DNA from: Alphaproteobacteria bacterium
GTDB taxonomy: Bacteria > Pseudomonadota > Alphaproteobacteria > Puniceispirillales > Puniceispirillaceae
Length of the DNA: 64,000 nucleotides
Direction: 5' to 3'
Assembly: GCA_016780765.1 (NCBI GenBank)
Contig: JADHLH010000003.1
Span: forward strand, 1-64,000
Shown here: in pieces, positions 1 through 64,000 of the stretch
Position numbering within the stretch: position 1 is the first letter of the stretch
How the letters are laid out: every line of letters starts with the position of its first letter
The notes under the pieces: generated by a model
The model's database searches: none
Told to the model about the DNA's origin: nothing
Seen by the model: only the letters and a program-made list of their open reading frames with translations
Made by a program: the position numbers and the translations under genes

Positions 1-540
1 GGCTATCTTGCTCTGGGCATTACCGACTGGAACCAGAGCACGGATGCCGACTTCGAAGCCGCTTCTGATTTTCTGCGCAAGGTGCATGCCAATGTCCGCA
101 CCTATTGGGCCGATGGTGCTGAGCTCAGCCAGCTGATGGCATCAGGCGAGGTGCTGATTTCGTGGGCATGGAGTGAAACACCGGTCACCATGCAGGCAGA
201 CGGTCACCCGGTCGAGATGAACCTGAAGACAAAAGAAGGGTCATCTACCTGGGTGTGCGGGTATGTAAACCTTGTTGACGGGCCTGGTTCCGAAGACAAG
301 ATGTACGACTTCATCAATGCCTGGCTGGAGCCGCGTTCGGCAGAATATATCGTCACCGAATGGGGCTATGGCCATTCCAATCTGACAGCGATGCTGGCCC
401 TTGGTCAGGAAACACTCGACGGTGTCGGCTTTTCAAACTTTGAGACCTATACCGACGGCACCCTGCAGCAGACACCGCTGCATTTTGAACTTCGCGAGAA
501 GATGATCGCCGAGTTTGAGAAGATCAAAGCCGGTTTCTAG
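1..540 (+). CDS. Extracellular solute-binding protein, spermidine/putrescine (PotD-like), C-terminal part; 5' end lies outside the window
   Basis: The frame of ORF 82..540 stays open to base 1. The C-terminus resembles PotD-type periplasmic proteins (WAWSETPVTMQ..., MYDFINAWLEPRSAEYIV). A PotABC-like set lies next to it. Confidence 0.75.
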   Translation, partial: GYLALGITDWNQSTDADFEAASDFLRKVHANVRTYWADGAELSQLMASGEVLISWAWSETPVTMQADGHPVEMNLKTKEGSSTWVCGYVNLVDGPGSEDKMYDFINAWLEPRSAEYIVTEWGYGHSNLTAMLALGQETLDGVGFSNFETYTDGTLQQTPLHFELREKMIAEFEKIKAGF

Positions 541-582
541 GCAGCCGTCCCCTGTGGACAGCGCCTGGTTCAGAACATTCAG

Positions 583-613
583 ACCGTCACCCTTGCCGGG
601 TGGCGGTTTTTTT
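583..613 (+). terminator. Rho-independent terminator after the PotD-like gene
   Basis: ACCGTCACCC-TTGCC-GGGTGGCGGT followed by TTTTTTT; 10-bp stem with one G-U wobble. Confidence 0.8.
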
Positions 614-649
614 GTGTGGTTAATCGGTATCTGGCCAAAGATGGGGCCG

Positions 650-1753
650 TCAGTCTTCCAGCAGGACGATTGATTCCGGTCCCCAGCGGATACGTGTCAT
701 CGCGCCGATAGGAAGGATTGGCCGACCGGCCGTATTGCGCATGGATACCGATGCGCTGTGGCTGCCATCGCCAAACACAACATCGTAATAGGTCATGTCA
801 CCATAATAGGCGATGTCGGCAACCTTGGCCGGCACACTGTTCTTTTCAGCCTTTTCGCCATCATAAACGATGGTCAGCATCTCTGGCCGAATGCCGACCT
901 TCAGCTTGTCACCCTTGGCGAAGCGGTCATCTTGCGGGCAGGACAGCTTGCCAAGCGCAGCCACATCAATGCCCAATGTCCTGTCGCTTGCTGATGTGAC
1001 CTGTGCCGGCAGAAAATTCATCACCCCGATGAAAGAGGCAACGCGTTGGTCGGCAGGTTTCTTGTAAATGCCTTCTGGTGTATCCAGCTGAGAAATCCTG
1101 CCGTCAAACATGACAGCGATCCTGTCGGACATGGTCAGTGCTTCTTCCTGATCATGCGTCACCAGCACGAAGGTGATTCCCACGGTCCGCTGCAGATGAC
1201 GCAGCTCGCTTTGCATGGCCTCGCGCAGTTTTTTGTCGAGGGCAGAGAGCGGCTCATCCAGCAGCAGAACTTTTGGTTTCATGATCAGCGCACGCGCCAA
1301 TGCCACGCGCTGTCGCTGGCCACCAGACAGGGCATGTGGCTCACGCGTGCCATAGCCATCGAGATCGACAAGCGCCAGCGCCTCATCAACGCGCGCTGCC
1401 AGTTCGGCCTTTGCCAGCCGCTGTTTTTTCAGACCATATCCAACATTTTCAGCAACCGTCAGGTGCGGAAAAATGGCGTAGGACTGGAACACCATATTGG
1501 TTGGCCGCAGGTTTGGCGGCACCTCGCTCATATCCTCGCCGCCAATATGAATGTCACCGGCGCTGGGCATCTCGAAACCTGAAATCATCCGCAGCAGGGT
1601 TGTCTTGCCACACCCTGATGGCCCTAGCAGGGAGAAAAACTCACCTTCGCGAATATCCACTGACACCCCGTTGAGGGCGGTGACCTTGCCAAAGTGCTTT
1701 TCGACATTGCGGATCGAAATCAGCGTGTCGCGGCTGGTGGTATCAGACGGCAT
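650..1753 (-). CDS. ABC transporter ATP-binding protein, spermidine/putrescine (PotA-like)
   Basis: Walker A GPSGCGKTT, signature LSGGQRQRVALARAL, Walker B VLLLDEPLSALD, TOBE-like C-terminus. Confidence 0.92.
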   Translation of the reverse strand: MPSDTTSRDTLISIRNVEKHFGKVTALNGVSVDIREGEFFSLLGPSGCGKTTLLRMISGFEMPSAGDIHIGGEDMSEVPPNLRPTNMVFQSYAIFPHLTVAENVGYGLKKQRLAKAELAARVDEALALVDLDGYGTREPHALSGGQRQRVALARALIMKPKVLLLDEPLSALDKKLREAMQSELRHLQRTVGITFVLVTHDQEEALTMSDRIAVMFDGRISQLDTPEGIYKKPADQRVASFIGVMNFLPAQVTSASDRTLGIDVAALGKLSCPQDDRFAKGDKLKVGIRPEMLTIVYDGEKAEKNSVPAKVADIAYYGDMTYYDVVFGDGSHSASVSMRNTAGRPILPIGAMTRIRWGPESIVLLED

Positions 1754-2568
1754 CAGAATAGTCCCTTGTCAGTATCTGCCGCGCCGGACAACCGGTTGGC
1801 GCGACGCCGAAAATACTCGGCAGTCAGCAATAGCATCAAAGACAGGATCACCATCAGGAAACCAAGCGCCATGACGCTCGGCAAGCGCGCCGGAAACCGC
1901 AACTGCCCCCAAATATAGACAGGCAAAGTGACATCGGTGCCAGTCAGGAAGAAGGCGATGATGAATTCATCCAGTGAAATCGTGAAAGCAATCAGCAGAC
2001 TTGAAATGATGCCGGGTGTGACCAGCGGCAAGATCACCCGAAAGAATGTGCCAACCTGGCTCTCGCCCAGATCGAGCGAGGCCTCTTCAAGGCTGATATC
2101 CAGATTGCGAAATGCCGACGCCAGAATGGCAATGGAAAAGGGCGTGCAAATCAATACGTGACCGATGATCACTGTCCAGGATGACAGCGCCAGGCCAAGC
2201 TGTACCAGAACAACCAGCAGGGCAACGCCGACAATGATTTCCGGCAACACCAGCGGCACCATGATAAACCCCACGATGCCGCGCTTTGCCGGGAAGTCGT
2301 ATCGGGCCGAGGCGCGTGCTGCAAAAATGCCCAGAATGGTGCTGATCACTGCCGTGATGATCGCGATTGTCAGTGAATTATATAGCGCCTGATGAAGGGC
2401 CTCGGTCTCCCACAACAGATAAAACCAGTCGAAGGTAAAACCGGACAGCGGCAGCGCAATGATGGCGCTGTCATTGAAGGCAAAAATTGGCAGCAGCAAG
2501 ATCGGGGCATACAAGAAAATCAGATAGATGACGGCGTAGGTCAAAAGCGATGGTGATGCCGATTTCAT
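1753..2568 (-). CDS. ABC transporter permease (PotC-like)
   Basis: Hydrophobic protein with EAA-type loop (LEEASLDLGESQVGTFFRVILPLVTPGI); overlaps the potA-like start. Confidence 0.9.
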   Translation of the reverse strand: MKSASPSLLTYAVIYLIFLYAPILLLPIFAFNDSAIIALPLSGFTFDWFYLLWETEALHQALYNSLTIAIITAVISTILGIFAARASARYDFPAKRGIVGFIMVPLVLPEIIVGVALLVVLVQLGLALSSWTVIIGHVLICTPFSIAILASAFRNLDISLEEASLDLGESQVGTFFRVILPLVTPGIISSLLIAFTISLDEFIIAFFLTGTDVTLPVYIWGQLRFPARLPSVMALGFLMVILSLMLLLTAEYFRRRANRLSGAADTDKGLF

Positions 2569-2584
2569 GCTCCGCCTCCCAAAC

Positions 2585-3487
2585 CTAGCCGCGCGATTTC
2601 AGAAACCGCCGGTTCAACAGCACATAGGCGATCGAGATCGATGCGACGATGACCATTGCCGATACAGCCAGCGCCGAACCAAGAGGGGCGTTATTCGCCT
2701 TGCCGAACTGGATCTGGATCATGTTGGCGATCATCAGCCCGTTTGTGCCGCCCAGCAGGCGTGGTGTGACGTAATCACCGACAGTCGGGATAAAAACAAT
2801 CAGTGTGGCGGCCACAACACCCGACATGGATAGTGGCAGTGTCACACGGAAAAACCGGCGCACAGGACCGTCGCCAAGATCACGTGCGGCCTCCAGCAGG
2901 CTGGTGTCGATCCGCGAGAGCGCCACATATATCGGCAGGATAGCAAATGGTGCCCAGGCGTGTGCAAGCGTGATAACCACTGCATTCGCATTATACAGGA
3001 TGATGGTCAGCGGCTCTTCAATCAGCCCCAGCCCCAGCAGGCTGCTATTGACCACACCATTGTAACCAAGGATCACCTTCCACAAGAAAATCCGGATCAG
3101 ATAGCTGGTCCAGAACGGGATGGTGATCAACAGCAGCCACATTGATTTGCGCGGGCCGCCATAGAACGCCACGAAATAGGCGACCGGATAGGCGAGGATC
3201 ACCGTGACCACCGTCACAATGCCGGAAATGATGATCGAACGGATCATCAGCAGCCGGTAGAGCGGGTCGGTGATGGCCTCACGGTAGTTTGCAAAGGTCA
3301 GCGTGGTATCCAGATCGAGATAGTTCTGTGTCCACATGCTGAGCAGGAACACCAGCAACAGCGGTGCCGCCAGCATCAATACAGCATAGCCAAGTGCCGG
3401 ACTGATCAGCGCAAGGCCGCGCCATTCATTTGGCGACAGAAAACGCAATGCAGGCCGTTTGCGCTGTTTTGAAGCCGCTTCAGCCAT
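2585..3487 (-). CDS. ABC transporter permease (PotB-like)
   Basis: EAA loop (LLEAARDLGDGPVRRFFRVTLPLSMSGVVA). The start at 3487 overlaps the stop of the upstream Rieske gene. Confidence 0.9.
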   Translation of the reverse strand: MAEAASKQRKRPALRFLSPNEWRGLALISPALGYAVLMLAAPLLLVFLLSMWTQNYLDLDTTLTFANYREAITDPLYRLLMIRSIIISGIVTVVTVILAYPVAYFVAFYGGPRKSMWLLLITIPFWTSYLIRIFLWKVILGYNGVVNSSLLGLGLIEEPLTIILYNANAVVITLAHAWAPFAILPIYVALSRIDTSLLEAARDLGDGPVRRFFRVTLPLSMSGVVAATLIVFIPTVGDYVTPRLLGGTNGLMIANMIQIQFGKANNAPLGSALAVSAMVIVASISIAYVLLNRRFLKSRG

Positions 3488-4778
3488 GCGTCTGTTTCGT
3501 CTCTTGTGCCGTGCTCTCGGCCAGCATGCTGTTGCGCTTGGCAAGGGTGCCGGCTGGCGGAGCCGCGGGATCGTTGAACACTGGCATCAGGCTGCGCAAC
3601 TGGTCGTGATGGCTGCGCACACCATATTCGAGGTCGGACAGGATGATGCCGTCAAAGCCGCTGGATTCAGGCGCCTCATCCGTCCATTTGGTCAGTTGCA
3701 AATCTTCATCAGCGGTCAACCCATCAATCCGGCCAGACAAATAGCGGGCGGCGCGCATCTCGCGATTTTCATCGGCGAAGCGGTACACAGCACCGCGCTG
3801 GCGTGTACTTTTTACGCCTGTCGGAATCTCCTGATAGAAAATCGCCGAGTCGGGATACAGCGCGATCACGCTGTTCGGAAAAATGCCGATATAGATCCAG
3901 CTGTCATTCTGCGGGGCAGGAAGATGCGTCAGGCGCGAAACCAGCTTGCGATATTCGCGCACGCTCCAGAACTGGCGTGGTTTGTCATTCAGCTTGCCGA
4001 TGCTCAGCGAAGCGCCATCGACATAGGGCTCGTCAACATAGTCTTTGCCATACAGGTCCTGCAGGCTGGGATGCGCTTTCGGGACGTGATAGCCCTCATT
4101 GTCCACATCGCGCATCGACTTCCAGTTTACATCCGCCTCGGCAAACACAAATTCACCGTCAACGCGAATCATGTCTGCCAGACCGTGCGGTGTGACCAGA
4201 TTATCGAAGCGCGCCAACAGCCTGGACATTGGTGGTTGTGGGCCGGGCTGGAAACGGATGAAGACGAACCCGTGCCAGATATCCATCTCGATGGGTTTCA
4301 ATCCCCATTCGACAGGGTCCAGTGGCGGGAAAGAGCGCGGTTGCAGCGCGCTTTTCAGCGTGCCGTCCAGATTGTAGGTCCATCCATGGAATGGGCAGGT
4401 CAGCGCTTGCCTGCACTGGCCGGCGCTGCCTTCGACGACACGGCTGCCGCGATGTCGGCACAGATTGTGAAAGGCACGAATCACCCGGTCCTTGCCGCGC
4501 AGGATCAGCGCGCGTTCAGTGCCGATGTCAAATCCGATATAGTGTCCGGCCTCGGGCAGATCGCTGATATGGCACGCCAGCATCCAGTGACGACGAAACA
4601 GCACATCTTGCTCGAGTGCAAACAGCTCTTCACTTGCATAGGTCCAGCCCGGAAGGCCCGACCGATCCCAGTTTTCTGGAGGCTGGAAGTTTGACGCGAA
4701 CATAAAAGGCTCCGCAAATAAGGGTGCCTTCGCACCAATAATCGACATGATTGCACATTTTTTGCTGCCACAGTTCAA
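3480..4778 (-). CDS. Rieske [2Fe-2S] aromatic-ring-hydroxylating-type oxygenase, alpha subunit
   Basis: Rieske motif CRHRGS...CPFHGWTYNLDG; catalytic-domain segment DVDNEGYHVPKAHPSL. The start could be 4778, 4746 or 4704. Confidence 0.9.
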   Translation of the reverse strand: MNCGSKKCAIMSIIGAKAPLFAEPFMFASNFQPPENWDRSGLPGWTYASEELFALEQDVLFRRHWMLACHISDLPEAGHYIGFDIGTERALILRGKDRVIRAFHNLCRHRGSRVVEGSAGQCRQALTCPFHGWTYNLDGTLKSALQPRSFPPLDPVEWGLKPIEMDIWHGFVFIRFQPGPQPPMSRLLARFDNLVTPHGLADMIRVDGEFVFAEADVNWKSMRDVDNEGYHVPKAHPSLQDLYGKDYVDEPYVDGASLSIGKLNDKPRQFWSVREYRKLVSRLTHLPAPQNDSWIYIGIFPNSVIALYPDSAIFYQEIPTGVKSTRQRGAVYRFADENREMRAARYLSGRIDGLTADEDLQLTKWTDEAPESSGFDGIILSDLEYGVRSHHDQLRSLMPVFNDPAAPPAGTLAKRNSMLAESTAQETKQTHG

Positions 4779-4887
4779 GCAAAATCATGATTTGGGGCGG
4801 CATGCCTCAGGGCAGCTGGCCGGACAGTGGACATTTCCGGCATCAGGTGGTTTCGTCTGAAGAAATACAGGATGATCGGAGATACCC

Positions 4888-5859
4888 ATGGCAGAGAATC
4901 GCGGCGATCAGGCTTTTTTGAATTCCGATGCAACAGGCACATGGCTCGAGATGACCTATGGCGGGGCGCTGAGCTTTGCCCGCCGGCGTTACAGCCGCGA
5001 TCTGGACGGTGTTGATATTGTCGTCAGCGGCATCCCCTATGACAATGCCGTGACCTATAGATCTGGTTGCCGTCTGGGGCCGCGAGCCATTCGCGCGGGA
5101 TCGGTGCAGCTGGCTGAACTGGAACATTTTCCGTTCGGCTTTGATCCGTTCAACACACTGTCAGTGGTCGATTATGGTGATGCCTTTATTGACCCGCATC
5201 ACCCGACCTCGGTGTTCGACAGCATCGAGGCGCATGCCGATCACATTCTGGACAGCGGTGCCATGATTCTCAGCCTTGGCGGCGATCATTCTGTGGCCTA
5301 TCCGCTGTTGAAGGCGCACGCGAAAAAACACGGGCCGGTGGCGCTGGTGCAGTTCGATGCGCATTGCGACACCTGGCCTGACGACGGAACGCGCTTTGAC
5401 CACGGCACGATGTTTGCGCGCGCTGCCGCCGAGGGGATTATCGATGTCAAACGCTCCACACAGGTCGGACTTCGTACCTATAACAGCAGTGATCACGGCT
5501 TTGAAATTCTGACCAGCCCCTGGGTGCATCGAAATGGCATAGATGCCGCCATCGACATTGTGCGGGAGAGGGCCGGTGATGCGCCGGTCTATCTGTCTTT
5601 TGATATTGACGGGCTGGACCCGGCTTTTGCCCCCGGCACCGGCACCCCCGTTATCGGCGGGCTGGCCAGCTGGCAGGGCCTTGAATTTATTCGCGGTCTT
5701 GAACCGCTGCACCTGATCGGGATGGACCTTGTGGAAGTTGCGCCAGCCTATGACCATGCCGAAATTACCGCCATTGCAGCTGCCAGCATTGCCTATGACT
5801 GGATGGCAGTGGTGGCGAAACAGCGCGGGGCCGTGCCGCGCCCGGTGGGCCGCATCTAG
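4888..5859 (+). CDS. speB: Agmatinase/arginase-family ureohydrolase
   Basis: Mn-binding motifs GGDHSVAYPL, QFDAHCDTW, SFDIDGLDPAFAPGTGTP. Confidence 0.88.
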   Translation: MAENRGDQAFLNSDATGTWLEMTYGGALSFARRRYSRDLDGVDIVVSGIPYDNAVTYRSGCRLGPRAIRAGSVQLAELEHFPFGFDPFNTLSVVDYGDAFIDPHHPTSVFDSIEAHADHILDSGAMILSLGGDHSVAYPLLKAHAKKHGPVALVQFDAHCDTWPDDGTRFDHGTMFARAAAEGIIDVKRSTQVGLRTYNSSDHGFEILTSPWVHRNGIDAAIDIVRERAGDAPVYLSFDIDGLDPAFAPGTGTPVIGGLASWQGLEFIRGLEPLHLIGMDLVEVAPAYDHAEITAIAAASIAYDWMAVVAKQRGAVPRPVGRI

Positions 5860-5871
5860 CCGGACCGTCAT

Positions 5872-7161
5872 TTACAGCCGCAGCCTGTCACGCATCTTGA
5901 ACCAGGCCATGCCAAGCGCCAGCGCTGGTGTACGCAGCGGCCCGCCCGGAAAGATGCGGTGTGTAAGGCTGCTCATCACATCAAACTGTGTTGCATCACC
6001 GATGACCGCTTCGGCCAGCATGCGGCCTGCCTGTCCGGTCAATGCAACGCCGTGACCGGAAAACCCCTGCACGAAATAGATATCATCATCAGTACGGCCA
6101 AAATGTGGAATCCGGTTCATCGTGATGCCGATCTTGCCCGACCAGACCTGCTCTATCCCGGCATCCTGCAGAATGGGAAACACGTTTGTCATGCGGCGGC
6201 GCAGATCGGGCGTGATATTGCGGAAATTGAGCTTTGAATAGCTGGACCGCCCGCCAAATATCATTCGGCGGCGGGCATCGATCCGATAGTAATTCAGCGC
6301 CGTGTTGCAATCCGCGACAGCGGCACCCGTTGGCAATATCTGGCGTACCATGTTTTCTGAAAGAGGCTTTGTTGCCAGCACCGACGAGACGACTTCCGCC
6401 AGGCGGCGGGTCATTTGCGGCAGGCCGACATCGGCGAGATAGGCATTGCCGCACAGCATGATGATGCGCGCATTTACCGCCCGTCCGCCCGCAATCTTCA
6501 GCTGTTTCAGGCCCTGCCCTGTGCCGGTGCGGTCAATCGCCTGCACGGGGCTGTCCTCGAAAATCTGCGCACCGGCGCGCGTTGCCGCTGCTGCCAGACC
6601 ATGCAGATATTTCAACGGTTGCATATGCCCGCATCCGGTATCATGAAGCGCACCGACATAGGCGTTTGACCCGATATGATCATCCAGCGCGGTCTTGCCA
6701 TCAAGGCGGCTGAAATGCTGGTAGCCGCGCGCCTCCCATTCGGACTGCATCTCGTCGAGTTCGTCCATATGGCGCTTGTGCAGTGCGGCATGCAGATAGC
6801 CGAAGGTCAGATCACAATCGATGTCATATTTGCGGACACGTTCTGTTACCAGATCGACCGCCCCCATGCCGGCATCCCACGCGATATCGGCATCGGCGGG
6901 TGCCAGCTGTTTCTGTATCTTGATGAAATCGCTGGACCAGCCCTGACAGACATGTCCGCCATTGCGCCCCGAACCACCGGTTCCGATGGGTCCGGCCTCC
7001 AGCACAGCTACCGAAAATCCAGCCTCTGCAAGGGTCAGCGCTGCAGAAATGCCGGTCAGCCCGCCACCGACAATGGCAACGTCACATGTGTAGCTGTCAG
7101 CCAATGTGGTATAGCGCGGACGGGCTGCAAATTCGGTTTCATAAATGCTTTGCTGCATCAT
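5872..7161 (-). CDS. FAD-dependent oxidoreductase (DAO family; gamma-glutamylputrescine oxidoreductase PuuB/OrdL-like)
   Basis: Rossmann motif VAIVGGGLTGISAALTLAEAGFSVAVLEA; polyamine-catabolism neighbourhood. Confidence 0.85.
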   Translation of the reverse strand: MMQQSIYETEFAARPRYTTLADSYTCDVAIVGGGLTGISAALTLAEAGFSVAVLEAGPIGTGGSGRNGGHVCQGWSSDFIKIQKQLAPADADIAWDAGMGAVDLVTERVRKYDIDCDLTFGYLHAALHKRHMDELDEMQSEWEARGYQHFSRLDGKTALDDHIGSNAYVGALHDTGCGHMQPLKYLHGLAAAATRAGAQIFEDSPVQAIDRTGTGQGLKQLKIAGGRAVNARIIMLCGNAYLADVGLPQMTRRLAEVVSSVLATKPLSENMVRQILPTGAAVADCNTALNYYRIDARRRMIFGGRSSYSKLNFRNITPDLRRRMTNVFPILQDAGIEQVWSGKIGITMNRIPHFGRTDDDIYFVQGFSGHGVALTGQAGRMLAEAVIGDATQFDVMSSLTHRIFPGGPLRTPALALGMAWFKMRDRLRL

Positions 7162-7409
7162 CTTATCGGTTCCTGACAGGCAGCTATTGCATTGCCGTCA
7201 GCCGGCTGGCAGGACGGTAACACAGGTTTGCGTGATTTGGTTCCACAGGCTAGGCTCGTGGTCCTGATGAAATCAAGATGATGTTGCCAGCAACATCAAG
7301 AAACAGTGCCGACAAGTGAACATCATACCAAGACCTGAAAAACACTGGTAAAGCCTGGAATTATGCCAAAAACGCGGCGCAAGATCCGGCACAGGACATA
7401 GCATTAGAG

Positions 7410-8777
7410 ATGAAAATGGAATCCCTTTCGACCAATGAATGGCAGGCGATTGATTCAGCCCACCATATGGCACCGTTTACAGATTATGCCGACCTGCGCA
7501 AAAAGGGGGCACGGATCATCACCCGCGCCGAAGGTCATTTTGTCTATGATTCTGATGGCAACCGCATTCTGGACGGGATGGCAGGCCTGTGGTGCGTAAA
7601 TGTCGGTTACGGGCGGCGTGAACTGGTTGAGGCTGCCAGCAGCCAGATGGCTGAGCTGCCCTATTACAACAATTTCTTCAAAACCAGCAATCCACCGGTA
7701 GCAGCCCTGTCAAAACGGCTTGCCGAGTTGACGCCCGGCGGGCTGAACAACGCGTTTTTTGCCAATTCCGGGTCTGAGGCCAATGATACCATCATCCGCA
7801 TGGTGCGTCATTTCTGGGCGCTCGAAGGCAAGCCGGAAAAGCGCGTCATCATCGGGCGTGAATATGGCTATCACGGCAGCACCATCATGTCTGCCAGCAT
7901 GGGCGGTATGTCGGGCATGCATGACCAGGCTGCCAACGAGCCTGATTTCGAACATATCCGTCCGCCTTACGGGTTTCTGTATCAGGGCAATCAGGATGAG
8001 GCTGTTTTTGCGGCCAATGCCGCGTCCTGGCTGGAAGATCGTATCATCGAGGTTGGTGCTGACCGGGTGGCCGCCTTTGTAGCCGAACCGGTGCAGGGCG
8101 CCGGCGGGGTCATTGTGCCGCCAGACGGTTACTTCGCGCATATCGAGGCGATCTGCCGAAAGCATGACATCCTGTTCATCGTTGATGAGGTGATCACCGG
8201 GTTCGGGCGCACCGGCCACTGGTTTGCCAGCGAGAAGATGGGACTGTCACCCGATATGATGACAATGGCAAAAGGGCTGACATCCGGCTATATGCCGATG
8301 TCGGCAGTGATGGTCGGTGACCGTGTTGCCGCCCGTCTGATTGCCGATGGGGGCGAGTTCTATCACGGCTTTACCTATTCCGGGCATCCGGTTGCCGCGG
8401 CGGTGGCGCTGGCCAATCTTGATCTGATTGAGCGCGAAAACATGATCGAGACCGTACGTGATGATACAGGTCCCTATTTTGCCAGCGCGCTGGCCAGCCT
8501 TGCCGATCATCGGCTGGTTGGCGAGGTGCGCACCTTCGGGCTTCTGGCCGCGATTGAACTTGTCAAAAGCAAGGATGGCCCGGTGATGTTTGAAGATACC
8601 GGCACGGTGGGGGGCATGTGCCGCGATCACGCTATCCAGCGCGGCCTGATGATGCGCGCTGTCCGTGATGCAATGATCCTGTCACCGGCGCTGAGCTATA
8701 CGCGTGCCGATATTGACGAGACGGTTGCCATTGCGCGCAAGGCGCTGGACGCCACAGCCACCGATCTGGGGCTTTAG
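7410..8777 (+). CDS. Class III aminotransferase (putrescine/omega-aminotransferase, SpuC-like)
   Basis: FANSGSEANDTIIRMVRHF, IVDEVITGFGRTGHWFAS, MAKGLTSGYMPMSAV (PLP lysine). Confidence 0.9.
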   Translation: MKMESLSTNEWQAIDSAHHMAPFTDYADLRKKGARIITRAEGHFVYDSDGNRILDGMAGLWCVNVGYGRRELVEAASSQMAELPYYNNFFKTSNPPVAALSKRLAELTPGGLNNAFFANSGSEANDTIIRMVRHFWALEGKPEKRVIIGREYGYHGSTIMSASMGGMSGMHDQAANEPDFEHIRPPYGFLYQGNQDEAVFAANAASWLEDRIIEVGADRVAAFVAEPVQGAGGVIVPPDGYFAHIEAICRKHDILFIVDEVITGFGRTGHWFASEKMGLSPDMMTMAKGLTSGYMPMSAVMVGDRVAARLIADGGEFYHGFTYSGHPVAAAVALANLDLIERENMIETVRDDTGPYFASALASLADHRLVGEVRTFGLLAAIELVKSKDGPVMFEDTGTVGGMCRDHAIQRGLMMRAVRDAMILSPALSYTRADIDETVAIARKALDATATDLGL

Positions 8778-8824
8778 GAAGATACACCGCCGCCCGTTCG
8801 GGCAGTGATGTACAGGGGATACAG

Positions 8825-10177
8825 ATGTCAGACACATCACATGACGAAATGATAGCATGGCTGAATGATCAGTCGGTCACCGAGGTTGAATGCCTTGTCA
8901 GTGACATTGCCGGCATTCCGCGCGGTAAAATTCTGCCGGTGCACAAATTTATCGGTGCCGCGGCGGGGCAGGGGCTGCGCCTTCCCGAATATGTATTCGG
9001 CCAGTCGGTAACAGGTGCCTTTCTTGACAGCGAGGTGCTGAACGAGATCGGCCGGGATGTCATCCTGCGGCCCGACGCGGCCACTTGCCGGCTTGTACCG
9101 TGGTATAACGAGCCAACGGCGCAGATCATCCATGACGCCTTTGACCATGATGGCAAGATTATCGAATTCACCCCGCGCGCCGTTCTGAAGCGCGTCCTTG
9201 CGCTGTTTGAGGATGCCGGCCTGCGCCCGATCGTGGCCCCTGAGCTTGAATTCTTTCTTGTGCAGCGGAGTTCGGATGCCAACAACCCGCTGATCACGCC
9301 AAGCGGTCGTTCTGGGCGGGCAGAAAAGGCCCGTCAGGCCTATGGTATCGATGCGGTGAACGAGTTTGATCCGCTGTTTGAGGATATCTACGACCATTGT
9401 GATGTGCAGAAGATTGATATCGACACGCTGAGCCATGAAGCCGGGGCGGCGCAGATGGAGATCAACTTCAATCATGGCGAGGCGCTGAATCTTGCCGATC
9501 AGGCCTTTCTTTTCAAGCGCACGGTCCGCCAGACATCGCTGGACCACGACATTCACGCCACCTTCATGGCAAAGCCGATGCAAGAGCAGCCCGGCAGTGC
9601 GATGCATTTGCATTTGTCAGTGGTCGACATGAAGAGCGGACGAAATATCTTCGTCGATAAAGACAATAGCGAGAGCGATGCGTTCTATCACGCACTGGCC
9701 GGCATGCAGCGCTATCTGGTGGCGGCCATGCCGCTGATGGCGCCCTATGTCAATTCCTATCGCCGCCAGTCAAATTCCGAGGATTCGCCTACCAATCTGG
9801 CATGGGGCATGGATAACCGCACCGTCGGGTTGCGCGTACCCATGGGTGATCCGGCGAACCGGCGCATTGAAAACCGCATTCCGGGGGCGGATGCAAACCC
9901 GTATCTCGCGATGGCTGCCAGCCTTGCTGCCTTGTGGCTTGGCCTGCAGGAACAGCGCCGACCGACCCGTCAGCGAAAGGACAGTGGCGAGGATCTGGCC
10001 ACCTTGCCACGCAACCTTGATATCGCCCTTGATGCGCTGGAACGGACCAGCCCGCTGCATGATGTGCTGGGCGAATCCTTCGTCAAGCTGTTCATCGAGG
10101 TGAAACGCGGCGAGGCCGAGGCATTTCTGGAGGTGATCAGCCCGTGGGAAAGAGAATATCTGCTGTTGAATGTCTGA
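8825..10177 (+). CDS. Glutamine synthetase family protein (gamma-glutamylputrescine synthetase-like)
   Basis: Type I GS-like: APELEFFLV, GAAQMEINFNHGEAL, PGSAMHLHLSV, NRRIENRIPGADANPYLAMAA; follows an SpuC-like aminotransferase. Confidence 0.88.
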   Translation: MSDTSHDEMIAWLNDQSVTEVECLVSDIAGIPRGKILPVHKFIGAAAGQGLRLPEYVFGQSVTGAFLDSEVLNEIGRDVILRPDAATCRLVPWYNEPTAQIIHDAFDHDGKIIEFTPRAVLKRVLALFEDAGLRPIVAPELEFFLVQRSSDANNPLITPSGRSGRAEKARQAYGIDAVNEFDPLFEDIYDHCDVQKIDIDTLSHEAGAAQMEINFNHGEALNLADQAFLFKRTVRQTSLDHDIHATFMAKPMQEQPGSAMHLHLSVVDMKSGRNIFVDKDNSESDAFYHALAGMQRYLVAAMPLMAPYVNSYRRQSNSEDSPTNLAWGMDNRTVGLRVPMGDPANRRIENRIPGADANPYLAMAASLAALWLGLQEQRRPTRQRKDSGEDLATLPRNLDIALDALERTSPLHDVLGESFVKLFIEVKRGEAEAFLEVISPWEREYLLLNV

Positions 10178-10212
10178 ACATCAGTGTCTGAACATCAATG
10201 TCTGAACATCAA
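10171..10212 (+). repeat. Three 14-bp tandem units (tgtctgaacatcag/a) covering the stop codon of the GS gene
   Basis: tgtctgaacatcag tgtctgaacatcaa tgtctgaacatcaa read directly; stop TGA at 10175-10177. Confidence 0.95.
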
Positions 10213-10256
10213 TGTCTGGGCAGGCGCACCTGACGGCAGCCATGCCTGAATGTCGT

Positions 10257-10649
10257 TCAGTGAGCCGACCCGCTGCAAGCCGCGCAGGTTCCTGAAATCT
10301 CGATCACACGGCGGGCACCGGTAAAACCGCGTGTCGCACAGATCTGGTCAAGCATGCTGGCGGCCGCATCATCAATGGCTTCGGTAACGTCGTCGCACGC
10401 ATTGCATAGCATGAAGATGCTGACCGGGCTGTCAGCGCAATGGTGATGCCGACAGGCCACAAAGGCGTTCAGGCTTTCAATACGGGGTACGGCACCTGAT
10501 TCGATGAGTTTTGTGAGCGCGCGATAGACCTGCAGCGGTGCCTTAAGACCATCCTGACGCAGGGCATCCAGAATGCCATAAGCGCTGGCCGGCTTGCCAT
10601 GCGCTTCAAGAAATTCATAGACAAGCGCTTCATTGCGTGTCCGGTTCAT
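10257..10649 (-). CDS. Fur-family transcriptional regulator (Zur-like)
   Basis: Winged-helix region PASAYGILDALRQDGLKAPLQVYRALTKLIESGAVPRIESLNAFVAC; CNAC and CAAC cysteine pairs; start at MNRTRNEAL. Confidence 0.82.
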   Translation of the reverse strand: MNRTRNEALVYEFLEAHGKPASAYGILDALRQDGLKAPLQVYRALTKLIESGAVPRIESLNAFVACRHHHCADSPVSIFMLCNACDDVTEAIDDAAASMLDQICATRGFTGARRVIEISGTCAACSGSAH

Positions 10650-10826
10650 CTGTAACTCCTGGCCGGTGCAGCGTTGTCTCATGATGCCGCCGGCAGCCCC
10701 CAAAAGTCAAATCTGTGATCAATCTGAAACAGGTCAAACCGGCTTGCCGGTGCTTGCCTCATATTCGGCAGAGTGCTAGCCAGTAGCCATCACAGATACC
10801 GCCAGATAAGCATGACAGGGACCGCA

Positions 10827-11888
10827 ATGACCCCGACCCCCACATCAACCAAAACGCTGACCCTGCCTCGCCCCGATGATTGGCACCTGCATCTGCGTGA
10901 CGGGGACATGCTGGATGTCGTGACGCCGGAAACAGCTGCCCAGTTCGGGCGTGCGCTGATCATGCCCAATCTGGTGCCGCCCGTTGTGTCGGGAGCGGAA
11001 GCTGAGGCTTACCGCAGCCGCATCATGGCTGCGGTGCCGGTCGGCCTGGATTTCACCCCGATGATGACCCTTTATCTGACCGAAACCACGGATGCTGACG
11101 ATCTGGTGGCGGCGGCGCAGTCGGGACTGGTCACCGCGGTCAAACTCTATCCAGCTGGTGCAACAACGAATTCGGCTTCGGGCGTGCGCGATATCGATAA
11201 GGTGATGCCGGTTCTGGAAGCCATGGCGGATGCCGGGGTTCCCTTGTGTGTGCATGGCGAGGTGACCGACCCGCAGGTGGACATCTTCGATCGTGAGGCG
11301 GTGTTTATCGAGCGGGTTCTGGACCCGGTGCGCCGCCGTATCCCGCGTTTGCGCGTTGTAATGGAACATGTCACGACATCAGATGGCATCGACTATGTGC
11401 GTGATGGCGGGCCCGATATTGCGGCGACAATCACTACCCACCATCTGTTCATCAATCGCAATCATATTCTGGCAGGTGGAATTCGCCCGCATTACTATTG
11501 CCTGCCGGTGGCCAAGCGCGAAACACACCGCATCGCCCTTGTCGAGGCAGCCACATCAGGCCTGCCGGGCTTCTTTCTGGGAACTGACAGCGCGCCACAT
11601 CTGGATAGCGCCAAATTGGCTGAATGCGGATGCGCCGGTATCTATACTGCGCCTAATACGCTGGCCTGCCTTGCCCAGATGTTTGAACAGCATGATGCGC
11701 TGGCAAAGCTGGAGGGGTTTGTATCGGGTCATGGAGCTGCCTTTTACGGCGTTCCGGTCAATGCGGGCACAGTAATGCTGGAGCGTGTTGACACACCGCA
11801 ACCGGTGCCGGCACCGCGCAGCACGCCCGAAGGCATGCTGACCGTATTCGATCCTGGCGTGCCAATCCACTGGCGGGTGCGCACCTGA
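10827..11888 (+). CDS. pyrC: Dihydroorotase
   Basis: [55 protein letters not shown]. Confidence 0.93.
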
Positions 11889-11893
11889 CCGGC

Positions 11894-12811
11894 CTAGAGC
11901 GAGGCTGCGGCGCGTCCGCTGCCGGGCGGACGATCGGCCTTGCGCGCGATGGCTTCACGGCGAGTGATATAGGCGGTTGAGGCAAAAATGATTGCCCCGC
12001 CAATCCAGATAAACATATCTGGCAATTCATCAAACACCAGCCAGGCCAACACCACGGCAAATGGCAGTTTGGCAAATTCCAGCGGCTGAAGACTGGTGAT
12101 TTCAACCATGCTGCAGGCGCGGGTGAACAACAGATGTGCGGCGGTACCGGCAAACGCCATCACCCACAGATATATCCAGCTTTCCAGCGATGGCATTTCC
12201 CAGACAAAGAGCATCGGCACAAGCGCGATGGGCATCTGCATCACCACCATCCAGAACACAATCGCACTGGCATTTTCGGTGTCGGTCATCCTCTTGACGA
12301 CCAGACTGGCCCCGGCAATGGACAGCGCGCTGCACAAGGCCAGCGTGGTGCCAAGCGAAATATCGACGAACCCGGGCCGCAGGATGATCACCGCCCCGAC
12401 AAAGCCGACAGCGATAGCCACCATTCGGCGAATGCGAATGACCTCGCCAAGAAACATCGCGGCGCCGATGGTCACAAAGATCGGGCCGGTGAAGCTGAGT
12501 GCTGTCATTTCGGCAAGCGGGATCAATGTCACCGCGGTAAAGCCGCATAGCATGCCGCTGAAATTGATCGCGGCGCGCAGGTAATACAGGCCAGGTCTGT
12601 GCATGCGAATGCTTTCGCGTCCCATGCGAAACATGACAGGCGCCATAATGACGACGGCAAGCGCATTACGGAAAAACACGATCTCGAAGACATGCAGCTG
12701 CGCCGATGCAAGGCGAATGGAAATGCCCATGATGGTGAACATCAGCAGGGCAAGAAGCATCATCAGCGAGGCCTGAAGCGTCGCTGGCAAGGATGTAAAA
12801 CGGCTGATCAA
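11894..12811 (-). CDS. DMT-superfamily (EamA) transporter
   Basis: About 10 TM helices, two EamA-like halves; FEIVFFRNALAVVIMAP, VGFVGAVIILRPG. Confidence 0.88.
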   Translation of the reverse strand: MISRFTSLPATLQASLMMLLALLMFTIMGISIRLASAQLHVFEIVFFRNALAVVIMAPVMFRMGRESIRMHRPGLYYLRAAINFSGMLCGFTAVTLIPLAEMTALSFTGPIFVTIGAAMFLGEVIRIRRMVAIAVGFVGAVIILRPGFVDISLGTTLALCSALSIAGASLVVKRMTDTENASAIVFWMVVMQMPIALVPMLFVWEMPSLESWIYLWVMAFAGTAAHLLFTRACSMVEITSLQPLEFAKLPFAVVLAWLVFDELPDMFIWIGGAIIFASTAYITRREAIARKADRPPGSGRAAASL

Positions 12812-12830
12812 GGATATATGCCTGAATGAT

Positions 12831-12854
12831 AAAACGCCGGAAGCAAATCCGGCG
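12831..12854 (-). terminator. Possible intrinsic terminator for the GST gene
   Basis: Minus strand CGCCGGA-TTTGCT-TCCGGCG-TTTT; short T tract. Confidence 0.5.
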
Positions 12855-12896
12855 CGCGGAATATTACCGCATAACTATCGGCAAAACGCAATATTG

Positions 12897-13547
12897 TCAG
12901 GCATTCAGCTTTGTGGCGGCCCATTCATCCAGCACAGCGCGATAGCGCGCATATTCGCCAGCAACATCAGGATGCGCCAGCAATGACTCGCGGTAGATGG
13001 CAATGGCGGGCGGCAATGTCACAGGCAGGTCAAGAATATCCTGCAACAAGGCAATGATCGTGAAACTGGCAACAAAGCCGCAATCGGCAATGGCAAGATT
13101 GTCACCGGTCATCAGCTGTGCAGGCGCGGCAATTGCGGCAAGATCATCAAGGCGTGTCTGCAACAAGGCTGCGTTGGCAGCGATCAGCGCGGCATCGCGA
13201 TTGGCGGGCGTGACCTGCGAGAAGTAACTGCGCACCAGTGGTTCGATACGGGTGTCATGAAAGCGCGAAATTTCACGCGCGGATGCTGCGGCTTGCGGTG
13301 CGTTCGGGCGCATTGGCGGCGTGGGAAACACGGTATCCAGATATTCGGCAATGGCTTCGGAATCGGCAAGGCGAAAGCCGTCATGATCAATTGCCGGAAC
13401 GGTGCCGGCCGGAATAATCGCTTTATAGGCAGCACTGCCATAGCCGTCCGGGGGCGGTATCTCGGTCCAGTCCAGCTGCTTGTGATCAAGGATGATCCTG
13501 ATCTTGCTGCCATAACTGCTGACCGGCACATTGTAGAGCGTAATCAT
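12897..13547 (-). CDS. Glutathione S-transferase family protein
   Basis: N-terminal thioredoxin-fold GST pattern (PVSSYGSKIRIILDHKQLDW...GTVPAIDHDGFRLADSEAIAEYLD). Confidence 0.9.
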   Translation of the reverse strand: MITLYNVPVSSYGSKIRIILDHKQLDWTEIPPPDGYGSAAYKAIIPAGTVPAIDHDGFRLADSEAIAEYLDTVFPTPPMRPNAPQAAASAREISRFHDTRIEPLVRSYFSQVTPANRDAALIAANAALLQTRLDDLAAIAAPAQLMTGDNLAIADCGFVASFTIIALLQDILDLPVTLPPAIAIYRESLLAHPDVAGEYARYRAVLDEWAATKLNA

Positions 13548-13610
13548 GATGGTCCCCGCATGCTGCGCGATGCCCGGCTGATGCCCGGCTCATACCGGTT
13601 ATAAAACACA

Positions 13611-13635
13611 AAAGGCGGGACCAGGTCCCGCCTTT
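13611..13635. terminator. Bidirectional-looking terminator between the SBP and GST genes
   Basis: AAAGGCGGGA-CCAGG-TCCCGCCTTT; on the minus strand followed by TTTTGTGTTTT. Confidence 0.75.
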
Positions 13636-13665
13636 CATAATCGTCACGGCCATAATCGTCACGGC
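13636..13665. repeat. Two 15-bp tandem units (cataatcgtcacggc) about 20 bp after the SBP stop codon
   Basis: Exact direct repeat. Confidence 0.95.
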
Positions 13666-13684
13666 CATATCGTCCCGACTGGCG

Positions 13685-14461
13685 TCAGTTCGACAGCTGC
13701 CACTTGCGGCCAAGATCCTCGAAGAAACCACGCTCGGTCTTCAGGCGAATCCATGTGTTCACATAGTTGATCCATACCTGATCGCCCTGCGGCAGAAGCA
13801 TTGCAATCGGGGTCGGTGCCTTTGGTGCTGCCACCGGAACCACCATCATCTGCGGGTATTTTGCCACCAGCTTGTAGGCCTCAACATTCGAGGTGATGTG
13901 CGCATCGGCGCGGCCAGCCAGCACTTCTTGAAAGTCGCGGGCCGGGGCCTCGACGATCTTGTATTGTGCATTCGGGAAGAACTGCTTTACCTGCTTTTCC
14001 TGGGTCGTACCAAGGGTGGCGGCAACGGTCACATCGGCCTTGTCGAGATCGGCCCAGTCCTTGAACTTGTCAGCATTCTTGGTCAGCGTCAGTGGCACGG
14101 TCGCCAGTGAGAAATAGCTGTCCGTATATCCAGCCACCTTGGCACGTGCTGGCGAAATCGAGGCTGAACCTGTCATGTGGTACTTGCCGGACACAACACC
14201 GCTGACCAGCGTTTTCCAGTCGGTCGGCACGAATTCGATCTCGACGTCCAGGTCCTTTGCCAGCGCTGTCATCACATCGATGTCATAACCGGTATAAGAG
14301 TTGGTGGCCGGGTCCTTCATGGTCATCGGATTCCAGTCACCAGTTGTGCCAACCTTCAGCACGCCTGATGACAGAATGTCCTGGAGGGTTCCCTGCGCCT
14401 GAGCGGGAATGGTGGCACCGGCCAGCGCAACAACGGCAAGGGCAAGTTTGAGGAATTTCAT
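13685..14461 (-). CDS. Transporter substrate-binding protein (amino-acid-type ABC SBP)
   Basis: Signal peptide, then GVLKVGTTGDWNPMTMKDPATNSYTGYDIDVMTALAKDLDVEIEFVPTDW. Confidence 0.88.
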   Translation of the reverse strand: MKFLKLALAVVALAGATIPAQAQGTLQDILSSGVLKVGTTGDWNPMTMKDPATNSYTGYDIDVMTALAKDLDVEIEFVPTDWKTLVSGVVSGKYHMTGSASISPARAKVAGYTDSYFSLATVPLTLTKNADKFKDWADLDKADVTVAATLGTTQEKQVKQFFPNAQYKIVEAPARDFQEVLAGRADAHITSNVEAYKLVAKYPQMMVVPVAAPKAPTPIAMLLPQGDQVWINYVNTWIRLKTERGFFEDLGRKWQLSN

Positions 14462-14674
14462 CTTAATGTCTCCTGAGAAGCTCTGGTAAGTGCGTCGATT
14501 TATTGATTGGATTGGATGGACAGGTGGTCATTGTCGCCCGTTGCTGCAACCGGTGCGGTACAAATTTTGGTCACATTTTTCGATTTCACTGCTCAAATTG
14601 GAAATGCCATGTGCCTGTCAGCATGGCTTTTGCTGCCTGTCATGACAGCATTCCGGACCAGCAGAAACTGCCGA

Positions 14675-15677
14675 TCAGGCGCGGAGAACTTTGGCTGCGA
14701 TCCGGCGTTCCACCATCTTGCGAAACCGCATCGCACCGGCATCGATACCCAGATTGATGTGCCGGGTCCGGCTTTCCTTCATGCCGTGATGAACTTCGGT
14801 CAGCACTTCGCGATCCTCGATAAAGGCAGTCTTTGCACCTTCAAACATCTGCCGCGAAATCTCTTCATTGTCGGGTTGCGAGTTGCGATGCTGGAACCAG
14901 AAATAGCGGGTATTGTCGGCATCAACCGGTGTCATGAAATTATACGAAATATTGATGAAGGAGTCGTCAGGCAGATTGGCGTCATCGCCGCCCGTGCCGG
15001 CGCGTGTATATATCGACATGTTGAACGCTGTCGATGGCAGGCGGCATTCGTAATGCTGTTTGTGATCGCAGTCACCGGGAAAGGGCAGGATCGGTGCATC
15101 ATGGGGCGGCGGCGCGGCATCCAGCACCCAGCGCGACACAATCACCCCATCATCCAGCTTTTCGATGTCGAGTGGCAGATTGCCGGTACCGGCACCGGCG
15201 AATGAGGACACATGCACCAAGGCCACATGTGACGCGTCCAGCAAATTATCGACGATATACAGATAGTGACAGGCGATATCCATACTGCCGCCAGCGGTGC
15301 GCCCCCATGCCGGATTGTCATAATTCTCGGGATTGTCATAATTCTCGATGGTGAAGATATCATCGGGGTTGGCAGCGTCCGCATCCCCCATCCCCCATCC
15401 ATATCCACAGAATGCCCCATCGATCAACAATGGGATATGATCTGACACGCACACCCGGTGGCGGCGCGCCGTCCTGTGTCGGGGCTTTTACGCAGGCACC
15501 GCTGCAGTCGAAGGTCAGCCCGTGATATCCGCATTCAACGCTGTCCGCTTTCAGGCGTCCCTTTGAGAGGGGCAGTTTGCGATGCGGGCAGGCATCTTCC
15601 AGCGCGGCAGGCAGCCCGGCCTCTGTACGGAAGATAACAATCGGGTCGTCAAGGATGCGCAGCGCTGTCAGGCCCTG
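14675..15677 (-). pseudogene. Vanillate O-demethylase oxygenase (VanA)-like gene: N-terminally truncated, with a frameshift from a 7-bp tandem duplication and an in-frame 18-bp duplication
   Basis: The frame upstream of about 15400 reads LTALRILDDPIVIFRTEAGLPAALEDACPHRKLPLSKGRLKADSVECGYHGLTFDCSGACVKAPTQDGAPPPGVRVRSYPIVDRWGILWIWMGD. It then shifts into ORF 14675..15454 (DADAANPDDIFTIENYDNPENYDNPAWGR...). There is no start codon in frame; TGA at 15678-15680. Confidence 0.85.
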
Positions 15678-16095
15678 TCATGGCACCCGGTGTCGTGGTC
15701 AGCTTTTCTGCATAGCGCAACAGCGCCAGTTCAGCCCTGTCAAAAACATCCTCCGGACGGCGCGCCTGAAGCGCTGTCTCAATGCGGTTTGCGCGATCAG
15801 TATCGCCGATCAGATGCGCCGCGTTCTTCCAGTGATTTGCATAGGAATAGGTGCAGTCATTCAGCACTGATACGTAAGACGCGACGGTTTCCTGAAGCCA
15901 TGCTGGCAAGGTGTTGGCATCATCATGCAGGGCAGCACGATACAGCACGACATGACCCATCATCGTGTTCGGGCGATGCGAATGGACGCGCATCACATTG
16001 TCTACCGTGCCGTGGGGTGTGCGCGCAGAATTCAACGCTGACCGCAGATCCGGTCCGGCCTCGGCATCGCCGATCACTGAAATCCAGGCTGCCAT
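15649..16095 (-). pseudogene. AhpD/carboxymuconolactone-decarboxylase-like peroxidase-related protein, C-terminally truncated
   Basis: MAAWISVIGDAEAGPDLRSALNSARTPHGTVDNVMRVHSHRP...SYVSVLNDCTYSYANHWKNAAHLI...ALLRYAEKLTTTPGAMTGPD, then an abrupt end in SAAHP* where the sequence becomes vanA-like. Confidence 0.7.
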
Positions 16096-16211
16096 GCGCC
16101 CCCCCGAAACCAGCATGCAAATTTCATTTTGCGACATTAAATTAGTAAAAACAAATAAAACGTGAAATGCCAAAGACGGCTAGTCAAACATAAATCATAT
16201 CGAATCAGACA

Positions 16212-17204
16212 TTGTCTGATGGCCGCCAGAAATCCGCCATGGTTGCTGGTATTTGCGTTGCGTCTGTACCGGCTGTCTGCTCAGATAGGCGGCCATCCCC
16301 CACCGCATCCAGCAAAGGGCCCAAAAAGGTGACATCAGCATCTTCTTCCACCGCGCATGGCCACCAGAAGAAAACAGGTTCAAAAAGGACCGGTCCAACA
16401 AAGACGGGTCCAACAAAGACGGGTCCAACAAAGACGGGGCCGCACGGGTCCGACAGCACGACACAGGATGATGCCTTCATTCGCATTCGGCATGTCGACA
16501 AGTTTTTTGGCAGCTTTCAGGCGCTGGATGATGTCTCTCTGGACATACGTCTTGGTCAGAAAATTGTGATTTGCGGGCCGTCCGGGTCAGGCAAGTCGAC
16601 AGCCATCCGCTGTATCAACAGGCTGGAAGCGCATGACGCTGGCGAGATTGCCATAGACGGGGTGCGCATTGATGACAGCGCGGCAGCGCGGCGGGTGCTG
16701 CGCAACAATGTCGGCATGGTGTTTCAGCAGTTCAATCTGTTTCCGCATCTCTCGATCCTCGACAATCTGACGCTGGGTCCGGTTCGCGCGCGCGGCATGG
16801 CCCCCGCCCAAGCCCGCAGTCTGGCCGAATATTATCTTGAGCGTGTGCGCATCCCCGAACAGATCGACAAGTTTCCGGGCCAGCTTTCGGGCGGCCAGCA
16901 GCAACGTGTGGCGATTGCCCGTGCGCTGTGCATGGAGCCGAAGATCATGCTGTTCGACGAGCCAACTTCAGCGCTTGATCCTGAAATGATTGCCGAGGTT
17001 CTGGAGGTTATTGAAGAGCTGGCAGGAAGCGGCATGACGATGATCTGTGTCACGCACGAGATGGGCTTTGCCGGTCACGTGGCTGACCAGATGGTGTTCA
17101 TGGATCATGGCCGGATTGTCGAAATGGCCCCGCCAAAGCAGTTCTTCTCGGCGCCGGAAAGCGAGCGCTGCCAGACCTTCCTGCGTCAGATTTTGCGGCA
17201 TTAG
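16212..17204 (+). CDS. Amino-acid ABC transporter ATP-binding protein (GlnQ-like) with a low-complexity N-terminal extension
   Basis: Walker [11 protein letters not shown]-loop [11 protein letters not shown], signature [15 protein letters not shown], Walker [12 protein letters not shown]. No in-frame ATG/GTG/TTG was found between residue 10 and the ABC domain. Confidence 0.88.
16394..16438 (+). repeat. Three 15-bp tandem units (tccaacaaagacggg) encoding TGPTK repeats
   Basis: Exact repeats; translated as [17 protein letters not shown]. Confidence 0.95.
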
Positions 17205-17210
17205 GGGGCG

Positions 17211-17963
17211 TTGATGGTATTGCAAATGCGATTGCTGCCGGTGCTGGCCACCGCGCTGTTGCTGACCGGATGTTCGGGCGACTGGGGATGGTATGTGGTG
17301 GACCCGACCAGCCCCGCCGGACAGCGCAACCTGATGTTCCTGATCGACGGGCTGTATTACACGATCGCCCTGTCGGTGACAGCGATCCTGATTTCGGTTG
17401 TTGTGGGTCTGCTGATCGCGCTGCCGGGCCTGGCCCGCGCGCGCCCGCCGCGAATCATCAACCGTGTCTATGTTGAACTGGTGCGGGCCGTCCCGATCCT
17501 TGTGCTGATCTTGTGGGTCTATTACGGGCTGCCGCAGGTTGCCGATATTGCCATTTCCATGTTCTGGGCCGGGGTGCTGGCGCTGGCCATTTCAGACAGT
17601 GCCTTTCAGGCAGAAATCTTCCGCGCCGGTATTCAGTCGATCGACCGCGGCCAGCACGAGGCGGCACATTCCATTTCGCTGTCTTATGTCGACAAGATGC
17701 GGTTCGTCATTCTGCCGCAGGCGATCAAACGCATTTTGCCAGCGCTCGGAAATCAGCTTGTCTATATGTTGAAAATGTCATCGCTGGTGTCCGTCATTGG
17801 CATGCAGGAACTGACCCGCCGGGCCAATGAACTGGTTGTGACCGAATACCGCCCGCTGGAAATCTATACCGTTCTGGTGCTGGAATATCTGGCGCTGATC
17901 CTGCTGGTATCGGCAGGTGTGCGGTGGGTTGAACGGCGGATGGGTGCCGGTGAAGCGCGATGA
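17211..17963 (+). CDS. Amino-acid ABC transporter permease (HisM/GlnP-like)
   Basis: VYVELVRAVPILVLILWVYYGLP; EAA-like EAAHSISLSYVDKMRFVILPQAIKRILPALGNQ. Confidence 0.9.
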   Translation: MMVLQMRLLPVLATALLLTGCSGDWGWYVVDPTSPAGQRNLMFLIDGLYYTIALSVTAILISVVVGLLIALPGLARARPPRIINRVYVELVRAVPILVLILWVYYGLPQVADIAISMFWAGVLALAISDSAFQAEIFRAGIQSIDRGQHEAAHSISLSYVDKMRFVILPQAIKRILPALGNQLVYMLKMSSLVSVIGMQELTRRANELVVTEYRPLEIYTVLVLEYLALILLVSAGVRWVERRMGAGEAR

Positions 17964-18787
17964 ACAGCGATGGCCGGACAGCGCCCGGTGGCCGGATCAG
18001 GGCACAGCTTCAGTATCTGGCACCCAGTGATGATGGCAGCGCGGTCTATCATGCCTCACATGCTGGCGGCGCGGCGGCGGCGCATGACGGGCAATATCGC
18101 TGGCATGAGGTAGATATTGCCGATGCGCGCGGGCGCGATCTGTCGCTTGACAGGCAGGGCTTTATGCTGATGCCGCACAACAGCGCAGTTGCCGATTTCA
18201 GTGATGATGCAGCGCTTGCCGATATCTATGAGCCAGAGATCAACAGATTGCTGCGTGCGGTCACCGGCGCGCGGCGTGTGCATGTGTTTGATCATACCCG
18301 CCGTGCTGCCAGTGACAATCTGCGCCGTAACCGGACCATGCGTGAACCGTCATCGGTCATTCACAATGATTACACAAGCTGGTCGGCGGAAAAGCGACTT
18401 GCCGAGATGTTGCCGCATGAGGCTGCCAGCCTGTCTGCACAGCGCTTTGCCATCGTCAATGTCTGGCGGTCCATCGCTGGAACCGTGGAGACCATGCCGC
18501 TGGCCTTTTGTGACAGCACGACACTGGCTGATGGTGATATTGTTGAGGTTACCCGCCAGGCGCGTGATCGCACCGGGCAGATCCAGATGGCCTATTACAA
18601 TCCGGCGCATCGCTGGGGTTATTTCCCGCATATGACGCCCGATGAGGTTGCCCTGATCAAAACCTATGATTCGGCAGTGGATGGCCGCAACCGCTTTACA
18701 ATTCATACTGCCTTTGCCGATCCGGCAAGCGCGCCGGATGCGCCGCCGCGGCAGAGTATCGAAAGCCGCGCCTTTCTTTTCTTCTGA
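17960..18787 (+). CDS. CmcJ/NvfI-family oxygenase-like protein
   Basis: FDHTRR...PSSVIHNDYT...RFAIVNVWRSIAG...PLAFCDSTTL...MAYYNPAHRWGYFPHMTPDEVALIKTYDS; ATGA overlap with the permease gene. Confidence 0.78.
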   Translation: MNSDGRTAPGGRIRAQLQYLAPSDDGSAVYHASHAGGAAAAHDGQYRWHEVDIADARGRDLSLDRQGFMLMPHNSAVADFSDDAALADIYEPEINRLLRAVTGARRVHVFDHTRRAASDNLRRNRTMREPSSVIHNDYTSWSAEKRLAEMLPHEAASLSAQRFAIVNVWRSIAGTVETMPLAFCDSTTLADGDIVEVTRQARDRTGQIQMAYYNPAHRWGYFPHMTPDEVALIKTYDSAVDGRNRFTIHTAFADPASAPDAPPRQSIESRAFLFF

Positions 18788-19002
18788 TCTGCCATTATCG
18801 CACCCCGCGTGGTCGCATAGACCGGGGCGCAGGCTCTTGAATCATTGCGGTGCAGACGCGATGTATCAGGTGTGAATGCGGTCGCCTTGGGCCGGATTTC
18901 GTTTTGCAAATACAAGTGACGCTGGCTGCCGGGGGACGGCATGCGTCGCCCGGTGAATTGTCATGTGATGTGCGCAAAGCCATCACGGTAAAGGAATACA
19001 GA

Positions 19003-20433
19003 ATGAGCGCCCCCCTATCGATTTGCTGGTTCAGACAGGATTTGCGTCTTGCGGATAATCTGGCGCTGGTCGCGGCGGCGGCGCATGGCCGGATACTGCC
19101 AGTATTTATCCTAGATGATGACAGCGCTGGTGCCGACAGAATGGGGGCGGCAAGCCGCTGGTGGTTGCATCACTCGCTTGTCGATCTGAACGCTGCGCTG
19201 GGTGGCAAGCTGCATGTTGCACGCGGGGATGCGCGTGACATTCTGCCGGCACTGGCAGCGCAGGCCGGGGCCGATGCCGTTTTCTGGAACCGCGCCTATG
19301 AGCCGTGGCGGATTGCCCGCGATACAGATGTCAAAGCCCGGCTGTCTGCAGCCGGGGTCACTGCCGCCAGCAGCAATGGTGCCCTGTTGTGGGAGCCATG
19401 GGAGGTGCAGAAGGGGGATGGCACGCCTTACAAGGTGTTCACACCTTTCTACCGGCGCGGCTGTCTGGCAGCACCACCGCCGCGCGAACCACTGCCCCGA
19501 CCGGCGCTGGATCTGGCGCAGGATATTGTTGCCGGGCCAGCCAGCTCCGTTGATGATCTGCGTCTGCTGCCGGATGAGGGCCGGGCCGCGATGCTGGCCC
19601 CTCACTGGCAGGTTGGTGAGATCGGTGCCATGACGCGGCTGCAGGATTTCATTGCTGATGGCCTTGCCGGTTACAAGGATGGCCGCAATCTGCCAGCAAA
19701 ACCAAATGTATCGCGCCTTTCGCCCCATTTTCATTGGGGTGAATTGTCGGTCAATCAGGCTTGGTACGCGGTGCGGGCTGCCATTGATGTGCCAGAGGAT
19801 GATGTCGACAATTTCTGCGCCGAGCTGGGATGGCGAGAATTCTCGCATTCGCTTCTTTATTTCAACCCCGATCTGAAGCGCCGGAACCTGCAAACCAAAT
19901 TCGATGCTTTTGACTGGCATGAGGATGACAAGATGTTGCGTGCGTGGCAGAGCGGGCTGACAGGTGTCCCCTTTGTCGATGCTGCGATGCGCGAGTTGTG
20001 GCAGACCGGCTATATGCATAATCGCATGCGGATGGTAACCGGCTCGTTCCTTGTCAAGAATCTGCGTCTGCACTGGCATCATGGTGAGGCTTGGTTCTGG
20101 GATTGCCTTGTTGATGCCGACCATGCCAGCAACAGCGCCTCATGGCAGTGGATTGCAGGTTGCGGGGCGGATGCCGCACCCTATTTCCGCGTCTTCAATC
20201 CGGTTACGCAAGGCGAGAAGTTCGACAAGGATGGCGCCTATACGCGCCGGTTCATCCCCGAGCTGGCACAGCTGCCGGACAAATATCTGTTTGCGCCCTG
20301 GACCGCACCGCAGGCTGTTCTGGATGGGGCCGGGGTGCGTCTGGGCGAGACCTATCCACGTCCGGTTGTCGATCTGAAACAATCCCGCGAGGCAGCTCTG
20401 GCGGCTTTTGCCAGACTGCGGGACGCATCATGA
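19003..20433 (+). CDS. Cryptochrome/photolyase family protein (CPD photolyase-like)
   Basis: MSAPLSICWFRQDLRLADN; FAD-binding region TGVPFVDAAMRELWQTGYMHNRMRMVTGSFLVKNLRLHWHHGEAWFWDCLVDADHASNSASWQWIAG. Confidence 0.95.
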   Translation: MSAPLSICWFRQDLRLADNLALVAAAAHGRILPVFILDDDSAGADRMGAASRWWLHHSLVDLNAALGGKLHVARGDARDILPALAAQAGADAVFWNRAYEPWRIARDTDVKARLSAAGVTAASSNGALLWEPWEVQKGDGTPYKVFTPFYRRGCLAAPPPREPLPRPALDLAQDIVAGPASSVDDLRLLPDEGRAAMLAPHWQVGEIGAMTRLQDFIADGLAGYKDGRNLPAKPNVSRLSPHFHWGELSVNQAWYAVRAAIDVPEDDVDNFCAELGWREFSHSLLYFNPDLKRRNLQTKFDAFDWHEDDKMLRAWQSGLTGVPFVDAAMRELWQTGYMHNRMRMVTGSFLVKNLRLHWHHGEAWFWDCLVDADHASNSASWQWIAGCGADAAPYFRVFNPVTQGEKFDKDGAYTRRFIPELAQLPDKYLFAPWTAPQAVLDGAGVRLGETYPRPVVDLKQSREAALAAFARLRDAS

Positions 20434-21989
20434 GCGGCGCATTGCGCCTTGTTCTGGGCGACCAGCTGGCGCGCAGCATAACCAGCCTTGCCGATCTTGA
20501 TCCGGCACGCGACGTGGTGTTGATGGCCGAGGTGATGGATGAAGTCACCTATGTGAAACACCATAAGCGCAAAATCGCCTTTCTGTTTTCAGCGATGCGG
20601 CACTTTGCCGAGGCCTTGCGCGCTGAAGGGATTACCGTTGATTATGTCCGCCTTGATGACCCGGACAATAGCGGCAGTTTCGGCGGTGAGGTGGCCCGTG
20701 CGGCGGCGCGCCATGATCTGCACCGTCTGGTGGTCACCGAGCCCGGCGAATACCGGGTGCTTGCGGCGATGCGTGACTGGCAGGACCAGCTTGATGTGGC
20801 AGTTGAAATTCGCGGTGATGAGCGGTTCATGTGTACGCCCGAACGGTTTGCCGACTGGGCCAGCGGGCGCAAACAGCTGCGGATGGATTTCTTCTATCGT
20901 GAGATGCGGCGCGATCATGATGTGCTGATGGAAGACGGCGCACCGGTGGGCGGCAAATGGAACTATGATGCCGATAACCGGCAACCGCCAGACCTGTCGC
21001 TGGCTGTGCCGCCGCCCTTGTCCTTTGCGCCTGACGCGATCACCGATGATGTGCTGATACTGGTTGGCAAACGATGCGCAGACCATTTCGGCGCGTTGGC
21101 GGATTTCGGCTTTGCAGTGACGCGTGATCAGGCGTTGCAGGTGCTGGATCATTTCATAACGCACCGTCTGCCGTTGTTCGGCACCTATCAGGATGCGATG
21201 ATCGAGGGCGAGCCATGGATGTATCACAGTCATATCGGGTTCTATCTGAATGCCGGTCTGCTGTTGCCGGCCGAAGCCGTGCGCGCTGCCGAGGCGGCCT
21301 GGCATGACGGCCATGCCCCGCTGAATGCGATTGAGGGCTTTATCCGGCAGATCCTTGGTTGGCGTGAATTTGTGCGCGGAATCTACTGGATGAAGATGCC
21401 TGACTATGCCGGGATGAACTTCCTTGAGGCAGACCGCACGCTTCCCGATTTCTACTGGACGGGCGAAACCGGCATGAACTGTCTGGCGCAGTCGATTGAC
21501 GCAACGCGTCGCTATGCCTATGCGCATCACATTCAGCGTCTGATGGTGTTGGGGAACTTTGCGCTGCTGGCAGGTGTCAGGCCCGATCAGGTAAATGAAT
21601 GGTTCCTTGTTGTTTATGCTGATGCCTATGAGTGGGTCGAACTGCCGAATGTGTCTGGCATGGTGCTGTTTGCCGATGGCGGATATCTGGCCAGCAAGCC
21701 CTATGCGGCCGGCGGTGCCTATATCAACCGTATGTCGAATTACTGCGGTAACTGCCGTTACAAGGTGGCGCAGAAGACCGGCCCCGATGCGTGTCCTTTC
21801 AATTACCTCTATTGGGATTTTTTGATCCGCAACCGGCCAAGGCTTGGCAACAATGCCCGCCTTGGCATGATTTACCGCTCGCTCGACAAGATGGCACCAG
21901 AACGTGTTGCCGGCATTGAAGCAGATGCGGCGGTGTTTCTGGCGTCGCTTGACGAGATGAGTGCTGATGAACATGGGAGACAGCAATGA
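20430..21989 (+). CDS. Cryptochrome/photolyase-related protein, iron-sulfur (FeS-BCP) type
   Basis: MSGALRLVLGDQLARSITSL; INRMSNYCGNCRYKVAQKTGPDACPFNYLYWDFL (clustered Cys); ATGA overlap at 20430-20433. Confidence 0.92.
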   Translation: MSGALRLVLGDQLARSITSLADLDPARDVVLMAEVMDEVTYVKHHKRKIAFLFSAMRHFAEALRAEGITVDYVRLDDPDNSGSFGGEVARAAARHDLHRLVVTEPGEYRVLAAMRDWQDQLDVAVEIRGDERFMCTPERFADWASGRKQLRMDFFYREMRRDHDVLMEDGAPVGGKWNYDADNRQPPDLSLAVPPPLSFAPDAITDDVLILVGKRCADHFGALADFGFAVTRDQALQVLDHFITHRLPLFGTYQDAMIEGEPWMYHSHIGFYLNAGLLLPAEAVRAAEAAWHDGHAPLNAIEGFIRQILGWREFVRGIYWMKMPDYAGMNFLEADRTLPDFYWTGETGMNCLAQSIDATRRYAYAHHIQRLMVLGNFALLAGVRPDQVNEWFLVVYADAYEWVELPNVSGMVLFADGGYLASKPYAAGGAYINRMSNYCGNCRYKVAQKTGPDACPFNYLYWDFLIRNRPRLGNNARLGMIYRSLDKMAPERVAGIEADAAVFLASLDEMSADEHGRQQ

Positions 21990-22618
21990 TATCTGCAACC
22001 AAGCCGTGGCAGCGCAGACTGACCACAGTGATGATGGTAACCGGCCTTCTGGTCGTCATGCTTGCCGGCCTTGCCGGATGCGCGCGGCGGGATGTCAGCA
22101 CGCTTGCCGACCGGCAGCCATCGCTGGACCTTGCTGAATTTTTTGCCGGTCAGTCTGTCGCCTATGGCATCTTTGAAGACAGGTTCGGCAACCTGCGACG
22201 CCAGTTCCGGGTCAATATGATCGGCACAGTAGACGGCGACACGCTGACACTGGCTGAAGATTTTCTCTATGATGACGGGGAACGGGCCGAGCGGACATGG
22301 GTGATAAAGCGACTGGCTGATGATGCGGATGGCAGCCTGCGTTATGAAGGTACCGCAAGCGATGTGGCTGGTCCGGCATCTGGACGGATCAGCGGCAATG
22401 CGTTGAACTGGGAATATGATGTCGTGCTGAATATTTCCGGTCGTGAGGTCGAGGTGCATTTCGATGACTGGATCTATCGGCAGGATGAGGACGTGGCGAT
22501 CAATCGCGCCTTTGTCAGCAAGTTCGGTATCGAGATCGGTTCTGTCACGCTGGTCTTTCTGCGCGGTGCGGCGGCGGCGGCGATCGGCCCGCTTGATCTG
22601 GACGGATGGCCTGAATAG
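21986..22618 (+). CDS. DUF3833-family lipoprotein
   Basis: Lipobox LAGLAGCARR; DLAEFFAGQSVAYGIFEDRFGNLRRQFRVNM. Confidence 0.82.
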   Translation: MISATKPWQRRLTTVMMVTGLLVVMLAGLAGCARRDVSTLADRQPSLDLAEFFAGQSVAYGIFEDRFGNLRRQFRVNMIGTVDGDTLTLAEDFLYDDGERAERTWVIKRLADDADGSLRYEGTASDVAGPASGRISGNALNWEYDVVLNISGREVEVHFDDWIYRQDEDVAINRAFVSKFGIEIGSVTLVFLRGAAAAAIGPLDLDGWPE

Positions 22619-22756
22619 GGACGCGAATTATGGTCTGAACAGTGATCTGTCCTGATATATGCTGACCAGGGACTGAAGACGAAGGTGCGGCTTGTCACGG
22701 TGATGTCATTTATAATGGGGACCGGTGCGAAGGAAATGCCAGAAGGGGGAATAAGG

Positions 22757-23278
22757 ATGATCAGGCGGACGCTGGCGCTGCTTATCGCGGCGCTGCTTAT
22801 CGGGTTGCAGGGCGCACAGGCCGAGGTGCTGGACAGGCTTGTGCCCGATGCTGAACTTGTTGGCGAAGCGCGCTTCAAGGTGATGTTCTTCAAGATTTAT
22901 GATGCGCAGCTATACGCGCCGAACGGACGTTACAGTGCTGGTAACCCGTACAGTTTGCGTCTGCATTATCTGATCAACGCCAAGAAAGGCCGGATCGTCA
23001 GCTCTACGGTGAAGGAAATGAGGCGGATGAAGGCGGCCAGCAATGCGCAGATTGAAAGCTGGGTGCCGGTGATGGACAGCGCCTTCATCGATATGCCAAA
23101 GGGCAGCCATGCAGATTTCATTCACACCTCAGATGGGCGGCTGACCCTTGTTGCCGGTGGTGAAATCATCTCGGTTATTGAGGATACCGTGCTGGCAAAG
23201 GCGATTATGGATATATGGCTCGGTCCGAAGGTGCGCGATCAACGCTTTCAGGACAATCTGATGGGACGCAGCAAGTGA
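22757..23278 (+). CDS. Chalcone-isomerase-like family protein (periplasmic)
   Basis: Signal peptide; VGEARFKVMFFKIYDAQLYAPNGRYSAGNPYSLRLHYLINAKKGRIVSSTVKEMRRM. The start near 22757 is chosen before the signal peptide. Confidence 0.8.
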   Translation: MIRRTLALLIAALLIGLQGAQAEVLDRLVPDAELVGEARFKVMFFKIYDAQLYAPNGRYSAGNPYSLRLHYLINAKKGRIVSSTVKEMRRMKAASNAQIESWVPVMDSAFIDMPKGSHADFIHTSDGRLTLVAGGEIISVIEDTVLAKAIMDIWLGPKVRDQRFQDNLMGRSK

Positions 23279-23853
23279 AGCTGGGCGCCTTTTTCATCGA
23301 AATCCTGCCTTTGCTGGCCTTTTTCGCAGGCTATCAGTATTTCGGGCTGCTGATGGCTGCGGCCTTGTCAGCGATATTGGGGGCGGGCGTGTTGCTTCTT
23401 GCGCGATGGCGCGACGGACGTATCGCCGCCTTTCCCCTGTTTTCGGTTGTCATGTCCGGCCTGTTCACGGCCATTGCCTGGGGGCTTGATGACGGCATTT
23501 TCATCAAGGTCCAGCCGACAATATTCAACGGGTTGTTTGCAACTGTCCTGCTGGGAGGGCTGGTCATGCGCCGCGCCATGATGCGGCAGTTTTTCGGCGC
23601 CCAGTTTTCGCTGACAGATGCGACCTGGTTCACGCTCAGCTTTCGCTGGGGGTGCTTTTTTCTGCTGCTGGCCATCGCCAATGAATGTGTCTGGCGATTG
23701 TTCACCGAGGCCGAATGGGTGACCTACAAGACATTCATCGCCGCGCCGGCAAGTGGTGCTTTCATGCTGGCACAGCTGCCGCTGACTTTACGCGGGCGGA
23801 TCAATTCTGCCGACAATTCTGCCGACAATTCTGCCGACAAATCTGACGGATGA
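23275..23853 (+). CDS. Inner-membrane-spanning YciB/IspZ (septation protein A)-like
   Basis: KLGAFFIEILPLLAFFAGYQYFG, GGLVMRRAMMRQFFGAQFSLTDATWFTLSFRWGCFFLLLAIANECVWR; GTG start at 23275. Confidence 0.85.
   Translation: MKLGAFFIEILPLLAFFAGYQYFGLLMAAALSAILGAGVLLLARWRDGRIAAFPLFSVVMSGLFTAIAWGLDDGIFIKVQPTIFNGLFATVLLGGLVMRRAMMRQFFGAQFSLTDATWFTLSFRWGCFFLLLAIANECVWRLFTEAEWVTYKTFIAAPASGAFMLAQLPLTLRGRINSADNSADNSADKSDG
23803..23838 (+). repeat. Three 12-bp tandem units (aattctgccgac) at the 3' end of the yciB-like gene
   Basis: Encodes NSADNSADNSAD immediately before KSDG*. Confidence 0.95.
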
Positions 23854-23878
23854 TCGGGATGATGTCCCCGGGGTGGGC

Positions 23879-24613
23879 CTAGAATGGAATGGGGCTGCCG
23901 TCATAGGCAAAAAAGCCGCCGGTCATACGTGCATCCAGCCCGTCCAGTACCTGCCAAAGGCAGTCGGCCGCATAGCTGGCGGTGAATAATTTTTCGGCTG
24001 GTACATTGGCCTGAAACGGGCGTGACAGGTTGGTGTCCACGGTGCCCGGATGAAGCGATGCCACACAGGCCGCCGGATTTGCACGCGCCAGCTCGATCGA
24101 CAAGGTGCGCATCAACTGGTTCAGCGCCGCCTTGCTGGCCCGGTAGGCATACCAGCCACCAAGTGCGTTGTCGCTGATCGAACCGACCCGCGCTGACAGG
24201 GCGGCATAGTGCAGCGGGTGGGTGCCGCGCAAAAGCGGCCAGAGTTCGCGCGCCATCAATACCGGAGCCAGCGCGTTGGTCTGGAACACCCTGGTCAGCA
24301 CATCTGCATCAATATCATTGATCCTTTTTTCTGGACGAATGCTGCCATCCTGCAGCATGCCAGCGGTAAAGATCACCCGGTCAAGCTGGTCAGTGGCAGC
24401 GGTGACTTTCGTACTGGCGGCGGCGATGCTGTCGGGCTCCGTTACATCCAGCGTCAGCCACATGACATCATCTGACGGTGGCAAAAGATCATAACCCGGC
24501 GCAGATTGCGGGTCGCGTGCCGTCAGGAACAGCTGTGAGGCGCCGGCCGCACGCGCCCGCTGTGCAAGGGCCAGTCCGATGCCCCGCCCCGCCCCCTGAA
24601 TCAATATATGCAT
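23879..24613 (-). CDS. SDR-family oxidoreductase
   Basis: MHILIQGAGRGIGLALAQRARAAGASQLFLTARD; YRASKAALNQLMRTLSIEL. Confidence 0.88.
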   Translation of the reverse strand: MHILIQGAGRGIGLALAQRARAAGASQLFLTARDPQSAPGYDLLPPSDDVMWLTLDVTEPDSIAAASTKVTAATDQLDRVIFTAGMLQDGSIRPEKRINDIDADVLTRVFQTNALAPVLMARELWPLLRGTHPLHYAALSARVGSISDNALGGWYAYRASKAALNQLMRTLSIELARANPAACVASLHPGTVDTNLSRPFQANVPAEKLFTASYAADCLWQVLDGLDARMTGGFFAYDGSPIPF

Positions 24614-24649
24614 ATCAGCCCTTCCCAGATCCGGCCTTCTGCCGGCGGT

Positions 24650-24724
24650 AATCTGCATCGTGACAGGGTGCAGACACGGCCGCCGTGACGTCGTGTCACA
24701 AGCTGTCTTGCACCGATGCAGATT
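24650..24724. repeat. Nested imperfect inverted repeat in a divergent promoter region
   Basis: AATCTGCATCG (24650-24660) / CGATGCAGATT (24714-24724); inner GGTGCAGACA (24667-24676) / TGTCTTGCACC (24704-24714); central CACGGC-C-GCCGTG and GTGAC-GTCGT-GTCAC. Confidence 0.9.
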
Positions 24725-24777
24725 GCAGATGTGGTGCTTTGCCCCCATTTCCTCAAGACGGAACAAGGAGAGTTGTC

Positions 24778-25257
24778 ATGCGGATGCCATCTTCAATCGC
24801 GGTTGCTGTCGCTGTGATGATTGCGATTTTCTCTGTCTCATGGGCGGCACGCGCTGCCGATCTGGTCGTGCCTGACCCGTCAATCGCACCCGAAGAAGTG
24901 GTGGCGATCCAGATGAAGGCCTTGCAGTTCAATGACAATCCGGTTGCCGATTTCGGGATTGCCCAGACCTGGAACTTTGCGCATCCGCGAAACCGCGCCG
25001 CGACAGGCCCGTTGCAGCGGTTTGCCGGCATGTTGAAGGGGGCGGCCTATGGCACGATGCTGAATCATGCCAGCCACCGGATCGTTGCGCAGGAAAGCGA
25101 CGGCACGCGCGCCAGCTTTGATGTGTTCATGGAAACCACCACAGGCAGGATGCTGCATTTCATGTGGGCTGTCGAACTTGTCGACGGTGGTGAATTTGAC
25201 AATTGCTGGATGACAGTGGCGGTATCAATGCCGCGAGATGCCGGTCAGGGCAGCTAA
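24778..25257 (+). CDS. DUF4864-like secreted protein
   Basis: Signal peptide; VQI.MKALQFNDNPVADFGIAQTWNFAHPRNRAATGPLQRFAGML pattern. Confidence 0.75.
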   Translation: MRMPSSIAVAVAVMIAIFSVSWAARAADLVVPDPSIAPEEVVAIQMKALQFNDNPVADFGIAQTWNFAHPRNRAATGPLQRFAGMLKGAAYGTMLNHASHRIVAQESDGTRASFDVFMETTTGRMLHFMWAVELVDGGEFDNCWMTVAVSMPRDAGQGS

Positions 25258-25266
25258 TCCGACGGA

Positions 25267-26172
25267 TCATTCACTGGCCGTTCCTGCACCAGATTCCTCT
25301 GGTTTTGATCGCACGCGTTCCCGCCAGAACGTAAACAGTCCGGCGGCAATGATGATGGCAGCGCCTGTCAGCATGGCTTGGGTGACCGGATCGTCAAACA
25401 CGACAAAACCGATCGTGGCTGACGTGGCTATCCCGAAATATGAGAAAGGCTGCAGCACGCTTGCCTCTGCCTTGTCCAGCGCCTTGATCATCATGAAATG
25501 CGCGGCTGTGCCGAACAGGCACAATAACAGCATCCACAGCCAGTCCGTGCCGTGTGGCGGAGTCCATGCCAAAGGGGCTATAAGGCTCATGGTGATCGCG
25601 CCGACCATGCCGGTCCAGAAAAAGCTGGTCTCGGCACTGTCGGTGCGCGATGCGATGCGGGTCAATATGGCATAGCCGGCAAACTGGATGGCGCCAAGCA
25701 GCGGAATGATCATCTGCGGACCGAACGGGCTACCGCGCGGATCAAGCGCCAGCGCCACACCGCCAAAGCCGGCAGTGATGGCAAGCCAGCGCCGCCAGCC
25801 CACACGCTCTCCCAGAAAAGGAACGGACAGCGCTGCGATAATCAGCGGATAGCTGGCGAAGATCACCTGAAAGCCGACAAGCCCGACGATAGTGAAGCCG
25901 TATAGTGCCGTGCAAATCTGGCTGACCAGCAACAGAGCGCGCAGGGTTTGCAGCCATGGCCGCGTGGTGCCCGCGACATGTTTCAGCCCGCCGGGCCGTG
26001 TGGCGCTGAATGCCAATACGAACAGCAGGAAGAACCAATAGCGGATGGTAATCACCGAAATCGGCCCATAACCCTCGGCCAGAAAGCGTGACAGCCCGTC
26101 CTGTATCCCGAAGGTGACGGCCGCACCGATCATCAGCAGAATGCCGGTTTGGGTGGAAGCGCGTGTGGTCAA
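25267..26172 (-). CDS. DMT-superfamily (EamA) transporter
   Basis: About 10 TM helices; [39 protein letters not shown]. Confidence 0.88.
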
Positions 26173-26876
26173 GCCGGTTGCCAGTCGATCGGGGACTTGC
26201 CCTGCGCCGCCAGATAGTCATTGGCCCGCGAAAAGGGCCGGCTGCCAAAAAAGCCGTTATATGCAGATAGCGGCGACGGGTGGGCACTGGTGATCACCAG
26301 ATGCCGGCTTCGATCAATGCTGGCCCCCTTGTCCTGTGCCTTGCGGCCCCACAGGATGAAGGCCAGCCCCTGATGCTCATGGTTCAGAGCGGTGATGACA
26401 GCATCGGTAAACGGCTCCCATCCCTTGCCCTGATGCGACCCGGCGCGACCGTCCTCGACGGTCAGGCAGCTGTTCAGCAGCAAGACGCCTTGCCGCGCCC
26501 AGCTTTCCAGATTGCCGTGCCCGGGATGCCCGATACCAAGATCGCTGGCCAGTTCCTTATAGATGTTCTGCAAGGATGGTGGCGGTGCCACCCCCGGTCC
26601 GACCGAGAAGCTGAGCCCATGTGCCTGCCCAGGCCCGTGATAGGGGTCCTGACCCAGTATGACCACCTTCACCTGTTCAAAGGGTGTCAGGTCAAACGCG
26701 CGAAAAATCTGGCTGCCCGGTGGATATATGCGTTTTCCAGCCGCCTTCTCGGACCGCAGAAACTGACTGAGCGCTGTCATATGTGCGGCTGCAAACTGGG
26801 CAGCCAGCCGTGTCTTCCAGCTGTCCTCAATACGGATATCGGGTGTGGTGTTCGCGGCATGGGTGGTGTCTGACAT
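26169..26876 (-). CDS. ung: Uracil-DNA glycosylase
   Basis: [69 protein letters not shown]. Confidence 0.97.
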
Positions 26877-26974
26877 GGTGACCAGACTAGTCTCCACCGC
26901 CAGTTGCAGCAAGCGCCTGAACCGTCAATGGTGGCACATGTTTGCTGTTGGCCGGGTATTTTGTTGGCCGGGTG

Positions 26975-27616
26975 CTATTCGGCGACCGACAGATTGCGCT
27001 GCGAGTTGGCGCTGCGTTCGCTGACAATGGCGATTTCCTGGCGCGCATCAGCAATCACCTTGCGGCGATTCTTGGCCAGTCCGGTCACATCGATTACCGA
27101 GACATCCATGATGCCGATAAATTCCATGATATGACGGATATAGTTTGACGCGTAATCAACATCGGTATCGGCCATGGTGCCACCCGAAGTGATGATCACG
27201 GTGGCGCGCTTGTTGGCCAGCAGGCCACGCGGCCGGTCGTTTTCATAAACAAAGGTGATGTTGTCGCGGCAAATAAGGTCGATCCACGCTTTCAGGGCAG
27301 CTGGCACGCTGAAGTTATAAATCGGCGTTGCGATCACCACGTCATCTGCAGCCTGCAGTTCAGACACCAACGCATCAGACTGGGTCAGCAGGGCGCGCTG
27401 GTCAGGGGTACGGTTTTCTTCGAAAGTCCGTTCTGCCTCGATCCAGGCAGCGTTGACGATACCCACGCCGGCGGCAAGATCGCGGTTGATGAGGTGAATG
27501 CCCGGTTGGCGGGCACCAAGCAACGACACCATCTCATCGGCAAGCATGCGGCTTACCGACTTCTGTCGACGCATGCTCGCGTCAACTCGTAAAATCGTCC
27601 GGTTGGTTCCAATCAT
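26975..27616 (-). CDS. azoR: FMN-dependent NADH-azoreductase/quinone reductase
   Basis: Flavodoxin-like fold; ATPIYNFSVPAALKAWIDLICRDNITF; VIITSGGTMADTDVDYASNYIRHIMEFIGI. Confidence 0.9.
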   Translation of the reverse strand: MIGTNRTILRVDASMRRQKSVSRMLADEMVSLLGARQPGIHLINRDLAAGVGIVNAAWIEAERTFEENRTPDQRALLTQSDALVSELQAADDVVIATPIYNFSVPAALKAWIDLICRDNITFVYENDRPRGLLANKRATVIITSGGTMADTDVDYASNYIRHIMEFIGIMDVSVIDVTGLAKNRRKVIADARQEIAIVSERSANSQRNLSVAE

Positions 27617-27792
27617 GACGACAGCCTTTCGCTTATTTTGCCCGCGCCGTCAACAGGGGTAAGAGGGGCCATGGGAGGGGGGAGGTCCCCCATGGCTGAT
27701 ATTTAAGGTAATTGTTGCGCTCAGCATTAAAAAGCGCTCAGGAGGGAAAATATAATTCTAATTTTAAGAATAATAATGTAGGATGCGACATT

Positions 27793-28707
27793 ATGAGCCA
27801 GATTGAGGAAATTCGCGCGTTTGTGATGGTTGTGGAGACTGGCAGTCTTACGCAGGCAGCAGAGCGTCTTGGTATTGCTGTATCGGCCGTCAGCCGCCGG
27901 TTGAAAGATCTGGAATTGCGCCTCGGCGCGCCGCTGATCCAGCGTACAACACGCCGAATGTATTTGAACGAAGTGGGGCAGGGCTTTTATGAGCGCTGCA
28001 AGGCTGTTCTTGATGAGCTGGAGGCCGCACAGCAGGAAGTGCTGAATTCAGGTGGCGGGCTTGGCGGGGTTCTGCGAATCAGTGCACCGCTGTCTTTTGG
28101 TGTGTCGCACATGTCGTCGGCAATTTCGCAATTCATGCATGCGCATCCAGATGTGCGGATTGATATGGATTTGTCTGACAAGCGGGTTGATCTGGTTGCC
28201 GAGGGGTTTGATCTGGCGATCCGTATCGGGGTGCTGTCGGATTCCAGCCTGATCGCCAAGAAAATCTCGACCGTGCGCAATATTCCTTGTGCCTCGCCGG
28301 ATTTTGTCTCGCGACACCCGCCTTTCAAGAAGCCCGAAGATTTGGAACAATTGCCCGCATTGGTCTATTCGAATGAGAAGACCCCGAATGACTGGCGCTA
28401 TCGCGGGCCAGATGGAAAGACCGGTGTCCTGCGCGTGAAGCCGCGCCTGTCAGCCAGCAATGGCGATGTGCTGCGTGAGGCTGCGATCGCCGGTCTTGGC
28501 ATCACATGCCTTCCGAATTTTCTTCATTATGATGCGATCAATAACGGGCTGCTGCAGCCTGTTCTGCCTGACTATGAATGGGCAGAGCTTGATGTTTATG
28601 CCGTTTATCCGAAGACAACAATTCTACCAAAACGCACCCGTGCGTTTGTTGACTTCATCTCCACCCGGTACGGCAAAGATCCCTACTGGAACAAGATTCA
28701 CGCCTGA
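27793..28707 (+). CDS. LysR-family transcriptional regulator
   Basis: MSQIEEIRAFVMVVETGSLTQAAERLGIAVSAVSRRLKDLELRLGAPLIQRTTRRMYLNEVG; divergent from azoR. Confidence 0.93.
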   Translation: MSQIEEIRAFVMVVETGSLTQAAERLGIAVSAVSRRLKDLELRLGAPLIQRTTRRMYLNEVGQGFYERCKAVLDELEAAQQEVLNSGGGLGGVLRISAPLSFGVSHMSSAISQFMHAHPDVRIDMDLSDKRVDLVAEGFDLAIRIGVLSDSSLIAKKISTVRNIPCASPDFVSRHPPFKKPEDLEQLPALVYSNEKTPNDWRYRGPDGKTGVLRVKPRLSASNGDVLREAAIAGLGITCLPNFLHYDAINNGLLQPVLPDYEWAELDVYAVYPKTTILPKRTRAFVDFISTRYGKDPYWNKIHA

Positions 28708-28865
28708 AAGACGGTATGAAACGCCGGGTCCTGACGCACCCTGATCATGCGTATTGCGAATTCGTGAAAAGCCGTCCTCCAATCACATTCCATTATTCTA
28801 TTTGATGGAAAGATCTTTTCCGGCAGTTTGACTTTATTGCGCCGTCTTCTGTCGCTAGCCTTAAC

Positions 28866-28989
28866 TCTAATGAAGTGAGGAAAGTTTCTGAACTTCTCTA
28901 CGGATTGTGTGATGGCACCCACACATGGCTCTGGCTCATCCTTCGGCCGGAGCACCCCTTAAAAGAGGCGCGAAAGCGCCTCTTTTTTT
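28866..28989 (+). ncRNA. Candidate small structured RNA (5' end unknown) ending in an intrinsic terminator
   Basis: Hairpin TGTGTG-ATGGCACC-CACACA, then GCTC...GAGC hairpin, then terminator GAGGCGC-GAAA-GCGCCTC-TTTTTTT, in an intergenic region with no convincing ORF. Confidence 0.4.
28965..28989 (+). terminator. Strong Rho-independent terminator
   Basis: GAGGCGC-GAAA-GCGCCTC followed by T-run; preceded by AAAA. Confidence 0.9.
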
Positions 28990-29126
28990 GTGTCTGCATT
29001 GTCATGCCTGCCATGAATGTGATTTGTGGCGAAGGTGGCGCTGTTGGTAGGTTTGATGCTCGCGGGTCAGTTTCCTCCACATTTTTGGCCCCGCATCATC
29101 CATCGTCAGCACATGGAGGTCAGCGC

Positions 29127-29516
29127 ATGTCGTCCCCGTCGTCAACGGCATCATCCGATCCAGTCGCCGCCCATCACAAGATCAACTATGTCGAGTTTGC
29201 TTCGGCATATCCGCAGCAATCTTGCGACTTTTTTGCTGCCTTGTTTGGTTGGCGACGCGAATCCTTTGGCCCGGACTATGTTGCCTTTCACGGTGCCGGG
29301 CTTGCTGGCGGTTTCTATCGCGCCAATCTGTGCAGCACCGCATCATCGGGCGGGGCGCTGATTGTTTTCTACAGCGCCGATCTGGACGCCAGCCTGTCGC
29401 TGGTAACCGCACATGGCGGGAGGATTGTCAAACCGGTCTTCGCCTTTCCCGGGGGCCGGCGTTTCCACTTCACCGAGCCAGCGGGAAATGAATTTGCCAT
29501 CTGGTCCGAAAGCTGA
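29127..29516 (+). CDS. VOC (glyoxalase/bleomycin-resistance)-family protein
   Basis: INYVEFASAYPQQSCDFFAALFGWRRESFGPDYVAFHGAGLAGGFYR...GGRRFHFTEPAGNEFAIWSE. Confidence 0.85.
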   Translation: MSSPSSTASSDPVAAHHKINYVEFASAYPQQSCDFFAALFGWRRESFGPDYVAFHGAGLAGGFYRANLCSTASSGGALIVFYSADLDASLSLVTAHGGRIVKPVFAFPGGRRFHFTEPAGNEFAIWSES

Positions 29517-29587
29517 TCTTTCTTGGCTTTGGCCGCAACGGCAAAGCTGTCATACTCGCCGCGTCTTTTCCCTTCTGGTGTCTGCGC

Positions 29588-30937
29588 ATGTCATCCGACG
29601 CGCCCGAAACTGCTGCCCGGCCGCTGATCCGCAACCTGCGTCTGGGTCTGCTGACTGTTGCCTGGGGCGCAGCACTCGTGACCATTCTGTCGGGCCAGGC
29701 GCATGGCATTACAGCGACGTGCGGGGCTGCGGCGCTGGGCCTGTTCATTCTTCTGACATTGCCGCGTCTGCGCCGTGACAGCCTGATCATCCTGGCAATG
29801 CTGGGCGTTGTCATGCTGTTCATTCTGGATGATGTGCCAAGCCTTGAAGATATGACCCGCGGCGGTGAACGTGTGCTGATCTTTGCGGCATTGTTGCCGA
29901 CAATGGCGCTGGTTCGTGCCACGGCCATGACGATGCCGTCGGTTCACGCCACGCAGGAACGCCTTGGACGTTTGCCTGCGGTTGCGTCAGCAGGCGGGCT
30001 GCAGCTGGCTGCGCACGTGTTTGGCGGTATCATAAACACCGGCGCGTTCGCTCTCTTATCAGCGGCCCTGCCACCTGACAGCGATACGCATCGAAGGCGC
30101 ATTGCCGCCGAAGCCGCCATCCGCGGGATGGTAGTTTCATCCGCCTGGTCGCCGTTTTTTGTAGCATTCGCCATTGGCCAGATATTTGTGGCACCTGCCT
30201 ATGCGTGGATGGCCATTGCGCTGGGAACGGTGTCAGCATTCCTGTTCATGGTGGTGACCATCGTCGGGTTGCATCGCGGCTTCAAGGGCACCGAACTGCG
30301 TCAGTCGCTGGCCTGTTTGGGCCCGGTGGCAAGCCGGCTGGCGGCGGTGCTGGCAGCGGTATTGGTGGTGGCGGTGGGACTGGAACTTACCGCACTGTCC
30401 GCCGTGGTGACGGTGATGCCGTTGCTGGTGCTGATACAGATGCTGCGGCACCGTGAGAAGGTTACAGTCATCATTGCCGATACGTGCGATGCCATGAACA
30501 AGACAGCCGATGACATCGTGGTGATCACGGCGGCTATGCTGGTGGCGTTTTTTGCCATAAGTTCAGCCAGTCTTGCCTCAATGGTGGCGGGTATCTACAG
30601 CGATGTGATTCCGGGCTGGATTGCCTTGCCCGCCGTGCCGATCATGATGATGTTGCTATCGGTGATTGGCATCCATCCGGTGATTACCAGCACCACATTG
30701 CTGGCGATCTTCAGTGGCGGCGGGGCGGATGTGCATCCGGCATTGCTCGTGCAGGCGCATCTGGTTGGCTGGGGGGCAGGCACGATGAGTTCGGTTGCAT
30801 CGCTATCGGTGCTCAGCTGCGCCACCCTGTACCGTGTGCCAACGCGCCAGCTGGTTTTCGGTGCCAATATCATCAGCGGGTTTGGCTATGCGGTTGTGGG
30901 CGGTGTGGGCCTCGCTCTCATCAATATGCTGATCTGA
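29588..30937 (+). CDS. Polytopic membrane protein, putative permease of unassigned family
   Basis: About 11-12 predicted hydrophobic segments over 449 aa; internal PVITSTTLLAIFSGGGADVHPALLVQAHLVGWGAG. Confidence 0.6.
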   Translation: MSSDAPETAARPLIRNLRLGLLTVAWGAALVTILSGQAHGITATCGAAALGLFILLTLPRLRRDSLIILAMLGVVMLFILDDVPSLEDMTRGGERVLIFAALLPTMALVRATAMTMPSVHATQERLGRLPAVASAGGLQLAAHVFGGIINTGAFALLSAALPPDSDTHRRRIAAEAAIRGMVVSSAWSPFFVAFAIGQIFVAPAYAWMAIALGTVSAFLFMVVTIVGLHRGFKGTELRQSLACLGPVASRLAAVLAAVLVVAVGLELTALSAVVTVMPLLVLIQMLRHREKVTVIIADTCDAMNKTADDIVVITAAMLVAFFAISSASLASMVAGIYSDVIPGWIALPAVPIMMMLLSVIGIHPVITSTTLLAIFSGGGADVHPALLVQAHLVGWGAGTMSSVASLSVLSCATLYRVPTRQLVFGANIISGFGYAVVGGVGLALINMLI

Positions 30938-30985
30938 ATGCTGATCTGAATGCTGATCTGAATGATGGTCTGAATGATGGTCTGA
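30926..30985 (+). repeat. Five 12-bp tandem units (3x atgctgatctga, 2x atgatggtctga) starting at the final codons plus stop
   Basis: ATG CTG ATC TGA (Met-Leu-Ile-stop) is the end of the preceding gene and is reiterated in frame. Confidence 0.97.
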
Positions 30986-31069
30986 CATGCGCTGTCAGGG
31001 ATTTCGGTGCTGACTTGAACGCTGGCCGTATTTTCTGCATGCTGGTGATAACGCAGGGAGGAGGTTCTT

Positions 31070-32086
31070 ATGATTTTTCGACAGCTTTTCGACTCGGCAT
31101 CGTCCACCTACACCTATCTGCTTGCCAGCCGTGTTGGCGGCGAGGCGCTGCTTCTTGATCCGGTGCTGGAAAAGACTGACCGCTATCTGAAGCTGCTTGA
31201 AGAGCTGGATCTGAAGCTGGTGAAGGTTGTCGACACGCATGTCCATGCTGATCATGTGACAGCCATGGGCGCGTTACGCGACAAGACCAGCTGTGTGACT
31301 GTGATGGGCGAACAGTCACCTGTCGATGTGGTATCGATGCGGGTGTCTGATGGTGAGCGCGTGACCATTGAAGGATTGTCGATGACTGCGATGCATACGC
31401 CTGGCCATACTGATGACAGCTATTGTTTTCGCATGGATGACCGTGTGTTCACCGGCGACACGCTGTTGATCCGCGGTACTGGCCGTACCGATTTCCAGAA
31501 TGGTGATGCCGGACAGCAGTATGATTCGCTGTTTGACGGGGTACTGAAACTGCCGGAATCCACACTTGTGTATCCGGCGCATGACTATAAGGGCGATACG
31601 GTTTCAACCATCGGCGAGGAAAAATCCTCAAACCCGCGTCTGCAAGTGGCTGGCCGCGCCGAATATATAGAATTGATGGCCAATCTGAAGCTTGCCAATC
31701 CAAAGATGATGGATGTGGCTGTACCAGAAAACATGCGGATGGGCCTGAATATTGACCGCCAGTGCGAGGTGGCAACCATCGCCCCCGAACGCATCATTGC
31801 CGATAATGCCGAAGGCATGATGATCGTTGATCTGCGTGAAGAGGGTGAACGCGTAAAAAGCGGTGTTATTCCGGGTTCTGTCCATGCCCCTTACAGCCGG
31901 CTTGACCAGCATCTGGACATGTTGCGCCAGGCAGAGGGACGTGATGTGGTCTTTTACTGCGCTGTCGGTGAACGCTCGACAATGGCGGTGAATATTGCGC
32001 GCGATCGTGGTGTATCGGGCTGTGCGCATATTCCGGGCGGATTTATTGCCTGGGCCGAAGCTGGCGGCAATATCGATCGCGTCTAG
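31070..32086 (+). CDS. MBL-fold hydrolase with C-terminal rhodanese domain (ETHE1/persulfide-dioxygenase-like)
   Basis: DTHVHADHVTAMGALR, HTPGHTDDSYCF, FTGDTLLIRGTGRTDFQ; rhodanese active loop CAVGERS. Confidence 0.9.
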   Translation: MIFRQLFDSASSTYTYLLASRVGGEALLLDPVLEKTDRYLKLLEELDLKLVKVVDTHVHADHVTAMGALRDKTSCVTVMGEQSPVDVVSMRVSDGERVTIEGLSMTAMHTPGHTDDSYCFRMDDRVFTGDTLLIRGTGRTDFQNGDAGQQYDSLFDGVLKLPESTLVYPAHDYKGDTVSTIGEEKSSNPRLQVAGRAEYIELMANLKLANPKMMDVAVPENMRMGLNIDRQCEVATIAPERIIADNAEGMMIVDLREEGERVKSGVIPGSVHAPYSRLDQHLDMLRQAEGRDVVFYCAVGERSTMAVNIARDRGVSGCAHIPGGFIAWAEAGGNIDRV

Positions 32087-32883
32087 CGCGGCTTTCTGAA
32101 ATATATTTCGGTCGGTGCCAGCAGCCCTGTCTTGATATGCTGTGCCAGATTGTGAAACGGGTCGGCGCTGCCATCTGGCCGGTTGGCCGGGCCGCTGTCC
32201 GGCATCGCTGACAGCATGCTGGCGGCACCCGCGCTCTCGTCATGCTGGGCCTCAAGGGCAAGGTCGGCGTCGATTGCGGCGGCGATGTAATCGGCTGGCC
32301 GGGCCACCGCGCTGAACGATGCATCCGAGGCCCAGGGAAACGGGAACTTCAGGTCACCATCGGATGTCTGCATCATATCATAGACGCAGAATCGCCCGCC
32401 TGGCTGCAGGACCCGGAACGCTTCACGCATCAGGCCGTGCTTGTCTGCCACATTCATTCCCACATGCAGCATCACGGCATGCGAAAACGCGTCATCGGGC
32501 AGGGGCAGCGCCAGAATACTGCCTTGTGTCAGGGTAACCTGTTCTGCCAGCCCGGTGATGTCATTCAAGGCTCTGCCCGTGGTCACGAACTCCTCGGTCA
32601 GATCGACGCCGCTGACGGTGCATCCTGATATGTCGGCAATGGCCCGGGCTGGCCCGCCGGTACCGCAGCCAAGATCGACCAGCCGGTCCTGGGGCATCAG
32701 TGTCAGGCGAGAGGCGATGCGCCGCGTGGCAAATAATCCGCCAACATGGAATTCATCAAGCGGTGCCAGCGTCTCAATGGTGATGTCATTGCCGTCAACA
32801 CCCTGCTTGGCAAGGGACTTCAAGATGCGGTCAAGCAGGCCCGGGCGTCCGTAATGCTGTTCGATGGCGGCGTCCTGTGACAT
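32083..32883 (-). CDS. Class I SAM-dependent methyltransferase
   Basis: LVDLGCGTGGPARAIADISGCTVSGVDLTEEFV. Confidence 0.88.
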   Translation of the reverse strand: MSQDAAIEQHYGRPGLLDRILKSLAKQGVDGNDITIETLAPLDEFHVGGLFATRRIASRLTLMPQDRLVDLGCGTGGPARAIADISGCTVSGVDLTEEFVTTGRALNDITGLAEQVTLTQGSILALPLPDDAFSHAVMLHVGMNVADKHGLMREAFRVLQPGGRFCVYDMMQTSDGDLKFPFPWASDASFSAVARPADYIAAAIDADLALEAQHDESAGAASMLSAMPDSGPANRPDGSADPFHNLAQHIKTGLLAPTEIYFRKPR

Positions 32884-33079
32884 GTCCTGCTCCGGATCAA
32901 TCTGGCTGTGTCGTTAGGATAGCAGACAATATGGATGAAAGTCAGGCTGGATGATGTCTGCATGACGGACGGGCAATATGGGTGCTGTTGGTAAATGGCA
33001 TTATGGTGGTGATGCCGACGGCGTGTTGCCATGTGCGGCCAGCCCGCCGGTTGCACCCATCTGTCAGAAGGAGATGACC

Positions 33080-33478
33080 ATGACTCTCGTCCCGCTGATA
33101 AATGCCACCATGCCGATACCGCTGCATGCGCTCGCTGCCATTCTGGCGCTGGTGATCGGCGCTGCGCAGCTGTGGCTGGCCAAGGGCACTGCGCGGCATC
33201 GGCAGCTGGGTTATGTCTGGGTCGGGCTGATGGCGTTCGTGGCGATCAGCGGATTCTTCATTTACGAAACGCGGCTCTTCGGCGTCTTCAGTCTCATCCA
33301 CCTGTTGTCGGTTCTGGTGCTTGTGACCTTGTGGCGGGCCGTCCGGATGGCGCGCGCTGGCAAAATCAGGGCGCACCGACGGGCGATGATCCTGCTGTTC
33401 TGGCTGGCGCTGGTTTTGACCGGATTGTTCACCTTCGCGCCGGGGCGGATCATGCATCAGGTTGTGACGGGTTTCTGA
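33080..33478 (+). CDS. DUF2306-like membrane protein
   Basis: Four-TM protein; PLHALAAILALVIGAAQLWLAKGTARHRQLGYVWVGLM; R-AHRRAMILLFWLALVLTGLFTFAPGRIM. Confidence 0.8.
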   Translation: MTLVPLINATMPIPLHALAAILALVIGAAQLWLAKGTARHRQLGYVWVGLMAFVAISGFFIYETRLFGVFSLIHLLSVLVLVTLWRAVRMARAGKIRAHRRAMILLFWLALVLTGLFTFAPGRIMHQVVTGF

Positions 33479-33514
33479 GAACGGACTGTTAGCCGTGATC
33501 CGGCGTCGTCCGGA

Positions 33515-34624
33515 TCAGAGGCCCAGCGCCTCTGCCATCGTATCAATCATCGCACATTGCCAGTTTATCTGCGCTGCGTCCGGCTGTTGTTCGATAAATT
33601 TCGGCAGAAAAGGGTCGACAAGATCAGTGTCGATTCCGGCCAGTCCTTCTACCACGCGATGTCCGCAGAACGGCACATAGGCCTCGGAATACCCGCCTTC
33701 GTGAATGGCGACAACGCGCCCGCCACATAACGCGTCCGCCGCCGTCATCACCATTCCCGTCATCTCGGCATAAGTGCTGGACAGACAGGCCATGCGTCCC
33801 AGCGGGTCGACATGGCTGGCATCAAGGCCGTTGGCGATGATAATGATATCCGGCTGAAATTCGTGTATCAGCGGCAGGGCAACGCGCTGCATGGCGTGCA
33901 GATACGCCTCATGCCCGCACCCCGATGGCAATGGCAGATTGGTGTTCGCACCCACGCCTTTGCCGATGCCGCGATCATCCAGCCCGGTATAGCCTGTCGG
34001 GAACAGATTGGCCTGATGCAACGACAATGTGTGAACATCGGGGTCAGCATGGAAAATGGATTGCGTTCCGTTACCGTGATGCACATCCCAGTCAAGCACG
34101 AAAAAGCGACTTGCAGCACCGGCAGCGCGCGCCGCCTCAATTGCGATGCTGATATTCGACAGCAGACAGAACCCCATGCCCTGATCGGCAAGGCAGTGAT
34201 GCCCCGGCGGGCGGGTCAGCGCATAGGCCGTGTCATGGGTGCCGGACAGCACGCCCAGAACCGCATCACGGGCAAGCCCGGCCGCCTGACAGGCAATTTC
34301 GAAAGACCCGCGTCCAAACGGGGCTGAGACACCCAACATGCCGCCGCGCTCGTCGCTCAGGGCTTTGAAGTTGGCAAGATAATCGGCGGTATGGACGGCC
34401 GCCAGTTCGGCCGCGCTGGCGGGTGCTGCATCGCGCGCATCCAGCTGTTTCATCAGTCCGGACACCTCCATCAGATTGCGCATCCGGCGCTTGGATTCAG
34501 GGCTTTCGGCATGCCCGCCTGCTGCCATCGGTTGAATCCATCCCCCGACCGGGGCTGTCAGTGCCGCTTCGCCGGTGGTGTGCCAGAAACAGGCTTCGGA
34601 CATATAGAAGGCAGTGTTGCGCAT
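33515..34624 (-). CDS. Class II HDAC-like / acetylpolyamine-amidohydrolase-family deacetylase
   Basis: ALTRPPGHHCLADQGMGFCLLSNISIA; FVLDWDVHHGNGTQSIFHADPDV; IIIANGLDASHVDPLGRM; IHEGGYSEAYVPFCGHRVVEGL. Confidence 0.92.
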   Translation of the reverse strand: MRNTAFYMSEACFWHTTGEAALTAPVGGWIQPMAAGGHAESPESKRRMRNLMEVSGLMKQLDARDAAPASAAELAAVHTADYLANFKALSDERGGMLGVSAPFGRGSFEIACQAAGLARDAVLGVLSGTHDTAYALTRPPGHHCLADQGMGFCLLSNISIAIEAARAAGAASRFFVLDWDVHHGNGTQSIFHADPDVHTLSLHQANLFPTGYTGLDDRGIGKGVGANTNLPLPSGCGHEAYLHAMQRVALPLIHEFQPDIIIIANGLDASHVDPLGRMACLSSTYAEMTGMVMTAADALCGGRVVAIHEGGYSEAYVPFCGHRVVEGLAGIDTDLVDPFLPKFIEQQPDAAQINWQCAMIDTMAEALGL

Positions 34625-34634
34625 GGCTGTCTCC

Positions 34635-36758
34635 TCAAAGCTGGCCGGCGCTGTCAGTGCCGCCAAGCCGTGTTGCCCAGCCGCGCAGAATTCTGTCGGC
34701 GATAATGGCGATGAAAGCCATCGACAGACCGGCTGTCACGCCAAGGCCCGTATCCGCATCACGCAGGCCGATATTGACCTGTTCTGCAAGCCCGCGCGCG
34801 CCCACCAGCACAGCAATGATCAGCATCGCCAGCGCAAACAGCACAGTCTGATTCAGACCCAGCAGAATGGCCGGACGGGCGACGGGCAGTTCAATCAGCA
34901 GCAGGCGTTGCAGTGGTGAACAGCCATTTGCCCGCGCTGCCTCAATCAGGGTTGGCGGCACATGCCGCAGCCCGTGTTCGGTATAGCGGATGATCGGCAC
35001 GATGGCATAAAGCACAATCGCCACAAGCGCCGAGAATTCATTCACCTGAAACAGGGCCACCGCCGGGATCAGGAAGATATAGAGCGGGATCGACTGCAAG
35101 GTGTCATTCAGCGGGCGCATGATTCGCGAGACAATCTCGAACTTCGCCGCCAGTATGCCAAGCGGGCATCCGATCAGCATGCAGACAAGAATGGCGGCAC
35201 TGCACAGATAGACCGAATACAGCGCGTCCTGCCAGTGGCCGGTCAGGGTGATGGCCAGCATCATGGCGGCCGCCACAAGCGCGAACTGCCAGTTGACCAT
35301 CCGCCATGACAGCCAGGTGACGCCGGCAAAGACAACCCACCAGGGCAGAAAGGTGAACCCGGTAAAGGCGATCAGACCGGCCGCCAGAAGAAAGCCGCCA
35401 GCCGCCCGGTGTCCACGCCAGGCCAGAACGCCGCTGCCAGCACATATCGCCAGCAGATAGACGGTCTGCATAACAGGCGTGAAGGTAACGCCCCAGGTAA
35501 AGGGCAGCACAGCCTTGGTCAGGCCGATGCGCATCGGCAGCAACAGATAGACCAGCGCGTTGTTCTTGATCGCATCAAGTGTCATGCCATGCGTGGCAAT
35601 GAACGCGCGCAGCCACTCATTGACAGCGACCTCGCCAAAACGAAAGAAGACAGCGCTGACAACGGCAAGCGCGTCAGATTCCATCTTGTACAGCAGGCTG
35701 ACAAACAACACTGCAACAAGCCCGGCCAGGTGCCAGACAAGCGGAATGCCGACCTTCGCACCTTTGCTGCCCGCGGCAGTGGGGGTATTGCGGCGTGTGG
35801 CGGCAGCACGGGTCAGCCGGTCAATCACCACAGCCAGCAGCACAATCACGATGCCGGCGGCCAGCGCCTGTCCGAACCGCGCTGATCCCTTGTTTGTGGC
35901 GACCAGCACTTCGCGGCCAATATCATCAAATCCGCCAATCACGGCGGCGATAATCACCATGGACAGGCTGGCCAGCACCAGCTGGTTAATCCCGACAAGG
36001 ATCTGATGCTTGGCGCATGGCATCTCGATAAACCGAAAACGCTGCCAGGCCGTGGTGCCGGACATGGATGATACTTCGCGCAATTCCTGTGGTACGCCGC
36101 GCAGCCCCAACATCACATTGCGCGTCATTGGCGGAGCCGCATAGATCATGCTGGCCAGCACTCCCGGTACCGGGCCAAAGCCAAACAGCACAACCAACGG
36201 CGCCAGATACGCAAAAGTCGGGATCGTCTGCATCAGGTCCAGCGTTGGTTGCAGCACGGCATTTGCCCGCCGTGACTTTGCCCCAAGAACACCCAGCCCA
36301 AAGCCAACGGCAAGCGCCAACGGCACCGCCACACCCACCATCGACAGCGTGTTCATTGATTTCAGCCAGTATCCGGACAGCGCCATATAGAGAACCGCGC
36401 TGCCGCACAACGCCGCGAGGCCGGCCCCCTGAAGCCGCCATGCAAGCCATGTCACGGCAATCACGATAAAGGGCCACGGCGTTGCATGCAGCAGTGACTG
36501 CAGAGCGCGCACCGCCCAGTCCAGCGCGCCGGCCACGGCCCGCAAGGCCGGTTTGAAGACAATGACAAACGCATCAATACCGTTATTGATTGCGGCCGCG
36601 ATGGCATCACCCCCGGCCAGCGGTGCGGCCACGATGGCGGGCAACCGATCCGGCATTATGATCGCAGCAATGCCCAGCAAGACCATCACCGCCCCGGCAA
36701 GCCGGGTTGTCAGCTCCCCTCTGATGATGGTGCCCTGGGTTGTGACTGCTACGCTCAT
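34635..36758 (-). CDS. Glycine-betaine/proline-type ABC transporter, two permease domains fused in one polypeptide
   Basis: 707 aa with two ProW-like domains and two EAA loops (REVSSMSGTTAWQRFRFIEMPCAKHQILVGINQ and IEAARANGCSPLQRLLLIELPVARPAILLGLNQ). Confidence 0.9.
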   Translation of the reverse strand: MSVAVTTQGTIIRGELTTRLAGAVMVLLGIAAIIMPDRLPAIVAAPLAGGDAIAAAINNGIDAFVIVFKPALRAVAGALDWAVRALQSLLHATPWPFIVIAVTWLAWRLQGAGLAALCGSAVLYMALSGYWLKSMNTLSMVGVAVPLALAVGFGLGVLGAKSRRANAVLQPTLDLMQTIPTFAYLAPLVVLFGFGPVPGVLASMIYAAPPMTRNVMLGLRGVPQELREVSSMSGTTAWQRFRFIEMPCAKHQILVGINQLVLASLSMVIIAAVIGGFDDIGREVLVATNKGSARFGQALAAGIVIVLLAVVIDRLTRAAATRRNTPTAAGSKGAKVGIPLVWHLAGLVAVLFVSLLYKMESDALAVVSAVFFRFGEVAVNEWLRAFIATHGMTLDAIKNNALVYLLLPMRIGLTKAVLPFTWGVTFTPVMQTVYLLAICAGSGVLAWRGHRAAGGFLLAAGLIAFTGFTFLPWWVVFAGVTWLSWRMVNWQFALVAAAMMLAITLTGHWQDALYSVYLCSAAILVCMLIGCPLGILAAKFEIVSRIMRPLNDTLQSIPLYIFLIPAVALFQVNEFSALVAIVLYAIVPIIRYTEHGLRHVPPTLIEAARANGCSPLQRLLLIELPVARPAILLGLNQTVLFALAMLIIAVLVGARGLAEQVNIGLRDADTGLGVTAGLSMAFIAIIADRILRGWATRLGGTDSAGQL

Positions 36759-37855
36759 CCAGCTGATCCCTGTTGCGATGCAGAGGGTGCTGGTTGCGGG
36801 TTGCGGATGTTGTCCAGAATGTTCTGCCGGTTGGCCGTGCCGACGGGCTGGCCATCCGCATCGACAACGGTGATCGCGGTCACATCACTGCCGGTTGTCA
36901 TCAGCATATCTTCAAGCGAAGTTGTAGCCGGCAGGGCAGGCGCGCCGGCACTGCCGGTTGTCGCAGGTTGCATCACGTCTCCCAGACGCAACACCTGCAG
37001 GCGCGACACATCACCGACAAATCGGCTGACATAATCATCAGCCGGGCGCATCAGCAGTTCGGCAGCGCGTCCCTGCTGGATGATACGTCCGTCCCGCATG
37101 ATGGCGATTCTGTCGGCAAGGCGCACAGCTTCGGAAAAGTCATGAGTGACAAAGATGATGGTCTTGCGAAGGCGTGCCTGCAGCGCCAGCAATTCATCCT
37201 GCAGCTGTTTGCGGATCAGCGGATCAAGCGCGCTGAATGGTTCATCAAGCAGCCATACTTCCGGGTCCACCGCCAGTGATCTGGCAATGCCGACGCGCTG
37301 TTGCTGACCGCCTGACAGTTCTGATGGATAGGCATCGCCGCGCCCATCCAGCCCGACCAGTGACAACATCTCGGCTGCCTTTGCGGCGCAGTCTGCGGCG
37401 GCCTCACCGCGAACCTTCAGCGGGAAGGCAATGTTTTGCAAAGCGGTGAAATGTGGCACCAGTCCAAAATTCTGGAACACCATGCCCATCCGGTGGCGGC
37501 GGATATCCATCAGGCTGGATTCCGGCATGGCAGCCAGATTGGCATCATCAAGCCAGACGTCGCCGGAAGACGGGCGGTGCAGTTGGGCGATACAGCGCAG
37601 CACGGTCGATTTGCCTGACCCGGACAGGCCCATGATGACAAACAGTTCACCGCGCGCGATGTCGATATTTACATCGCGCGCGCCGATAATGGCATCGGTG
37701 CCGTCAATCGCCTGTTCAACAGATGTATCCGGAGCACGCTTTGCACAGGCCGCCTCGGCGGCTGTACCGAACAGCTTCCAAAGTCCCCGGCAGCGGATCT
37801 TGGGATCGGAACGCGATGCCTCGGGCATGGTGCTGGGCTCCGTCTGGAAAGACAT
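36755..37855 (-). CDS. Glycine-betaine/proline-type ABC transporter ATP-binding protein (ProV-like)
   Basis: [60 protein letters not shown]-like C-terminal extension. Confidence 0.93.
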   Translation of the reverse strand: MSFQTEPSTMPEASRSDPKIRCRGLWKLFGTAAEAACAKRAPDTSVEQAIDGTDAIIGARDVNIDIARGELFVIMGLSGSGKSTVLRCIAQLHRPSSGDVWLDDANLAAMPESSLMDIRRHRMGMVFQNFGLVPHFTALQNIAFPLKVRGEAAADCAAKAAEMLSLVGLDGRGDAYPSELSGGQQQRVGIARSLAVDPEVWLLDEPFSALDPLIRKQLQDELLALQARLRKTIIFVTHDFSEAVRLADRIAIMRDGRIIQQGRAAELLMRPADDYVSRFVGDVSRLQVLRLGDVMQPATTGSAGAPALPATTSLEDMLMTTGSDVTAITVVDADGQPVGTANRQNILDNIRNPQPAPSASQQGSAG

Positions 37856-37916
37856 AAAAAGGAATGAAGCGGTACGGCGCTGCGGCGCCGTACCTGTTAT
37901 GCGTGTCAGTCAGGCC

Positions 37917-38885
37917 CTAGCGTGACTTGGCAGCATTGATCAGCGTATCAACCGAGGCCGCATTGGCGTCAATATATGCGGCTACAACGGCATTGATGTC
38001 CTCACCGCGGCTGTCGACGGCAGCCATCATCTGCTGCTGGTCACCGGCATCCATCTTGTAGTTGGCAAGAATGTCGCCAGCTGCCGGCCATGTGTCGCTG
38101 AAACCCGACCATGTCACCTTGAAGATACGGGTCGGGCTGAAATCACAGTCGCCCGTTGCCGTCTTGTTCACGCCCCATGACGGATCATTGTAGCAATCGT
38201 CAGTACCAGCTGGCAGTGCAACCCACTCGGTCTCATACTCGGCAAGCGCCCAATGCGGCTGCCAGAAGGTCATCACAAGCGGAGACTTTTTGGCGATGGA
38301 GGCTTCAAGTTCGGTGATAAGCGCGCCTTCCGATCCAGCTGGAACGGCAGTGAAATCAATACCCATCGCTTCAAAGCGGTCCTTGCCGGGTGAACCCCAG
38401 TCAGCCGGATAATCCAGCAGACGGCCCTTTGGCAGGGTTTCGACTGACGCAAACTTGGTGGCGCAGGCATTCAGCGCTTCCCAGTCGGGAAGTCCTGGGC
38501 ACAGTTCCTTCATATGAACGGTATAGAGAACACCTTCACGGGCTGCCAGACCAAGATCGCCGATATCGACAACCTTGCCGGCTGATTCTGCCTCGGCAAA
38601 CTGGCCGGGCGCGTTTGATGTCCAGATTTCCATTGTAGCGTGCAGGTCGCCTTCGCCCAGTGCAATGAACTGCGGCCCGTAACCGGCAGTGACATATTCG
38701 ATGGAATAGCCCGCCCTTTCAAGAATCGCACCGGCAACACGCGTTGACAGATGCTGTCCCGTCCATTCATTGATCGCCAATTTGATAGTTTTGTCGGTCG
38801 CACCCATCTCCAGCGCAATCGCTGGCGTGCAGGCAAGGCTTGCCGACATGGCGGCAGCGGCGATAAATCCTTTGGTCAATTTCAT
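37917..38885 (-). CDS. Glycine-betaine-type ABC transporter substrate-binding protein (ProX/OpuAC-like)
   Basis: MKLTKGFIAAAAMSASLACTPAIA signal; KTIKLAINEWTGQHLSTRVAGAILERAGYSIEYVTAGYGPQFIALGEGDLHATMEIW. Confidence 0.93.
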   Translation of the reverse strand: MKLTKGFIAAAAMSASLACTPAIALEMGATDKTIKLAINEWTGQHLSTRVAGAILERAGYSIEYVTAGYGPQFIALGEGDLHATMEIWTSNAPGQFAEAESAGKVVDIGDLGLAAREGVLYTVHMKELCPGLPDWEALNACATKFASVETLPKGRLLDYPADWGSPGKDRFEAMGIDFTAVPAGSEGALITELEASIAKKSPLVMTFWQPHWALAEYETEWVALPAGTDDCYNDPSWGVNKTATGDCDFSPTRIFKVTWSGFSDTWPAAGDILANYKMDAGDQQQMMAAVDSRGEDINAVVAAYIDANAASVDTLINAAKSR

Positions 38886-39127
38886 ATTTCTTCCCCTGAT
38901 GCTTCTTGTGGTTTTTGTGTTGTGGCATCGGCTGATTGACAGTAGCCGCGTGCGTCCACTTTTGGCTATGTTGCACGGGGATTCGTGGTTTGACAAAGCA
39001 ATATCTGTATCAAATGCGCACAGGGGTGCTGGTTTGGGCGGTCCTGCCCGGAAGTGAAGAAAGATGTTTCGTCAGCCCGTTTGGCGGGGCATAGTTTCCG
39101 GGAAGCTGTGAGAAGGGGGAGATAGTA

Positions 39128-40261
39128 ATGCAGGAAACGCGCATGCTGAAAGACCTGACGCATGGGTGGGATGACAACCCGGCGCGGTCACTTTCTCTGC
39201 ACAAGAATGCCTATATCGACCCGGCCTGGCTGGCCGTTGACAAGCGTGAGATCTTTCACAAATCCTGGCAGTTTCTGTGCCATGAAGAAAAGCTGGCAAA
39301 GGCCGGAAGCTTTGCCACGGCCAACATTCAGGGACAAAGCATAGTTGCCATTCGCGGCAATGACGGTGACCTGCGCGCCTTCTACAATGTGTGCAAGCAT
39401 CGTGGCCATGAATTGTTGCAGGGCGAAGGCACAACGCGGCGGGTGATCTGCCCGTATCATGCCTGGAGCTATGATCTTGACGGCAGCTTTCTTGAGGCGC
39501 GCCAGTCGCGTTTTATCGAGAATTTCAACAATGAGGATTTTTGGCTTGATCAGGTGCGGATAGAAACCTTCTGCCATTTCGTCTTTGTCAATCTGGACCC
39601 GGATGCGGCGCCGCTGGCAGAACAGTCTGGCGATCTGGCGAAAGAGATTATGTCCTATGCACCGGACATCGACAAACTGACCTTTGCGCACCGCCTGACC
39701 TATAACATCAAGGCGAACTGGAAGTCCGTGGTCGACAATTTTCTTGAATGCTACCACTGCCCGGTGGCGCATCGGGATTTCTGCACGCTGGTCGAGATGG
39801 ACACCTACAAGGTGACAACGCATGGCATCTATTCCAGCCATATGGCAAAGGCTGGTCGTGAGGCGAACAAGGCGTATGGAACGGACGGCGCGACGGTCAC
39901 CGATCATGCGGTCTGGTTCCTGTGGCCGAACACAACGCTGATGCGCTATCCCGGTCGCGGCAATTTCATGGTCTGGCGGTTTTACCCGGTTGGGCCCGAA
40001 GAGACCTATGAGGAGTTCGACTTCTTCTTCGAGACGGCCGAGGTGAATGACGCCGAAAAAGACGCCATCGCCTTTATCGATGATGTGCTGCAACCAGAAG
40101 ATATCGGCCTTGTGGAAAGCGTTCAGCGCGGCATGCAGACGCCGGCCTATACACAAGGGCGCTATATGATCGATCCGGAAGGATCCGGCCTCAGTGAACA
40201 TGCCGTGCATCATTTTCACTCGCTGGTTCTTGATGCCTATCGCCGCGGCGCCGCGTCATGA
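39128..40261 (+). CDS. Rieske non-heme iron oxygenase alpha subunit (carnitine/betaine/stachydrine-monooxygenase-like)
   Basis: CKHRGHELLQG...CPYHAWSYDLDG; VVDNFLECYHCPVAHRDF; 377 aa. Confidence 0.9.
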   Translation: MQETRMLKDLTHGWDDNPARSLSLHKNAYIDPAWLAVDKREIFHKSWQFLCHEEKLAKAGSFATANIQGQSIVAIRGNDGDLRAFYNVCKHRGHELLQGEGTTRRVICPYHAWSYDLDGSFLEARQSRFIENFNNEDFWLDQVRIETFCHFVFVNLDPDAAPLAEQSGDLAKEIMSYAPDIDKLTFAHRLTYNIKANWKSVVDNFLECYHCPVAHRDFCTLVEMDTYKVTTHGIYSSHMAKAGREANKAYGTDGATVTDHAVWFLWPNTTLMRYPGRGNFMVWRFYPVGPEETYEEFDFFFETAEVNDAEKDAIAFIDDVLQPEDIGLVESVQRGMQTPAYTQGRYMIDPEGSGLSEHAVHHFHSLVLDAYRRGAAS

Positions 40262-41055
40262 ACACGCCCGATACATCATCCGATACATCATCTGGCACAT
40301 CATTTGGGCCGCTTTCTGGCCGCGTTGCTGTTGTCACGGGCGGCACAGGCGGTATCGGTACGGCCATTGTCGCCCGGCTGGCGCGTGAAGGTGCAGACGT
40401 TATCGCCGCCGACTTGCAGGATAATGTGGCCCGCGCTGACGGGACCGTGTTTTGCGCCCTTGATGTGACAGGCGAAGACAGTGTTACGGCGCTGGCAGAT
40501 TTCGTGCGGGGCGATCTGGGACGACTCGATATTCTGGTCAATGCCGCTGGCATCGAGATTGAAAAAACCATCGAGCAGACATCGCTTGATGAATGGAATC
40601 ACATTTTTGCTGTGAATGTCACCGGCACGTTTCTGACCTCGAAATATCTGGTGGGCCTGATGCGCGAGACCGGCGGCGGATCGATCATCAATTTCGGGTC
40701 CTATGACGGGTTCATTGCTGATCCCGAACTGGCAGCCTATTGCGCAACCAAGGGTGCGGTGCATGCGCTGACCCGCGCCATGGCGTGTGATCATGGACCG
40801 GAAAATATCCGCGTCAATGCAATCTGCCCGGGCTATATCGATACGCCGATGCTGCAAAGCTTCTTCCGCCATGGTGACGAAGACAAGATGAAGGCCGCGG
40901 CGCGCGATGTGCATCCGATGAAACGCTATGGCACGCCGGATGATGTTGCCGGTCTTGTCAACTGGCTGGCTGGTGATGAGGCGCGCTATGCGTCGGGACA
41001 ATTGTGGGTGCTTGATGGCGGTCTGTCAGCGCAAGTACAGCAGATGAAACTCTAG
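40258..41055 (+). CDS. SDR-family oxidoreductase
   Basis: VAVVTGGTGGIGTAIVARLAREGADV; YCATKGAVHALTRAMACDHGPENIRVNAICPGYIDTPM. Confidence 0.93.
   Translation: MNTPDTSSDTSSGTSFGPLSGRVAVVTGGTGGIGTAIVARLAREGADVIAADLQDNVARADGTVFCALDVTGEDSVTALADFVRGDLGRLDILVNAAGIEIEKTIEQTSLDEWNHIFAVNVTGTFLTSKYLVGLMRETGGGSIINFGSYDGFIADPELAAYCATKGAVHALTRAMACDHGPENIRVNAICPGYIDTPMLQSFFRHGDEDKMKAAARDVHPMKRYGTPDDVAGLVNWLAGDEARYASGQLWVLDGGLSAQVQQMKL
40270..40305 (+). repeat. Three 12-bp tandem units (gatacatcatcc and variants) at the SDR N-terminus
   Basis: Encodes DTSSDTSSGTSF. Confidence 0.9.
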
Positions 41056-41069
41056 CGGAGCGGGCAGGG

Positions 41070-41999
41070 ATGGCGAAAAGTGTAACCATCACCTGTGCGG
41101 TTACCGGCGGCATTCATACGCCCAGCATGTCGCCATATCTGCCTGTCACGCCGGCACAGATTGCCAGCGAGGCGATCGCCGCAAGCGAGGCCGGCGCCTC
41201 GATCATTCACCTGCATGCGCGCGATCCGAAAGACGGTAGGCCGACAGCTGATCCGGACGTGTTCATGGAATTTCTGCCTGTCATCAAACAGGGCTGCAAT
41301 GCGGTGGTCAATATCTCCACTGGTGGCGGGCTCGGCATGTCGCTGGACGAACGTCTTGCCGCCGCCAACCGGGCATCGCCCGAGATGGCATCGCTCAATA
41401 TGGGGTCGATGAATTTCGGGATTTTTCCGATGCTGGAAAAATACAGGGACTTCCAGCATGAGTGGGAACCGGCATTTCTTGAAATGACGCGTGACTTCAT
41501 TTTCCGGAACACATTTCGTGATATCGAATTTGTGCTGCGTACGCTTGGCGATGATCACGGCACCCGCTTCGAGATGGAATGCTATGATCTGGGCCATCTT
41601 TACACAGTGGCGCATTTTGTGGATGCCGGGCTGATCAAGCCGCCTTTTTTCATCCAGATGATTTATGGCATTCTTGGCGGTGCAGGGGCCGAGATCGACA
41701 ATCTGGTCCATATGCATAATGCGGCAGACCGGCTGTTTGGTGATGATTATGAATGGTCGGTGCTGGCAGCTGGCCGTCACCAGATACCGTTTGGCACCAC
41801 AGCCGCTGTTCTTGGTGGCAATCTGCGGGTCGGTCTTGAGGACAGTCTGTTCATCGGCAAGGGTGAGCTGGCCGAAAGCAATGCAGACCAGGTCGCCAAA
41901 ATTCGCCGGATTGTTGAGGATCTGTCCTTGCGCGTGGCAACGCCCGAGGAAACACGCGAACGCTTGCAGCTGAAAGGTGGCGATGCAGTTGCATTCTGA
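41070..41999 (+). CDS. BKACE-family (DUF849) 3-keto-5-aminohexanoate/dehydrocarnitine cleavage-type enzyme
   Basis: SVTITCAVTGGIHTPSMSPYLPVTPAQIASEAIAASEAGASIIHLHARDPKDGRPTAD; NISTGGGLGMS. Confidence 0.92.
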   Translation: MAKSVTITCAVTGGIHTPSMSPYLPVTPAQIASEAIAASEAGASIIHLHARDPKDGRPTADPDVFMEFLPVIKQGCNAVVNISTGGGLGMSLDERLAAANRASPEMASLNMGSMNFGIFPMLEKYRDFQHEWEPAFLEMTRDFIFRNTFRDIEFVLRTLGDDHGTRFEMECYDLGHLYTVAHFVDAGLIKPPFFIQMIYGILGGAGAEIDNLVHMHNAADRLFGDDYEWSVLAAGRHQIPFGTTAAVLGGNLRVGLEDSLFIGKGELAESNADQVAKIRRIVEDLSLRVATPEETRERLQLKGGDAVAF

Positions 42000-42032
42000 C
42001 ACCAGCATTCTGATACTGGTATTCTGACAAGA
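41991..42032 (+). repeat. Three degenerate 14-bp units (gcattctgacacca / gcattctgatactg / gtattctgacaaga) over the BKACE stop codon
   Basis: GCATTCTGA (Ala-Phe-stop) recurs at 14-bp spacing. Confidence 0.85.
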
Positions 42033-42048
42033 CATAAGGGGAAGACAC

Positions 42049-43476
42049 ATGACCTACCAGACCAAGTTTCTGATCAATGGGGATATCGTGGCCGGCGAAG
42101 GTGAGGCCGTGCCTGTGATCAACCCGGCAACCGGCGATACCATCTGCAGCGTTGCCGAGGCCAGCAGTGAACAGGTCGATGCCGCGGTCCGGGCGGCGCA
42201 GGAAGCCTTCCCCGCTTTTGCTGCGCGCACGCCGGGTGACCGGTCGGCCCTGCTGCACGAACTGGCCAATCGGCTGGAAGCTGAGCGCGAGGCATTTGGC
42301 CGACTGGAATCGCTGGATTCGGGCAAGCCGGTCGGTGCCGCGATCGAAGAGATGGATGCCTGTGTCGATATCTTCCGCTTTATGGCTGGCGCTGTGCGCA
42401 ACATGTCGGGCATTGCCGCCGGGGAATATATGGAAGGCTATACCTCGATGATACGGCGTGATCCGGTTGGCGTTGTTGCCAGTATCTCGCCCTGGAACTA
42501 TCCGCTGATGATGGCCGCATGGAAGCTGGCACCGCCGCTGGCCACCGGGTGTACGATGGTGCTGAAACCGTCCGAGCTGACCCCGCTGACCACATTGAAG
42601 CTGGTCGGTATGTTGCAGGACATTTACCCGAAAGGTGTGGTCAATATCCTGTCCGGACGGGGCGGCACAACCGGCAGCCAGTTGATCAATCATGCCGGGA
42701 TTGAATTCATCTCGCTGACCGGGTCAGTCCGCACAGCCAGCCAGGTGTTGCAGGCGGCATCCTCGACGATCAAGAACACGCATCTGGAACTGGGCGGTAA
42801 AGCGCCGGTGATCATCTATGATGATGCCGATGTCGCAAAAGTAATCGAAGAGCTGAAAGGTTTTTCTTTCTATAATGCCGGTCAGGATTGCACGCAGCCC
42901 TGTCGCTATTACGTCGCCGACAAGATTTACGATAATTTTGTTGCCGACTTCGCCGGGGCTATTTCCAGCATTGCCACCGGCCAGCCCGAGGATGATGGCG
43001 TCGAGATGGGCCCGATCATCACGGCTGCTCAATATGACCGGGTGCAGGCGATGGTCGACACGGCCCGCGATGGCAATCATATGGAGATCGTTACAGGCGG
43101 CAAGACAATTGGCGGTAACGGGTTTTTCTACGAGCCGACACTGATCGCAAATGCCCTTCAGGATGACACGGTTGTCCGCGAGGAAATTTTCGGGCCAGTG
43201 GTGACGGCGACCCGTTTCAGCGATGTCGAAACAGCGATCACCTGGGCGAATGATTCGCCCTATGGTTTGTCAGCATCGGTCTGGACGCAGGATATATCAA
43301 AAGCCATGCAGACAGTGGCGCGCTTGCGCTACGGCGTTACCTGGGTGAACACGCATCTTGTCGGCATTTCCGAAATGCCGCATGGCGGGATGAAAGCCTC
43401 GGGCTATGGCAAGGACATGTCGATCTACTCGCTGGAAGACTACACCGTGCCGCGCCATGTGATGATCGCGCACTGA
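42049..43476 (+). CDS. Aldehyde dehydrogenase (betaine-aldehyde / trimethylaminobutyraldehyde-type)
   Basis: [63 protein letters not shown] catalytic Cys. Confidence 0.93.
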
Positions 43477-43491
43477 TATGGGTTGCGCCGG

Positions 43492-44253
43492 ATGAGCAAC
43501 AAACTGCAGGCCAGACATGCGCTGGTTACCGGTGGCAGTCGCGGCATTGGCCGTGCGATCACCGACAGGTTTCTGGCCGAGGGGGCGGTGGTGGCCAGTT
43601 GTGGCCGCGGCGACCGGCCGGATGATCTGGATCCGCGCGCAATCTGGCATCAAGCGGATATAGCGCAGCGCAGCGATGTTGATTCCCTGGCTGCCCGGCT
43701 TGCCGATGAATGGGGGCAGCTTGATATTCTGGTGAATAATGCCGGGGTGCAGGTTGAAAAGACTGTTCTTGAAAGTTCGGATGATGACTGGGATCTGGTG
43801 ATGGGTGTGAACGCAAAGGGTGTGTTCATGGCCTGCCGGGCTTTTATGCCGCTGATGACATCTGGTGGCAGCATCATCAATATCGGTTCGATCAGTGGTC
43901 ATCACGCCGACCCGTCGATGGCGCTGTATAATGCGTCAAAAGCATTTGTTCATGGGCTTACACGATCGATCGCGGTTGATCATGGCGGTGTGGGCATTCG
44001 CTGCAATGCCATTTGCCCGGGTTGGATCATGACCGGTATGGCGGATGCCGCCTTTGATCTGGCCACTGATCCGGCACGGGCAAAGGCAGATGCGTTGGCG
44101 CGCCACGCAGCTGGCCGCTTCGGTGATCCGGCCGATATCGCGTCGGCGGCTGTTTATCTGGCCTCTGATGATGCCGCCTTTGTGACGGGCCAGACGCTGA
44201 CGGTTGATGGCGGGCTTGTGGCGGCATCGCCGTTGCAACCAGGCCTGCATTGA
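43492..44253 (+). CDS. SDR-family oxidoreductase
   Basis: HALVTGGSRGIGRAITDRFLAEGAVV; YNASKAFVHGLTRSIAVDHGGVGIRCNAICPGWIMT. Confidence 0.93.
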   Translation: MSNKLQARHALVTGGSRGIGRAITDRFLAEGAVVASCGRGDRPDDLDPRAIWHQADIAQRSDVDSLAARLADEWGQLDILVNNAGVQVEKTVLESSDDDWDLVMGVNAKGVFMACRAFMPLMTSGGSIINIGSISGHHADPSMALYNASKAFVHGLTRSIAVDHGGVGIRCNAICPGWIMTGMADAAFDLATDPARAKADALARHAAGRFGDPADIASAAVYLASDDAAFVTGQTLTVDGGLVAASPLQPGLH

Positions 44254-44291
44254 TCTGGACCTGTCCTGATCTGGTGAAATAAGGGATAGAG

Positions 44292-45254
44292 ATGATGGCT
44301 TCACACAAGCATGACGACAGTGTTTCGGTTGTTGGCATCCTTGGTTCGGGGGTGATTGGCGCCAGCTGGGCCAGCCTGTTTCTGGCCCGTGGTATGCAGG
44401 TTGACCTGTTTGATGCCGCGCCTGATGTCGCCGCAACGACAAACGCTTTCATCCGGCGGGCCTGGCCGCAACTGCGCGAACTGGACCTTGTCGAGACCGG
44501 GCTGGATATTGAAGATGCGCTGGCCAGACTGACGATCTGTGATACGGCGGCTGCGGCGGTGTACCGGGCCAGGTTTGTGCAGGAATCGGTGCCTGAAAGA
44601 ATGCCGGTAAAGCATGCGATCTATGCCGAGATTGAACCGGTGCTGCGCCCTGATGCAGTGGTATCAACCAGTTCATCCGGTCTGTTGCTTGGTGATATGC
44701 AGCAGGGCTGGAAAGACCCGTCGCGCTTTATTCTGGGGCATCCTTTCAACCCGCCCCATTTGATCCCGCTGGTTGAACTTCTGGGCAATGAGAAAACTTC
44801 AGACGGGGTGCTGGAATTTGCCGCTGCCTTTTATGAGCGGTGCGGCAAGGAAACCATCTTCGTGCGCAAAGAGGTGCCGGCCCATGTGGCAAACCGGCTG
44901 CAGGCTGCGGTGTGGCGCGAGGCAATTCATCTTGTGGCTGAAGGGGTTGCCAGCGTTGGTGATGTCGACAAGGCGATGCGGGCAGGCCCTGGGTTGCGCT
45001 GGTCTGTAATGGGGCCGCATATGCTGTTCAGCCTTGGCAGTGGCGGTCTTGGCCTTGACGGCTTCTGCGCACGATATGGTGACAGTTTTCACACCTGGTG
45101 GGATTCGCTTGGCAGCCCGCGGCTGACGCCAGAGATTGCAGCGATGCTTGCCGACGGTGTTGCCGATGAGGAAGCTGGTCGTTCGTTCGAGGAATTGGTC
45201 GAGGAACGTGATCGCAAACTTATTGCCGCCATCACGGCGATGAAGGATATTTGA
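44292..45254 (+). CDS. 3-hydroxyacyl-CoA dehydrogenase family, L-carnitine dehydrogenase-like
   Basis: VGILGSGVIGASWASLFLARGMQVDLFDAAPD; ESVPERMPVKHAIY; STSSSGLLLGDMQQGWKDPSRFILGHPFNPPHLIPLVE. Confidence 0.88.
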   Translation: MMASHKHDDSVSVVGILGSGVIGASWASLFLARGMQVDLFDAAPDVAATTNAFIRRAWPQLRELDLVETGLDIEDALARLTICDTAAAAVYRARFVQESVPERMPVKHAIYAEIEPVLRPDAVVSTSSSGLLLGDMQQGWKDPSRFILGHPFNPPHLIPLVELLGNEKTSDGVLEFAAAFYERCGKETIFVRKEVPAHVANRLQAAVWREAIHLVAEGVASVGDVDKAMRAGPGLRWSVMGPHMLFSLGSGGLGLDGFCARYGDSFHTWWDSLGSPRLTPEIAAMLADGVADEEAGRSFEELVEERDRKLIAAITAMKDI

Positions 45255-45273
45255 ACAGGAAAGGTTGCGTGTG

Positions 45274-46125
45274 ATGGCTGAGTTTATGACATTGAAACAG
45301 GCTGTCTCGACGCATCTTGAGGACGGCATGTTTGCCGCCTTTGAAGGCTTTACCCACCTTATGCCCTATGCCGCCGCGCATGAGGTGATCCGCCAGAACA
45401 GGCACGATCTGACTGTTGTGCGGATGACGCCCGATGTGATCTATGACCAGCTGATCGGTATGGGTTGCGTTGCCAAAATGATCTTCTCATATGCTGGTAA
45501 TCCGGGGGTAGGCCTGTTGCGCCGCCTGCGGGATTCGCTGGAGAATGACTGGCCGCACCGGATCGAGATTGTGGAACATTCACATGCCGCGCTTGCTCAT
45601 GCCTATGAAGCGGGCGCATCGCGGCTTCCCTTTGCGGTATTGCGCGGTTATGTCGGCACCGACTTTGCCGCGGTCAATCCGGAAATCCGCAGCGTTACCT
45701 GCCCGTTCACTGGTGAAGAGCTTGCTGCGGTGCCGGCGATAAACCCCGATATCACATTCATTCATGCGCTGAAGGCGGACCGTGCTGGCAATGTGCTGAT
45801 CGAAGGCATCACCGGGGTCCAGAAAGAGGCGGTGCTTGCGGCCGGCAAAGCCGTGGTGACGGTAGAGGAAACGGTCGACAGTCTTGACCCGCATCCCAAC
45901 GCCCTTGTGTTACCGCACTGGGTTGTTACCGCGGTCGCCGAGGTGCCTGGCGGGGCGCATCCATCCTATGCCCATGGCTATTACCCGCGTGACAATGCCA
46001 CCTATAGGGCGTGGGATGCCATTTCGGCTGACCGCACCAGATTTCTGGACTGGATGAAGACACATGTCATTGATGAGGATGCGCGGGTCTTTGCCACGCG
46101 TGTGGCAAAACTGACAGACGGATAA
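45274..46125 (+). CDS. CoA-transferase subunit A (glutaconate/3-oxoacid CoA-transferase-like)
   Basis: GMFAAFEGFTHLMPYAAAHEVIRQNRHDLTVVRMTPDVIYDQLIGMGCVAKM. Confidence 0.9.
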   Translation: MAEFMTLKQAVSTHLEDGMFAAFEGFTHLMPYAAAHEVIRQNRHDLTVVRMTPDVIYDQLIGMGCVAKMIFSYAGNPGVGLLRRLRDSLENDWPHRIEIVEHSHAALAHAYEAGASRLPFAVLRGYVGTDFAAVNPEIRSVTCPFTGEELAAVPAINPDITFIHALKADRAGNVLIEGITGVQKEAVLAAGKAVVTVEETVDSLDPHPNALVLPHWVVTAVAEVPGGAHPSYAHGYYPRDNATYRAWDAISADRTRFLDWMKTHVIDEDARVFATRVAKLTDG

Positions 46126-46149
46126 ACGTGGACAAATGGGTATCGTGGG

Positions 46150-46926
46150 ATGAACGCCGAATTCACTGCCGATGAAATGATGACAATTGCCGCGGCGCGC
46201 CTGCTGACCTCAGATGATGTGTGTTTTGTCGGCATCGGCCCGCCATCGGCCGCCTGCAATATGGCGCGCCTGACACATGCGCCGGGAATCACCCTGATCT
46301 ATGAATCAGGCACCATCGGCACGGCCCCGACGGTATTGCCATTATCGATTGGCGATGGTGAATTGTGCGATACAGCGCTGACCACCGTGTCGGTGCCCGA
46401 GATGTTTCGCTATTGGCTGCAGGGCGGGCATATCACTGTCGGTTTTCTGGGTGCGGCGCAGATTGACCGGTTTGCCAACATCAACACCACGGTGATCGGT
46501 GATTATGCCGCCCCGCGGACCCGTCTTCCGGGTGGCGGCGGGGCGCCCGAAATCGCCAGCCTGTCGCAAAAGGTGTTTGTCACCATGAAGCAGTCGCTGC
46601 GCAGCATGGTTGAGGAAATAGATTTCGTTACCAGCTTCGGGCATGGCAATGGGGCAGGGGATCGCGCTGCCATCGGACTGACAACCTTTGGCCCGGCCGC
46701 GCTGATCACCGACCTGGCGTTGTGGGAGCCAGACCCCGAAACAGCCGAGTTGACGGTAACGAGTCTGCATCCCGGCATTGACCGACAGGCGGTTCAGGAC
46801 CAGTGCGGCTGGCCGGTCCGCTTTGCCGAGGGGCTGGTTGAATCACCGCTGCCAACAGAAGAAGAGCTGTCGGCACTGCGCGAGATAAAGGCCCGAACCG
46901 AGAAGGCGCATGCCCCGCGCCCCTAG
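46150..46926 (+). CDS. CoA-transferase subunit B
   Basis: EMMTIAAARLLTSDDVCFVGIGPPSAACNMARLTHAPGITLIYESGTIG; RTRLPGGGGAPEIAS. Confidence 0.9.
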   Translation: MNAEFTADEMMTIAAARLLTSDDVCFVGIGPPSAACNMARLTHAPGITLIYESGTIGTAPTVLPLSIGDGELCDTALTTVSVPEMFRYWLQGGHITVGFLGAAQIDRFANINTTVIGDYAAPRTRLPGGGGAPEIASLSQKVFVTMKQSLRSMVEEIDFVTSFGHGNGAGDRAAIGLTTFGPAALITDLALWEPDPETAELTVTSLHPGIDRQAVQDQCGWPVRFAEGLVESPLPTEEELSALREIKARTEKAHAPRP

Positions 46927-47037
46927 GCATGGCTGATCCTTCGTCATCTTGGGGTGCGCCCATTTAGAACTGGAAAGACGGCCCCTGTTCCGTCACTCTG
47001 TTGCCACCGGTTTCAGAGCAACGACAGGATTTGTATT

Positions 47038-49194
47038 TTGGCGGAGCGGTCATTCAAGAAAGAAGTCCAGCAACTGCGTATTGGCGCTGGCGAAGAGTTT
47101 CGCGGCGAAGGCATTCTGGCGATTACCAAGGCGTTGCTGGAAAATGGTGTTGGTTATGTTGGCGGTTATCAGGGCGCGCCGATCAGCCATCTGATGGATG
47201 TGCTTGCCGATGCCGAAGATATCCTTGGTGAACTGGGCGTGCGCTTTGAATCCTCTGCATCCGAGGCCAGTGCAGCAGCCTCGCTGGCAGCATCTGTACA
47301 TTACCCGATCCGCGGCGCGATCACCTTCAAATCTACCGTTGGCACCAATGTTGCGTGTGATGCGCTGGCCAATCTTGCTTCTGGCGGGGTTCTTGGCGGC
47401 GCGTTGATCATTGTGGGTGAGGATTATGGCGAAGGCAGCTCGATCATGCAGGAGCGCAGCCACGCCTTTGCGATGAAGTCCCAGATATGGCTTCTTGACC
47501 CGCGCCCCAATCTGCCGTCGATTACCGAGGCGGTTGGCCATGGCTTCAACCTGTCCGAAGCCTCAAACACCCCGGTGATGCTGGAAGTGCGCATTCGCAG
47601 CTGTCATGTGCATGGCAGTTTCACTGCCGCAGATAACCGGCCGCCAGCCCTGTCGGTGCGCGATGCGCTGGCCAATCCGCGGCGGGATACGGCGCGGGTT
47701 GTGTTGCCGCCAGCATCCTATGTGCATGAAAAGGAAAAATATGAGAAGCGGCTGCCCGCGGCGATCGATTATATCGTCGAAAACGGCCTGAATGAATGTT
47801 TCGGGCCAGAGGACACCAGGGTCGGCATTGTGTTGCAGGGGGGCATGTATAATGGCGTGATCCGGGCGTTGCAGCGCCTTGGCCTTGCCGATGTCTATGG
47901 CAAAAGCGCGGTGCCGCTTTATGTATTGAACGTGACCTATCCGCTGGTGCCGGATCAGTTCCTGTCCTTTTGTGAAGGCAAGGACCATGTCCTGATTGTC
48001 GAAGAAGGACAGCCGGATTTCATCGAGGAATCGTTGCGCGCCACCCTGCACCGGGCCGGGGCGCATATCGCGGTTTCCGGCAAGGATGTGTTGCCGATGG
48101 CGGGCGAATATACTGGCGCTGTCATGCTGAAAGGGGTAAGCGCATTCCTGACAAAAGCCGCGCCGCATCTGCTGCCCGATAGCAGGCGGGCACCCAATCA
48201 GCCAGAGGCCGATCCCGACATGCCGGATCTGTCGAAAACGGTTCCGCCGCGCCCGCCGGGCTTTTGTACAGGGTGTCCGGAACGCCCGATCTTTGCCGCG
48301 CTGAAACTGGCCGAACAGGAACATGGCCCCTTTCAGGTGGCTGGCGACATTGGCTGTCATCTGTTTGGGTCGCTGGCGCCATTCAATATTGGCGGCACGA
48401 CAATGGGCTATGGCCTGGGTCCGGCCTCAAACGCTGCCTTTCATGGTGGCGATGGTGAAAATCGACCGATTTCGATCCTTGGTGATGGCGGCTTCTGGCA
48501 CAACGGGCTGAACAGTTCGATCGGCAATGCTGTCTACAACAAGGGTGATGGTATCACCGTCATCATTGACAATTTCTACTCGGCTGCAACCGGCGGTCAG
48601 GACCTGTTGTCATCGCGCGCCGATAACGCCACGCGCGACACACGTCACCCGATTTCAAAAGCGGTTGAAGGTGTTGGTGTCGACTGGGTGCGGGAGGTTG
48701 ACCGGACCTATGATGTGGGCCGGATGCGCGCGGTGATAGACGAGGCATTGACCACCGACCATAGCGGGCCAAAGGTGATTGTCGCGTCGTCTGAATGCAT
48801 GTTGAACAGACAGCGCCGTGAAAAGCCGTTGATGAAAAAGGCGGTCTCTGACGGCCGTCGTGTTGTGAAGCCGAAATTCGGTGTGGATGAGGATGTATGT
48901 ACTGGCGATCATGCGTGCATGCGCCTGTCGGGATGCCCGTCACTGACCCTGAAGACGCTGGATGATCCGCTGCGAGATGATCCGGTGGCACATATCGACC
49001 AGAGCTGTGTGGGATGTGGAAATTGCGGTGAGGTTGCTGATGCGGCGGTTCTATGTCCGTCCTTTTATCAGGCAGATCTTGTCCATAATCCGCGAGCAGG
49101 TGAACGGATGATGGCACGACTGCGCCGGTCGGTGATCGGCTGGTTGCAGCGCCGTCGGGCCGCCCGCCGCCTGCAGTTTGAGACAGTGGCCTGA
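47038..49194 (+). CDS. iorA: Indolepyruvate ferredoxin oxidoreductase alpha subunit (IorA-like) with C-terminal 4Fe-4S domain
   Basis: GCPERPIFAALKLAEQEHGPFQVAGDIGCHLFGSLAPFNIGGTTMGYG (TPP domain); CVGCGNCGEVADAAVLCPSFYQ; TTG start at 47038 preferred. Confidence 0.88.
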   Translation: MAERSFKKEVQQLRIGAGEEFRGEGILAITKALLENGVGYVGGYQGAPISHLMDVLADAEDILGELGVRFESSASEASAAASLAASVHYPIRGAITFKSTVGTNVACDALANLASGGVLGGALIIVGEDYGEGSSIMQERSHAFAMKSQIWLLDPRPNLPSITEAVGHGFNLSEASNTPVMLEVRIRSCHVHGSFTAADNRPPALSVRDALANPRRDTARVVLPPASYVHEKEKYEKRLPAAIDYIVENGLNECFGPEDTRVGIVLQGGMYNGVIRALQRLGLADVYGKSAVPLYVLNVTYPLVPDQFLSFCEGKDHVLIVEEGQPDFIEESLRATLHRAGAHIAVSGKDVLPMAGEYTGAVMLKGVSAFLTKAAPHLLPDSRRAPNQPEADPDMPDLSKTVPPRPPGFCTGCPERPIFAALKLAEQEHGPFQVAGDIGCHLFGSLAPFNIGGTTMGYGLGPASNAAFHGGDGENRPISILGDGGFWHNGLNSSIGNAVYNKGDGITVIIDNFYSAATGGQDLLSSRADNATRDTRHPISKAVEGVGVDWVREVDRTYDVGRMRAVIDEALTTDHSGPKVIVASSECMLNRQRREKPLMKKAVSDGRRVVKPKFGVDEDVCTGDHACMRLSGCPSLTLKTLDDPLRDDPVAHIDQSCVGCGNCGEVADAAVLCPSFYQADLVHNPRAGERMMARLRRSVIGWLQRRRAARRLQFETVA

Positions 49195-49196
49195 TC

Positions 49197-50789
49197 ATGA
49201 CGCCAGGCATCGCAGATCAGACCCACGGTCAAGCTGGGCTGGACAACATCATAAAGCTGGCGGTGATGGCTGTTGGTGGCCAGGGCGGCGGTGTGTTGAC
49301 AAGCTGGATTGTCGATCTTGCCGAAGCGAATGGCTATGCCGCGCAGTCAACCTCTGTTGCGGGTGTCGCCCAGCGCACAGGTGCCACGATTTATTATGTC
49401 GAGATGCTGGCCGATACCGGCCGCAAGCCGGTTTTTTCCCTGATGCCTGCCGAGGCCGATGTTGACATATTGATTGCTGCCGAATGGATGGAGGCCGGGC
49501 GGGCGATGATCCGCAATTTCGTGTCGCCTGATCGCACGGTCCTGATTGCCTCATCACACCGTACACTTGCCGGCATCGAAAAATCAGTGCCGGGCAATGG
49601 CATCGCCGATGATGACGAGGTACGACGCGCGGCAGAAAAAATGGCCCATAAGGTCATCGCGTTTGATATGGAGGCGATTGCAGCAGACGCCGGCACAATG
49701 ATTTCTGCCAGCCTGTTTGGTGCGCTGTCGGGTGCCGGGGTTCTGCCTTTTTCCAGACAGGCCTTTCATGACACGATCCGGCGCGGCGGCCGCGGGGTTG
49801 AGGCATCGCTGGCAGCATTTGACGTGGCACATGAACGCGCCGCATCAGGCGGTGGTGATGTGCCTGCTGCACCGCCAAAGCCGCGTCTGAACACAGTGCC
49901 AGCTGTCAACGGCCCGGCCCGTCTTGTCGAGCAATGGCGCGGTTTGAATGCGCGGCTGGCCGATCTTCCCGATGCGGCGCGCCCGCTAGCCGAGGCCGGA
50001 CTGCGCAAGGTGGTTGATTATCAGGATGCTGCCTATGGTGCGGCCTGGTTTGATTGCCTTGAAACGCTTGTGACACTCGACAGGCAGCATGGTGGCGGCA
50101 GGCATGATTTTGCCTTTTCCGCACAGGCTGCCAAATATCTGGCGAATGCATGGTGCTATGACGACATTATCCGGGTGGCCGACCTGAAGACGCGTGCGGC
50201 TCGCACATCGCGCATCGATGACGAGGTTGGTGCCAGTGCGGCCACTATTGTTCAGGTAACCGAATATGTGCATCCGGGTGCTGCCGAGTTCATTTCGATG
50301 ATGCCGCGCCGGATCGGTCGCTATATCGATGCACGGCCCCGGCTGGTGCAGCGCATTGATCGGCTGGTCAATCGGGGCCGGCGTATCAGATCGGATTCAC
50401 TGCGCGGGTTCTTTGGCTTTTATCTGCTGGCGGGCATGCGGCGCTGGCGGCGCGGGCTGTATCGGCATGCCAGTGAAATGGCGCATATCGATGCCTGGCT
50501 GGCCGCGGCAACGGAACGGCTGCCGCATGATTACGCGCATGCTGTCAGCATTTTGAAGGCCCGGCGGCTGATCAAGGGCTATAGCGACACGCATGCACGC
50601 GGGCTTGGCAAGTTTGACAAGGTCATGCAGGGGGCCACGCGTCTTGCCAATCACCCGGATGCCGGTGAGTGGACCGAACGGCTGATCCGCACGGCGCTTG
50701 CCGATGCTGAAGGCAATGCACTGGATGGTGCATTGAAAACGGTGGACAGTTTCGTGGATGTTGATGGTGGCGCGGCGGGTACGGCCTAG
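49197..50789 (+). CDS. iorB: Indolepyruvate oxidoreductase beta subunit (IorB-like) with long C-terminal extension
   Basis: [50 protein letters not shown]; about 300-aa extension (DUF6537-like). Confidence 0.88.
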
Positions 50790-51940
50790 CCGCCAGCCGC
50801 ATGCGTATCCAGAATCTGGCGGGCAATGATCTGCTTTTGCACCTCGCTGGCACCTTCATAGATTCGCAGTGCCCGAATTTCCCGATACAGTTCCTCAACC
50901 TTGACGCCGGTGCGCACACCATCACCGCCATGCAGCTGCACAGCCTTGTCAATCACCGCCTGCGCGGTTTCAGTGGCATGCAGCTTGGCCATGGATGCTT
51001 CCCGGCTGACCCGCGCCGCCCCTTTATCCTTGGTCCAGGCGGCCCGATAAATCAGCAAGGCGGATGTATCGATATCGAGCGCCATCTCGGCAAGGCTGGC
51101 CTGAACTGTCTGCATGGCGGCCAGCGGCGCACCGAACAATTCACGCTGGCTGGTGCGGGTCAGGGCTTCATCAAGGGCACGCCGGGCAAACCCCAGCGCG
51201 GCCGCACCAACGGTGGACCGAAAGACATCAAGCACCGCCATGGCAATGCCAAAACCCTTGCCGGCAGTGCCGATCAGCGCGTCTCCTGGCAGCTTCATGC
51301 CGTCGAAGCGCAGTCTTGCCAGCGGATGCGGGGCGATCACGTCAAGGCGTTCGACAATCTCCAGCCCGGGCGTATCTGCCGGTACCAGAAAACAGGACAG
51401 GCCTTTGGCACCCGGCCCCTCGCCGGTGCGGGCGAACAGCGTGTAGATATCGGCAATGCCGCCATTTGAAATCCAGGTCTTTTCGCCGTCAATGACCCAG
51501 CCATTACCATCGGCCTTGGCGGTGGTGGACATGTTGGCCACATCTGACCCGCTGGCTGGTTCCGACAGCGCAAAGCCGGCAATGGCACTGCCCTCTGTGG
51601 TTTTTGTCAGCCATTCGCGGTGTCCGGCATCACCGAACAGGCTGACCGGTCCCATGCCAAGGCCCTGCATGGCAAAAGCAAAATCAGCCAGACCATCATG
51701 GCGGGCCAGCGTTTCACGGACCAGACACAAGCTACGCACATCCAGTGTCGGCTGGTCCAGATTGGCGGTATGCCTCAGCCAGCCAGCCGCCCCCAGATCG
51801 GTGACAAGCTGCCGGCAGGCGGCGTCCACATCACTATGATCAACGCTAAGATGGGTTGCGCACCAGTCATCAAGCGCGCTGGCCAACTCGCGGTGAGCGG
51901 TGTCCAGAAAAGGCCAGTCAAGAAAGCTGCGATCCGGCAT
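50786..51940 (-). CDS. Acyl-CoA dehydrogenase
   Basis: [91 protein letters not shown]. Confidence 0.94.
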
Positions 51941-52752
51941 CAGTCCCCCTCGAAGACCGGCTTTTCCTTCGCAACAAAGGCCTTGTAGGCGCGTCGGAAA
52001 TCTTCGGTCTGCATGCAGATGGCCTGTGCCTGTGCCTCGCTTTCGATGGCGGCTTCAAGGCTCATCGACCATTCCTGATTCAGTTGTGTCTTGGTCATCA
52101 TGTGGGCAAAGTTCGGACCGGCAGCGATGCGGCTGGCCAGGGTATTTGCGGCCTCATCGAGTGCGCTGGCCGGGTGGATTGCATTCCAGAACCCCCATGC
52201 CAGGCCCTCATCGGCACCCATACTGCGGCCGGTATAAAGCAGGTCCGCAGCGCGGCCCTGTCCGATGATTCTCGGCAGCATCGCGCAGGCACCCATATCA
52301 CAGCCGGCCAGCCCGACACGGGTAAACAGGAAGGCGGCTTTTGCCTCGGGCGTTGCCAGTCGCATATCTGCTGCCATCGCCAGAATGGCCCCGGCGCCAA
52401 CGCAGATACCGTCAACAGCGGCGATCACCGGCGTGCCGCAGGACAGCATGGCCTTGACCAGATCGCCAGTCATCCGGGTGAAGCGCAGCAAGCCCTTCAT
52501 ATCCATATCGACAAGCGGCCCGATGATGTCATGTACATCACCGCCCGAGCAGAAATTGCCCTCATTTGATGCCAGAATGACGGCATCCACGTCATCTGCA
52601 TAGACCAGGCTGCGAAAGCAATCGCGCAATTCGGCATAGCTGTCGAAGGTCAGCGGGTTTTTGCGGTCAGCCCCCTGCAGGCGAATGGTCGCCACGCGGT
52701 CCTGCCAGTGCCAGTCGAAATGCGTTGGCTGCAAATCCTTCATCACGGTCAT
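51940..52752 (-). CDS. Enoyl-CoA hydratase/isomerase family protein
   Basis: [78 protein letters not shown]. Confidence 0.94.
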
Positions 52753-53240
52753 TCTTCATCATCTCCCAGCTGTTCCAGCAGACCGGCAAGCAGATCAAGC
52801 TGTTCGCTGTCGAGATTGGCAAACATGCCATTGACCCATGTTTCGTGCGCCACCGCCATCTGCTGAAAGCGCTGATGGCCAAGGCTGGTTAGCCTGACAG
52901 TAGCTGCCCGCTTGTCATCCGGGGCAACCTCACGCAGGACAAGACCTTCACGGATCAGGCTCTCAACAATACCGGTCACATTGCCGTTGGACACTTTCAG
53001 ATGCGTCGACAGTGCGCTCATCCGTAAGCCGTCTTCATGCCAGCTCAGCGTCGCCATGACATCAAATCGCGGCAAGGTGGTTTCGAAATCGTCACGAAGC
53101 GACGCGCGCAATCTGTTCAGAAAATTGCGGTTGCGGTCAAGCATACGCAGCCATACCCGCAGGCGCTGCTTTGACAGGGACATCCCGGCATGGTCGTTCA
53201 GTGCTGCTGGATACAGTGGATGCAGTGTGCTGTCCTTCAT
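52749..53240 (-). CDS. MarR-family transcriptional regulator
   Basis: [52 protein letters not shown]. Confidence 0.93.
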
Positions 53241-53989
53241 CCTTCACCGCCATTGATTGCTATTGTCTGGCCATTCACCGCATCAGACCCCTGCCCGCAC
53301 AGCCACAAGGCAGCAGTACTGACTTCCTGCGGCGTGATCAGCCTGCCAAGCGGGCTCATCTCGGCAAGGGCACCCGTTGCATCCTCACGCGACTTGCCGG
53401 TCTTGGCAATGATATTGTCGATGCTGCGGTCGGTCATCTCGGTGTCCAGATATCCCGGACACAGTGCATTTGCGGTGATACCGCTGCTGGCAAGTTCTGC
53501 CGCTGTCGATCTTACCAGCCCGTTGACCCCGTGTTTGGAAGCACTGTAGGCGCTGGCATAACGGTGGCCGGACAGTCCGGTGATGGAAGAGATGGCAATC
53601 AGCCGTCCCCAGCTGCATTTGGCATTGCGAAGCTGCTGCAGGCCGGCCCGAAAGGTCAGAAAACATCCGGTCAGATTGACCGCCATGATGCGGTGCCACA
53701 TCTCGGTAGATGTGCGATGCAGGGGTGCGCTTTCGGCGATGCCGGCATTGGCAATGACGATATCTGCATGTCCGATTGATTCGAACATCGCATCGGTCGC
53801 TGTCTCATCGGTGACATCCAGTATGTGCGCGGTGATGCCATGCGTGGCGTCAGTGACGGCCTGAAGCGGTTCGGGGCGGCGTCCACAGATATGGACATCG
53901 CCGCCAGCGGCAGCAAAATCTTCGGCCAGAACCCGGCCAAGCCCGCTGCCACCACCGGTAACCAGAATTCTCTTCCCTGATAAATCCAC
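53237..53989 (-). CDS. SDR-family oxidoreductase
   Basis: RILVTGGGSGLGRVLAEDFAAAGGDVHICGRR; YSASKHGVNGLVRSTAAELASSGITANALCPGYLDTEM. Confidence 0.92.
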   Translation of the reverse strand: MDLSGKRILVTGGGSGLGRVLAEDFAAAGGDVHICGRRPEPLQAVTDATHGITAHILDVTDETATDAMFESIGHADIVIANAGIAESAPLHRTSTEMWHRIMAVNLTGCFLTFRAGLQQLRNAKCSWGRLIAISSITGLSGHRYASAYSASKHGVNGLVRSTAAELASSGITANALCPGYLDTEMTDRSIDNIIAKTGKSREDATGALAEMSPLGRLITPQEVSTAALWLCGQGSDAVNGQTIAINGGEG

Positions 53990-54058
53990 CTGTGCTTCCC
54001 CCTCGTTAGGCTCACCACCTTATGCCATCAATTGCGGCCGGGCGAGTCTCTGCGCCAT

Positions 54059-56347
54059 CTAGACGCGGATGCCAATCCCTTCTCCGCGCTCTGACAGACG
54101 TTGCAGCTGATCGCGTCCGGGATGATATGGTTCTGGCCATGCCTCGTCCTTGTCACCCAGAGCCGCTGCGGCGTGCAGCGTCCAGTAGGGGTTTGCAAGG
54201 TGCGGGCGGGCAAGGCACACAAGATCGGCACGACCCGCCATCAGGATCGAATTCACATGGTCAGGTTCATAGATGTTGCCGACCGCCATGGTCGGGATAT
54301 TGCGCTCGTTGCGGATCCTGTCTGAAAACGGCGTCTGGAACATGCGCCCGTAAACAGGCCGTGCCTCGATCGATGTCTGTCCGGCGGACACATCAACAAT
54401 ATCAACACCGGCACTGCGGAACGCTTCGGCAATCTCGACCGCCTCGCTGCCATCCACACCTGTTTCTGCAACCCAGTCGGTTGCCGAGATGCGCACGGAC
54501 ATTGGCCGGTCTTCTGGCCACACAGCCCGCATCGCTGAAAACAGCTCCAGCGGATAGCGCAGCCGGTTCTCCAGACTGCCGCCATATTCATCGCTGCGAT
54601 GGTTTGACAGCGGTGAGATGAAGGACGACACCAGATAGCCATGCGCGGCATGCAGCTCGATCATGTCAAAGTCGCATCTGGTTGCCATTTTGGTGGCTGC
54701 CACAAATTCAGCCGTGACCATATCCATGTCCCGGCGGTCCATTTCTTTCGGCACGGCATTGGCCGGCGACCACGCAATTGCTGATGCCGACAGCAGTGGC
54801 CAGTTGCCATCGCGCAATGGTGCGTCCATCTCTTCCCAGCCAAGCTGCGTTGATCCCTTGCGCCCGGCATGGCCGATCTGCATGCAGATTTTCGCCTCGG
54901 TCTCGGCATGAACGAAATCGACGATCCGCGTCCAGCCGGCCTCATGTTCAGGGGTATAGAGCCCGGGGCAGCCCGGGGTGATGCGGCCCTGGGCACTGAC
55001 GCAGGTCATCTCGGCATAGATCAGGCCGGCACCGCCCTTGGCGCGTTCGGCGTAATGCACAAGATGCCAGTCATTAGGTGTGCCATCGACGGCCTTGTAC
55101 TGCGCCATGGGTGATACAACCAGGCGGTTTTTCAGGCGCATGTCGCGCAGGCGATAAGGCGCAAACATCGGGGCGCGATGAATGCCATTTTCACCCGCCT
55201 GCTGCTGGAACCAGATTTCGGCTGATTTCAGCCATTCAGCATCGCGCAGGCGCAGATTTTCATGGCCAATCCGCTGTGATCGTGTCAGCAGCGAATAGTT
55301 CAGCTGCACCGGATCAAGGTGCAAATACCGCTCGACATCCTCGAACCATTCGGTTGAGTTGCGCGCCGCAGACTGCAGGCGCAACACATCCAGCCTGCGA
55401 TCTTCCTGATAGCGGGAAAAGGCGTTGTCCAGAGTGGCTTCACTGGTCAGCAGATCGGCAAGGGAAATGGCGGATTCAAGTGCAAGCTTGGTCCCCGATC
55501 CAATCGAAAAATGGGCTGTGGCCGAGGAGTCGCCCAGCAGCACAACATTCTTGTGATACCAGTTTTCACACAGAACACGATTGAAGTTCAGCCAGGCTGA
55601 CCCGCGCATATGACGGGCATTCGACATCAGGCTGTGGCCGCCCAGATGCGCTTCAAAAATCTCTTCACATGCCGCGATGTTTTCATCCTGCGTCATGTCA
55701 CCAAAGCCCCAGGCATCCCAGGTGTCTTCGCTGCATTCCACAATGAAGGTCGCCGTATCTTCTTCGAACTGATAGGCGTGCGCCCACACCCAGCCATGGC
55801 GTGTTTCTTCAAAAATGAACGTGAAGGCGTCATCGAACTTCTGCCGCGTGCCAAGCCAGACGAACTTGCAGGCGCGCCGGTCAATTTCGGGGCGGAACGC
55901 ATCTTCGAAATGCGCGCGAATGCGGGAATTCACACCGTCAGCCGCCACCACCAGATCATGGTCGGCGCACAGCGCATCAATATCATCGATATCAGTCTCG
56001 AATTTCAGCGTCACGCCCAGCGCAGAGGCGCGGTCCTGCAACAGCATCAGCAGCTTTTTCCGCCCAATGCCACAAAAGCCATGACCGCTGGATACCAGAC
56101 GCTGACCCTTGTGAATCAGCGCAATATCATCCCAGTAGGCAAAATATTCCTTGATCGCAGCAGCACTGACGGGATCATTTTCATGCAGGTTGGCCAATGT
56201 TTCGTCGGACAACACAACGCCCCAGCCGAATGTGTCATCGGCACGGTTTCTCTCAATCACCGTGATATCATGGGACGGATCCCGCAATTTCATGCTAATC
56301 GCGAAGTACAATCCGGCCGGACCACCACCAAGACAGGCAATTTTCAT
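54059..56347 (-). CDS. Bifunctional flavin monooxygenase-OYE-type reductase (2-aminobenzoyl-CoA monooxygenase/reductase or salicylyl-CoA 5-hydroxylase/oxidoreductase family)
   Basis: N-terminus [23 protein letters not shown]...[23 protein letters not shown]-terminus OYE barrel [29 protein letters not shown]...[10 protein letters not shown]...[30 protein letters not shown]. Confidence 0.93.
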
Positions 56348-56544
56348 CGTCAGAGCCTCTTCAAAGCTTGCAAGCGCCACCGCAGCCTTTGCAGGGATGC
56401 TCTTATGAGAATGACATTGGCGCAGAACAATTTCAAGCTTAAACCAATTGCATTTATGCCACAGCCGCATCTATAGTAGTTGGCAGGTGGGCCGAAAACG
56501 AGGATGGCAGGCACACCAGAAACCGGGGCGTTGTGAGGAAACAG

Positions 56545-56970
56545 ATGAAGGTATTCAGCTTTTCGCAGGATATCGGATTTCGGCATTGCGATCCGGCCGG
56601 GATCGTTTTCTACCCACGATATTTTGAGATGATGAACGATGCGGTGGAGCTGTTTTTCCGTGATGTGGTCGACTGGCCCTTCAGCCGCATGCACGCTGTG
56701 GACCGGCGCGGGATTCCAGCCGTATCCGCGCATCTTGATTTCAAGTCACCGGGGCGTCTGGGTGACCAGCTTGACTGGACATTGAGGGTCAGCCGGCTTG
56801 GCCGGTCCAGCGCCACCATGATGCATCAGGCCATGATCGGTGATACCGAGATATTGAGCGGGACGACAACGATCGTTCATACCGATCTGGACAAAATGGG
56901 CGCTCTGGCATGGACGGATGACGTTCGCGGCGCGTTGGCCGCTTATGTCAATGACGGGGAGGCAGGCTGA
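56545..56970 (+). CDS. 4-hydroxybenzoyl-CoA-thioesterase-like (YbgC/4HBT family)
   Basis: FSQDIGFRHCDPAGIVFYPRYFEMMNDAVELFFRDVV hot-dog-fold motif. Confidence 0.9.
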   Translation: MKVFSFSQDIGFRHCDPAGIVFYPRYFEMMNDAVELFFRDVVDWPFSRMHAVDRRGIPAVSAHLDFKSPGRLGDQLDWTLRVSRLGRSSATMMHQAMIGDTEILSGTTTIVHTDLDKMGALAWTDDVRGALAAYVNDGEAG

Positions 56971-56971
56971 C

Positions 56972-57382
56972 ATGCCATTGACGGACATACAGCCGGCGGG
57001 CTGGAAGGCACCGAAGGGTTATGCCAATGGCATGCTGGGTGAAGGCAGGGTGCTCTGCATAGGCGGGCAGATCGGCTGGAATGCGGATCAGCGCTTTGAG
57101 GTGCATGATTTTATCGGGCAGATGCAACAGACATTGCGCAACATTGTCGAGGTGGTTGAAGCGGCAGGTGGCCAGATTGAAGATATCGCGCGCCTGACCT
57201 GGTACGTGACCGACAAGGCTGAATATCTGGCCAGCCAAAGCGCTGTCGGGGCAGCTTATCGCGAGGTCATGGGCTATCACTTTCCGGCGATGACAATGGT
57301 GGTGGTCAGTGCACTGGTAGAGGATGAAGCCCGTCTGGAGATTGAGGCAACGGCCATTTTGCCAAAGCAAGAGGATGGCTGA
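56972..57382 (+). CDS. RidA-family protein
   Basis: GWKAPKGYANGMLGEGRVLCIGGQIGWNADQRFE...QTLRNIVEVVEAAGGQIEDIARLTWYVTDKAEY. Confidence 0.92.
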   Translation: MPLTDIQPAGWKAPKGYANGMLGEGRVLCIGGQIGWNADQRFEVHDFIGQMQQTLRNIVEVVEAAGGQIEDIARLTWYVTDKAEYLASQSAVGAAYREVMGYHFPAMTMVVVSALVEDEARLEIEATAILPKQEDG

Positions 57383-57421
57383 CAGCAAAGTCTGCCGCCA
57401 GATGCAAGGGGGAGATTTTCA

Positions 57422-59056
57422 ATGTATGTATCTGCACATTCCGACAGTTTCTCGCGTGATAATCTGCCCGCCGCGTCGGACTGGCCAGACCTGCTGACTG
57501 ACGGTTTTGATTATGGTGAACGTTTGAACGCAGGTGTCGAGCTGACCGATGCCATGGTGGATCGCGGCTTTGGTGATGCTGTGGCGCTGATCGGCAACGG
57601 GCGGCAGCGCACCTACAAGGAGCTGGCCGACTGGACCAACAGGCTGGCGCATGCGCTGGTTGATGATCTCAAGATCAAGCCCGGCAATCGGGTGCTGATC
57701 CGGTCGGCGAACAATCCGGCGATGGTTGCCTGCTGGATTGCCGCGACCAAGGTTGGTGCGGTCGTGATAAATACCATGCCGCTGCTGCGGGCTGGCGAGC
57801 TGGCCAAATATGTGGACAAGGCCGAGATATCACACGCGCTGTGCGATACAAGACTGATGGATGAGCTGACAGCCTGCGCCAAGACCAGCGCGTGGCTGAA
57901 GACAGTTGTCGGGTTTGACGGCACCGCCAATCACGATGCCGAACTGGACAGGCTGGCCCTGTCCAAACCGGTGCGTTTTGATGCTGTTGAAACGGCATCG
58001 GATGATGTGGCACTGATCGGCTTTACCTCCGGGTCAACGGGTGAGCCGAAAGGCACGATGCATTTTCATCGCGATCTGATGATCATTGCCGATGGCTATG
58101 CGCGTGAGGTGCTGAAGGTGACGCCGGATGATATTTTCATTGGGTCACCGCCGCTGGCCTTCACCTTCGGGCTGGGCGGACTGGCCGTGTTCCCGCTGCG
58201 GTTTGGTGCCACCGCCATTCTTCTGGAGAATGCCACACCGCCACATCTGGTCGAGATGATTGAGACCTATAAGGCAACTGTCTGCTTTACAGCGCCTACA
58301 GCTTACCGGGTGATGCTGGCGGCGATGGATGAGGGGGCTGATCTTGGCTCTCTGCGGGCTGCTGTATCGGCTGGCGAGACATTGCCAGCCCCGGTCTATA
58401 GTGACTGGATGGCAAAAACCGGCAAGCCAATGCTGGACGGCATCGGGGCCACAGAATTGCTGCATATCTTCATCAGCAACCGCTTCGATGATCATGCGCC
58501 CGCCAGTACCGGCAGGCCGGTTCATGGGTATGAAGCAAAGATTATTGGACCTGACGGTGCGCCCCTTCCCGATGGTGAAGTGGGCCGGCTGGCGGTGCGC
58601 GGGCCAACCGGCTGTCGTTATCTGCGCGGTGAACGCCAGCAGGAATATGTGGCCGGTGGGTGGAACATCACTGGTGACAGTTTTTCACGCGATGAGAACG
58701 GATATTTTCACTTTGCCGCACGGAATGACGATATGATCATTTCGTCAGGCTATAACATCGCCGGCCCCGAGGTAGAGGCAGCGTTGCTGTCACATGAGGC
58801 GGTTGCAGAATGTGCGGTGATAGGTGTGCCGGATGAAGAGCGCGGGGCGATTGTCGAGGCGCATGTGGTGCTGCGCGGCGACATGACCGGGGATGCGCAG
58901 ACCGGGGATGCGCAGATGATCAAGGCCCTGCAAGACCACGTAAAGGCAACCATCGCGCCGCATAAATATCCGCGTGTGGTCATGTTCACTGATGCGCTGC
59001 CAAAGACCGAGACCGGAAAAATCCAGCGGTTTCGTCTGAAGCAGACGGCGGGCTAG
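57422..59056 (+). CDS. AMP-dependent acyl-CoA ligase (benzoate/2-aminobenzoate-CoA ligase-like)
   Basis: FTSGSTGEPKGTMHFHRD; IGATELLHIFISNR; NDDMIISSGYNIAGPEVEAALLSHEAV; KTETGKIQRFRL. Confidence 0.92.
   Translation: MYVSAHSDSFSRDNLPAASDWPDLLTDGFDYGERLNAGVELTDAMVDRGFGDAVALIGNGRQRTYKELADWTNRLAHALVDDLKIKPGNRVLIRSANNPAMVACWIAATKVGAVVINTMPLLRAGELAKYVDKAEISHALCDTRLMDELTACAKTSAWLKTVVGFDGTANHDAELDRLALSKPVRFDAVETASDDVALIGFTSGSTGEPKGTMHFHRDLMIIADGYAREVLKVTPDDIFIGSPPLAFTFGLGGLAVFPLRFGATAILLENATPPHLVEMIETYKATVCFTAPTAYRVMLAAMDEGADLGSLRAAVSAGETLPAPVYSDWMAKTGKPMLDGIGATELLHIFISNRFDDHAPASTGRPVHGYEAKIIGPDGAPLPDGEVGRLAVRGPTGCRYLRGERQQEYVAGGWNITGDSFSRDENGYFHFAARNDDMIISSGYNIAGPEVEAALLSHEAVAECAVIGVPDEERGAIVEAHVVLRGDMTGDAQTGDAQMIKALQDHVKATIAPHKYPRVVMFTDALPKTETGKIQRFRLKQTAG
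58886..58915 (+). repeat. Two 15-bp tandem units (accggggatgcgcag) in the ligase gene
   Basis: Encodes TGDAQTGDAQ. Confidence 0.95.
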
Positions 59057-59065
59057 GGGGCGGTC

Positions 59066-61864
59066 ATGGCGCAAAAAAAACCACTTCGCATCAGCATAAT
59101 CGGCGCTGGGCCGGCTGGTCTCTACACCGCTATTCTGGCGCGCCAGCATCTTGGTGATGCTGTGATCGAGGTGATTGAGCAGAACCCGAAAGGGGCCACT
59201 TTCGGCTTTGGCGTGGTCTTTTCAGACAAGGCCCTGGATTTTCTGTCTGCCGGCGACCCGCAAACAGTGGCTGACCTCGACCCGTGGATGGAACGCTGGG
59301 ACAATATGACCCTGAACCACCCCGACGGGCGGGTTGTTCTTGACGGGATTGGCTTCAGCGCGATCGGGCGGTTGAAATTGCTGCAGCTGCTGGAAGCGCG
59401 GGCGGCTGATCTGGGGGTAAATATTACCTATGACAGGGCCATTGATGATCCGGACAAGCTCAAGGCGGATGTTATCATTGGCGCGGATGGACTGAACTCG
59501 GTGGTACGCCGGGCCAACGAGGCCGGTTTTTCCCCCACCATCGACCATTTTACAAACCACTTTGCCTGGTTCGGCAGTGATGGAGTGTTTGATACGCTGA
59601 CCCAGAGTTTTATCCATACCGAACACGGTCCGATGAATGCGCATCACTATCGCTATGCCCCTGATCGCAGCACATTTATTGTTGAATGCGGGCCGCAGAC
59701 ATGGGCGGCGCATGGCTTCGATACGATGGACGAAGATGACAGTGCAGCCCGATGTGCCGATCTGTTCCGTGACGTTCTTGGCGGTGCGCGTCTGGTGACC
59801 AACAAATCTGCCTGGCGGGTGTTTCCGCGGCTGTGGTGTGCAGGCTGGGTTGCCGGACGGCAGGTGATATTGGGTGATGCGGCGCACACATCGCATTTTT
59901 CGATCGGATCGGGAACAAGGCTTGCAATGGAAGATGCGATTGCGCTTGTTCAGGCACTGGCAGCGCATGAGGACGTGCCAACGGCGCTTGCCGCCTATCA
60001 GGATGCACGCCTGCCTGTTGCCCGGAAAATTGTTACGGCGGCCAATACGTCGGCGCGCTGGTATGATGATTTTGGTGCGCATATGCAACTGCCACCGCTG
60101 GATTTTGCTTATGGATATCTGACCCGGTCCGGCCGCATGACGCCGGCGCGGGCACGCCGCCTGGCGCCAGCCTTCATGGCGGAATATGACGCGGCAACGC
60201 TTGCCGCAACGCAAGATCAGGTGCCGGCATCGCTGCCAGGTTCTGATGCGATCGGCTTTGATCGTGCGGCGCATGCCAATTGTTCGGCAATCCTGTGGGA
60301 CAATCTGCAACGCAACCCTCATAAGCTGGCAATTATTTGCAAGACGGGCATCGGCGAGATGGGGGATGTCACCTATGCCGAACTGATCGCGCAGGCGGCA
60401 CAGTGGGGTAACGCCTTCATCGCTGCCGGCCTTCAACGCGGCGACCGCATTCCCTTCTTTCTGGATGATACGCCGTCCTATCCGGCGGCATTTTTCGGGG
60501 CGGTTCGCGCCGGCTTTGTGCCGGTATTGCTGAACACCCAGACGAATGCCGATACGCTGTCCTATTTCCTTGGTGATACCGAGGCGCGGATCGTGCTGTG
60601 CGAGGCGGCGTTCCTGTCATCCTTCCCGCCTGACATGCTGGCCCACAGCAGTGTCGAACAGCTTGTCGTTGTGAATGGTGATGCGGATGAAGACGGGCAT
60701 ATCTCGCAGCAGGATTTTCTGGCCGATCAACCGCTCACGCTGGACTGCGCCAATACAACGCCCGGTGACATGGCGTTCTGGATGTATTCGTCGGGAACGA
60801 CCGGACGGCCAAAGGGCATTGTCCATCTGCATCATGATATGGCCTACACGCAGCAATCCTATGGCCGGCAGGTGCTGGGAATTACCGCTGATGACATATG
60901 TTTTTCTGTGCCAAAGATCTTTTTTGCCTATGGGTTTGGCAATTCCATTACCTTTCCTTTTTCGGTTGGCGCCACCTCTGTGCTGTTGCCGGGCCGCCCC
61001 GATCCGGCAACGATTTTCGACACGATAGAACGCTGTCGGCCAAGCCTGTTTTTTGGACTGCCGACACTTTATACCGCTTTGTGCAGCGCCGACGGTGCTG
61101 GCGCGCGTGACCTGTCCTCGATCCGCCGATCAGTCTCGGCAGCCGAAACCTTGAGCCAGGATATCTATGATGCGTGGAAGGGGCTGTGCGGGCATGGCCC
61201 AACCGAGGGGCTGGGGTCAACCGAATTGCTGCATATTTATCTGTCCAACCATCCGGATGATCACCGCGTTGGCGCCGCTGGCGCCCCGGTGCCGGGTTAT
61301 GAGGTGCAACTGCAGCGCCTTGACGGCAGTCCTGCATCTCCGGGCGAGGATGGTGTGATGATGGTGCGCGGCGATTCATCGACGCCCTGCTATTGGCGAC
61401 GTGCCGACAAGACAGCAGAGACAATGCGCGATGGCTGGATCTATACCGGTGACCGGTTTATCGAGCGCGATGGCTATTACTATTTTCAGGGCCGCGCCGA
61501 TGATCTGATCAAGGTGTCCGGGCAATGGGTCTGGCCTCTTGAAATAGAGCGCTGCCTGAATGAACAAGATGACGTCACTGAATGCGCTGTGCTGGCGCAT
61601 CAGCTTGCCGACGGGCGGATGACTTTGCGAGCGGTGGTTGCGCTGCGTGACGGAATGCCTGGCGATGATGCCACAACAAGGCGTCTTCAGGACTTTGTGC
61701 GGGGCGAGCTGATGCCGTTCAAATATCCGCGGATTGTAGAATACACCGCATCCTTGCCAAAGACCGGCACAGGGAAGATTGACCGGCAAGCCCTGCAAAA
61801 AGATTCACTGCAAAAAGATTCACCGCAAAAAGATTCACCGCAAAACAGTGGAGCGGTGGCCTGA
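59066..61864 (+). CDS. 932-aa fusion: salicylyl-CoA-5-hydroxylase-like FAD monooxygenase (N) plus benzoate/salicylate-CoA-ligase-like domain (C)
   Basis: N: IIGAGPAGLYTAILARQH...FGFGVVFSD...[42 protein letters not shown]...GLGSTELLHIYLSN...RADDLIKVSGQWVWPLEIERCL...KTGTGKIDRQAL. Continuous ORF. Confidence 0.93.
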   Translation: MAQKKPLRISIIGAGPAGLYTAILARQHLGDAVIEVIEQNPKGATFGFGVVFSDKALDFLSAGDPQTVADLDPWMERWDNMTLNHPDGRVVLDGIGFSAIGRLKLLQLLEARAADLGVNITYDRAIDDPDKLKADVIIGADGLNSVVRRANEAGFSPTIDHFTNHFAWFGSDGVFDTLTQSFIHTEHGPMNAHHYRYAPDRSTFIVECGPQTWAAHGFDTMDEDDSAARCADLFRDVLGGARLVTNKSAWRVFPRLWCAGWVAGRQVILGDAAHTSHFSIGSGTRLAMEDAIALVQALAAHEDVPTALAAYQDARLPVARKIVTAANTSARWYDDFGAHMQLPPLDFAYGYLTRSGRMTPARARRLAPAFMAEYDAATLAATQDQVPASLPGSDAIGFDRAAHANCSAILWDNLQRNPHKLAIICKTGIGEMGDVTYAELIAQAAQWGNAFIAAGLQRGDRIPFFLDDTPSYPAAFFGAVRAGFVPVLLNTQTNADTLSYFLGDTEARIVLCEAAFLSSFPPDMLAHSSVEQLVVVNGDADEDGHISQQDFLADQPLTLDCANTTPGDMAFWMYSSGTTGRPKGIVHLHHDMAYTQQSYGRQVLGITADDICFSVPKIFFAYGFGNSITFPFSVGATSVLLPGRPDPATIFDTIERCRPSLFFGLPTLYTALCSADGAGARDLSSIRRSVSAAETLSQDIYDAWKGLCGHGPTEGLGSTELLHIYLSNHPDDHRVGAAGAPVPGYEVQLQRLDGSPASPGEDGVMMVRGDSSTPCYWRRADKTAETMRDGWIYTGDRFIERDGYYYFQGRADDLIKVSGQWVWPLEIERCLNEQDDVTECAVLAHQLADGRMTLRAVVALRDGMPGDDATTRRLQDFVRGELMPFKYPRIVEYTASLPKTGTGKIDRQALQKDSLQKDSPQKDSPQNSGAVA
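61793..61837 (+). repeat. Three 15-bp tandem units (ctgcaaaaagattca) plus partial fourth at the 3' end of the fusion gene
   Basis: Encodes LQKDSLQKDSPQKDSPQNSG. Confidence 0.95.
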
Positions 61865-61936
61865 CAACACTGACGAAGCTGGCAGCCGGACATATTTGCC
61901 AGCCAGCGTCTGGCAGCAACAAGAGAGTGGAAAGAG

Positions 61937-62971
61937 ATGACAGACAGCCTTGGCACAATGGAAGACCTTCCCGAAGATTATCGCGCTGCCATGCAGGCGG
62001 CGGGTGTTGCACCGTTGTGGCCGATGATGCGCAATGTGCTGCCGCATGGCGCACCGGCACCGGTTACGCAAACAGGCCACTGGACATATGCATCGGTCCG
62101 CCCGTTGCTGTTGCAGGCGGGTGAGCTGACACCCGTTGAAAAGGCCGAACGGCGGGTGCTTGTACTGTCTGATCCCGGGCGCGGCACGGGCGCAATGCAG
62201 GCGACCTCCACGATCTATCTTGGTATGCAGCTGCTGTTGCCGGGCGAGACAGCGCCAGCGCATATGCACACACCCTCGGCAGCGCGGATCATTGTCGAGG
62301 GCAGCGGTGCCTTCACCGTGGTGGATGGCGAACGCCTGCCGATGGAAGAGGGTGATCTGGTGCTGACCCCGGGCGGCGAATGGCACGATCACGGGCATGA
62401 TGGTGAGGCCCCGGTAATTTGGCTGGATGCGCTTGATCTGCCGCTGTTTGTCTATCTTGAAGGGTCCTATGCGGTTGAGGGTGACCTGCAGGCGCAGCGC
62501 AACCGCCCTGATGCCAGCCAGGTTGAATATCTGTCTGCCGGGCTTGCCCCATCGCGCAGCACATCACGGCCACGCCGTTACCCGATGATACGCTATCCCT
62601 GGCAGCGCACGGAGGCAGCCCTGCGGGAGATGGCGCGTTTCGGTGATGCCGACCTGCCCGAGCTTGATTATGTCAATCCGGAAACCGGTGCCGATGTTCT
62701 GCCAACAATGGGCTTCACAGCGATGATGCTGCCAGAAGGATCGACATCCGCACCGCCGCGCCGGTCATGTTCGTCAGCCTTTCACGTGGTCCGCGGCAGG
62801 GGACGCACGCGGATTGACGGAAAGACTGTCGAATGGGGCGAGAAGGATACATTCAGCGTGCCTGTCTTTGCGGTTGTTGAACATGAGGCAGATACAGAGG
62901 CCTTTCTGGTGCGCGTCCATGACCGGCCCTTGCAGGAGAAGCTGGGATATTATGAAGAGCGCGCCAGATAG
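61937..62971 (+). CDS. Gentisate 1,2-dioxygenase-like bicupin
   Basis: PGETAPAHMHTPSAARIIVEGSGAFTVVDGERLPMEEGDLVLTPGGEWHDHGHDG; second cupin FHVVRGRGRTRIDGKTVEWGEKDTFSVP. Confidence 0.92.
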   Translation: MTDSLGTMEDLPEDYRAAMQAAGVAPLWPMMRNVLPHGAPAPVTQTGHWTYASVRPLLLQAGELTPVEKAERRVLVLSDPGRGTGAMQATSTIYLGMQLLLPGETAPAHMHTPSAARIIVEGSGAFTVVDGERLPMEEGDLVLTPGGEWHDHGHDGEAPVIWLDALDLPLFVYLEGSYAVEGDLQAQRNRPDASQVEYLSAGLAPSRSTSRPRRYPMIRYPWQRTEAALREMARFGDADLPELDYVNPETGADVLPTMGFTAMMLPEGSTSAPPRRSCSSAFHVVRGRGRTRIDGKTVEWGEKDTFSVPVFAVVEHEADTEAFLVRVHDRPLQEKLGYYEERAR

Positions 62972-63073
62972 GCGGGGGCAAACAGGGTCGGCAAGTTGAA
63001 TTTCTTGCTAAGGGAAAATTTGACCACTAATGTGTTAGATAGCTAATTTGTAGTAGGTTTCAGGTGCCAAGCG

Positions 63074-64000
63074 ATGACCAACGCCACAAATGATAATTAC
63101 AAGGATATGTCCGGCGACTTCATCACAAAGCAATTTGTGGCTGGTGACTGGCATGCGGGTAGCGGGGGAGACCGCTCGATCACATCGCCATCATCAGGTG
63201 CCGTGCTGGCCGATGTGCCGGATGCAGGCAGTGCCGAGCTGGATGCAGCCGTAGAGCAGGCCCGCCTGGCCCAGCCCGGCTGGTATGATGCCGGGCCGCT
63301 GGCGCGCGCAAATGCACTGCGGGAAGCGGCGCGTCGGCTGCGCGAACAGGCAGATTTTCTGGCACGGATCGATGCGCTGGATAGCGGCAATCCGATCAAA
63401 GGCATGCATTTTGATGTCATGCTGGGGGCCACGCTTGTTGAATATTTTGCCGGCCTGACGACCGAGGCAAAGGGAGAAACCATTCCCCAGCGCGATGGTC
63501 GTCTGACCTATACCACGCGTGAACCGCTGGGCGTTGTTGCGCGTCTGGTCGCCTTCAATCACCCGCTGTTATTTGCCGCTGCCAAGATGGCTGCGCCGCT
63601 GGCTGCCGGAAATTCCGTGATCATCAAACCGTCCGAGGAAACACCCCTGTCGGCCCTGTGGCTGGCGGAAATTGTCGGGGATATTTTCCCGAAAGGGGTT
63701 CTGTCTGTATTGACTGGTGGCGCGGAACTGGGCGCGTCGATCTGCGCCCATCCCGGGATCGCGGCTGTCAGCCTTGTGGGCAGTGTGCCAACCGGCAAGG
63801 CTGTGTTGAAGAGCGCCGCAGACAGCATGAAACGCACACAGCTGGAACTTGGCGGCAAGAACGCGCTGATCATCTGTCCTGATGCCGATCTGGATGCCGC
63901 TATCAATGGCGCGGTCAAGGGCATGAATCTGGGGTGGACTGCTGGCCAGTCTTGCGGGTCCACCAGCCGGATCCTGGTCCATTCCTCGGTCTATGACGCA
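63074..64000 (+). CDS. Aldehyde dehydrogenase family protein, truncated by the window end
   Basis: Open from ATG 63074 to the end of the window: QFVAGDWHAGSGGDRSITSPSSGAVLADVPDAG...VARLVAFNHPLLFAAAKMAAPLAAGNSVIIKPSEETPLSALWLAEIVGDIFPKGVLSVLTGG...LELGGKNALIICPDADL...TAGQSCGSTSR. Confidence 0.92.
   Translation, partial: MTNATNDNYKDMSGDFITKQFVAGDWHAGSGGDRSITSPSSGAVLADVPDAGSAELDAAVEQARLAQPGWYDAGPLARANALREAARRLREQADFLARIDALDSGNPIKGMHFDVMLGATLVEYFAGLTTEAKGETIPQRDGRLTYTTREPLGVVARLVAFNHPLLFAAAKMAAPLAAGNSVIIKPSEETPLSALWLAEIVGDIFPKGVLSVLTGGAELGASICAHPGIAAVSLVGSVPTGKAVLKSAADSMKRTQLELGGKNALIICPDADLDAAINGAVKGMNLGWTAGQSCGSTSRILVHSSVYDA

Follow-up and report, generated by a model that had tools for sequence, protein, structure and literature searches.

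Probable inactivation by deletion of a conserved three-gene catabolic block next to an amino-acid-type ABC transporter in a SAR116-type bacterium

Results

The window, that is, the whole stretch of DNA analysed here, covers bases 1-64000 (GC content 0.58) of one 66.4 kb contig in an incomplete SAR116-type MAG, whose draft genome amounts to 2.25 Mb in 124 contigs and is 82% complete. On the minus strand, an ahpD-like remnant (peroxidase-related, TIGR01926-type; 15649..16095) is followed by the N-terminal part (15390..15671) and the C-terminal part (14675..15391) of a vanA-like gene. These broken genes adjoin a gene for a periplasmic amino-acid-type substrate-binding protein (13685..14461, minus strand). 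On the other side, the plus strand encodes a divergent ABC transporter ATPase, the true start of which is uncertain (16453..17204), and an ABC transporter permease (17211..17963). All three transporter genes are intact and constrained. At the N-terminus of the ATPase or just before it, we noticed an array of four 15-bp repeats (GGTCCAACAAAGACG, 16377-16438), whose translation, if any, would yield GPTKT several times in a row; the congener ATPases look shorter there.

Three-frame translation confirmed the initial annotation, in which an AhpD-like protein ended abruptly and a vanA frame lacked a start codon while its Rieske motif was intact. The ahpD-like remnant retains its start codon and first ~142 codons and runs from the ATG at 16095 through about six foreign codons to a TGA at 15651-15649, giving a protein of 148 aa with the C-terminal end TTTPGAMTGPDSAAHP. 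Some 44-49 C-terminal residues are gone, and the C-terminal segment EANQIICYFNYVNRSINGLGV, which is conserved in the congener AhpD, is missing. Whereas the intact congener protein scores 94.9 bits against TIGR01926, a peroxidase-related/carboxymuconolactone-decarboxylase-like family with a curated cut-off of 81.8, the truncated window protein reaches 56 bits and stays below this cut-off. The second Cys of the AhpD-type CxxC is a Ser in the AhpD-like sequences read here.

The vanA frame is preceded by a TGA at 15680-15678 and continues with QGLTALRILDDPIVIFRTEAG; no ATG, GTG or TTG is present at its opening and the first ~25 residues are missing, while the Rieske [2Fe-2S] motif CPHRK...CGYHG (CxH...CxxH) is intact. 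Pfam searches assigned a Rieske domain (PF00355, E 2.3e-19) to the middle piece and a VanA_C domain (PF19112, E 2.9e-41) to the last piece, which lies in a third frame and stops at 14675. The window thus keeps both domains of the VanA-type Rieske non-heme iron oxygenases, but in two different frames, whereas the congener protein carries them in a single intact chain. No VanA equivalog was present among the NCBIfam matches and we identified no reductase of the vanB type, so the enzyme need not be a vanillate O-demethylase. The genome, at 82% completeness, contains no second copy of vanA and, in the case of ahpD, only a 34% paralogue.

Searches and alignment located the AhpD and VanA pieces, with 73-89% protein identity and in the same order, in seven congeners (G001, G002, G003, G004, G006, G007 and G010), a recurrence that excludes chance for this observation. 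In all seven, the ahpD-like gene, a gene that we refer to as X and the gene for the Rieske/VanA_C oxygenase are consecutive and intact at the same syntenic position, coding for proteins of 191, 396 and 350 aa, respectively, in G001. The flanks align on both sides of the locus in each of these genomes, and 1372-1479 bp of congener sequence are missing from the window, comprising the 3' end of ahpD, the whole of gene X and vanA codons 1 to ~25. At the junction (15671..15681, minus strand; the exact base is uncertain by a few nt), ahpD codon ~142 is joined out of frame to vanA codon ~26. The initial annotation had proposed a deletion of the AhpD C-terminus and the VanA N-terminus, to be checked against relatives; the seven intact orthologous loci support this proposal and reveal that gene X was also taken, so that ahpD and vanA were not adjacent before the deletion. 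Within the genome, at its 82% completeness, nothing matched gene X. None of the three genes was seen in congeners G005, G008, G009 and G011, all four of which have incomplete genomes, and no further strain of the window's species was found.

A deletion between long direct repeats was considered and rejected: the two breakpoints share no word of more than 7 bp in any congener, and ALR-coding stretches, which are similar, do not fit the exact junction. Because the breakpoints lack a long repeat in extant relatives, the event would best be called an illegitimate deletion. The same property bears on the idea of an assembly artefact, in which the contig would connect separate sites within a strain-variable region, or collapse that region, and the true genome would be intact. 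The fragmentation of the MAG speaks for such a fault, as does the reading of the locus from a single draft contig of an 82% complete genome, and tandem duplications of 7-18 bp may also come from local assembly errors. However, since no long direct repeat links the breakpoints, a k-mer assembler would have no obvious cause to jump, and gene order is shared with G001 over ~45 kb around the broken locus, with collinear and intact flanking genes. Moreover, the two independent lesions and five substitutions at near-fixed residues described below are more readily explained by biological decay than by a single assembly fault. We consider an assembly error unlikely; the contig might also represent a minority allele.

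The loss of the vanA frame, placed at 15383-15400 by the initial annotation, was confirmed and located to 15382..15400 on the minus strand, where a 7-bp tandem duplication (GGGGATG, 2.7 copies), found in no congener, shifts the frame. At 15312..15347 on the same strand, an 18-bp perfect tandem duplication encodes ENYDNP twice and leaves the frame unchanged. In the alignment, neither insertion occurs in any of the 81 homologues. Perfect tandem duplications are typical of replication slippage. In addition, the C-terminal part of the vanA remnant carries the substitutions P163A, W168L, Y207H, Y208D and R220H (G001 numbering), all at residues kept in at least 80 of the 81 homologues. The window departs at 5/98 positions at which no fewer than 98.5% of the other sequences agree, the top count among 82 sequences, 63 of which have no such deviation; the count was also zero in the six congeners checked. 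A smaller comparison with G006 yielded a weak difference (8 versus 4 changes). The further lesions suspected from the sequence are thus borne out by the frameshifting and in-frame duplications and by the five altered near-invariant VanA residues.

These lesions need to be weighed against a functional remodelling of the locus, according to which translation of the pieces would persist through re-initiation at the overlapping stop and a frameshift within the 7-bp repeat, or that repeat would serve as an on/off switch. Coupled re-initiation is conceivable, as the opening of the vanA frame overlaps the AhpD stop codon; reversible slippage is possible for 7-bp tandem repeats, and the iron-ligand region (D..H....H) is as unchanged as the Rieske motif. 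On the other hand, such a product would begin in a frame without any of the usual start codons and without its first ~25 residues, its AhpD partner would lack the conserved C-terminal segment, and the substitutions affect residues that are nearly fixed among homologues. A functional fusion was also sought among the relatives, and none of those examined has the arrangement. Remodelling therefore appears very improbable to us, and we regard the ahpD and vanA remnants as probably non-functional.

The damage seems to be confined to this locus. Among ~57 genes with orthologue-like matches between G001 and 419 kb of the genome, no other convincing broken gene was found, and general genome decay was rejected, as the other flagged genes, when inspected, had their stops or altered frames solely where an ORF start or end had been over-extended (G001/G000). 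The VanA_C remnant itself has a pairwise dN/dS of ~0.08, similar to that of the intact neighbours.

As a separate observation, perfect tandem duplications with a period of 11-20 bp are more frequent here (41 in 419 kb) than in congeners (23 in 571 kb), with a rate ratio of 2.4 and a two-sided binomial P of 0.0006; this count was prompted by the sight of the window, which is itself enriched, and P is 0.014 when the window is left out. Examples in the window are found at 10169-10218, 13569-13590, 13636-13674, 16377-16438, 23802-23845, 30926-30990, 58885-58916 and 61795-61845, and others in G000 loci L169-L188. A mutator phenotype through loss of mutS or polA was rejected, as both genes are present and open.

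Gene X codes for a protein of ~375-400 aa in the congeners (for example L045:6586-7773 in G001 and L060:6455-7648), for which sequence searches gave no Pfam, NCBIfam or PDB match. The structure model of a congener protein (pLDDT 77.6) resembles NicX, a 2,5-dihydroxypyridine 5,6-dioxygenase (PDB 7cn3), with a Foldseek E value of 8.5e-14, a probability of 1.00 and a TM score of 0.51-0.58, and, more weakly, M29/PepS-type aminopeptidases. X is therefore predicted to have a NicX-type fold, at only 13% sequence identity. Conserved His motifs in X read HSWHxGxHP and HxHTCG. In NicX, the Fe(II) ligands are H265, S302, H318 and D320 (PMC7910607).

We surveyed 80 alphaproteobacterial loci around close VanA relatives, within the fetched flanks. 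Of these, 68 contain X, 46 contain an AhpD homologue and 53 contain homologues of both the binding protein and the permease; X was also present in 34/35 loci whose binding protein is more than 55% identical. By these co-occurrence counts, the three enzymes and this transporter form a recurrent module. The module genes from Ruegeria and Seohaeicola include one for a creatininase-family-like amidohydrolase, which was recognised by eye (MRLD..TWPEVE..PVGSTEQHGPMG; L075:4086-4820 and L077:10835-11560) and might provide an additional pathway step.

Discussion

Taken together, we propose, with a probability of roughly 0.88, that, in this lineage, the conserved block of three catabolic genes alongside the amino-acid-type ABC transporter was inactivated by a deletion and further decay. 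A single illegitimate deletion of ~1.4 kb joined ahpD codon ~142 and vanA codon ~26 out of frame. Short-repeat slippage, which we infer from the duplications seen in vanA, would have added the frameshifting 7-bp and the in-frame 18-bp insertion, and the vanA remnant has started to gather changes at otherwise fixed residues. The inactivation was probably recent relative to the divergence from the congeners, because most of the remnant keeps the signature of purifying selection, the dN/dS of its VanA_C part still being as low as in the intact neighbours, and because the transporter is intact. As the flanking genes are intact and no other gene is convincingly broken, a local, recent pseudogenisation, rather than general decay or a functional fusion, is probably the right description.

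An intact syntenic orthologue is present in 7/7 congeners with the locus and the frame is lost twice, by the out-of-frame junction and by the 7-bp frameshift, as is found for pseudogenes. Known cases of pseudogene formation by deletion likewise show two stumps out of frame and later small indels, with intact relatives. They also show relaxed constraint, for which the signs at our locus are mixed, with five changes at near-invariant residues and a dN/dS of still ~0.08. Our locus does not differ from these in kind; what stands out is that the gene in between was lost entirely and that the surroundings are otherwise intact. It represents ordinary gene decay caught in the act, and the correct annotation would be two pseudogene ORFs and not a fusion.

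The intact module probably imports a small compound, N-heterocyclic or aromatic in nature, and breaks it down by oxidation and opening of the ring. A search of the literature on homarine and pyridine catabolism found no open paper that names the module, and one text links homarine to Mgd and not to the module's genes (PMC13390433). Gene X is widespread in Alphaproteobacteria, where it neighbours the genes for Rieske/VanA_C oxygenases and for an ABC transporter of the amino-acid type, and appears to represent an uncharacterised family. More tentatively, one might speculate that the intact locus encodes a so far uncharacterised pathway that is widespread among marine Alphaproteobacteria and degrades a transported N-heterocyclic compound, and that its enzymes were lost only lately in this lineage, the transporter being kept. 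The broken locus points to a module of marine Alphaproteobacteria in which oxygenase and transporter are linked; this module is conserved, appears to be uncharacterised and has a middle protein without a Pfam family. A lineage that retains the importer without the enzymes would be a natural knockout for substrate searches.
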